The notes under the pieces were generated by a model. It searched no databases. It was not told the DNA's origin and saw only the letters and a program-made list of their open reading frames with translations. A program made the position numbers and the translations under genes. A stretch of DNA of 64,000 nt from Cinnamomum chago (taxonomy: Eukaryota > Streptophyta > Magnoliopsida > Laurales > Lauraceae), in the NCBI GenBank assembly GCA_038049695.1, contig CP142459.1:71604501-71668500 (forward strand). Reading direction: 5' to 3'. Shown piece after piece: positions 1 through 64,000 of the stretch. Positions within the stretch are counted from its first letter, which is position 1. Each line of letters begins with the position of its first letter.

Positions 1-1195
1 CTTAAAATAGCAAAACACAATTTGTCAACATAAAAAAATTTAGAATCTAAATGGAATAAGAAGCAACCTGTCAACTTCCATCACCACAGCTTCCCTGTAC
101 GCTTTAAAAAAAAAAAAAAAACCACACACACACACACAGCCCCTCTACTCCAATTTAGTTCCTCATTTGGAAGAACAGCAATCCACACCATCAATTACTA
201 ACATGAATTTATCATCAACAAGATTTGGAAACATTTTGGGTGAAATTAATTTCTTTTTGTTGGACAAAAAAAAAAAAAAAAAAAAAAAAGGAACACATAA
301 ATATGGGCACAGCATGTAGTCGGGAACTGGAAAATCAATCCAACCATGAAACCATGAAAACACAAGACAGCTTGCAAAATTAAATACCCAAAATCCATTT
401 CATCACCCCATACAAATAATAATAATAATAAGCTCTTTTGTATATTTTTTTTCATCATTTTGGTCTTTCCAATAAATTATCATCAGGCCCAGAAACAATT
501 TGTAAAAAAATATATCAGTATGAAACCATTCCCTCCCATAAAAAATTTAAAAATCAGTTTTTTAACACAATTGAATCTTCGAATACCCAAACTACAATCC
601 CAATTCCAGGAACCTAAACCTGCTTATATTATTACTACTACTACTTAACTATTGGCACAATTATTCTACTGATGTTGCTACAATTAGGGATCCTTATCTA
701 GTTTAGTCTCTTGTGGCAACGGAACTACGTGGAGTGAAGAGCGTCTTCCAGACAAGTAGCAAGCTTCCGTCTTGGGAGAATGGGAAAGCCCTTTGAAATT
801 AATGTTTCTAGAGAAACTTTCAACATTGCATAGGGTAACAATTTTTTTATGTGTTTGCTATCTAATAAACATCTACGACTTTTTTTTTTTTTTTTTTTCG
901 GCTTTTTTTCCTGTGAGGGTCACTGAGGGTCCCATTTTGGATAGAATAAGTGGGGATTGAAAAATTTAGATGCGACCACTCCAAATATCAAGTTTGGCCT
1001 CAATTCATGCACTTAACCCCTTGTCTACGGCGACAAGTCCGGCTCATTTATATTGGTGTATAGCTGATCCAATGGTCAAATTCTTTCGCTTAGGTGCCAA
1101 ATCCTGGTGTGTGACCATCAACGGGTCAATATCCATTGTAAGTTTTGGTGGGGTGATAGGTGGCTGCACCATAGTTCTCACCTAATTAATTTTTT
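1..1195. other. AT-rich spacer, no gene recognised
   Basis: This stretch has many A and T homopolymers (for example 106-120, 267-289, 881-898). Only short ORFs without recognisable motifs are present. A 30-codon open frame on the minus strand at about 684-773 follows an acceptor-like AG, but no upstream exon could be joined to it. I see no gene that I can support. Confidence 0.5.
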
Positions 1196-2082
1196 GGGGA
1201 AATTACAAATGTATCCATAATTTTCTTTTTATGAGTTTTTTCAAAGTGCATCATGATTTACTTATGTCAAATTAGCATCTGAGTTTTTCACATATCTTTC
1301 AATGGAGTTCTTTTTGCAGTTGTCCTCTACCATTAGTTGGCACCATTTTTTTTTTTTTTTTTTAAATGATAGAAATGTCATTTGTTTAAAAAATAAATAA
1401 TAGCATTCTTCTATCTTATTCCCTCTCCCTGCCTGAACCACCCATGCCCCCTTCCCGTGGGTGGATTCCGACAATGCTAGTAGCTATTGGCTATTGCAAG
1501 TAGCCGTTGCTGCCGAAGGGTAAGGGTGGGGAATAGAGTCAAGTGAGTGAAGTAAAGTTGATTTTGAAGAAAAAATAAAATATAGGTGGGTTATGATGGT
1601 ATTTTGTTTTTAATTGTTTCTTATAGAACATTTTTTATTTTTTGTATGGAAAAGTGGAGCTTTTTTGTATTTTAGTGGATAAAGGTGATCGTTTTTTTAC
1701 CTTTTTTTTTAAAGGTGGAGGGAGTTTTGAATTAAAATGCTTTGATGTTACATCTTGTCTGAAAAATGAAAGTTTTACTTGATTTTTACTATGTTAGTAA
1801 AGTGTCAAACTAGCCCAATATATACGAGAGAATAAGTGAAAAGGAGAATCAGATAAAAGAATCTTAGCTATTTAAAAAAAAAGAAAAAAAAAAGAAAGAC
1901 ATTTCTGTCATTTAAAAGGACACAGAACTTTTTTTTTGGGGCAATAAAGGTTGATTGCAAAAAGGACCCAATTGAAAGAAATGTAAAAAACTCAGACACT
2001 GGCTATGTTTTTGAAATAGGCAGATCAGGGCATCATCTTTTGAAAACTTAAAAAACGTATAAAATATATTTGAAAATTCCCC
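1196..2082. mobile_element. Mutator-like MITE with about 130-bp terminal inverted repeats
   Basis: The left end starts GGGGAAATTACAAATGTATC and the right end, read in reverse, starts GGGGAATTTTCAAATATATT. The similarity continues inward for about 130 bp, including a shared block around TTTCAATGG/TTTCAATTG next to TTTTTGCA. The interior is non-coding and AT-rich. The long G-rich inverted ends resemble the MULE-type MITE at 30,883-31,371. I did not find a clean target-site duplication, so the exact ends are inferred. Confidence 0.55.
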
Positions 2083-2926
2083 TTTTCTCTTATACATGTC
2101 TTAAGTGGGTCCCACAGGTCGAATAACAATATTTTTTATTCACCCGATTTTACATGTTATGGTCTTGGAAAGACTTAATGCCCATCACACCTTTTTGTAA
2201 TATCTTGGTCGATACATGAACAACTTTGGCCGCAAGTGACTTTTAGTGTTGTACTTTGAAAATGAACATATGAGAACATGGTGAATTTACAATCTATACA
2301 TACTTGATCATTGGAACTAGGACAATAGCACACACTTGGTCATGGGTGCATCCACTCATTATATTTGTAGAAATAAATATAAATTAAATATAAGATATTT
2401 ATATAAACTAAGACATCAACTCAAAGTATAGTGATGTAAGAATTAATACATTCACCAATTACAATAGAATAGAAAACCCTATGCTATAATATATAATAAT
2501 TTAATTTTGACCGATAACTCTGAGAAAAATCTTAACCCATACTTTAAGTTTTGCATATAAAGTATACTTTTTTACTCGTTCCTGGATGCTTCCCAAAAGT
2601 TGCTAATGGATGTTGGCTACTACTACTACCACTAGTCACCCTTGTTTTATACGGGACAATAGGATTGGCTACCAAAAAGGTTCCAATTGAAAGAAATGTG
2701 AAAAACTTAAATACTAATTTTAAACACGCAAGTCATAGAGTCATCTCTTGAAAGCTAAAAGATCTTTTAAAATATATTCAGAATTTTTCCTTTTTCTCTT
2801 ATAGGTGTCTTAAGTGCGTCCCACAAGTGGAAGAACAATATTTCTGGCTCGCCCATGTTATGGTCTTGGAAAGACTTATGCCCATCACATGTTTTGTGTA
2901 ATGTCTTGGTCAATATATGACCAACT
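1948..2926. repeat. Diverged direct duplication of about 270 bp
   Basis: The segment at about 1,948-2,229 is repeated in the same orientation at about 2,661-2,926. Shared blocks include CCAATTGAAAGAAATGT, CTCTTATA-GTGTCTTAAGTG and TTATGGTCTTGGAAAGACTT. The repeat spans the right end of the neighbouring MITE and continues into its flank. It is therefore a duplication of genomic sequence rather than a second independent insertion. The region up to 3,050 holds no recognisable gene. Confidence 0.6.
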
Positions 2927-3053
2927 GCGAAAGGATTATTTTGTAAATATCGTAGAAAAACTTGTATTTGTAAATAAAATCACATAGAACTGTATTCATT
3001 TATTATTATTAGTAACGAGAGGGTGTATCTGTAAATAATCTTCCCAAAGAAAA

Positions 3054-3272
3054 CGGACCGACACCTTCAATTTGCATGTATCGGGGCGGAAAACCGTATC
3101 GGCCCGTTACAACCCTACAGCGCGCCTCCGCTACCAAACTCTAGAGTTCCATGCCCGTCGGAATTCTACCATATCAAAGAAACCCTAAAAACACCGTCAA
3201 ATTTTATTCTCTCGTCGATCTCTCTTTGCCATTCATTCCAGAATCGTGTAGAATCCTTCCGTAACCAAACAT
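3054..3272 (+). promoter_or_regulatory. Probable promoter and 5' UTR of the ATG14 gene
   Basis: A locally GC-richer stretch precedes the first coding exon. It contains a telo-box-like AAACCCTAAAA at about 3,179-3,190 and pyrimidine-rich CTCTCGTCGATCTCTC sequence typical of plant leaders. No convincing TATA box is visible, which is common for housekeeping genes with telo-boxes. The transcription start is not determined. Confidence 0.35.
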
Positions 3273-6184
3273 ATGGAGCACCAATTTCGCCGATTTCACG
3301 GTACGTGACGATCTTTGCCCTATTGAAACGAAGTTGCGTGAAAGTTGCGATTTTTATTTGTTGCTGTTTCTTATTGAGATACAGGATCGATGAATGCAAC
3401 GAGGAAAACCAGTAAATGTGCGATATGCGAGAATTCGAATCTCGCTTCTATTTGCTCTGTTTGTGTGAATCACAGGTAAGCTTTTCGCTATTTACAATCA
3501 GCCCAAATGGAGAACTTCCAAAGGATTGGGCATGGATAGGTTTATATGCACATTGGGTTGCCATGGAATTCTGAATTTAGTTAAAGATATTGCTTTGTTG
3601 CTCTTATTGGGCCAGCTGTTGGTGTTGATTTGGAGTAGAATAGTTAGAAGAACAGCATCCCACCTAAATGATAGTTCAAATTTCACTGCAAACTGAAAAG
3701 CATTCATTCAGTTGAAAGATTTATAGAAGTTGGATTTGGGTACTTTCTAAATAGACCCCTTAAATCTAAAGTAGAACGTGCCCCTAAAATCTTCTCAGGC
3801 TTATCTTTACTTCTGCGTTAAAAATTGTGGAATGTGGCATGTGCGACTCCTATGGAACATCAGTGTCTGAGAGAACTAAGTGTCAGAGGTGTAATGAACC
3901 TGTTACTTATTGAAGATAGTTTGCACTTGTTAGTTTTTTAGGGCACGTTTGTACAGCTGGTTTTCCGTGAAAAAAAAGTAAGGATTGCGGAAATTAAATC
4001 CTGCGCTACAGTAAAATCTATGTTTGGTGCAGCCTCTTTTCGCTGTGGCAAAGGGCAAAAATGAGTTAGGTTTTCCATGATTTCTCGGAAAATAAATTCC
4101 TATGGGTGGTGGTCGGAATCTTTTTTCCTAAAACAGGGAATTTTCTGCAGAACTAGTTTTCCAAGGCGTACACACAAATGTGCCAAGGGTATTTTTGTGG
4201 GTTTCTAACCAGTTTACTGATCCCATTTACAAACAATATCCTACTCTCTATGTGGATCCTACATGTTTGAATCGATCATGCTTAGGTGCTTTTCAAATTT
4301 GACCAGTTCTTTCCCTCTACCGTGAGATGTGCTAAACCAGCACTCTTTACAATTAGTTGTCAAACCAACTGACTCACAAGCCTTTTGCCAAAATTAAACT
4401 GCAATTTACTTAAATACATTTTCTATAATTAGCATCATATCGTCTATAAATAGCACACGGCAAGGAATCTTATCTAGGCTGTCATCAAATCATCCGTAAC
4501 CCTGGCAAACAAGATAGGGGCTCAAAGCAAACTCTTGGTGTAGCCTAAGCCCAACTCAATTTGGGATCTTACTCCTGTTTTTACATGCAACTCTTACACT
4601 TTTTAGCACCAATTCATACATCATCTTCATCACCATCATCGTCTTAGGCATGTGGTCAGCCTAAAGAGTTTATTTTTTTACTAGAAAAGCTATCTCCATA
4701 CATTGTAACTTTCTAAGTTGAGCACCCATCCCCCCCCCCACACAATGTCCCTCAAAATCAATAGGAGATAAAATTAGAGAAACCCGTTTGAGATGGTTTG
4801 GGCATGTCCAACGTAAGCCGGTAACGGCGTCGGTAAGGAAAAGTTTGGCCATAAAGGTTGATGGCCTACCAAGGAAAAGGGGTAGGCCAAAGAGGACGTG
4901 TATGAAGGTAGTAAAAATAGATATGAAGAAGTGTAACTTATCTGATGATTTGACTCAAGATAAATTGGAATGGAGAAACATAATTCGTGTAGCCGATCCC
5001 AACATAGTTGGGACAAGGCTTTGATGATGATGATGATGATTCAACAACTAGCTAGCTCTCTTAGGACAAATTTTATGACCATTAACCCATGATTCGACAG
5101 TGTCCTCGGTCCTTTGAGTTTGTAGTGCCCTTGGTCTGATGATTTTGGTATAATCCAGTGTGAGGTATCCCCACATTGTGATGGTCACAAAAACATCCCT
5201 TGCTCGATTGAATTCTCAACCTTTTTTATCAACAACTTCCAAAATGACAATCAAATGGAAATATAGCGATGTTCCATATTTTATATAAAAGGCTGAGCAT
5301 TTTTTTATCGGTAACATTAACATTTTAATAAAAAGGAGAAAAGAACAATACAGAAAAAACTAAAATGAACATACATAGCTCATTGGTGAACTGGTATAAG
5401 AGCAATATACCAACTACCCTTACACAACACAGGCACTTAGTTTACAAGAACGATCTGCCCCTTGCTTGGCTGGGATCTTTCTACTTGATTTCAGGGAATT
5501 TTCAATGCTTAGTAAGCTCCACTGGGTCAATTTCCTGAATCACGGAACTGAGAGTCCACATGTATAGACTAAAGGCTCAGATTTTGATCATAAAGTTCAT
5601 CAGATCTTATCAATTAGTTTTCCATTTATCTTAACAACTTGAAGGTATAAGTCCCCCCTCAGTGTTGGATTTGGAGCTGTGAATAATTATTGATCAAAGA
5701 AGTATTTAAATTCAATGATACTAATCTTTGCACTTTCTAGGACTTGTTTCTCCCTCATATGGGTAATTTAGTCTATGTGGATGTTAATAAAACTGCCACA
5801 TCTAAAGATTATCGTTAATGTAGATCAGTTATAAAGGATGTACAAATCCACCTATGCACACACACAATATATATATATATAGGATGGCAATGGAATTCTT
5901 CTACTTTTTGCAAATTTCTTGCCAGTAAATGCAACTGTGTATCTAAACCAATTTATTTTTCTTTTACAAAGTTCTTCTGTCATTGTTCCCAATATTTCCA
6001 AATTCTCTTAACATTTTTTTTTATTTGCAGACTAAATGACTATAGCACTTTGTTGAGATCTTTGGGAAGTGTCCGGGACTCCTTGTATATGAAATTGGAT
6101 GTACAGCTCAAAGCAAAGGTTTGCTATATTTTGTTTGTTGAAAGTTCCATTTCCTTTCTCCTCATTTCTAGTAAATAGATGTGT

Positions 6185-6265
<81 letters not shown>

Positions 6266-6904
6266 ATTACTTTGTATCAAACTATAAGTTGGGATAATGC
6301 AATGCATCAGATTATTTCATTATTTTATTAGCCAATGAATATTTTAATTTGGAATAATGCAATGGATCATCATTTTATCAGCTAATGAATGCAAGAATGA
6401 TTTAAAATGACCGATGACATTGAAACCACTTTCTACATGATACATTCCAGAAAATCATAGGTGCTGCTTGTATTGATGTTAAACACCTTTGGATTTGGTT
6501 TTAAATGTTTCAGAAGATCTATTAATGCAGAAGTAAATGAAAATGTATGGATTGTACCTTTAAACAAGTATTTGGAGTTGAATAAAGTACTGAAGATTGT
6601 ACCTAAACTAAGTGAGCTTTAGGGATTGTTGGCATATATAACTGTAGAAAGATGACCATGCATAACGAAATACCATGATTATTAAAACTTACAATGGGCT
6701 AAAGTTAACCTCCTGACTCCTGTATCTATTTTGCTTCCCCCTTTTTCCCTTTTGGAGTCTGCCTTGTGTGGTGGTGTTCGGTGGCTGGTTCAGTTCGATC
6801 ATTAGAGAAATCTTCTAGAATGATTGTGGTCTTTAAAAGGTTTCGTTCATTGTAATTGTTGTGGTTATAATTAGTTTAGTTATGTCTAAGATAACTTACC
6901 GACA

Positions 6905-6941
<37 letters not shown>

Positions 6942-9900
6942 GCCACTTTCCATGGGCTACAAATATCATCTGCTAACCAAATCTTTGGGGTCCACCTCAT
7001 TGATTCCAATCAGAGGTAGGATGGGATCAGGAGGTCTTAATGGGAACCAAGGGCTCATACAGAATCAGCTAGATACAATGATTTTGACCATCTAATTGAC
7101 CCAAAGTTCAACAGTTTGTAACTGCATGAGGTGGGTCCACAGAACTGGTTCACAAGTTTTGAAGTTGCAATCAATTCATAGTCAATTGATTGGCTCATGT
7201 GAGGGATTGAGGAGGAGGATTTGTGGATAGCAGGTTGCCCGTCATGGGTTCTTTCCAATTTTAGTCCATGGTCCCATTGCTCATTGATTATCTCTCTCTC
7301 TCTCTCTCTACACTTGATTTATCTTAAGGTAGACTTTTTTTGTCTTTTTTTTAATTATTTTAAATTGAGGTTACTGTGTCTTGTCTCTCAACAGAATAGG
7401 GCAGATGATCAGCAAAATTGGAGAGTATTTCAAAATGAAAGACTTGCACGTTTGAAGGAGAAGCTTCATCATACAGAGAAACGACTCTTGCAAGGTTGGT
7501 CCTATAGGTAATGTGCATTTGCAATCCATACCTATGTTTGCATCTAATATGATTTTTAATAATTGTTACTTGTTCAATACCTGTTGCTTCTTAAAGGAAA
7601 GACTGAGCTTGAGAAGATGTCTAATGATTTGAAGGTCAAAAATGGGCTGCTGGAATCGGCATTTGCTATGGTACTACAATTTTCTGTATCTTTTGTTAGC
7701 AAACACTAATATTCTTCATTCTCAAATGACCACTTCAGTTGGCCATTTTCTGGTTTAATGAGTAGATCTGTCACTGTAGTTGGGAAGGCATCGAATGGGG
7801 CTGCTGGAGAAGTTCTACCCCAACCTTATTTGCACTCTAAACTTAGGGCATGTAAGAATTTCCATTTTAGTTATTCTGTTAAGCTAATACTTGTTATTCT
7901 TGGCACAACTGAATTCCTTACTAGCTACATAGTTTGAAGATTGTTTATTCTTTCATGTTTCTGCTAAAATCTGTGTTAGCTTTTAACATATTTTTTGTTC
8001 ATGCACTCTGAGGACTGTATAGCATTGGTTTTCCTGACTTTTATCAAAAAGAGGGATTATTCTTTCTACAACTACGTCCTTTTTTGTGCATTGTTTTAAA
8101 TCTCAGTATCAGTGACCAACTAGATCACCACATATAGCCCCTCCAACTCCCTCACAAAGAAAAAAGGACCAACCATCGACCCAAACACCAAAAAAAAAAA
8201 AAAAGAAAAGAAAAAGAAAGAAAGAAAGAAAATGAAAAAAGGACCAACTATCAACTTGGTTGCATGAGACTTTACCGAGTTTGTGGTAATTGTTAGAGAT
8301 TTAAGTCCACCGGCACAGCCGAGTCTACCTTACTCCTATTTTTAAGTTCTTGATTTTGCGGGCTTCGATTAAATCAATAGGGTAGATTTACTATTTCATA
8401 CTTTCTTTGTTTCTAGATTGGACAGTCGGTAATTGATTAGATTGCTGAAAGTTGATGGTCTGAATTTCGCAAAACATATATTACTGGATCTGTATCCTTG
8501 TTTATTTCTTTCATGGGAGACATTGCTTGGTGGCATAAACCATATTAATCTGTACCAATTGGAAGCCAAGAGTTAATCCACATGAGCAACATGTCATGAG
8601 ACAATTTTCAGAATTCAGATTATAGTCTACTTTATAGTTATGAATTATTCAAATATCAAATTAGTGCCTGCAGATGTTGAATTATATTGATACCCTTTCA
8701 TCAGCATTAACAAACTAGTTTTATTATATTGACACCCTTTTATCAACATTAAAACTTAACAAACTTGTTTTTTAAGATGCGCTTTTTTGTTACTTGGATA
8801 TATTGGTGTGTGTGCGTGTGTGTGCAATATATTGTCATACATGCCAAATGTACCATAGGGATGTTATTCTTTTCATTGGTTCATTGATCTCTTCTATGAA
8901 TTGTACATTTCTTGGATTGACTTCTACACAAAAATGTTGATGTTCATGCTATTGCATAAATTTCAGATGCACATTACCTCAGAATGTCTTCGCAAACACT
9001 CTGTTGTTTTAAAGAAGATCTGCAAATTGTTCCCTCAGCAGCGGGTAAGCACTTAAGTAATAATGCATCTTGCATTTTTTTCCTGACCATAACAAGTGCT
9101 GAAGTGTCATGATATACTAGACTTTCTCCCAGTTATGCCAATTCCAGTGAGTAAGAGCAGTAAACTCATGTTCCAAGAGAATCTAAAGGACAAGTGGACG
9201 GATTATGTAAACTGGATAAGATGTGTGGGTTTTTTCTAGACATTGTTATTTATTACATTCAGGCCCAATGAACAAAATGGCGGCCGCTATGCTAATTTGA
9301 ATTTAGTGCAGCTCATGCGCTATGGGGCTGCTACAGAGTGTGACTGATACCTACGTTCCAAATTTTTTTAAATACATAGTAAGGCTTATTTCTTTCTTTC
9401 TTCTCTCCAAACAACATTTTTACGCAACTCTTCTACCCTTCTATGTTTAAAAGAACACCAAAACACATAGGATCTCGCTAAATTGAAGCCATTGAACTCC
9501 TAAGTCCTAACTCTTAAGTCTTAAGTCTTGAGTCTTGACTTCAAGTTCAGTACATTGTTTATTTTGATGGTATTTCTTCGTGACATAATTTTTTTATAAG
9601 CATTTCATTAGTTTCTAAGTTAGCATAACGAAAAAACATGATTATATGTGAAAAATAAGTGATCATTATTATTTCTTATTCATAAAGCGATACAGGACTT
9701 CATGCAATGAGGGGACTGCTACACCCCCTTATCTTAGTTATTTTTTCAAGAAAAACACATATTCTATCATTTTCCAATATTTTTAATTTTTTGATTTTTT
9801 TTAGATTTTTGATGATTTTTTCAAATCGCACAGCTACACCACTACCGCTACATAGCGTTTCAGCGACGGGCCGCTACGTTAGCCGCTGCCTCTATTTTCA

Positions 9901-12900
9901 TCCTTGCTCACGCTCATTATCTTGATGATGCTTCTAAACATTGTATGGTCCTTTCCTAAATAAAAATCTTGATGAATCTTGAAATTTTTTTTGTAAAATT
10001 CTTGTGTGTGTGTGTGTTAGGAATATATATCGCCAAACTATAACTTTTGGAAGTTAATTGCATGTTGATTCCATATCATACCTTTTATCTGCATTCAGTT
10101 AGATGATTTTATGTTGTATGTTTTGATTAGCTTCTTTTTTTGTACCCCATGTGTCTAGATACCCAAACCCTATAGAAAATTATCATTAAATACATTTGAA
10201 TATTCATAACTTGTTTTGTTTCCTAGGTAAATTTAGATGGAGAGAGAAAAGATGCATCCAGTGGCCAGTATGATCAAATTTGCAATGCACGCTTACCTAG
10301 AGGTCTTGATCCTCATTCTGTTCCATTTGAAGAGTTGGCAGCCTCTCTAGGGTACTTCTTCTTTAACCTGTTATATATGCTTCTTGAAAACAAATTTTAG
10401 TTTTTTGCTATTTGTTAACATGCAATTAAAAAGGGTTGCTCTAGTTGGCTCCTTTGGTTAACTGGGTACTCGGGGGGTCCATTGACATCCCTAATTCTGT
10501 CCTTTGTATGTTGAAAGTCCCAATTTGACTTGAAATAATCAAAATAGCGGCATATATGTATTTGAAAATGGATTGAACTGCTGCCATTGAACATCACGTG
10601 GGCTCTCTCTGCCATTGTATGCCTGGGATTCTGGCATTCATGAGCCCCAAAAATGAGATAAGAGAAGTCGGTCGCTTTTACTCTGTATTTTTTTTTTTTT
10701 TGTTTATCTTGTCATTGGTATAATTCTTTTATACCATTGCAGCTCCATTTTGTGTTGTTTTGGCTGGTTGTAATCTCCTTGTTCCATTAATATATTTTAG
10801 CCCTTAATACCCATTCTTTATATGGGCACCTTTGTTGTTTTGGTTTTATCAATGAAATCCTTTGTTACCGATAAATAATAATAGTATTATTATTATTATA
10901 TTTTCTCCGTTTTACCGGAAAAAAAAATGGAATATGGAACTCAGTTGAGGAAGGACCTGGTTATTTCATTGTCATCATTTCATGAAAATTGTTGCTGTAC
11001 AACTCATAATCTTTTTTTTAATGGTAACTCATAATCTTATCTATTGATGAAGCAATAGATTATGATTTATGAGTTTTCTGCTCATGGTTCTCAGGAAATC
11101 ATTCACTGGACCAGTGGCAGACCCAGTGGGGGCTAACTTTTTCTAAACTTTGTTAGACTTTTTTTTCGCATTAACAATGACAAAAAAGAAAATTTGGGTT
11201 GATGTCATTCAAAATGAGTACACCATATTGTAAGGAAATGGTCGGATTAATGAGTCCCATTAAGGACCACAAGCAAGAATGAATTTGGGATGGTGCCGAG
11301 TACATTAAGAGGGTAGTTGACTGTGATAATTCTGGAACAAAATATGAGGACCCCACAAAAGCATGTAATCATTCTCCTATATTATTAGATTACAGTAATA
11401 AGAAAATCTTTTTTAAAGAAAGGCACATTCGATGCAATTCATAAAGATGTTGTCCATCTATAATAAACTATGCAAATGACAATAAGCAAACTGAAAATAA
11501 GTACTATACTTATATGATGGACTGCAAACAGATTTCATACCTGGCCATTTCATAAATAGACTTTAACCATAGGAAAATGATGTATTTCACTGTCATTTGT
11601 AAGATGATTGTATTGGATGATGATTGCATAGATATTTTATTTAGAGGAATGAGATCAAGAGCCCAGTTTAGTTCCTAAAAGGGTGTTGCCCTTCTCAATA
11701 AAGCTTCAGGAATGAAACCATGTTTCTCTCAGGCATTTCATCAAATGTCTGATGGGCATAGGAAACAAATGGTATATCAACTGTAAACTGGCAAGTATTT
11801 ATATTTTCAGGGAGGTCAATTTCTCTGAAAATTGGTTCTCAAATAGCTGGATGGCTAGATAGGCAATTCACTTCTTCTGTTATGCTGTTGGGTTAAGTCT
11901 CCGAGTGTGCTGTAATTTTTTTATTTGCTTGGCTGATGGAGGGAATGCAGAGAAGTAGAGCCCTCAAGGCCAACCTCTTAGCTGGGAAAGGGTTGAAAGA
12001 TATGCTGATGAGTGATGTCAACAAGAGGTCTAATTTCACGTACTGATATTGAGAACAGAAGTGTATTCCAAGAAACAAAGGCATAGAGAGAAATAGAGAG
12101 GGAGAGGGAGATGCGCGCAGGGGGCGGGGGGGCGCTCTTACCTGCAACTAGGGGGGTGTGCGCTCTTACCTACAACGAGGAAGCTCAACAAGAAGAGGCA
12201 ATAGAGATTGAAAGAAAACAACCTTGTTTTTTTTTTTTTTAATGAATCGTTTTTGAGGTGGGGCGGTCTTTCTAAGATATGTCGGGCATGGCAAAAGGCG
12301 CTTATAAGCTTTGGGGACTTCTTGAGCGTACTTGGGGCGACCGCCCCAGATGCTCATCACGTGGGTCCGCCCCTGCACTGGACCACTGTCACAAGTATTG
12401 GTAATATTTTGAAAATATTGCAATATTCTTGTGGTAAAATGGCGAGCCAGGATAATCCCGATATTCTCACGAATTATTTTCTAATAATGCCAGAAATGAG
12501 AATGTCAGGATATTGCTGCAATTTTTTCATAAGATTTACTAAAACTGTCTATTATTTGCTTAGATATGTATTAAGAAATTTTTAGTATAATACCTTTTAC
12601 TTTCTGATCATTTACTTTTAGTGGAAATTTCCTGATAACATCCCCGAGATCAGTATAAAACTTTGAAAATCCCCTTGTACTATTCTGAGACAATCTGAGT
12701 CCAATTCTATTATCGTGGAGACCATATGGAATATTCTCACAATTAATATCATAGGCAGCAAGGCAGAACAAGATTTCTTGAATCTCCTTGATTGGAAGAT
12801 TTATTATTTTGGGGGAACTAAAGGTAAAGGAAAATGAACACGAGCAATCCTAGATGACTCAAATCACAGATATCTTTAGCTTTCCTATTTTGGGCATTGT

Positions 12901-24000: not shown

Positions 24001-27000
24001 TTTCATTAGAATATGAATACATTGACTGACTGCATGTCTTTATAAAGAACAAAGCAATATCATGTTGCAAAATGATGCCATAGGGACTGTTAAAAAATCC
24101 CATGGGTAAACCCTTAGTACAATATTTAAAAACCTTGAACTCTTAGAACAGTTAAGCATTCTGTAAGAAGAAAGAAGTTAGAAAGGGGATAAGAACGATG
24201 AAGAATGCCTGAAAGATTAGGTGAGCTCAAGGGAATTTCAGAGTTGTGTTTCCTTCTTGACATTGGTGGTTTAACAAATCTGCCAATAAAGGGGAAGATG
24301 AATAAACAATGCAGTACAAATCCTGAAACTGGTATAATCCCACTTGGTAGTGTTAAATTGGTGCTAAACAGAGAGACACTTGTTTTATTTACTGATGTGT
24401 CGCCATACTTCACCTTTGTAGATTAAGAGGGAGCAGAGGTGGATCCATTATCAAAGTAATTTCTTTTTAGGAATTGTGATTATAGTAATACTACTGAGCA
24501 ATGGCGTGTACTTCACTTTGATAGAAGTGAAATAGTTGGTTGAATTTGACTTCCCAGAAGCTATTTCAATGAGACTTCCTTCTTATGTGTCCAAGGTTGC
24601 ATCCTATAACGGGGACTTGAGTTTGACTCCTCGTCTTCTGAAAACAGTGCTTAAGCTTTTTCCCTACTCTGTGTTTTGGCCGCATTGCAGTACAGCCTTT
24701 TGTCCTCAGTTGCTCAACCCAGGTTTAAGCAGTCTAAGTTACCAAGAATAGATAACTGTCTCCTGCTCTGTCATGTTATCCCTACTTTCTCATCATTTGT
24801 TGGGACTTGGGGTGTTGTCATCATTGTCAGCATAATCTTAGCGTTATCCGATCATCCTGGGGTTGGCTATGCAATATATGCTTTACACTTTTGCCTTTGC
24901 TGGACCTAATTGGCACGACTGTGGTAGAACCCAGGTTGAATGAACTCAAGTCGCTTTTGCTGAATTTTTTATGTAAAGCCTGTATCCTTGACAATTCTTC
25001 TTGCGACATGAACTGGCTGCAGAAGGGAATTTCTTTGTTGAAAGGAATCTCAGTGTTTAAGAGTCGCCGTTGTCCTCATCATCATCATCATCAAAGCCTT
25101 GTCCCAACTATGTTGAGGACCTCAGTGTTTAAGAGTATATTATTTTAAATATATTTTCTTTGGGCCATTTGATGCTGGATCTTTTACGCCATTTCTTCTG
25201 TCTTTCCTCATTCCAAAATGAAATAATAATTAGTTAACATTTTCTAGCATTTAAAAAAAAAGCTTTACATATCTTGATGATTTTCTTTCTATCAAGGGGC
25301 AAACTTATCTAAGCCTTGTCCAGCCCAATAAGCTCACTTATAAAGATGCAGAATATGTTTTTTATGATGAAGTTTTCAGGGACAAAAGCAAACTAGATTT
25401 TTGTCTCTCTCAAACAAGTAAAAGATGTTCCTGCCTTTTCTATGCTCAGGACATGCTATTAATTGTCTTTTCCTTTTCAAATTTGATCACGATTACCATT
25501 ATCTGATTGATTTACTTGGTTTGAATGGAAGAGATTCTGTGTGTCTATACTGCTGCATGGGATTTAATACTTTTTTTTTTTTTTGTGAAGATGGGATTTA
25601 ATACTTGTTCTACTGAATAGAAAACTTTCAAATGATGCATTTTTTAAATCTTTTTTTTCCTTGATTGGTTGGCATGAGAAAAAAAATGGTCTTAAACATT
25701 ATTCTAATGAGCTCAAGTGTCTTACATCGCTTTTCCCTCATCTAATTATGTTGAGCTCATCTTTCACATCACTTGGTTTCTTGGTTTGAATGGAAGAGAT
25801 TCTGTGTGTCTATACTGCTGCATGGGATTTAATACTTTTTTTATTTTTTTGTGAAGATGGGATTTAATACTTGTTCTACTGAATAGAAAACTTTCAAATG
25901 ATGCATTTTTTTAATCTTTTTTTTCCTTGATTGGTTGGCATGAGAAAAAAAATGATCTTAAATATTATTCTAATGAGCTCAAGTGTCTTACATCGCTTTT
26001 CCCTCATCTAATTATGTTGAGCTCATCTTTCACATCACTTGGTTTCTTGGGAATTTATTGATAACTTCTGCACAACATTGTCTTGTTTCCTAGGCTATGG
26101 CCAGATGCAGTCAGCCCATCCCTTGCAGCACTTTCAATAATGATGGTTCAATATTTGCATATGCGGTATGTTCTTCCTCCATGTAGTTCAACTCCTGCCA
26201 TTAAATTTGTGTACTCTCGATATGAGGTGAATATTTTGTTATGTTAAACTGGTTTAGGGGCATTTGATACTTTCTTACTTAACTGGTTTAGGGGCATTTG
26301 ATACTTTCTTATGTTAAGTGGTTTAGAAGCATTTGCGTTTGATTTTTTTGTTTCGGTGAGTTATCTTTTTTTGTGTTTTATTGTACTCTATGCTGGAAGT
26401 AAAATGCTGCTGCAGCTACCAACTCTTTCCTGTTTTGTCCTTTTAGTAGTGTTCTTAAATTAAATTTTGTGTTGTGGGAAGTAGAAATATATAAAAAGGA
26501 GCATTTTCGGAATGAGTGATTTGTTTTAGAAAAAATTGAGAATAAATCTTTGCTGATCTTTGTTGCACAATATTTAGCAAAGTGGCACATATATAATTCT
26601 CTGGTATTAGATATCATTATTCTGGTTTTAAGTATTCTAATCTTCTTTATTCCCCCACCATAGAGTACTTTGGTACTGGGTTGCAATTTTTTTCCTTAAG
26701 AAATTGAAATATTCATATTTTTTTATAAAGTGGGGTGATGTCCTCTACTGACTACTTACTGGGCTGTAGATTTTAGTTTATTGACAATAGAGGTCTCGTA
26801 AAGTAGGTATTTTGCAACTCATATAAGTCAGCTTTTGATAGGTTTGTGCAAATTGGTTTGTTTAAATCCTATTTTATTGTTTGTATTTTTATCCTTATTC
26901 CTTACCAATATTTTCCACACAACATGCTTTACATTATTCATGATTTAAATGATGCTCCTTATAATGAAGATGCTTGACCTGAGACTTCTGTTGATGAACT

Positions 27001-27556
27001 TGTCAGGTGTGTTATGACTGGAGCAAAGGTGCAGAAAATCACAATCCGGCTTCAAAGCCTTCAATTTTCCTTCATACACCACAGGTCTGTTGTAGTATTT
27101 TTGGCTGATCTCGTTACTACTGGAGGCTAATCACTTAAGTTCCTATTCCACCAATGACATTTCTTGGTTCTCCTTCCACATCAGGCCACCCAGTAAAGAT
27201 GGTTGTGAAAAGCTTACGCCTCTGCTTAATTAATGCTCTTCCATCAGTTTTGCTTTTATTGAATGTGAAGTTCCGATTTTCAAATTGACTTACGCTACAA
27301 AAAAGTAATACTTCTCAATAAAGGAAAAAAGGAGTAGTGATTTTTCATTCTAACAAAAAAAATCTCAGACAGTTGCACAGAAATTACATTTTCTGCCAGG
27401 TTATTTGGGCTAAAAAAGTTGTGAATTGTTGATGCAAATATATAGTGTTTTCCTTTCATGGATGTTTTATAGCTGACAGGCTTGCATCTGTTCATTGATG
27501 AGCAGGAATCTGAGGTAAAAGGAAAGCCACGAATGGGAACTAGTGGCAGAAAGTGA
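19773..27556 (+). CDS. RAE1: RAE1 mRNA export factor, WD40 nucleoporin
   Basis: Eleven exons join in phase to a 348-aa protein, close to the length I recall for plant RAE1: 19773-19838, 19934-20020, 20132-20200, 20314-20507, 20628-20769, 21132-21212, 23346-23474, 23811-23888, 26094-26165, 27007-27084 and 27506-27556. WD40 repeats are recognisable: SLAFSPKGNFLVATSWDNQ, VFSGGCDKQVKMW, LLVTGSWDKTLRYWDTR and HTFATAGSDGAFNFWDKD. RAE1-diagnostic segments are also present, such as LPERCYALAVRYPLMVVGTA and GSIEGRVGVHH. The WDTR tetrapeptide is a possible DDB1-contact (DWD) motif. RAE1 docks with NUP98 at the nuclear pore in mRNA export and also acts in spindle assembly. Intron 6 (2.1 kb) and intron 8 (2.2 kb) are TE- and repeat-bearing. 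No frame defects are visible. Confidence 0.97.
25049..25136 (-). mobile_element. 56-bp RTE LINE 3' tail insertion with 16-bp TSD
   Basis: CTCAGTGTTTAAGAGT occurs at 25,049-25,064 and again at 25,121-25,136. Between them, read on the minus strand, lies the RTE 3' end: CATAGTTGGGACAAGGCTT followed by TGATGATGATGATGATGA. The same junction occurs at 5,000-5,040. Only the last few codons and the tail were copied, so this is an extreme 5' truncation. It lies in RAE1 intron 8. Confidence 0.9.
25516..26049. repeat. 265-bp tandem duplication in RAE1 intron 8
   Basis: The block starting TTGGTTTGAATGGAAGAG at 25,516 recurs from 25,781 with only a few differences, mainly in T-run lengths and one GGTC/GATC change. 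The two copies directly abut. Near-identity implies a recent tandem duplication, unless it is an assembly artefact. Confidence 0.9.
26246..26334. repeat. Short tandem repeat of about 34 bp
   Basis: The unit AACTGGTTTAGGGGCATTTG plus ATACTTTCTTA occurs twice, with a third diverged copy (GTGGTTTAGAAGCATTTG). It lies in RAE1 intron 9. Confidence 0.7.
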
Positions 27557-28573
27557 AGCTTCTACTAAAGAAAGGGGCAGAGGGCTCTCGTGTGTAAATG
27601 GGATGGTAGTTTCATAGTTCCATCTTTAGATTTGAGTGAGTTACTTTTGAGGATTGAGATGAAGTGATGTAGGTAGGTTGTAATATACAAACCTTGGGGT
27701 ATTTTTTTTTTTCATTTTTCAGACTCTTAGTGGCGGTTGCATTTGCTGTTTGTGATATTCCTTCTCTTTTTGAGGATGTCATGTCAGTTTTGTTACCATG
27801 TGAAATCACCTGAGTAGTAATCAAAGATATATTATCTTTTTGGAGCTGAAAGTTTTCCTTAATGCAACATTCAGTCGAAGTATAAGATGATTTTTCAAAA
27901 ATTTCTAGCTTTAATTCTCCAGATTACAGCTCTGTGGACTGTATTTTGGCTGAATGGCCATGGTCACCTGCAGATCTCTCTCTCTCTCTCTCTCTCTGAA
28001 AGACTGGCAGCAGTGCAATACCCGTTTGGCGCCCTCTTATATGGTCCATGACCAAAAAGTCAGACCATTAGAAGGATACTAACTATCCAAATTCAAACTG
28101 TTGGACTTTTATTTGCACTATTTTCTGTATCTAGTATCATCCCGCCACCCATTGATGACCACATTAGCTTAGGATCTGAGAAAGTAGTTCACACCTATCA
28201 ATCTCAAAGTCTCAGCCAAAAAGCTCGCACCTTTTTAACTCAAGTTTTGGTTCCTTGAGATGTTTAGTTCTAGTATTCTTCTGTTATATCTCTAGGCAAT
28301 TTGCATACCAGTTTATTAATGAAAAGACTTGGAAATATTATAGTTTGCAGCATACATGTTCCACAAAGAAAAGTAGTTTGAGTTCTTCATGTTCAAAATC
28401 AAACACCCATCTTCACAGCAACCTAATTAATGTCAACTCTACTACTATTTACACAGTTCGTTCAAGAAGCACATTCCCCAACCTTAAAATTTCCTTTCAC
28501 TGAACTCAAGAGATATACAAGGTTGATTATGAAGGAGTGGAACAGGAAAAGCCATGAACTCAAAACCAACACA
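27557..28573. other. RAE1 3' UTR and RAE1-EPF2 convergent spacer
   Basis: The RAE1 3' UTR probably extends into the AT-rich region near 27,700-27,850. A (CT)n run lies at about 27,976-27,997. The remainder would be the 3' flank of the minus-strand EPF2-like gene, which converges with RAE1. No other gene is seen. Confidence 0.5.
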
Positions 28574-29472
28574 TCAATTGGAAGGGACATGATAGTATCT
28601 CCCTTTGCACATGCATCTGTAAACAATGGGGCAGGATTCTGAAACGGAGCACTTGTAGCTCACCATCACCCTTTTGCATGGAAAACATGGCCCACATGCA
28701 TGCGAGCAGTCCGGCAAGGTCGAACCCGATGGGACTAGTTCCATTCCAAGCCCCCCCTGTAAATATAAGAACTATTACTAAAATCACTTCTTCTGCATTA
28801 AATTTTAGTAGTAAACTAGAGCTATATTACTATGTGAATTATTTTTTATATTAAGGTCTGGTTTGGGCTGCCAACCCAATATTGAGATATATATAAAAAT
28901 GGGACAGGCCCATTTCTTGGTTTTGAGACTTCCCCATGAAGCCAGGTCTAGTCTGATTGAGGCCCATTGGTGCCTTTCATGGTCTGGACTAGTTCATATA
29001 TATCAGATTCAGTAAATTAATGTCTCAGGCTTGCTTCATCCAAACACTTTCCTGACAATGCTCATTACCATTTCTATTTGGGAATTGAGATGGGAGAAAA
29101 ACTCATTCTCCTCCAAATGGTGGATGGGATTATTTGCAGATCCCCTGATCTGTGGATCGGCAACTTTCCAAAATGGGCCAAAAGCCTACTTCCCCGAGAA
29201 GTAAAACACAAACCTTGGGTGTGGCAGGAGTCCTATCCCCATTGAAGCCGAGTGTACCACTCAAGTCATCCCCCTGTATATCTAGAAAAATAAATAAATA
29301 AGTAAGAGCAGATTAGGAAAAAGAGAATGAGAGAGAAATAAAAGAAGGTGAAGCCTAGCTTACCGGGCTTTGATAGGAGACGTTTAGTTTTACCAACAGT
29401 TAACACTGACAAAAAAATTACAGCAAAGAGGATCACATGGGCTCTAATGCTGGGGAAGATGAACTTCTTCAT
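28574..29472 (-). CDS. EPF2: EPF2-like secreted cysteine-rich peptide (stomatal patterning)
   Basis: Three minus-strand exons (29364-29472, 29214-29281, 28574-28756) join in phase into a 119-aa precursor. Residues 1-27 form a hydrophobic signal peptide (VILFAVIFLSVLTVG). The C-terminus holds eight cysteines (76, 80, 83, 86, 95, 101, 107, 109) in the order LPDCSHACGPCFPCKRVMVS, then SCPIVYRCMCKGRYYHVPSN, which is diagnostic of EPF1/EPF2 and closest to EPF2. In the family, such peptides are secreted from early stomatal-lineage cells and bind ERECTA-family receptors with TMM to restrain asymmetric entry divisions. Exon 3 is certain by motif. The middle exon is inferred: its splice sites and phase (1 to 0) fit, but its sequence is unconserved and could be repeat-derived. 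The C-terminal frame is masked because exon 3 also has a longer open frame in another phase. Confidence 0.85.
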
Positions 29473-29589
29473 GTTAGTTAAACAGCAAACGACCCAAGTC
29501 TTAGTAATTTCAAGACAATAATATCAGAAGGGAAAACAAGAAAGAGAAAGCCCAAGGATATGATTGAAGGTGTGAGGTGGTGAACAAGC

Positions 29590-29605
29590 TACATATATAT
29601 ATAAT
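29590..29605 (-). promoter_or_regulatory. Candidate TATA region of the EPF2-like gene
   Basis: On the minus strand, ATTATATATATATGTAG lies about 120 bp upstream of the ATG, a suitable distance for a short leader. It is simple-repeat-like, so the assignment is tentative. Confidence 0.35.
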
Positions 29606-29609
29606 GAGA

Positions 29610-30640
29610 TTTGAAAGGGAGGGATGGGAGATTTAAATAAATGAAGGGCAGAGATGAATGGTACACATCACATGATCCACGTCGAGTGCTTGATAGATTC
29701 ACATGACTTCTTGTGTGACCCTAGTACATAGATAAAAGAGGAAAGGAAGAAAAAGTAAAAAGGGATAGACAAATAGATGGGAATTTCCACATACATACAT
29801 CTTGTTGGTTGGTGTGTTATAAATGGATAGGGTGGTTGGTGTGAGGGGGATTCACGTGCAGCAACATTTGTATTTATTTGGAGGAAGAAGGATGAGATGC
29901 TGAATTTAAAGGGTCTGTCACAAGCCCGAGGATGTAAGAGTTTGTAGCCTTTGGGAGAGAATGAAGTGCTGGATGCATTGATGTCCTTAGTTATTGTAGT
30001 TGGGCTTCTTTGCTCAGTTTCTTTCTCCCCCATGTTGACCTTGCACGAGTGTTCTCCCCTTTACTGCTAATCTATTAATGGTGAGGGGTTTAGACCCTTT
30101 TTTTTTTTTTTTTACTTTGAAGGAAGAGAAAGTTTACCAATAAAGTTAAGTGGCAAGCATATGCAAACTATTCTTCTTTGTGTTCTATGATCAGGGTGTC
30201 CATCCTAGCCCTCGAATCATGAGGAGTGAACACTGGGGTTGTTGCTGTTGTGGTGTTAAATAGTGTCCATGTTAGCCCTGTGGTTATGTAAAGTGAACTA
30301 GATGGGATTGATCTCTATTAGTCTATCTACCATCTCAACAATATTAGGTGCTTGATTCTATTCAGACACGATTCATTTTTGTGTTTGTAGCTGTCAATTT
30401 ATTTTTGGTCAAAGCTTCATCACTCACCAAAATCTATTAGAGATATCAAAGCCTACTAAATAAATAAAAGAAAAAGAAAATACATTTCCTCATTAGAACT
30501 ATGTCAAAAGGCACACTAAAACCCCAACAATTGACAGTTTGACCCCTCTCCTAGTTTGACAGTGACAGTGATTGAATATCAGACACTATTTGGACTAAGC
30601 CAACGTATAGAATGCCTTTGCAAAACCATCAGACTGCCCA
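29610..30640. other. Spacer upstream of the EPF2-like gene, no gene recognised
   Basis: A 121-codon minus-strand open frame (29,668-30,033) has no recognisable domain and lies in what should be the EPF2-like promoter. I do not call it a gene. Poly-T and AT-rich sequence fills the rest. Confidence 0.45.
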
Positions 30641-30643
30641 ATC

Positions 30644-30800
30644 TATAGCCTAGCTTGATGGTTTTAAACCTTTGGTTGGAGTAATCATGAGTTCATGGGT
30701 TCCAGATGTGGCCCGGTCTGCCTCTGCCCCTTCATTTAAACCCTTCGCCATCATACTTGAATGAATAATATGCACCCAGCAGGGTGGGACCTAAGTACAA
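30644..30800 (+). mobile_element. Possible tRNA-derived SINE-like remnant
   Basis: TAGCCTAGCTTGATGGTTTT resembles an A box and GGGTTCCAGATG, about 45 bp later, resembles a B box, in correct order and spacing for a tRNA-derived head. The body then runs to the G homopolymer at 30,805. No A-rich tail or target duplication is visible, so this is tentative. Confidence 0.3.
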
Positions 30801-30804
30801 CCAT

Positions 30805-30840
<36 letters not shown>
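30805..30840. repeat. 36-base guanine homopolymer
   Basis: Thirty-six consecutive G residues lie between CCAT and TTGCACTC. Pure G runs of this length are very rare in plant DNA. Confidence 0.95.
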
Positions 30841-30842
<2 letters not shown>

Positions 30843-30873
30843 GCACTCGGTGGACCTTGTCCGCCTTTAAAAC

Positions 30874-31380
30874 CAACCATAAGGGAAACTGTCAAATAAG
30901 GCATTAAGTTGTTGCGTTATTGCAAAAAAGGACATAAGTTTCAAAAGTTTTCAACTTAATTAGTCCCTAAGCTTTCTAGGAAGTTTTCAAAGAACTCCCA
31001 TCTATTTAAAGTTATTTTAGGCAACTTTTTCTCTCAATTTTTTAAAATACCTAAATTACCCTTCATTGAAATAAAACATTTCTTCACCTCCTCTATGTTC
31101 TCCTCATTTCCTTCACCGGCTTTCTTACTGTAATCAATGACAATCGGCTACATGTAGTGGCTGTCGGAACCGTGCCATGACTTTAAATGAAAGGTAATTT
31201 AGGTATTTTAAAAAAATTAAGAGAAAATGTCGCTAAAAAATACATTTAAAGGGTCAGATGTCTTTAATTAAAAACTAAATGGAAAACTTAGGGACTAATT
31301 TGATTTTTTTTTAAAATTTGTGTCCTTTTTTGAAATAAGGTAAAAACTTAAGGCCTTATTTGAAATTCCCCAAACCATAA
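30874..31380. mobile_element. 489-bp MULE-type MITE with 9-bp TSD
   Basis: The element spans 30,883-31,371. Its ends, GGGAAACTGTCAAATAAGGC and (reverse strand) GGGGAATTTCAAATAAGGCC, continue as inverted repeats for about 190 bp, including TTAGTCCCTAAG and AAAATACCTAAATTACC blocks. Flanks CAACCATAA (30,874-30,882) and AAACCATAA (31,372-31,380) agree at 8 of 9 positions, matching the 9-bp duplication of Mutator-like transposition. It is non-coding. Confidence 0.85.
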
Positions 31381-31399
31381 TGAAAATTATTACCTTGCT

Positions 31400-32010
31400 T
31401 TGAAATTCACGTAAAAATCTAGCGTTTGCTCCCAAAACCCACATGAAAACTCTAGGTTTGTTCCCAAAATCTAATTTCCTGTTTGGTTCTACACTCAAAC
31501 GAAAAATCCTAAGTCCACCATTGTATGCATCCGAGTGGGCCAAAAAAAAGAGGGCTCCAAGAAATTGGAGTGTGCTTTCGAGATAGGGCAAATGTCTTTT
31601 GAGTTTCTAGGACAGAAAAAGTTTGGATTTTAATGCTAGCGCTTAAATTTTCCAAAAGGTTTTCAATTAAGGTCATCTAGCTAAACATCTCTGCCGCCTG
31701 TGACATCTATCTTTTTTTTTTTTAAATCCCAAAATAGCATTTAGGACATTTAAAAAAAAAATTTGAAGATCGTTCCTTTCGAAACAAATCCCTAACTCCC
31801 CGGCTGCAGTTTCATTTCCTCCATCCTACATTTCTTCTTCACTCCTCTCCCTTCTTCTTCCTCACTTTAATAGGTGAACAGCTAGGTGTAGTACCCCTTG
31901 AGCTGAAATAGTAGGCCTAATGGAAAATCTCAGGGCTCATCCTGGGGGGCTCCAACTCATTGATTCACGCTTTTGTTGTAAGGCTCCACTATGCTCAGCC
32001 ACAATGTACA
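31400..32010. other. Spacer, no gene recognised
   Basis: AT-rich sequence with poly-T runs and only short ORFs without recognisable domains. Confidence 0.5.
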
Positions 32011-32231
32011 TTAGAGCATCTTCAATTGAGATGTCAAATTCCATTTGAAGGCTTATTATATGGCAGTTTGAAGATTTGAAATTTGGGACGTAATAAAGTA
32101 ATTCAAATTAATGTCCAATGGCAAATGTCACATCAGATTTGACATTTCGGGTAGAGAGTCCACTTATGTTTTTTTTTTTTTTTCCCTTGCCACTGCAGTG
32201 GCATTTTACATAAACATTAGAGATGCTCTTA
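32011..32231. mobile_element. Tourist-like (PIF/Harbinger) MITE with TTA TSD
   Basis: A 215-bp element (32,014-32,228) begins GAGCATCTTCAATTGAGATG and ends with the inverted counterpart GAGCATCTCTAATG. TTA flanks both sides (32,011-32,013 and 32,229-32,231). The TTA duplication and GAGCATCT ends fit the Tourist/PIF-Harbinger group. It is non-coding. Confidence 0.75.
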
Positions 32232-32239
32232 GCATGTGC

Positions 32240-33320
32240 TCTGCCATTGTATTTTGCTCATCCATTATTCCCCAGCCGGCCTTCTCGTTTTAGGTGAAAA
32301 TGAAATGCCGTTGCTATTACTACTGGGCTGTGTCGTGATTCTCGATTCCAATTTTTCTCATTTCATCTCAACAATTTTTGGGGCATCTTCTTGTATTTGT
32401 TGTGTTGTGGATGGGAGGCTGGAATTTTTATAAGACTTGGTGTCGTTTTCAATTATATATCTTCAATCAATATTATATCACCTTTGAAGATTTGGATTGT
32501 TTGTGTTTGTCGCTTCATTTGAATTTTTAAAGTCTCTCAAATTAGGAAAGTATTTGCGTCACCTTTGAACAGTGGTGGACCTAGGTGTTACCATGCAGTC
32601 GCACCTGCGTGATTCCAAAAATTTCTTAAATAATGCCTTAAAAATCTTATTTTATTATTTAACTTCTTAAACTGTCAATTGCTCACACCAACCAAACTAA
32701 AATCCTGAATCCGTCATTGCCTTTGAGTGTCTTCACTCGCTCTTCCTATGAGTTGAGGGGAGGATAACTTAACATAAAAGCTCAATTAACACAACCACAC
32801 CCTCCCCCCACCCCCTTAATCTTGAGAATATATATAATTAGCAAAATGACTAATGCGTAAGATATTTCATAAGATTGTATTAATGACATTGCCAGCCATA
32901 TGCTTATGGTAGGTCTATCTCCTATTAGAGTAAAAAATGGTTGATATTATTTTGAGTGATTTGAGTTTTCAACATGCAAATCTGACCCTGGAGTTTCACT
33001 CCATGCTTGAGAGAAATTGAGAGGTCCTGGACTGAGAAGTATTTCCATACCAAGCCCCTTATAACAACTGCAAAAGTGCATGTTAGGTATTGTATCTAGC
33101 CAAAATATTTAAATTTTGGTTGTTGTAAGATAAATGTCAGGTGTAAGGGTAGTTGTATGCTCAAAATCCCTTATATTACTCACTGCATTTAAAAAATGAG
33201 AGAGAAATATCCGTGCTTTTTGTTACTTGAGTTTTGCATGTTCATAATCTTTCTCTTGACACTGTGTCACCTCACACTCGTGATTGTACTGTTGAACTCG
33301 GGTAACAAAAAGCACTATAT
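32240..33320. other. Spacer, no gene recognised
   Basis: No ORF with recognisable domains was found. The sequence is AT-rich, and the MITE cluster begins at its right end. Confidence 0.5.
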
Positions 33321-33324
33321 ATAT

Positions 33325-33900
33325 ATATATATGGAAGATGCTCCTATGAGAGATGCTTTTACCTTACTATGAGATATAAGGTGGGAGCCCTCACATCTTA
33401 AATGTGAGGGTCCCCACCTTCGTCTCTCACAAGAGCACCTCCCAATATATATATATATATGGAAAGTTTCAAGTGCATCCATCCCTCACCATAGGATGAG
33501 GGATGCTTCTATAAATGGGGGTTTCAAGTACAAAAGGCGGATTTCAAGTACATATAGTGTACTTGAAATCCTCCATTTATGGAAGCATCCCTCACCCTAT
33601 GGTGAGAGATGGATGCACATGAACATTCCCCATATATATCCATTTATGGAAGCATCCCTCACCCTATGGTGATGGATGAATACATATGAACATTCCCCTA
33701 TATATATGAGAAATGTTTAAGTGCATCCATCCCTCACCTTATGGTGAGGGATGCTTCCCTTTTTTACACATGAATCCCCTTTTTGTACTTTACCCTATGT
33801 ACTTGAAATCTCCCTTTTGTACTTGAAATCCCTTATTTATGGAAGCATCCCTCACACTATGGTGAGGGATGAATGCACTTGAGCATTCCTCTATATATAT
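33325..33900. mobile_element. Cluster of foldback MITEs embedded in TA repeats
   Basis: Three hairpin elements lie head to tail, separated by (TA)n. The first (about 33,336-33,442) has ends GGAAGATGCTCCTATGAGAG and GGGAGGTGCTCTTGTGAGAG. The second (about 33,463-33,635) and third (about 33,712-33,890) share arms around CAAGTGCATCCATCCCTCAC and its inverted copy. A stray half-arm lies at about 33,640-33,705. All are short and non-coding, and all abut ATATAT, suggesting preference for or duplication of TA-rich targets. Confidence 0.75.
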
Positions 33901-34331
33901 AACACTGCTCTTAAACTGAACATTTATCTAAGAACATTCAAAATTTAAGTATTTTTTGTAGAGTTATTTTTACAATAGCAGTGCGATATCACATGGCCCT
34001 AGTTTTATCCCTAGGTGCATAGGTATCATTGTAACCCTCCCATCAATAGTTTTAAATTTTTCATAGGTAGAATTATCTGGTCACTTGACATATATTGAAT
34101 CTTGGCCTGTATCAAAAGTGTGTATTTTAAGCATAGAATGGTGCATCTATGACTTTCTCTTATGACCGAATCAACCATTTGACATCAATTTTTGAACACT
34201 GCTATGAATTGTTAGCCAGTCTGTGTCATTTCTAAGCATGGGTACGTAACACCCTGCCATTTTTCACATTCTACGCTTTGACTTGACCACATTATCTATA
34301 ATTATAACAAAGAGAAACGTCCATGAGACAT

Positions 34332-34364
<33 letters not shown>
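34332..34364. repeat. (TA)n microsatellite
   Basis: About 16 uninterrupted TA units within AT-rich spacer. Confidence 0.9.
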
Positions 34365-34367
<3 letters not shown>

Positions 34368-34369
34368 GG

Positions 34370-36310
34370 CTATCTTTATTTTCATTTTTTATTCTTGTGG
34401 GAAGTCACAATAATATTATTTTAAGCTGCCCCATATTAGCTGATACATGCACTGAATTTGAATGAGTTTACATGGGACGTAGCACATAGATATTGCCTCT
34501 AGTCGACCACCTGTCCGGATCACCTGAGGATCTTTTATTATTATTATTATTTTTATATGACTTATTAGAAAACTGCTGAGCTAGAAGGAAGTGGAACTTA
34601 TTAAGCATCCTCTATTAAGAATTTGAGCCGTTCAAAATAATTATTTTCCCATATATAGGGGCGTCCTCATATTTTACCCCAATATGAGTGGGTTCCATAA
34701 TAAGATTATACATTTTCTTAAAACTCAGATTATTGATTTTATAGTGAGACCTACTGTTATTAGAATAAAATTTGGAGATGCCCCATACATTGAAAGGCCT
34801 TCGTTTTGAGTGGGCCATATTTTTAGCAGGTGAGTTCCACCGGAATTTCAGTCCTTTAAACCCAAAATCTTCTAAAGTTCATGTTTTGCAATAAAATCCT
34901 TAGATAAATTTGTAAAACATTCATGTTTGACAATTGTATATCTCCAAGGATTTGGACTAGTAGAAATTCTAATTTTTATAATTCTCAATTCGTCCCCTCA
35001 ATGGAATTTCGAAATCCTTATTTTGTAGATTTTTGAACTGATATCAATTGTTCTCTGCTATATTCACAGATGTCAAAGTTGCTTCCTTGTGGGTTCAAAT
35101 CCTGAATGGGGAATCATGTTCTAGTGGCATTGAGGAATCGTCAAAACTGCGAATCACTCATGGAATTCTCACCTGTAACCAAGTGTGCCCTAAATCAAAC
35201 CTCGAAGATGTAGACTATGCTACCACCAAGCCTGTATTAACGTAGCGGGATTCTTTGCTAAGAACCATATGGAGATAATCATTCTTTGCTTTTGCCGATC
35301 GATGGGAGTCGTAGTTTTTCTTGATTTAAGTAAGTTATATTACAAACATCTTCTTAAAAAAATATGCATTTGGCTCAAATTTTACTCCAATCAAGATAAT
35401 ATCCACCATATTATTAATGAACATGTAAATAAAGGAGATCAAATATTGATCTTAAGTTCCTATTTTACTAAAAAATGGATTCAATAATATGAAATTTAGC
35501 TCAATGCATATTTGAAGGGACGTCAAGTGGTTTGAATGACCTAGGTGAAGATAAGATGGTGTGAACTTCAAGTTGGATCATATAAAGGAAGATGATCGTT
35601 TTTTTTTTTGGTATTGAGCCTAGGGGTCAAAGACCTAAAGAGCCCACACAATTAGGACTGTTTTGAAGATTTTCTTTTTACCTACTTATTACTCACTAAG
35701 GACATTTTTATCCTTTTGAGTTTTTATTTATTTAAAATTACCTGCAGCAGGTATGGATTGTCAGATTGGACTTGAGTGAAAGAAGTCTTACAAACTTTTA
35801 TACGTTTTTAAAATATTGAATTATTCTAACCCTTTTTTGAAAATCATCCAAAAGTTAAAAGAATGTTTTTGAGAATTTCCCTAAAACGAGAAAGCCCCCA
35901 CCACACTAAGGAAAGAAGAGCCGGCCTACACATGTCGGATGAGTGGCATACCCCCAGATTGATCATTGGGTACCTGGGTGACATGCGGGGGTTGCTGGCA
36001 TCACCTTGAAACTTTTGTTACTTTTGTCGAGATCTAAAGCACCATAGGGTCCATCACTTCAGTTTAGCCATAAAATAAAAAAGTGTCTTCAAGTGTATAA
36101 ACAGACACTGATTTTCAAAACTTATTAGACAGTCATCACAATCATGACGTAGCTCATTACTTAATCTCTGATAACCTTAACTAAATTCTTTTGCACTGAC
36201 CAATTGCAACCCAGAGTTGATATCTCTACAAGATACATGCATGCTTCCAAATTCCAATACTCAAAAATCAAAATCAAAAGTAAACTTATGATACCAGTTT
36301 TAATTAGGCT
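34370..36310. other. Spacer downstream of the first BAHD gene, no gene recognised
   Basis: AT-rich sequence with ORFs of at most about 72 codons and no recognisable motif. The last part is the 3' flank of the minus-strand BAHD gene. Confidence 0.5.
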
Positions 36311-36314
36311 CTAA

Positions 36315-37655
36315 TTATTCTTTCAGACCATCATTAAAGAAAGAAGAAAAAGCACTCATTTCAGATGTGGGGATTACCAAACCAATCTCCATCCCACCCT
36401 CTTCATCTCTATAGTCCCCTATGTATATGGCTCCTGTTCTATCAATCGACACCACCTCCGTCTTCCTTGGCCTACCCCACCCGAAATCAGTATCGTAGAC
36501 CCGAAACCTCGGCGACCCGGCAACCGTTACCATACGCTCGTTGGCCAACGTAGCATAGCTCGGAATCCACTTATCTGCGCCTTCCAACACCCCCTCTCGC
36601 AACCCCTCCAGAGCTCCACTGATCGCCACCGACGCCGTCGCCAACCCGTCTTTCCCTCCCATATCTCTCCCCGACGCGTTGGCGAACACGCCGGCGATGC
36701 AGTTCCCGAAATACAAATCGGGGATCGGCGGGTCGACCCGGGTTCGGCAGTCCACAGCGAAGGAGAAATAGACTGTTCTGTCTTCCACGTACCCACGTGC
36801 TTTGATCAAGCAGACCCATGCATACCCGCATGCTACTGAAAAAGTAGAGCAGCGAAACGGTTTCTGAGCCGGGTCGGGTCGGTCCATGACCCGCTGTTTC
36901 AACCTCTCGATGTCGGATCGAGTGAGAACGAACGTGGCCCGGAGTGGACTCTCCAGCGTTCGAACATCCATCTGCTCTGTGGTCTTTCCGAACTTGTATT
37001 CCTCCATTTGTTCCATGAAGGTTCTCTTCAGACCGGGGGGGTCTTTAACCAAAGCCCTGTCGTAGAGAGGGAAGGTAGCGATTAGAGACGCGTCTCCGGC
37101 GCGATTGATCGACGACCATGATTTCATGAATTGGGTCACGCTCCGGCCATCGGCGACTGCATGGTGCAGGCAGTAGCCGATGCAGATACCGGAGTTTGGA
37201 AACAAGGTGACCTGCAAGGATAGCAAGGCTGAAGAGTCGGGTAAGTTGGGGGCGAGATTGTGGAATTTGGCAGCGTCTTTTGGTTGGTTTGATATGAGAT
37301 GGTGGAAGTCGTCGGCGGACTCGACGACCGATAATGAGACCGAGTCGCCGTCGGAGTAACGGATTTCAGGAAAGCCTGTTTGAGGGGAGAGAGTGAGCTT
37401 TCCGCAGAGTGGGTAGAAGAGTTGGAGGGCGAGGGAGAGGGAGTGTTTGAGATTTGGGAGGAGGAAGTGGAGGAAGCGAGAGGTGGTGGTGGTGTTTGGG
37501 TCTGAGAATTCGTAGAAGAAGATGCGTTGGATTGGGGGCAGTTGTAACCAGAAGACGTCGAAGAAGGTGAGATGAAGAGTAGTTTTTGCAACGGAGCCTG
37601 TTGGGGGAGAGACTGTAGAAACCTCCAGCACCTTCACCATTTTGGTCTCTCCCAT
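36315..37655 (-). CDS. BAHD acyltransferase, clade I (flavonoid/phenolic glycoside type)
   Basis: A single-exon gene of 446 aa. The HxxxD catalytic motif is HHAVADG (His165, Asp169) and the structural motif DFGWG is at 390-394. YFGNC (315-319) marks the clade-I anthocyanin/flavonoid malonyl- or hydroxycinnamoyl-transferase group. Such cytosolic enzymes transfer an acyl group from CoA to a sugar hydroxyl of a glycoside; the exact substrate cannot be read from sequence. I start at MGETKMVKVLEV and not at the in-frame Met 23 codons upstream, because the paralog at 58,691 begins MGETNMVKVLEL and a TATA box overlaps the upstream Met. Closest to the plus-strand copy at 58,691. Confidence 0.93.
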   Translation of the reverse strand: MGETKMVKVLEVSTVSPPTGSVAKTTLHLTFFDVFWLQLPPIQRIFFYEFSDPNTTTTSRFLHFLLPNLKHSLSLALQLFYPLCGKLTLSPQTGFPEIRYSDGDSVSLSVVESADDFHHLISNQPKDAAKFHNLAPNLPDSSALLSLQVTLFPNSGICIGYCLHHAVADGRSVTQFMKSWSSINRAGDASLIATFPLYDRALVKDPPGLKRTFMEQMEEYKFGKTTEQMDVRTLESPLRATFVLTRSDIERLKQRVMDRPDPAQKPFRCSTFSVACGYAWVCLIKARGYVEDRTVYFSFAVDCRTRVDPPIPDLYFGNCIAGVFANASGRDMGGKDGLATASVAISGALEGLREGVLEGADKWIPSYATLANERMVTVAGSPRFRVYDTDFGWGRPRKTEVVSIDRTGAIYIGDYRDEEGGMEIGLVIPTSEMSAFSSFFNDGLKE

Positions 37656-37721
37656 CTTCTTAACGGAGGAATGAATTTGAGATGGAGATAAAAAGAGATA
37701 AAAGTGCCTTGTTGTGTATGT

Positions 37722-37732
37722 CAATTTATAGA
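37722..37732 (-). promoter_or_regulatory. TATA box of the first BAHD gene
   Basis: On the minus strand CTATAAATTGA lies about 70 bp upstream of the chosen ATG, leaving room for a short leader. Confidence 0.6.
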
Positions 37733-38114
37733 GGACTTTGAGATTTCTTCATCTAGAAATTCCAGGTTTTAACCGAGTTCCTCCACTCAACAGTAATACG
37801 CAGCGGCCTACCACCGCTGGGCACTTGGTAATTATGTAGACCTGGCTAGAAGTAAAAAACAGTGGGCACACACAAACGGCTGGAAGTCAAATGGTTGGAT
37901 TAGACAATATTAGGGTAGAATAGTTGTGCCCTATTCTATCAAAATTCCTAATCTGCACATGATCAGCCGGACTTATCTCAAATGCTCGCATACTTTAGCT
38001 ACCGATTGGGTCTAACTTCAATAAGAAATATAGCTGTCACAAGATTAAGCATATGATTACGAAGTTATTTGCTTCAACTCATACCCAATACACTGGGGGA
38101 CTTTTTCTGGCAGT

Positions 38115-40780
38115 TTGGGCTGGCTTTTTCTAGTTGGGGCCGCACTGATTGATTTATAAGACTGCCCAAAAGATTCCTGTAGTCCGGTCCCAACTAGAAG
38201 GGGGCATTTCATGTCCCTTTAGGGGCTGTTTGTGCAGCTCTGTTTTCAACGGAAAGGGGGGAGGAGATGGGGCGCCGGAAAATCCGGTGCCCTGCTCAGT
38301 CGTTTGGTGCAGCAAAGAAAGGGGGAGGGTTTCCTCCCCTTTTGAACTATTTTCTTCCATAAGCGCGGATCCGGTATTCTCACCTCCCCTGATCGGAAAC
38401 GGTTGCCGCGGAAGAGGAAAACGAGTTTTCCTCTTCTGCGGCGTCTTCCAAACAAACCCTTACTAACTGCTAGAATACATGTTGAGTGAAGATGGGAATA
38501 CATGCACTTCAACCACATTGACGGGACCTTTCATGTCCCTTTACTAACTAACTGCACCCTGCATGGGAGGTTCCGCTTTCTTCACTTGCTACAATCATAT
38601 TTGTATTTTTATAAAATGAGAGGTTTTGTACCTTTGTGCTTCTTTCCTCCTGTTTTTTCTTTTCTTTTCTTCTTGTACTCTTTGTTTGTATTCTACTCTC
38701 TTTTAATATAAGTTATACTGTTACTGATCATAAATAAATATATATATATATATATATAATATGAGAGGTCTTTATCATGAATCAAGGTCAATTTACCATC
38801 TGCAAAAACAACAAAAAGAAAAAATCATGAATCAAGGTTAATGCTTAGGGCATGCTTGTTTCATGTAATTAAATTCCTAGGACCAGTACTAATACTTTAA
38901 TTTATAAGTAGTTAAAAATGAAAAATTAAAGGTAAACATCACCAAATGACCATCAATTAAATAACCTCCCTATTAATGAAAATTGAATTGAAAAAAAAAT
39001 CTCGAAATCATCCTATTAATTTAAATCCTTAGAAAGTAAAGAACATCTCATCTATTCGGTATCTTTTATCCTTCATCATTCACCTTATTGAGAAATTCAT
39101 TAAAAAAAACAACCAAACACTCAATTTAGCCCGTTGAAATGGGTACCCAACCCTGCCTGTCCCAAGTCCAAAAATACGGAGCTTTAAATTTTTTTTTAAG
39201 AATAGCAGGCTGGGCTTGGTCAAAAATTTTAAAGCCCCGCCAAAATGGGATTGGGACTGGGCAGAGGAAGCCTAGCCCGTTCAGTCCCGGCCCAGCCCGC
39301 TCCAAGCTAATTTTACTATTTTTTACTATTTCTTTTGATGTTTCAGTGAATATGATTTGTATTTTTTGCTTCTATTAATTTCTGATTGAGGCCCTTAAAA
39401 CAGTATCTTTGCTATGATACCATTTTGGCTTTTTAGTCATTACATTATTTGTCAAGGTAAGAATGAAATCAATAAAGTCCCACCTCAACTTTCCCTTAGT
39501 CATTACATTATTGGTTAAGGTAAGAATGAAGGAGTTCTAAGACTAAGAATGAAATAGTAAAGTCTTAGAACCTCAGTTCCAAAACCTGCACTCCACACTC
39601 ACTTACCTTTCCAATTCCAAATAAAATGCAAATCCATAAGATTCTTTTTTTTTTCTTCTTTTTTAGTCCTTTCCACTAAATCACGAGCAACTGGCCATAG
39701 CTACTTAGGTATTTACACAAACATCAAACCTTTTTTGGTTTCTAGCTTCAATTTTTTCAATGTACCAAGATGCAACCCAATTTCACAAATTATGCTCTTC
39801 TATGCTCCAGCAGCAAGTGGTCCGACTCAGTAAAACTAAGACATGTATTTGCCTCCTCTATGCTAAAACCACTTGCTTATATGGCATTTTCTATACAAAA
39901 CCTTAAGGGAACACATTTGTAGTTCTTCAATGGTGAGCTTTGTCATGTTTCAAATCCAGAGGTCAAGTCAACACATCTACAAAACCTTACGTTCAAGATC
40001 GTGCAAAAGCCCAGGGCCCAGGCACGTATGAGATGGGATTTGACATAGGCCCGCTCAATTTGAGGCCGTGATTGGACAACCCCCGGCAGACCTGTCCAAT
40101 ATTCACGGCGAAATTGGACAACCCATGCCCAAGGTCGGCCCGTCTCATTGACAGGCCTATTTTCTAACAATTTGGGCTAGCTTTTTTTTAGTTGGGACCG
40201 CACTGATTGATTCATAAGACTAGCCAAAAGATTCCTGGAGTGCGGTCCCAACTAGAAGGGGACCTTTCATGTCCCTTTACTAACTGCTAGAATACATATG
40301 TTGAGTGAAGACTGGAATACATGCACCTCCACCACATGAAGGGGACCTTTCATGTCCCGGCCTTTACTAACTGCACCCTGCATAAGAGGTTCCGCTTTCT
40401 TCACTTGCTGCAATCATATTTGCATTTTTATATAATGAGAGGTCTTTATCATGAATCAAGGAAAATTTACCATCTGCAACGGAAAAATAAATAAATTTCA
40501 TGAATCAAGGTTCATGCTTAGGGCATGTTTGTTTCATGTAATTAAATTCCTAGGACCAACTTTTATAAGTAGTTAAAAATGAAAAATTAAAGATGAACAT
40601 CACCAAATGACCATCAATTAAATAATCTCGAAATCATCCTATTAATTCAAATCCTTAGAAAGTAAAGAACATCTCATCTATTCGGTATCTTATATCCTTC
40701 ATCATTCACCTTATTGAGAAATTCATTAAAAGAAACAACCAAACACTCAAATTGAGAAGTGGGAAATGCCAAGAAAGGGA
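38115..40780. repeat. Direct duplication of a BAHD-flanking segment
   Basis: Sequence at about 38,115-39,125 recurs at about 40,168-40,750. Shared blocks include CGCACTGATTGATT, ACTAACTGCTAGAATACAT, AGGTTCCGCTTTCTTCACTTG and CTCATCTATTCGGTATCTT. The second copy lies directly downstream of the BAHD gene at 40,790. Each copy starts with a small hairpin; in the second the arms AGTTGGGACCGCACT are perfect inverted repeats. The unique part between (about 39,130-40,165) shows no gene. Confidence 0.85.
38221..38461. mobile_element. 241-bp hAT-like MITE with in-window empty site
   Basis: The occupied copy reads ATGTCCCTTT, then AGGGGCTGTTTGTGCAGC... to ...CCAAACAAACCCTT, then ACTAACTGC. The paralogous segment at about 40,269-40,287 reads GTCCCTTTACTAACTGC with nothing inserted. 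The ends TAGGGGCTGTTTG and (reverse) TAAGGGTTTGTTTGG are imperfect inverted repeats of the hAT type, with an imperfect CCCTTT/CCCTT duplication. It is GC-richer than its surroundings and non-coding. Confidence 0.8.
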
Positions 40781-40789
40781 GAAAACCGC

Positions 40790-42121
40790 CTAGTTTTTTA
40801 GTCCCTCTTCAAAGTAAGAAGCAAAAGCATCCAATTCGGACCTGGGCATTACCAAACCAAACTCAATCCCTCCTTCTTCATCTCTACTATCCCCTATATA
40901 GACACCCTCAATTCTATCAATTGATACCACTTCAGTCTTCCTTGGCCTCCCCCACCCGAAATCCGTTTCATAGACCCGAAACCTTGGTGACCCGGCAACT
41001 ATAAAGATCCTTTTGTTTGCCATAGAAGCATATTTCGGAATCCAATTCTCTGCACCTCTCAATACCCCATCTCCCAGCCTCTCCACTGCCCTTCCTATTG
41101 CTTCCGCCGCGGTCACCAGCCCTTCATCTCCTCCCAAATTCCTCCCATTCGCCTCTGCGAAAATACTCGCGATACAGTTACCAAAGTATGTATCGGGTAC
41201 AGGCGGGTTGAGCCGGGTTCGGCAGTCAGCCCAAAAGGAGAAGCAGACCACTTCATCCGTTACGTCATGACCACGTGCTTTGGCCAGGCAAACCCACACA
41301 TACCCGCATGCCAGTGCAAAGGTCGAGAAACGGATACGATCCGGGTCAACTCGGGCTGTAACGCGTGTCCTCAGCCTCTCAATATCGCAACGGGTGAGGA
41401 CGAACGTAGCCCGGGCCTGGTCGTCGACTTGGGTTCGCACTACGCTCTTCTCGAATTTTATCTGTGCCATCTGGTCAGTGAAGATCTTCTTGAGTGCACC
41501 TGGGTCTTTAATCACAGCTCGAGTGTAAGAGGGGAGTGGTGCGACCGAAGACAAGTCGCCAGTTTTATTTATGGACGACCATGATTTCAAGAAGTGGGTA
41601 AGGCTTCGGCCGTCGGCGGCCACGTGGTGGAAGGAGATGCCGATAGAGATGCCGGCTTTCGGGAAGAGGGTCACTTGCAAGGCCAGCAGAGATGAGGATG
41701 TGGGCAAGCTGGGGACGAGAGGATGGAATCCCTTTGTGTCTTTTGGGTTGTCTGCAACGAGTTGGTGGAAGATTTCGGCTGTGGACTCGGCGACCGTGAG
41801 GGAGACGGAGTCGCCGTCGACGTAGTGGATCTCGTATTCGTCAGTTTGGGGAGAGAGCCTGAGATTAGCAGAGAGAGGGTAGAAGAGTTGGAGGGTGAGG
41901 GAGAGAGAGTGTTTGAGATTTGGAAGGAGAGATTGGAGGAAGTGGGTGGTTGTGATGGTGTTTGGGTCTGAGAATTCGTAGAAGAAGAGACGCTGGACGG
42001 GAGGAATTCGAATCCAGAAGACGTCGAAGAAGGTGAGAGGGAGAGATGTTTCTGGGACCGAGCCTGATGGCGGAGAGACCCGCGAGAGCTCGACAACCTT
42101 CAGCTTCTGGATTACATCCAT
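40790..42121 (-). CDS. BAHD acyltransferase, clade I
   Basis: A single-exon gene of 443 aa. Catalytic HHVAADG (His166, Asp170), YFGNC at 312-316 and DFGWG at 387-391 are intact, so the enzyme is likely active as a CoA-dependent acyltransferase on a glycosylated phenolic. I start at MDVIQKLKVVEL rather than 35 codons upstream: the longer frame would translate a (CT)n-type leader, and the truncated paralog at 48,651 begins MEVIEKLKVVEL at the same position. It belongs to a subtype distinct from the MGET copies. Its leader carries GAGA/CT repeats. Confidence 0.93.
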   Translation of the reverse strand: MDVIQKLKVVELSRVSPPSGSVPETSLPLTFFDVFWIRIPPVQRLFFYEFSDPNTITTTHFLQSLLPNLKHSLSLTLQLFYPLSANLRLSPQTDEYEIHYVDGDSVSLTVAESTAEIFHQLVADNPKDTKGFHPLVPSLPTSSSLLALQVTLFPKAGISIGISFHHVAADGRSLTHFLKSWSSINKTGDLSSVAPLPSYTRAVIKDPGALKKIFTDQMAQIKFEKSVVRTQVDDQARATFVLTRCDIERLRTRVTARVDPDRIRFSTFALACGYVWVCLAKARGHDVTDEVVCFSFWADCRTRLNPPVPDTYFGNCIASIFAEANGRNLGGDEGLVTAAEAIGRAVERLGDGVLRGAENWIPKYASMANKRIFIVAGSPRFRVYETDFGWGRPRKTEVVSIDRIEGVYIGDSRDEEGGIEFGLVMPRSELDAFASYFEEGLKN

Positions 42122-43014
42122 TTGCAGAGAGAGAGAGAGAGAGCGAGCGAGAGATCCTTGGGGCCGTGCCTGAGGACTTGTGTATCGACGACTAAACAGA
42201 TGCACGCATCTATCCTGTTCGTCCAATGTCTGCTTTAGTGCCTTCGATCATTATTTTATGGAAAAACTTTAGTCGTCGATACACAAGCCGATCATGCCTG
42301 GATGTAATGAATTGAAAATTTACTGGAAAACGACGGAATTAATTTGAAAAGTTTCAAAACTTACTTCCTATTTTAGAATAAGACAAAAACTTTATATGCC
42401 TTATTTGAAGTTTTCATGTTGGACCGTTGTGTTTGATTTGAGCCCTGATGCTGTCAAAGCAATAGGTCTTACATATGCATAGTCTTCACTTTCTAAAATA
42501 GTGGGCCCAGCTAAATATGAGATTAGTAAGGAGCTTCACATTAATAAGTTGCTGCATTATGACATTTTATGTGCCCCATATTTAAATAATCACCCATGTG
42601 TATCTGTCTTATTTAATCAGATCGACGATGGATTATTCTTATTTCAATTATGTGTCTTCTCTTCTTTAGATCTAATAAACTACCTCCTAAGTTATGATTT
42701 CAGCTACTTCATTGTCCATGGTAGGAAAAACCCCAATGAAAGAAGTAGGCCTTAATCAACCGTTAATGTGGTAGAGGTGAGTCGATCGGGTCTACGGAGA
42801 GGGGATTCATTTTTAAGTGGTTCATATTTTTAATAAGTAGGCCCATATTGAGTGCCGCTCCCATCACTCTTGGTAAGAAAGAGTCAAGACACTTACAGGA
42901 TCCAATTCAAATACATTCCTAATTTGATCAGAGAGACGAAAATATTTCAAATGTAAGGGACAATCACTAATGTCCTAGATCTTCATAGGTGATGGGCACA
43001 TGATATATATAATA

Positions 43015-44292
43015 GGGGATTTAACCGGAAAAACCCTCTAAAACAGGCTATTAATGAATTTGGCCCCAATAGAAAAGGCCAGACAGAATAGGCCCTAAAT
43101 TGATGTTTCTCTTTTCTTTTTTGTCTTTTAGCGTATAGTCGATATCGACGCTCTCGCCTGAACATTCATTCGTCTCTTCCTCTCTCTCTTATTCTCTCTT
43201 GCTCTCTGCAACTGATCTCAAATCATAATCTTTGAGAAGGGGGAAGAAGGAAAGAGAAAGCTGGTAGGTGTCTGCAGATGAGATGCATGGAGATGGAGGT
43301 GTGCGCAGAGGCTGTGAGGGCGGAGTGCAGCAGTGAAGGAGGGGGAAACGAGAAAAGAAGAGGAGGAAAGAAAGAGAAAAAAGGAAAGAGAGGGAGAAGG
43401 AAGGACGTGGAGTGCAGTGGGTGGGAAAGGGTAGTGCAGGGAGAATGGAGAAGAAGAGGGGGAGAGGGGGAAGGAAGAAAGAAAGAAAGAAATGAAAAAG
43501 GAGGAGAGCCATCTCAGTGGGGTATGCAGGTGGGTGTGCGGTGGCCCATCACGGCTCATCTCCTTCATCTCATCTTCACCATCCCAGGACGCAGACGGTA
43601 GACCTCTCCCTCCTTCTCCTTTGTCCTCTCCGGCCAGCCAACCCACCACTCCTTCATCCTTTCCATCTCCCTCCCATCAACCTCCATCTCACCCTATCCG
43701 TAGCCCTCACGCATCTCCCTTATCTCCACGCAGCCCATCATCAGCTCTTCTTCATCTCCATCTCCACGAGGAATGGAATGCAAGTTCGGAGTCCTTAAAC
43801 CGATCATTTAATTGTATCCATATCAAGCTGGAGGTGTTTTCAAATAAAGCCCATGAAGGTGTTCGATGAAATGACGAAGAGAAAGGAGAAGGAAATTTCA
43901 CGCTCATTTCTCTTATTTTTCTCATAGGAAAGAAGTCTGCTGCTGTTGTGGGGTTTGTCCTTCCTTGATTTTGCTCACTAGAAGATATTGGATGAAATGA
44001 ATTAGAGAACATGAGTGGGGTTTTCATTTCTTGATTTTTGTAATTTTCAAACATAGTTCATGTATATATATTTTGAAATGTAAGGTCAATACACAATGAA
44101 CTTGTAATGTTGTGAATGGTTTCCCCCTATTTGAGATGTTTGAAATGTGTTTGAGGAGTTTGAAAGGTATTTGAAATGTCCGAACTCTTGAGCTTTTGAA
44201 ATGTCTGAGTGAAGGGTCGAAACCTCCCCACCAAAACTCTCTACTATGACGTTCAAGGATGAAATTGGTATTGGTTGAATCGGTGGAAGCAT
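43015..44292 (+). repeat. Left long terminal inverted repeat of the MULE
   Basis: This arm is the reverse complement of about 46,077-47,354, with few differences (for example AACCGG versus AACGGG near the tip and GCGTATAG versus GCGCTATAG). It includes a GA-rich tract at about 43,240-43,500 that creates long spurious open frames on both strands, and one copy of the TAGTCGATATCGA motif at 43,136-43,148. Confidence 0.9.
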
Positions 44293-44344
44293 TTTTTGGA
44301 AGGGTGATGCAAGAGTCAATGTGAACTCTTTTTTTGTTGGTGTT

Positions 44345-44900
44345 AATAGTTGGTGCTTATGTGATAGAAGATGCAGCCGTTCTGTACAGTTTACAGTCTA
44401 CTGAAGCATTTTTTAGAAGGGGGATGCAAGAGTCAATGTGAATTCCTTTTTGGTTGGTGTTCATATTTGATGTTAATGTGATAGAAGATGCAGCCGTTCT
44501 AGACAGTGTACAATCTACTGAAGCATTTTTTGGAAGGGGGATGCAAGAGTCAATGTGAACTCCTTTTTGGTTGGTGTTAATATTTGGTGTTAATGTGATA
44601 GAAGATGCAACCATTCTGGATAGTGTACAGTCTACTGAAGCATTTTTTGGAAATGAGATGAAAGAGTTAATGTGAACTCCTCTTTGGTTGGTGTTAGTAT
44701 TTGGTGTTAATGTGATAGAAGATGTAGCCTTCTGGACAATGTAATCTCTACATGGAAGAGATTTTTTGGATGGGGGATGCCCATGTTAATGTCATCATGT
44801 CCATTTTTATTGGTGTTAATATTTGGTGTTAATGTAATTGATAGAAGATGTAGTCGTGATGGGCTTGCACATTTTGTTGAAGCATTTTTTGGAAGGGCAC
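44345..44900. repeat. 117-bp tandem repeat, about five copies
   Basis: The marker GTGATAGAAGATG recurs at 44,361, 44,478, 44,595 and 44,712, a constant 117-bp period, with a fifth, more diverged unit near 44,836. Each unit also carries GAAGCATTTTTTGGAAGGG and GTCAATGTGAAC blocks. The period is a multiple of three (39 codons), and part of the array is open on the minus strand. The array lies in the MULE interior next to the left arm. Confidence 0.9.
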
Positions 44901-45098
44901 AAGTGTTAAACATACTTTTTCCTTTTATAAAGATCACCCTTTTTTGGGGTTATATGTTGTTGAGAACTTATCTATGATAATATAATGGTTGTTTGTATTG
45001 TCCCGCTAATGATTTTTTATTTTTTTCCACTTTTATTATTGAAAATGATTAGCAAACCCCATCTAGAGCTACACTTAGTAAGTTATAGTATTATAACA

Positions 45099-45378
45099 TA
45101 GTCGATATCGACTATGACTGTGTTTTTTATGTTTCAGCTAAATAGTCGATATCGACTATGACTGTGTTTTTTATGTTTCAGTTAAATAGTCGATATCGAC
45201 AATGACAATAGTCGATATCGACTATGACTGTGTTTTTTATGTTTCAGCTAAATAGTCGATATCGACTATGACAATAGTCGATATCGACTATGACTGTGTT
45301 TTTTATGTTTCAGCTAAATAGTCGATATCGACTATGACTGTGTTTTTTAGGCTTCAGCTAAATAGTCGATATCGACTA
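45099..45378. repeat. Array of eight palindromic TAGTCGATATCGACTA motifs
   Basis: Eight copies of the 16-base palindrome (one with a single change, GACAA for GACTA) occur within 280 bp. They are mostly separated by TGACTGTGTTTTTTATG and TTTCAGCTAAA-type spacers, some by only TGACAA. Two further copies of the core (GTCGATATCGAC) sit near the outer ends of the two MULE arms (43,138 and 47,219). Confidence 0.9.
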
Positions 45379-45379
45379 T

Positions 45380-46076
45380 TGGTCGTATTAAACAAACCAG
45401 AGAATGATACATTCTATTGTCCTAAACATTGTTCTGAATACATTGGTGCATTCCATTCACACATTCAATTAACAACCATACATTAACATACCATTCAATT
45501 TCAAATAATTATACATGATGTTTCACAATATAAATCCAACTGCCCAAAACTATAGAAGTTCCACAACCACTGCCCACAAGTTCCACAATTTTAATTACGA
45601 AGTAAAGAAAGTAAGTATCTATGTTTGGCCTCTCCTTCTACTGCCCAAAAAACCTTCACAAAACTTCTTCTAACCAGTTAAGAGAATTACATCAAACTAG
45701 CATTCACTTGTCAACTTCTTTTAAATAACTCAATGACAATTCTGCTACGGAAGTAAGGGATGTCAGACTGTGTAAATGTGATAGGACGACAGTGAACACA
45801 ATGCTCTGCGAATGCCACAGTGAAAACTTCGTAGTGATTACAATTGTCTTGATGATGAATGTCTTCTTTAAACAGGATAGTCCATAAAAATGGATTCGTC
45901 CAGTACTTTATTTAAATCGTTGCTAGATACCATGGTACAAATACCGGCTAGTTCATCATCTCTACATGAAAGAGATGTTTGTTAATAAAACACAATGCTA
46001 CAGATATTAATGAAGATGGGTACTACATGAAAGTAATGAGGAAAAATTAGTATAGAGTTTTGGTGGGGAAGGTTTC
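45380..46076. other. Unique interior of the MULE, no gene recognised
   Basis: AT-rich sequence with no ORF of note and no transposase motif. It could be a captured host fragment, but I recognise nothing in it. Confidence 0.5.
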
Positions 46077-47354
46077 ATCCGACTCATTTCGCAACTTCCA
46101 CTGATTTAGCCAATACCAATTTCATCCTTGAACGTCATAGTTGAAAGTTTTGGTGGGGAAGGTTTCAGTCCTTCACTCAGACATTTCAAAAGCTCAAGAG
46201 TTTCAGACATCTCAAACACATTTCAAACATCTCAAATAGGGGGAAACCATTCAAAACATTACAAGTTCATTATGTATTGACCTTACATTTCAAAATATAT
46301 ATACATGAAATATGTTTGAAAATTACAAAAATCAAGAAATGAAAACCCCACTCATGTTCTCTAATTCCTTTCATCCAATATCTCCTAGTGAGCAAAATCA
46401 AGGAAGGACAAACCCCACAACAGCAGCAGACTTCTTTCCCATCAGAAAAATAAAAGAAATGAGCGTGAAATTTCCTTCTCCTTTCTCTTCGTCATTTCAT
46501 CGAACACCTTCATGGGCTTTATTTGAAAACACCTCCAGCTTGATATGGATACAATTAAATGATCGGTTTAAGGACTCCGAACTTGCATTCCATTCCTCGT
46601 GGAGATGGAGATGAAGAAGAGCTGATGATGGGCTGCGTGGAGATAAGGGAGATGCGTGAGGGCTACGGATAGGGTGAGATGGAGGTTGATGGGAGGGAGA
46701 TGGAAAGGATGAAGGAGTGGTGGGTTGGCTGGCCGGAGAGGACAAAGGAGAAGGAGGGAGAGGTCTGCCGTCTGCGTCCTGGGATGGTGAAGATGAGATG
46801 AAGGAGATGAGCCGTGATGGGCCACCGCACACCCACCTGCATACCCCACTGAGATGGCTCTCCTCCTTTTTCATTTCTTTCTTTCTTTCTTCCTTCCCCC
46901 TCTCCCCCTCTTCTTCTCCATTCTCCCTGCACTACCCTTTGCCACCCACTGCACTCCACGTCCTTCCTTCTCCCTCTCTTTCCTTTTTTTTCTCTTTCTT
47001 TCCTCCTCTTCTTTTCTCGTTTCCCCCTCCTTCACTGCTGCACTCCGCCCTCACAGCCTCTGCGCACACCTCCATCTCCATGCATCTCATCTGCAGACAC
47101 CTACCAGCTTTCTCTTTCCTTCTTCCCCCTTCTCAAAGATTATGATTTGAGATCAGTTGCAGAGAGCAAGAGAGAATAAGAGAGAGAGGAAGAGACGAAT
47201 GAATGTTCAGGCGAGAGCGTCGATATCGACTATAGCGCTAAAAGACAAAAAAGAAAAGAGAAACATCAATTTAGGGCCTATTCTGTCTGGCCTTTTCTAT
47301 TGGGGCCAAATTCATTAATAGCCTGTTTTAGAGGGTTTTTCCCGTTAAATCCCC
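46077..47354 (-). repeat. Right long terminal inverted repeat of the MULE
   Basis: Mirror of 43,015-44,292. The translated spurious frames of the two arms differ at only a few residues, giving an estimated identity of about 97-98 percent by eye. Confidence 0.9.
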
Positions 47355-48507
47355 TATATAATATTGATGGAAGACTATGACCATTTCCAATTAGGAAAAA
47401 AAAAAACAGAGGACCAATGCAAACGTCACCAAGTCTTGTAAAATAAAAAATCCCAAACTCCTATCCCCAACCCAGCAAACACTGGGAAATGACACCCACA
47501 TTGTGCTTATGCTTAAACGTTTGCTTATTAATAAGAGTGATGATGATGGTGGTGGTTGTGGTGAAATAATAATAATTATAATAATAATTAGTACCCCGTC
47601 AGGTTATCCTAGCTCATGGGGCTATATAATGATAATCCTGACCATTCATCTTGAATATCATCCCCTCCAATGACAAATTCTAAAATCTCACTTTCATAGT
47701 ATTTCATCCTACCTTAGCTTGCATACATGACTGAAACAGTGGTCAGCACAATCTATATATTAATCAGATACTTTAATCTTATTATCAATCATGTGCACAA
47801 TCTAATGGTGGGACGAACGCCAATTCATGTGAAACTTGAAAATATATATGTCATTAGAGGGGATGAGATTCACGCTTAACAGTCCGGATTATCATCTTAT
47901 GGGCCGCACAATGGAGTTCTAAATGCGACAACGATCCAAATTCGGGTTGGGACAGATGGAAAGGTCCTCATCTCCTTAAGAATTGAGTTCCAGCCTTGTT
48001 AGTATCCGCAGGTAGCACCAACGTATTAATACTAAAAGGACAGGTTAGAAGTCAAATTTAAAATTAGAAGAGAAACATTGGTAAAAAGTTAATATAAACT
48101 GGTCAAATTTAGTAAAAAATCTGTTTATCCTCTTTTACATCAACAAATTGTGATAATTACCGAACGACATTAATCATGGCGGTCAAAGCAGTTTGGACCA
48201 ACCTGTAGACCTTTTTGACCTATGAGTATGAAAAGCGGTTCAAAATAAAATCTCAAATCTCTCCCGGTATGTCACATATCCTGGTAATGTTAAAGTGACA
48301 TCAACTTTATCTTGGGAGGGTGTTTATTTTGATTGACTCGTATTTTTAAAGCATGGACTCCCTTGTAAAGTTCAACTCTATGTATGATAATTGGATCGAC
48401 CAAGCCTCAATCTCCTCCAGATTTTCTTCGATTCAGTTCTCAGAGAACTCTTGGAATCTTCCTTCCAGCCTTTCCGGCGACCTTAAAGGGATAAAATTCC
48501 AGAAGAA

Positions 48508-48651
48508 GTAGAAGAAGAGACGCCGGACGGGTGGAATATGCAACCATAAGACATCGAAGAAGGTAAGAGGGAGAGATGTTTCTGGGACTGAGCCTTGTGG
48601 TGGAGAGACCCGCGAGAGCTCGACCACCTTCAGCTTCTCGATTACTTCCAT
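48508..48651 (-). pseudogene. Truncated BAHD acyltransferase, first 48 codons only
   Basis: The frame begins MEVIEKLKVVELSRVSPP and matches the gene at 40,790-42,121 codon for codon through RLFFY (residue 48). It then breaks into unrelated sequence and stops at 48,433. The HxxxD and DFGWG regions are absent, so no enzyme can be made. The breakpoint at about 48,507 follows a purine/CT-rich GAAGAAG stretch. It is the minus-strand member of a former divergent pair with the gene at 58,691. Confidence 0.9.
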
Positions 48652-48659
48652 TTGAGAGA

Positions 48660-49542
48660 GAGAGCCTTTGATGGATTTGGAATGATGGGAGTCCTTGGCC
48701 CTTGCCTTTCAAGGACTTGTGTTGTGTATAACTCATAACCCAATGATATGCATGAAGTTCTAAAATTTTCACCGGTGGAAATCTTATAATAAATCCCTAA
48801 GCCCCACATGAGAGATTTTACTTCACAAAGACTTGACGTATACTTGAAGTGGCCCACCACATGCCATTGATCCATAAAAATCAACCTTGATTCAAGGAAG
48901 ACCAAAGAAGTTGGATGATCAATGGGGAAACAAATAGGCTCAAAAAGAAAATTATATGCATTTGCGAATGCATATTATTGATCATGCTAATTTCTTCTTT
49001 GAGGCATCGCTAGGAGTTGGAGTTATATGTATTAAATTTCAAATGTCATCGATAATCATTAATATTTAGTGCCAAAAATTTCATCAGTTATGTTCTTTTT
49101 TTACTTTTTTTTTCACGAATAAGAAGATTTAAAAAAGTTTTTTCTTCTTTGAAAGAATTTTTCATAAATGAATAATATATCTAAAACTCAATATATTGAT
49201 TTTTCTTGATGCATTTGCCATTGTGTTTTCTTGAGGTTCATTTATTGATTTTTAGTGACTCAACCCATGAAATGCGCACGTGAATAGATAATATATGTTA
49301 TTTATTATTATTTTTATTTTTCTTAACTGTTCATGTTACACATTATTTTGAGTCATTAAGAAAAGATTTTCTCTATTCATTTCTCCATTGCTTTTTTTTT
49401 TCCTAAATAGGTACTGTTGGGACGACCTAAGCCATTTTTTGAAATAATATATTTATATATTTATTTTATTGATAAATAATATTCTAAGGAAAATATTAAA
49501 TAAAAATATATTTTTTATTTTAAGCCCGGGCTTGTGTTACGA

Positions 49543-49545
<3 letters not shown>
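48660..49545. other. Spacer 2, unique part, no gene recognised
   Basis: AT-rich sequence upstream of the truncated BAHD copy, with no supported ORF. It ends at the long (TA)n run. Confidence 0.5.

Positions 49546-49619
<74 letters not shown>
49546..49619. repeat. Long (TA)n microsatellite
   Basis: About 37 uninterrupted TA units, at the boundary where spacer-2 similarity to spacer 1 resumes. Confidence 0.95.
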
Positions 49620-49622
<3 letters not shown>

Positions 49623-50605
49623 CACTAAACAGATAGATGGAAGTTCACTTCACGCATCTATCCGTGTTTGTCGAATGTCGGCTTTAGTGCCCTTGATCTT
49701 TTTTTTTTATTTTTTTATTGCCCGTTGGGCCCGTTCTGTTTGAGTTGAGCCTTGATGCTGTCAAAGCAATAGGTCTTAAATATGCAAAGTCTTCACTTTT
49801 TAAAATAGAGGGAGTAATAGTATGTGATTAATACAATCTTGCAAATTGCCACCATAAGATTGAGTTTGTGACAAGCAATGTGATTAATACAATCATTTAA
49901 ATTATTAATCTCAGTACTATTGTTCAATTCTACTTGTGGGGCCTGTTAACATTTTTGAAGTTTAATGACATCGTGACTATAAATTATTTTGAGATTCAAT
50001 CCAATGGTGAGTGAAGATTTAACAAACCCAAAATTAGGCTTCATATCAAGTTATGAGTTTATTAGACTATCAAAGGGCCTGCACTGATCAAAAGTGGGAC
50101 CAAGATGACTGAATATATCCTGACTACATATTTAATTGTTTGTAGGAGATTATTCTCTAATACCACTAATCATATGTTTGATTTTTAGGTGGGACTCACT
50201 CATATTGAAGTAAAATTTAGAGACATCCCATATATATAGAATAAAACATTCATTTTTTAGCCATATATAGTTTTAATAAGTGGGCTCCATGTTGAATTCT
50301 GCTCCCATCACTCATGGTGAGAAAGAGTGAGACACTTATAGGGGATCCGAAAATTAAAATACATTTCTAATTTGAGAGAGATGAAAACTCAAATGAAGGG
50401 ACAAACACAAAGACCACAGATCTTCAGAGGTGACGGGCACATGATATATATAATATTGATGGAAGACTATGATGGCCATTTCCAATTAGGATAAAAAATG
50501 ACCAATGCAAACGTCACCAAGTCTTATAAAATAAAAATTCCAGCCTCCCATCCCCAACCCAGCAAACTGTAGGAAACGACACCCATACTGCAGTTATGGG
50601 AAACG

Positions 50606-50759
50606 GATCCCCTGTTTGGTTACCACTCAAGGGGTGCCGCATGAGAGAGAGATGTTATATCAATGACATCGATCATATCTCATAAAAAAAAAATTATTTC
50701 CCAGATGGCACTTGGATTGATCCAAACAGGACTTCCCTGATTGGTCCAAACAAGGGATC
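50606..50759. mobile_element. 154-bp MITE with GATCCCCTGTTTGG ends
   Basis: The left end GATCCCCTGTTTGG and the reverse of the right end GATCCCTTGTTTGG match at 13 of 14 positions. Alignment to spacer 1 is lost at its left edge (about 50,605), so it marks an insertion absent from the paralog. It is non-coding and the target duplication is unclear. Confidence 0.55.
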
Positions 50760-51803
50760 TTTTTATGCCGTCCAACTCGTAGTGCCTACTTAAATGTGTG
50801 CTTACATAGGTGTGGCGACAACTACAATGATGCTAAGTACCCATCAGTCCAGGAGTCCCGGGCGGACCCACATAAATTCTTGGACTTCCTTACAAGTGCC
50901 ATGGCCCATGCATCAGTTGATGGCTTGATGCCCAATCCCCACCCCCGCACGTCGCCTCATATATAAAAGTCTTCCCACCACACGTCACCCTCCCACTCAT
51001 TAATTATATTATATAAAACAATGGCAGACAAAACCTATTTTTATTCTTTCTTTAATTTGTTTTTTTCTAGACATTTAAGAAGGCATCTTTCCAATCATAA
51101 CTTATGAAGCAGTGGCATGGTAAATATGGAACCATAATATCAGTAGCATGCATTTTAGATTAGTTTGGATGAGATAAAAACGTGAGAAAATGAAGGCACA
51201 ACTAGTAAAGTGTTGTCATGTTTCATTATGCTTTGTTATTATGTATATGTAGAGATTGGGTTGTGACGCCCATGGAGAAAGGGATTGAACAATAGAAAAA
51301 ATTATGTTTAAAATCATGTCTTTCTTTCTATTTATCTATTATCCCTATGCGAAGATCAAACTACTAGCCCTTTGTGTTTTCTATGGTTAATGGGTTTATC
51401 TCATATTAACCTATTTTTATTTAATCTTTTTCTTTATCCCTCTCTGTTTTTATTTTGATGAGATTTATCTAACCATTATCCACAGTTGGATTTTATTACC
51501 AAAATCAATGCACTAAAAAAATTAAAATTATAGATTTTAAAATGAGAGATTTGGTTATCTAACCAGAGGTAGATTGTACTACGATAATATTGCGGATGGA
51601 GCTGAAGGAAATAACTAAAGACATATTACTTTTGTATGATAATTTTTTTAATGGCTTGTATGATAATCATTAATATTTCCCTGGAGTTATCTAGAGTTTC
51701 TTTATTATCATTGCAGTGTGATTGCTAATTTCATTTTCATCCCATTAATTTGAATGAAAAATTATTTTCTCGAGGAGAAATTGGTTGGTGTAGTTAAAAG
51801 GCT

Positions 51804-52733
51804 TAGGGCCCGTTTGGATGTCTACAGAATAAAATATCTATATTTTTAAATATTGTAAGAATAAAATAGTATAGAATACAATAATGCAATATTATAATAG
51901 TATAATTTTTTTACTGTTTGACAATTTTTGAAGAATACTGTAGATTTTAAATTGAGATGTTTGGAAGGTGTTATGATTAAAGTAAATTATATTGTAAGAA
52001 TTTTTTTTATTAAATATTTTAATTTATATGTAATTTACCATGTCAAGATAAAAAAAGTAATGTGGTAAAGTAAAGTTTAACTTTCATGTTTTACCATAAG
52101 TTACTTTTCTTTTATCACATAAAACCATGATAAAGTATGATAAAATAAAGTAAATGAAAATACAATTATTTTATAATTCTCTTACTTTGCTTTACCACAT
52201 ACTTCATCTGACCTTACTTTACCTCATCTTTTACCATGATATGACATAGATCTTTATTTTACTTTACCACACATGTAAACAAGTCACTTTTTATTTACCA
52301 TATAAAACTACGATAAAATGTTTAAGTAAATTAAAAAAAAAGAAACTACTTTACCATTCATTCTCACTTTACTTCACCATGTACTTTATCCCGCCTTTAC
52401 TTTACCCCATCTTTATCGTCTTGTGAGATTTACTTTTACTTTACTTTTCCATATATGTAAACATACACATTATGATGGATTTGTTGAACCAAGGTCTTTA
52501 CTTTACTCTACCACTTTGTAATCGTCATTTTGAAAGATTTTTATCTTGTAGAAAGTTTTCTACAGGGGGGAGTTATAGGAGAGAATATTGGGCTTTTTGA
52601 AATAAAAGAATCTTTTCTTCAAATTTTTCTTGAGTTACCAAACGCACAAGATTTTCTTCTTTAAAAAATGAAAGATTATATTCTAAAAAATAGTATTTTC
52701 TTGTACTTTCTTGTGCATCCAAACAGACCCTTA
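51804..52733. mobile_element. About 0.93-kb hAT-like non-autonomous element
   Basis: The ends TTAGGGCCCGTTTGGATG and (reverse) TAAGGGTCTGTTTGGATG are similar inverted repeats. The interior is extremely AT-rich and built of repeated TTTACTTTACCA/TTACCAT-type words. No transposase frame is present. It lies in a spacer-2 section missing from spacer 1. Confidence 0.6.
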
Positions 52734-53185
52734 TGTAGAAATTGAGTATTAGTAGTAAGATGTAAGTTATTTATGTTTTATTTATCAAAAAATAAAAAAT
52801 AAAAATAATTTCTTTAAACCATATAATAAGTGGAGATTATTGGGAGTTGGTGTTGATTTTGACCTTTGCAATTGACCATTGTCTGCCTCACCTAATAAAA
52901 AATCCTAGGTCCACCACTGAGGTCCAGGTCACAACCTTACTAGTGGGGTCGGATGATAATCCGAACCATTCATCTTAAATATCATCCGCTCTAATGACAA
53001 ACCTTAGAATTCCGCTTTCGCAGGATTTCATCCCACCATGAGCATGTATACATGACTGATTATAACGTGATTAGCATAATCCATTAATCAAGTTCCTTAA
53101 TCTTGTTATCAATCATGTGCACAATCTAGCAATGGGACGAACACCAATTAATGTGAGATTTGAGAATATGACATTGGAGACGATG

Positions 53186-56100
53186 AGATTTGTCACATCC
53201 CGATCTCGAATCACTTTGGCTTAGGGTAATCCCCGAGGTGTGACAGGCGTACTCCCGTGAACTTGCACTTATTTTAGACCAAGTCCGAATTCACGAATGA
53301 GAACATTCCACATTTCACATGTGAGGATGACTCATTAACACCTGATAATGAACATTTATCTGTGGAAGCATGTATAATATCAATAATAACAAAGCAATGA
53401 GTAGTCCATTAACCAAACTGTTACATAACAATTAGTCTTAACAAAGCTAATAATTTACACCATCAATGCATACTTAATCTAAGTGTAAGATTAACTATCT
53501 AATCTCTAGTAATAAATTACTACACTTGTACGTACTCCGACGGTCAAGGCTAACCATAAACCTTACCGATCAAATCTCTAGTCTGAAGGGTTATTAGCTA
53601 TTCTCTTCGGTATCCTAGATCCCTGTGACACCAAGTGTGACACCATAAATACGACGATTCAACAATATATATGAGCAATTAAGATTCAACACATATTATT
53701 CAAATTTCGAATTTAAAAACGAATAGATTAAAGAGATCAAATAAATGTCAACTAGGCACATTGTGCATTATGAATAAATCATGCTTTATCGAATCAATAA
53801 TCAAATACTCACTTTCTAGTTGGCCGCTATATTTGCTCATCCTCTCCGATAGAGAGCGAATCTCGTTGGAATGTCACCAGCGTCCTGGCCCAAGGCTGAC
53901 TGGCTACCCAGTTCTGGAGTTACGGTACTCCAGATGACATACTGCAGTAGTCTCAAATAACTGAACCAAGTTGTAATCCCGTCGGGTATCACAAGGTCGA
54001 AGCTAAGTAGTGCTGAACCATTCGAATCGAATAATAATTAGACTGGAGTAAGACTTTTCTAACCGAATCATTTCTAATCAAATCCATTTATTTTCAAACC
54101 ATAATTTCGAATCATATGCTTACCCCGTTCTAATATCACATCAAAGTACGATAACATTTATAAGGAATTGTAGTACAATTTGTGGAATAATACGAATAAT
54201 GCATATAACAAGTAACCGAATATTTGAGGGCAATAAAAAAATCAATCTCAATATGTAAATGCAAATAGATTAATAGAATCAACGATATTTACTAGCCAAA
54301 CCTAATCTAATTACCCGCCGTCTATAATCATCCATTTCGGTGTAGTTTTAGGTAATTCGATGCACGTGCTACATTTTATTGGTGTCACTTTGTGTGTGTG
54401 TGCGTGATGTACCAAAATCCCTAAACCAACACCCATGGGAAGGTGCCAGATAAACGGATAGGCACATGAGATAATCTCAACCCAAGATTTTGCATGTGTT
54501 ACAATTTCCATTGGACTTAGTTATTGGTTAAGGGTTCCATATCTAGGGACCTACAAGGTCACTCATTTCTCAACCTAAGACCTTATTGGTTTAGTGTTTG
54601 CGTCACAATCCTCATCAAGGATTGATTATTAAGGTTTTAGTCCATGGGTTCCAAATCTAGGGTCCAAGCTAGGATTAAAGTCTCTTTTTCCCAAAGAGAT
54701 AGGGCCCGGTTTAATTGTACCCATATCAACTTCATCTCCCAATCTTTGATCACTAAGAGGTGTGTACCATTGGTTTCTATGTTCCAAGAGCTTTTCAACG
54801 ATATATGGAACTCAAAAATCGGACGTATGGGTCAAAAGTTATGGCCATTCAAAGTTGGCATTGTTGGGCCCAATGGGCCAACCCACTCGAGCGGGCCCAA
54901 TCTGGGCAAACTTCCTCCAAAACAAAACCTGTTTCTGCACCGTGTTTCCACCCCCTTCTTTCCATTCCTTCCTACTCCATTCCAGATCATTCCATAGACC
55001 ACTTAAATAAGATTTGAGCCTTCTTGCTCCCATTTATATATACACATACATGTAAATCCAACCATTTCCATGTCAAAAGAATAAAAATAAGAATAAGAAG
55101 AACCCATTTCAATATCAATCTCATTAACAGTAGGCTGACATTAACATACAAGGGATTATAACTTTCAATCAATGAATCATTAGTATGCATATATCTCAAA
55201 TTGCTCATTTACTTGCCTCTTTTTGGTGCCTTTCACTCTAATCTTTTCCTTTGGCTCAAATCAAGCAAAAATCCTCAATCTCTAAGCTCAAATGCAAGCA
55301 AACCTCCAAATGCTAACTCAACACAAATCCTACAATGATGAATGCAATAAATGGAAACCCATTAACATGTATGCAATGAAATTGAGTTTTTCTTGGCACT
55401 TACAATAAGAGATGGGTGATTTGTAAGGATTTCTTACCCATTGAGAAGCTTGACTGTGAAATAAAAGGGAATAAGCTTGCTTGTGATGTTGTTGATGAGG
55501 AGTAGGATGGTGTGTAAGGAAATTACTTTTAGGTCCATTACTTGGACCACACATCCTTACCTTTCCCGAAATGTGGTCATTATAGGAATTCCGTTTTCAT
55601 AAGATATATGCTATTAATTACTCAAAAACGGTTTCTTAATGAGATATATTCCATAATATTCTCTACCTTGATGGACGGTTGAGATTAAATCTAAGGAAAC
55701 CCTAATTGGAAATTCGGTCATCTCTCTACCTATAAAATAAAGCCTTTTGTCCATCACAAATGCTACACACATAAAAAAAACTCAACACATTAGGGTTTAT
55801 AGGCAAGGAGAGAGAAACCAAAATCATTCACCAAGCCTCTTCTTCGACGGATCTCAACATCAACCAACAACAGCACCAGACAGCAGGATCGGAAAGCTCT
55901 TTGCATCGGATGTCTGGAGGTACTTTTCAATTCATTTAAGATTAAATCCTACATGTGTTTATCAGGATGTTCATCATCTTAGGGTTCATGTTAATAATAG
56001 TATAACATGGTGTACTAGAGATTTCTCACATGCACTCTCCACTTGTAAATGAACGTAAGAGATTGAAAGAAAGGAAGGTGAAGAATCAAGAAGAAGGATT

Positions 56101-58380
56101 CCCAGCAACATGCAGGGTAATGAGAGGGAAAAGATGGCTTGAGGACGATGAGAAGGTGAAGTTGTTGTTAGATTGTATGGTTTCAATCCATCAGTTGATG
56201 TAATAAATTGATTAATTTCTTTATTTATTAATGAAATCATGTTTTCCTTTTATGAGATGAATGGTGTTTTATTACTTAATGCACATGGCTAATACATATG
56301 ACATAATGGTTCATGAGATGAATCGGATCCCATTAGTATATTAGATATGATATATGTATATGGATGAGATTCACATACGGGAGACATATGTCAGAAATCT
56401 TATGCTTAAAATATCTTCACTACCAGTGATGAGACTGGGCATCTCATCTGATAAGGTTGTAGCACTTTGATCACTATGAGATAGTGTGATCTGTCTCGAT
56501 CATCAGAATGTAAAATTCTGGATCATAGTGTTGGTACATTGGATGTATTGAAGCACCATGAGAAGCACCATATGAAATATTGTCTTGATTCAAGGACTGC
56601 TCTCATAATTCCCTAGCAATAGGCTCTCAATCCTGAGACATTGATGTACTCAAGTTTCTTTCTATTCATTTGTTTTGAGTCACCAATGAGTGGGGCTAAC
56701 TGTAGGTCAACACATCGGTGTCTTGAGTAAGTGGTAGTATGACTGTGGAAACATACAATGATCAAGATGGAATCTATCTATATTATCCCCTTGTGCCAAT
56801 TAATGAATTTATCATTAGTAAGTGCGCACCCATCTCGATTAAGAGTTAATTGGATGGTACTGATGATCACTGTGATAAATTGGGACTCAAGGATAATAAG
56901 GTATGGATCTAAGATTGGATATGACAGATTTATTCCAATTGATCCATGGATAATAATAGAGGGGCCTACTTGTGGTAATTGGGAAGTTTAGGGTCTTCAT
57001 TGTAATTTATTCCTAGGACTGGAGTGCAATTGCATTTATATAGTGGTATTATTTGCAATTAACTGTGGGTCCGGATTGCACATGAGATGTGGGGTCGCGG
57101 TATCCCAGTTGGAGTCAGCTTTCTAAGGAATCCCTAGTGGTCCCCACGCTAGCCCAAGATATTAGAAAATTACTAATCTTACTTGAACTCTAAAAGGAAG
57201 GAATTAGAAAGTACGTTACTATTTCTATTTGAAGTGGGACTTCTAATAGTGGTAATAGTAAGCTACTAATTAGTGTGGAAGTGTGACTTCTAATGCAATT
57301 AGTAAGAGAGTCATAAGAGGAGGTTTGTAGGCTATAAATATAGGATAATATAGGGCTGGACGTCCCATGCAAATCCCCACGTAGGGATTCACACCCAGCC
57401 CTTGTTTTGTACAAGTGTTGCACATCTCTTCCTTCTCCTCTCTCTCTTCTAGTTTTTCTTCTAGTTTCTTTTAGGGTTTTCTCTTGGAGATCCCACATAT
57501 CTTCTTGAGAAAAGAGAATCTGATACGGGTCATAGCGTGGGAGATCAAAAGATGTTGGAGATTCTGATTTGGTTAGTGAAAGTGTTCATCATCAAAGAAA
57601 GAGATCAACTTCTCCATTAGAGCACTAGTAAGCTCCAAAGGTATAATGTATTTCTCTACTTGTTGTAGATTATTTTTTTGCATGTAGTTGCTGATTTCTA
57701 TCTTCTAAATAGGTTATATTGCTGTACATGATTTATGAGTTTGAGGGATTGCATCCTGAATTGGGTTTTTGTTGCCTTCTAGATAGTTGATTCTTGTATA
57801 AGTGGGTCAAAAGTTTTTGAAACCTATCTGAATGGCCCACCTACTTCCAATAGTTGCAGCTCCAATCCCACAAGCACAGGCGCAGCCGTAAGCTTCTTGA
57901 AGAACGAAAATGAATGAGAAAGAAGGAGAAGAGAAGGAGCAGCAGAGAGAAGCTCTCTTGCTCACTCAGAATGAGAAGAAAGAAAGGTGGAAATCGTTGG
58001 GATGGATGGGTTTTCTAAAGGGGAATTGAGTTTGGGTCCTGTGTGCAAACCCTCCTAGTTTGGAAGAATTTGGGAAAAGGACTTGGGTCTGTTTTTGGGC
58101 TTGGAAAAAGGTCTGGATATGGGTTGAGTTGGGTCTGATTGTTTTGGGTCCACACATAGGACTTAATGTAAGGAAAGTGTTTGATGAAATGCACATGAGG
58201 ACCCACTTGCACATGCATGATTAAGACTATAAAGAGGTTATAGCTCCATCTAACTTGCTTGGGTCAAACCCACTAATCTAATTAACCCTATACAAAACCA
58301 AGCAAAACACCAATTATGCACTTAATCAAGATTAATTAAGTGCTAATCAAACTTTGGCGGGGTCAGGGTCTTACAAGATT
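53186..58380. mobile_element. 5,185-bp TG...CA element with 5-bp TSD (probable giant solo LTR)
   Basis: The element starts TGTCACATCCCGATCTCG at 53,191 and ends GGGGTCAGGGTCTTACA at 58,375. AGATT flanks it at 53,186-53,190 and 58,376-58,380. The paralogous uninserted site at 47,871-47,892 reads GATGAGATTCACGCTTAACA. The TG...CA ends with a TGTCACATCCC start and a 5-bp duplication are LTR-retrotransposon features. I found no second copy of either end inside and no gag-pol frame, so a large solo LTR (possibly with nested insertions at about 55,500-57,850, where TATA-like GCTATAAATATAGG and a leader-like region occur) is the best reading. A non-coding LARD-type element is the alternative. Confidence 0.75.
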
Positions 58381-58690
58381 CAAGCTTAACAGTGATTTCT
58401 AGCCTTTTTAGAATCCGCAGCAGACAGATGCCGGCCAACAGTTTGTAAAAACCCATTGTCTTTGAGTTGCAGCTAGGGTCTACTGGATCTTGTGGTAACG
58501 GCAACTTATTACTATGCATGGAACTCAGTTGAAACCTGGTTTTTAGATGATGAAATCTCTAAGTCCTCTAAGCTGACACACACATTAATAAAAGAAGGGA
58601 GAGCATAAATTTATATCAATCAAGACAAACACAATAAAACACACTCAGACACTCTATTATATCACTATCTCGATCTATTGAGAAGAGAAG
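58381..58690 (+). promoter_or_regulatory. 5' region of the plus-strand BAHD gene
   Basis: The 310 bp between the TG...CA element and the ATG contain the end of the paralogous spacer (AAGCTTAACAGT, AGAATCCGCAG). AT-rich ATAAATTTATATC at about 58,607-58,619 is a candidate TATA box some 75 bp before the start. The 5.2-kb insertion therefore sits about 315 bp upstream of the coding sequence. Confidence 0.5.
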
Positions 58691-60043
58691 ATGGGAGAGA
58701 CCAACATGGTGAAGGTGCTGGAGCTCTCTACAGTTTCTCCCCCTCCCCCACCAGGGTCAGCTGCAGAAACATATCTTCCTCTCACCTTCTTCGACGTCTC
58801 CTGGTTACAACTCCCTTCCGTCCAACGCATCTTCTTGTACGAATTCTCAGACCCAAACACCACCACCACCTCCCACTTCCTCCACTCCCTCCTCCCAAAT
58901 CTCAAACACTCCCTCTCCCTTGCCCTCCAACTCTTCTATCCTCTCTGTGGAAACCTCACTCTCTCCCCACAAACTGGCTTTCCTGAAATCCACTACATCG
59001 CTGGTGACTCCGTCTCATTTTCCGCCGTCGAGTCCGCCGCCGACTTCCACCATCTCGTATCAAACTACCCGAAAGACCCTGCTGAATTCCACACTCTCGT
59101 CCCCAGCTTACCCAACTCCACCGCCTTACTCTCCTTGCAAGTCACCTTATTTCCAAACTCCGGCATCTGCATTGGTTTCTGCCTACACCATGTGGCCGCC
59201 GATGGCCGGAGTGTGAACCACTTCATGAAATCATGGTCGTCGATCAATCGGACTGGAGACATGTCTTTAATCGCAGCCGTCCCCATCTACGACAGGGACT
59301 TGGTTAAAGACCCCAACGGATTGAAGAGACTCTTCATGGATCAGATGGAAGAATACATGCTCTGGAAGAACGTAGAGCAGATGGCTGTTCCAAAGGTGGA
59401 GAAACCGCTCCGGGCCACGTTCGTTCTCACTCGATCCGACATCGAGAGGCTGAAGCAAAGGGCCATGGCACGACCCGACTCGACTGAGAAACCGTTACGC
59501 TGCTCCACTTTTGCTGCAGCATGCGGGTACGTTTGGGTCTGCTTGATCAAAGCACGTGGATACGTAGAAGACAAGACAGTCTATTTTACCGCCCCGGTAG
59601 ACTGCCGAACCCGGCTCGACCCGCCGATACCAAATCCGTATTTTGGAAACTGTATCACCGCTGCAACCGCCAAGGCGCCAGGGAGAGATTTGGCAGGGAA
59701 AAATGGGTTGGCGACTGCATCGGAGGCGATAGGTAGAGCTGTGGAAGAGCTGAGAGAGGGGGTGCTGAAAGGCGCAGAGAACTGGATCCCGAACTTTGCT
59801 TCATTTGCCAACGAGCATATCGTATCGGTTGCCGGGTCGCCGAGGTTTCGGGTCTACGACACGGATTTCGGGTGGGGAAGGCCAAGGAAGACGGAAGTGG
59901 TATCAATTGATGGAACGGGCGCCGTATACATTGGGGACAGCAGAGATGAAGAGGGTGGGATTGAGTTTGGTTTGGTACTCCCCACATCCGAAATGAGTGC
60001 CTTTTCTTCTCTCTTTGAAGAGGGCCAAAAATCTGATTATTAG
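58691..60043 (+). CDS. BAHD acyltransferase, clade I
   Basis: A single-exon gene of 450 aa. HHVAADG (His167, Asp171), YFGNC (317-321) and DFGWG (392-396) are intact. It starts MGETNMVKVLEL, co-linear with the minus-strand gene at 37,655, and shares long identical blocks with it (for example RSDIERLKQR, FRVYDTDFGWGRPRKTEVVS). A run of five prolines near residue 20 is longer than in the paralogs. Substrate is not readable; glycosylated flavonoids or simple phenolics with malonyl- or hydroxycinnamoyl-CoA are the family norm. It is transcribed away from the truncated copy at 48,651. Transposon sequence begins about 300 bp past its stop. Confidence 0.95.
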   Translation: MGETNMVKVLELSTVSPPPPPGSAAETYLPLTFFDVSWLQLPSVQRIFLYEFSDPNTTTTSHFLHSLLPNLKHSLSLALQLFYPLCGNLTLSPQTGFPEIHYIAGDSVSFSAVESAADFHHLVSNYPKDPAEFHTLVPSLPNSTALLSLQVTLFPNSGICIGFCLHHVAADGRSVNHFMKSWSSINRTGDMSLIAAVPIYDRDLVKDPNGLKRLFMDQMEEYMLWKNVEQMAVPKVEKPLRATFVLTRSDIERLKQRAMARPDSTEKPLRCSTFAAACGYVWVCLIKARGYVEDKTVYFTAPVDCRTRLDPPIPNPYFGNCITAATAKAPGRDLAGKNGLATASEAIGRAVEELREGVLKGAENWIPNFASFANEHIVSVAGSPRFRVYDTDFGWGRPRKTEVVSIDGTGAVYIGDSRDEEGGIEFGLVLPTSEMSAFSSLFEEGQKSDY

Positions 60044-60360
60044 ACGCTTAAAAACTCGAAATTCCATGTTTGCTTGCTTTTGATTTGATGGCTTGGAATT
60101 GTATTGATGCAAGCATTTACTCGATTGTATTAGATTTCATTTGAAGTGAATACATGCGATTAGGAATTCGTATTAAATGAGCTCAACTTAGGATTATTAT
60201 TGAGGATGTGAGATGTGAATGATATGTAGGGAGGATGGTCAAAAGATGGGTAGGGGTTTAGATGGGACCTTGACATCCTTAGAATTCGAATCATGTTAGA
60301 AAGATGATGATAATTATAAGTGCCTAAAAATTACGGACTTAGTTAATGGAGGATTAAGCT

Positions 60361-63300
60361 CCTGATGCAAGGTTTTGAGGGAGGTAAGGGGAACGGATCG
60401 AGCCTTCGATGACCTGAAAGGAAAAGAACAACGGTCAGAGACCCTGGCTGTGGGTAGCCGAAGGCCCTCCGACGATTAAGTTAGTGCAGGGACTGAGAGA
60501 GTGGAGAGAAAGAGTTCTGGGAGGGAGAGATTATGCGTGTGCGTACCTTTCATGGATTCTCTCATGCAATATATAGGTGGAGAAGTCATCATTGGACTGT
60601 CTTCCTGAGGAGACGGGAGTCCCATCTGAACGTACTCTCATCTCCTGAGTGGGGGTAGGTAAAAAGGGGACGTCCCATCGGACCAGCCCTCCTCGCCTAT
60701 GGATATGACTGTAGATATGGCGTGCTCCTCGCGTAGGTCCGGAGCCCATTCTGTTGTCAGACCGCCGATCCTGTTTTGGCAGTGCATTAATGGCGGCATT
60801 TATGATTGAATGAAAGGAGGCCGAGCTCGGTCGAGGCTGAGGCCGCAGTTGGGACTCGTGACGTAATCACTGGGGCCCACTCCATAATTGCCCGAGACGG
60901 CGATGCAGCCGAACTTGGCGGCACCGAGATCACGGGTTACCGAGACTGGGTGGTGGCCCCGTTTAATTCCATGATCACGGAATGACCCCACACAATTGGC
61001 CCCTAGCTCCCTGACCTCGGGCTTTCTCCGAGGTCGGGAGCTAAGACTTGGATGTGACGGGGTTGTCTTTTCGTATCCCGCCTTAGGAATATCCTCATTA
61101 TGGCGCCTCTTCACCTGCCCTAGGCAATAAATAGGGCGTCATGATTGCCCTGCCACAGCGGATACGGAGAGTGCCGTTTCGCATACCCGAGGCGATTAAT
61201 GTCGTACCAGAGGCATGGCGGAATACTTATTGTCTCTGCCACGTGGAGCCTTCTGTCTGGTAGGACACCGGAGTCGAAGCGACGCGACATGCGGTAATCA
61301 AGAGGGGGCGCTCCTTTATAAAAAGGGGCCCGCTCCTCTTTCTTTCTCTTTTACCCTAGCTGTTAGTTTGAAGGAGACTCTGCTGCAACTTTGTCCAACC
61401 TAGAAGAACGCCGAACTCGGAGACTCTTCGCCCTCTGCTTCCCGTTCCTTGCCCTTCCGTCTTCTGCAGTCCCCTTTGCTTTTCCTGTGAGTTATGCTTC
61501 TTGCCTTCATCTCCTCTCTGTATTTCTCTTTCTTCTGCGATTTCTGAGATTCCTAATCCCTTAGGCCTTCCCAGCCTTCGTTCCCTTTCTTCTATTTCTT
61601 CCTTCTCTTCTGTTTCAAGAAAATGGGAATATACAGCCACTGGCTAGAGGGCCCTGCAGCCCTAGAGGCTTTTAGGGAGAACTTTAGGATCCCAGAGGAT
61701 GTCCTGGTGAAACCCTTTGTCTTCCAGGGCTCCGTCAAGGGTTTCGTCACCTATAAGGAATGGATGCCCTTCCCTTTGCTGGCTGTGTGCGAAGGGGGGG
61801 TAAGATTCCCCATCCACCCACTCCTCCGGTCCTGTCTCCACGCGTGGAACCTCTGCCCCTTCCAGCTAATGCCGAATGGCTTCAAAATAATAATGGGCGT
61901 GGCCCAGCTGAACTGGATCTTGGACATCGGTCTCGGCGTACATGATTTAGAAGATGTCTACGATATCTGCAAGGCCGCGGGGGTCGAGGACGCTTACTAC
62001 CTTCGGGTCAAGGCCAGGCGCCGTCCCTTGGTGAATGCCCTGGAGGACTCCACCAAATACGCCGGAGATGACCGCTTTTTGATCTCGGGAAACTGGGAGT
62101 TCAGGGGGACCGAGACCGAGGAGGACCGGAGGATCCAGGTCCCACGAAAACCTGGGACACCCCCTAGTAAATGCCCACCCTTCTAGGTTTAAGCTTATCT
62201 TGCCTTTGCCTGCTATTATGCCGAACTGATGTCCTTGCCCATTTTTCCGTGTAGGCATTCAGAAGAGGAGGAGAGAGGCCGGTTTCGACAAGTGGAAGCG
62301 CAACGACGCGTGGCTAGAGAGGATTGAGCGCTACCACGGTCATTACGACCGAGCCGCTTTCTCCTTGCTGGGGTATAAACCTCGGTATCAGTCTTACACC
62401 AGGAAGACTGCCGAGATTCCTCTTGCTCCACCGGGGGAAGTCGGACCCGACCCTGCCGAGACAGACGGTCAAGCCACGGATCCTCGGGACCCGATAGTTA
62501 TTGGCGACAGTCCTCTCCGAGACCAAGGAGAAGCAGAAGAAGAAGAAATGGAGAGGCCGCGCCTACCCTTGAAGAACCTGGGGGCCCTGATTTTTGGTGA
62601 CAAAGCCCCGGAAGCCTCCAAGAACGTCCCCAGCGGTGCAGGTGCCGCCCAGGGATCCGCCCCGGCCGCCTTTTCTAGCTCGTCGGGCGCGGCAGGCGCT
62701 TCTTCGGCCAAGCCTTCGAAGGGGAGGTCGGGGGAGTCTTCCGTGGCCGCTCGGCAGACGAAGGACCCTCGTCCGCTCCGAGAAAGTAGGCCACGGGTGG
62801 TGGAACCCGGGAAGGAGACCCCGCCTCCTCCGCCGCAGAAGGAGGCCCGGCCTCGGTCCGAGGCTGCCGGAAAGGAGGGCGAGAGGCCCCCTCCCGAGAA
62901 GAGGTCCCGTCTGGCGGGCGCAGAGGGGAGGCATCCGTCGGAGGATCCGCAGCCCCAGCAGTCCACGCCGGCTCCTTGGAGGCCCAACTTCGACCTCAAC
63001 CCCAACGAGCCGATGACGGTGGGTGTGCAGCTGGGGACGAGCTGGGAGTCGGTCATGGCTCTCGCCCGGGGATGCGCCCTCCCCCAGGATATGGAGAGGC
63101 ACAGGAGAGTCCGGTCTCCGAATTTAATCCATCATACCTTGAGGGCGTCGCTCGAGGTAGCTTTTCTTCGCTATTTCTAAAATCTTCACTTCTTAGCCAC
63201 CTGATCCGACCTTCTCACCGTTTCTATTTCTTTTCACAGAACGCGCAGAGGCTCCAAGTACTGATGGAGAGGGAGGCGGAAAGAGCTGCCCAGATTGACG

Positions 63301-64000
63301 GGCTAGAGAAGGAGAAGAGGAAGCTGGGGAGTGCGCTGGAGGCCGGCGCGGCCGAACTCAAGAAGGTGGGGGAGAAAATCGCCCAACACGCAACGGATCA
63401 GCAAGCAGCGAAGGCTGAAATCATTAAGTTGCGGGGCGAGAATAAGAGCCTGAGGGGCGCCGCGGAGGAGAAGGCGAGGAGGGCGTCCCGGCTGGAGGTT
63501 GAGCTCGTCGAGAGGGAGGCCGAGCTCGTGAAGAAAGATGCCGAGGTCGCCGAGAAGCAAGGCGAGCTGGCCAATAAAGAGGCTGAGCTCGAGGGCTCCA
63601 AGAAGGAGAGATCCGAGGCCGAATCCATCCTGCGAGACCAAGCTACAAAGGCTTACCAGGACGGGGTGGATTGGGCCTCGGAGGAGTACGCGGCTCAGAT
63701 CACAAATCTGAGCTCGGTGCTGTACGAGATGGGGTGCAAAGCGGCCCTACTCAAATATGGGGTCTCTGAGGACCATCCCATCTTCTCGGATCTTCCTCAG
63801 TTCCGACCTGCAGCAGTGGGCTCAGAGCCAGAACCAGGCTCCAACCCTTCCGAGGCTCTGGCCGATGCCCCCATCGCTCCTCCTCCGCCCCCGACCTCTG
63901 CCGAAGTAAAAGGCGCTCCTCCTCCACCTCTGACCTCCGCCGAAGTCCAAGGCGCTCCTCCTCCACCTCCGACCCCTGCCGAAGTTGAGGCGGCCCAGGC
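60361..64000 (+). mobile_element. 5' part of a GC-rich retroelement (gypsy-type transposon family)
   Basis: Base composition shifts abruptly from AT-rich to clearly GC-rich at about 60,400. A TATA box (TTTATAAAAAGG at about 61,316) lies about 300 bp upstream of the coding start at 61,623, consistent with an internal or LTR promoter. TGATGCAAGG at about 60,362 is a possible LTR start. No primer-binding site was identified and the right end is outside the window, so the element type rests on its protein. Confidence 0.6.
61623..64000 (+). CDS. Putative gypsy-type transposon protein (Transposase_28-like), partial
   Basis: Three exons join in phase: 61623-62166 (donor GTAAAT), 62255-63156 and 63240 to the window end. 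The N-terminal domain contains VKPFVF, a hydrophobic RFPIHPLLRSCLHAWNL segment, and NGFKIIMGVAQLN, the pattern of the plant 'putative gypsy type transposon' family (PF04195). The middle is basic then acidic/proline-rich low complexity. Exon 3 is a roughly 130-residue coiled coil rich in E, K, A and R (EREAELVKKDAEVAEKQGEL). A proline-rich tandem repeat of the GAPPPPLTSAEVQ type follows. The reading stays open at the right edge, so the C-terminus is missing. The molecular role of this family is not established. Confidence 0.75.

Follow-up and report, generated by a model that had tools for sequence, protein, structure and literature searches.

The window analysed here, a 64,000-nucleotide stretch of Cinnamomum chago DNA, carries three open reading frames that match the Transferase family PF02458 (36315-37748 and 40790-42247 on the minus strand, 58682-60043 on the plus strand; E 9e-50 to 9e-54), which we take to be BAHD-type acyltransferases, and these frames form a local gene cluster around a MULE. 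A 125-nt direct repeat, 88% identical, flanks the element (42000-42124 and 48530-48654) and is perhaps part of a transferase gene duplication. Elsewhere in the window there are a 266-bp tandem duplication (25507-26050, 97% matches), a run of 36 G (30805-30840) and 37 TA units (49546-49619).

The MULE is non-autonomous and internally deleted, and spans 4,340 bp (43015..47354; a strand is given below only for features to which one was assigned). It is bounded on both sides by a 9-bp direct repeat, the target-site duplication TATATAATA (left, 43006..43014; right, 47355..47363); its ends begin GGGGATTTAAC, and its terminal segment reads GGGG...AAAAACCC. The left arm (43015..44289, plus strand) and the right arm (46095..47354, minus strand), each defined by alignment to the other, are terminal inverted repeats (TIRs) of about 1.28 kb that are identical in 1,237 of 1,282 alignment columns. 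Each arm holds the palindrome GTCGATATCGAC, at 43138..43149, 123 bp from the left end, and at 47219..47230, 124 bp from the right end. The internal part comprises 5.2 tandem repeats of 117 bp (44286..44897), a central array of eight palindromes (45099..45378) and, on the minus strand, the remnant of an Ulp1 (C48) coding exon of an accessory gene (45690..45902). No transposase match was found in this copy.

The internal parts of the window element match those of an autonomous relative, element A, which is 12.05 kb long and lies within C1:12394500-12410000 (loci L019 and L020); its copy B (L024 and L025) is 98.35% identical to it over a 12.15-kb alignment. Element A encodes an 869-aa transposase (PF10551, 6.1e-19; PF03108, DBD_Tnp_Mut, 3.6e-13; SWIM, 7.2e-9) and, on the opposite strand, accessory exons in which two exons match the plant mobile domain (PMD, PF10536; 1e-41 and 7.1e-10) and a further match, on the same strand as these, is to the Ulp1 C48 domain (PF02902, 1.6e-11). 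An Ulp1 domain beside a MULE transposase, the arrangement known from KIU, is thus present in element A and as a remnant in the window copy, and PMD is encoded inside element A, as in MULEs that have captured this domain. The transposase and PMD-Ulp1 genes converge, with a palindrome array between their 3′ ends, and all 13 motifs in element A (up to two mismatches) lie either in this array or 123 and 124 bp from the ends. Its TIRs are 138 bp long, 72% identical, and stop at the palindrome core; those of the window family measure about 1.28 kb. Four of the five accessory open frames scanned (from element A and L023) match PMD or Peptidase_C48 and one matches nothing, and neither DUF1985 nor DUF287, the domains of VANC, was found in them at E ≤ 0.01, where some exons may be missing.

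Target-site duplications of the Mutator superfamily are mostly 9 bp long, and duplications of this length flank the window element, element A (TATTTTTTA) and copy B (TTAATGAAA). Together with the TIRs and the MULE transposase carried by relatives, they bear out the original prediction that the element is a MULE. The 117-bp repeats of the window are those found directly downstream of the element A transposase gene, and repeats of 85-116 bp akin to them occur in L032, L033, L035, L036 and L037; the Ulp1 remnant matches the C48 domain of element A at 77% over 71 aa (tblastn). The window MULE retains the array, the Ulp1 exon remnant and the repeats that adjoin the 3′ end of the transposase gene; as read from its sequence, it therefore arose by internal deletion from a MULE of 12 kb in which transposase and PMD-Ulp1 genes converge.

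Palindromic sites in the window and in related elements

The array at 45099-45378 contains eight copies, as had been predicted, of which seven are the exact 16-mer TAGTCGATATCGACTA and one, at 45187 (...GACAA), has a single mismatch. Successive palindromes are 44, 44, 22, 44, 22, 44 and 44 bp apart. The claim that the same core lies near both outer ends holds for the 12-mer, which is exact at both arm sites; the full 16-mer differs there at two positions. The 16-mer is matched ten times in the window when up to three mismatches are allowed (mean over 100 shuffles, 0.10), a count in which the two arm sites represent one independent occurrence, the arms being inverted copies of each other, and in which the array copies, as a tandem repeat, are likewise not independent. 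The array unit and the arm share 16 of the 22 bases that flank the core, a level reached in 1 of 20,000 shuffles, and therefore probably share an origin, one having seeded the other.

To what extent the sites belong to the MULE group can be judged from six loci with diverged transposases that were picked, with the motif ignored, from 65 listed transposase rows (C8:3761325, C9:6745564, C3:3890695, C11:8722639, C2:65431772 and C5:16940906). In the downstream stretches (L032-L037, 2.0-2.2 kb each), an array with up to two mismatches was found at all six loci and exact cores at five, two of the arrays being largely degenerate (exact cores in 0 of 12 copies in L032 and 1 of 13 in L036). In the upstream stretches (L058-L063), the end motif was found at five loci, exact at four and as two one-mismatch copies in L062, and no motif was found within 1.9 kb at the L059 end. 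A convergent accessory match, to Ulp1 or PMD, is present in five of the six downstream stretches; Ulp1 was not seen in L034, which has a PMD match, or in L035, which has no accessory match within 2.1 kb. The motif is thus present in related elements, where its absence would have spoken against the original prediction. In L060, six more copies (up to two mismatches) lie outside the element end, at 354-657, and probably belong to a neighbouring element of the same MULE group.

Six control MULEs were chosen for long open frames from 150 listed PF10551 rows and were judged to be of other lineages by their higher scores alone (109-128 bits, against 68.7 for element A). In the stretches read downstream, about 0.5-3 kb beyond the domain, none of the six has a site at up to two mismatches. 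Any 10-bp palindrome repeated at least three times was found at none of the controls, against four of the six diverged transposase loci; one control (L065) carries a 140-bp tandem repeat.

The position of the end sites is also regular. The end word was found in 38 of 43 scored end candidates, and the palindrome lies at a median distance of 125 bp from the end; of these 38 ends, 22 have it at 123-126 bp and 36 at 117-141 bp. Many of the candidates are related copies and most were chosen by having the motif, so that the unbiased part of this evidence is the six loci chosen by transposase. At some ends two palindromes lie 21-23 bp apart (L029, 3739/3760; L060, 1147/1170; L062, 884/905), the same spacing as that of close pairs in the arrays.

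Throughout the genome (1.06 Gb in 14 contigs) the core GTCGATATCGAC occurs 3,092 times. The reversed core occurs 29 times, GTCGTATACGAC, a control palindrome with the composition and CpG content of the core, 7 times, and GTCGTATACGAC reversed 50 times; the exact 16-mer TAGTCGATATCGACTA occurs 1,201 times and its control is absent. Abundance outside the family had been named as a reason to doubt the prediction, and the word is indeed abundant; yet of 20 core sites on C1 that were singly listed, 15 have the element-end word of this MULE group 100-159 bp outward (by a fuzzy match; 85 of 1,000 random positions), two of them weakly (L044 and L048, six substitutions each). These 20 sites sample a small fraction of the 3,092: nine come from a listing of the core, two of which (L045 and L046) are 1.4 kb apart, and eleven from a listing of GGTCGATATCGACC, which are alone only among GGTCGATATCGACC sites, L047 holding a second core. 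Among the sites with no end word, L049 and L052 have in common an internal context that is also present in L028 and L031, and L038 sits among degenerate copies. Some exact cores (e.g., C1:5027774 and C1:9166051) have no second one within 10 kb, which indicates that not every derivative needs the array. Ten GGTCGATATCGACC sites spaced every ~12.92 kb at C1:34189675-34306044 form a tandem macro-repeat with one site per unit.

Symmetry, centre and spacing of the sites

Positions on either side of the core change in pairs. In a first test, 78 of 110 contexts were symmetric where 44.1 were expected, many of the loci (L016-L027 and L047-L057) having been picked by the symmetric words TAGTCGATATCGACTA or GGTCGATATCGACC. 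The test was therefore repeated with 25 loci for which either the plain 12-mer or the transposase had served as the criterion. Of their 50 contexts, 32 are symmetric at ±7 (17.2 expected; none of 5,000 shuffles as high), with G, A and T all among the states, and 35 are symmetric at ±9 (28.9 expected; 35 of 5,000 shuffles as high); these values overstate independence, since the families are related. No excess was found at ±8 or ±10 in this repeat. At the loci picked by transposase alone the signal at ±7 is weaker (15 of 25 symmetric, 10.4 expected, 142 of 5,000 shuffles). The families with ATAG..CTAT, ATGG..CCAT and ATTG..CAAT have, respectively, the states A-T, G-C and T-A at ±7. Of the 3,092 cores in the genome, at least 2,058 are symmetric at this position (1,201 TAG..CTA, 651 G..C and 206 T..A), a lower bound in which the A..T state enters only as TAG..CTA, without a count of AGTCGATATCGACT; with independent sides, these counts predict a symmetric fraction of at most 0.456.

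The central TA is altered in only 2 of 90 locus-level changes among degenerate copies. The spacings between palindromes (up to one mismatch, 126 intervals) cluster at 21-23, 32-33, 42-45, 54-56, 65-66, 73-77, 86-93 and 98 bp. For the 23 distinct spacing values, the Rayleigh test gives p = 0.0007 at 10.5 bp per turn and 0.098 at 10.0; neighbouring values and their sums are not independent and relatedness of the families inflates this test as well, so that helical phasing is suggestive only. Element A and L034 have homologous linkers (none of 1,000 shuffles reached the observed similarity), which means that the arrays partly share descent, and between the linkers of element A and those of the family with a 98-bp unit there is no detectable homology (432 of 1,000 shuffles as high).

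Taken together, the paired change about the dyad, the rigid centre and the spacing near whole turns would suit a homodimer that sits on one face of the DNA, and a word that is concentrated in one MULE group and changes by family suggests that this protein is encoded by the element. The original prediction had proposed a binding site for a dimeric protein, such as a transposase or a host silencing factor; the dimeric part gains indirect support from the symmetric change at ±7, the TA centre, the helical spacing and the sharing of the word across families, all of them features of sequence. Its alternative, a cruciform or slippage alone, is disfavoured.

Candidate binding proteins and comparison with known systems

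We propose, with about even confidence, that AT[A/G/T]-GTCGATATCGAC-[T/C/A]AT is the binding site of a homodimer that is encoded by the MULE group and keeps noncoding parts of the element open or unmethylated. In a full element a single site, or at times a pair, is found about 125 bp inside either end, upstream of the two genes, both of which read inward; further sites form an array in the stretch that separates the 3′ ends of the convergent transposase and PMD-Ulp1 genes. Neighbouring dimers would occupy the array at intervals of about two helical turns, and dimers would also occupy the end sites; once bound, they would hold the noncoding parts in an open or unmethylated state, in the manner of VANC on Arabidopsis VANDALs, and the element and its deletion derivatives would thereby stay expressible and mobile. 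As to the binder, we lean towards the PMD-Ulp1 accessory protein, with the transposase a close second, and anti-silencing is perhaps the effect of its binding. This preference draws on the noncoding targets of VANC, the motifs of Ulp1-carrying VANC, the capture of PMD by MULEs, and host PMD proteins.

In the passages available from the VANDAL study (PMC5735166), tandem repeats of a motif are bound by VANC, with targets in noncoding parts, and arrays of the VANC21 motif in Arabidopsis VANDALs were examined by EMSA. VANDAL21 and VANDAL6 resemble the elements described here in belonging to a MULE group, in having an accessory gene adjoining the transposase, and in that repeat number and unit vary between related copies. 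They differ in that the VANC motifs given there, YAGTATTAY and AGTTGTCC/AC, are not identical to the palindrome GTCGATATCGAC, in that VANDALs are non-TIR whereas TIRs of 138 bp (element A) and about 1.28 kb (window) carry one site each here, and in that VANC has DUF1985/DUF287 in place of PMD-Ulp1 (PMC5735166). According to the parts of a review consulted, Ulp1-carrying VANC genes also act through motifs, and motif-directed hypomethylation is reported for KIU (PMC13317346). KIU likewise has Ulp1 (C48) in a MULE accessory gene, but belongs to non-TIR VANDALs, and here the Ulp1 exon comes after the plant mobile domain (PMC13317346). In passages of a further study, PMD was captured by MULEs twice and its authors speculated on anti-silencing; PMD is MULE-encoded there as here, but in transposase fusions of several grasses and Amborella rather than in a separate convergent gene, and these passages name no cis target (PMC5418596). 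Host PMD proteins have been tied, in the portions seen, to a promoter word and to the silencing of transposable elements (PMC7156037).

Motif arrays outside the VANDALs are also described. Short subterminal tandem repeats occur in 10 of 12 long-TIR MULE families of mosquitoes (PMC5225508, in part). In Muta1 of Aedes aegypti and its relatives they are inherited by derivatives, as here, but lie inside the TIRs and not centrally, and the same passages mention no accessory gene (PMC5225508). The earlier view that no MULE with such an array had been described therefore cannot stand as worded, given both groups (PMC5735166, PMC5225508). A central array between convergent genes, a palindromic word and a PMD-Ulp1 partner are absent from the consulted parts of both descriptions (PMC5735166, PMC5225508), and the layout did not appear among the matches listed for MULE arrays, Ulp1, PMD and palindromes in a literature that includes few subscription papers. 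Four spellings of the word together matched 31 papers, and among the 20 of these that were listed the 16-mer TAGTCGATATCGACTA was absent and GTCGATATCGAC was present in two. Multiple-TIR MULEs (PMC3310237, in part) were considered and do not match, the array unit being 22-98 bp long and not a TIR. On its sequence features, the layout would thus add the palindrome, the central position between convergent genes and the PMD-Ulp1 partner to the known MULE motif arrays.

Spm/En is of the CACTA superfamily, unlike the MULE here, and the sites of its TnpA are subterminal with a 12-bp motif. As in the reading proposed here, an element protein activates its element, in correlation with demethylation, in the parts of the account consulted (PMC10398659).

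More tentatively, these elements may represent a PMD-Ulp1 MULE lineage with an anti-silencing system of its own, distinct from VANC, in which a dimer of PMD-Ulp1 reads helically phased arrays placed between the genes as well as one or two end sites, and in which each family's protein and word co-evolve by symmetric change at ±7.

The set distance to the element end makes the transposase a serious competitor, since such a distance is no less expected of a transposase site than of an anti-silencing site. That the palindrome is the transposase's own site, with the end copies acting in the transposition complex and the array titrating or regulating the enzyme, is possible but rather doubtful. End copies recur at this distance despite differing linkers, and the transposase has a DBD_Tnp_Mut domain, presumably grouped with WRKY-GCM1 zinc fingers; the W-box is TTGAC[C/T], which the half-site TCGAC[T/C/A] resembles. 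MURA itself lowers TIR methylation, according to passages of PMC10398659. Cutting, however, needs no internal array between genes, and the model of the DNA-binding domain is poor (pLDDT 55). A PDB sequence search gave two retroviral nucleocapsid/Gag chains (E 0.018 and 0.079).

It is improbable that a host transcription or silencing factor binds the palindrome, with the element either borrowing it or being its target. A palindromic, CpG-containing word would suit a host dimer, and transposons are known to amplify host motifs, such as E2F sites in MITEs (PMC13317346, in part); but most of the singly listed sites lie near the end word of this MULE group, and symmetric change between families is more readily explained if the word co-evolves with an element protein than if a fixed host protein reads it. 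We consider it very improbable that a chance palindrome was multiplied once by slippage and spread with the element without function, even though the arrays have a tandem 22/44/66-bp structure, decay in old copies and share linker descent in element A and L034, because the core was kept while linkers changed length, beyond detectable similarity between element A and the 98-bp-unit family, because single end copies stand at a set distance, and because passive spread leaves the ±7 symmetry, the TA centre and the helical spacing unaccounted for. A hairpin or cruciform, in DNA or in the RNA of two converging transcripts, is the least credible reading and is rejected as the main one, since the would-be loop, the central TA, is the least variable part, the end copies lie outside coding parts and Rfam gives no match at gathering scores (42900-47500), for all that the word is a perfect 18-bp palindrome and the ±7 changes would also preserve a stem.

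If the palindrome is indeed read by an element-encoded dimer, it would give the proposed anti-silencing role of MULE-captured PMD a concrete candidate target in cis. Motif-guided anti-silencing would then not be confined to VANDALs but would include TIR-bearing MULEs that use a different accessory protein, and the three variants at ±7 would be natural specificity variants. The genome offers the exact word, a set layout and at least 19 transposase copies at 98-100% identity over their full length, of which at least 18 have no stop, and this near-identity indicates that the MULE group moved recently. Two pairs of transposase copies on C3 (28373597/28635032 and 28565133/28826572) are each 261.4 kb apart and may reflect a segmental duplication or an assembly duplication.
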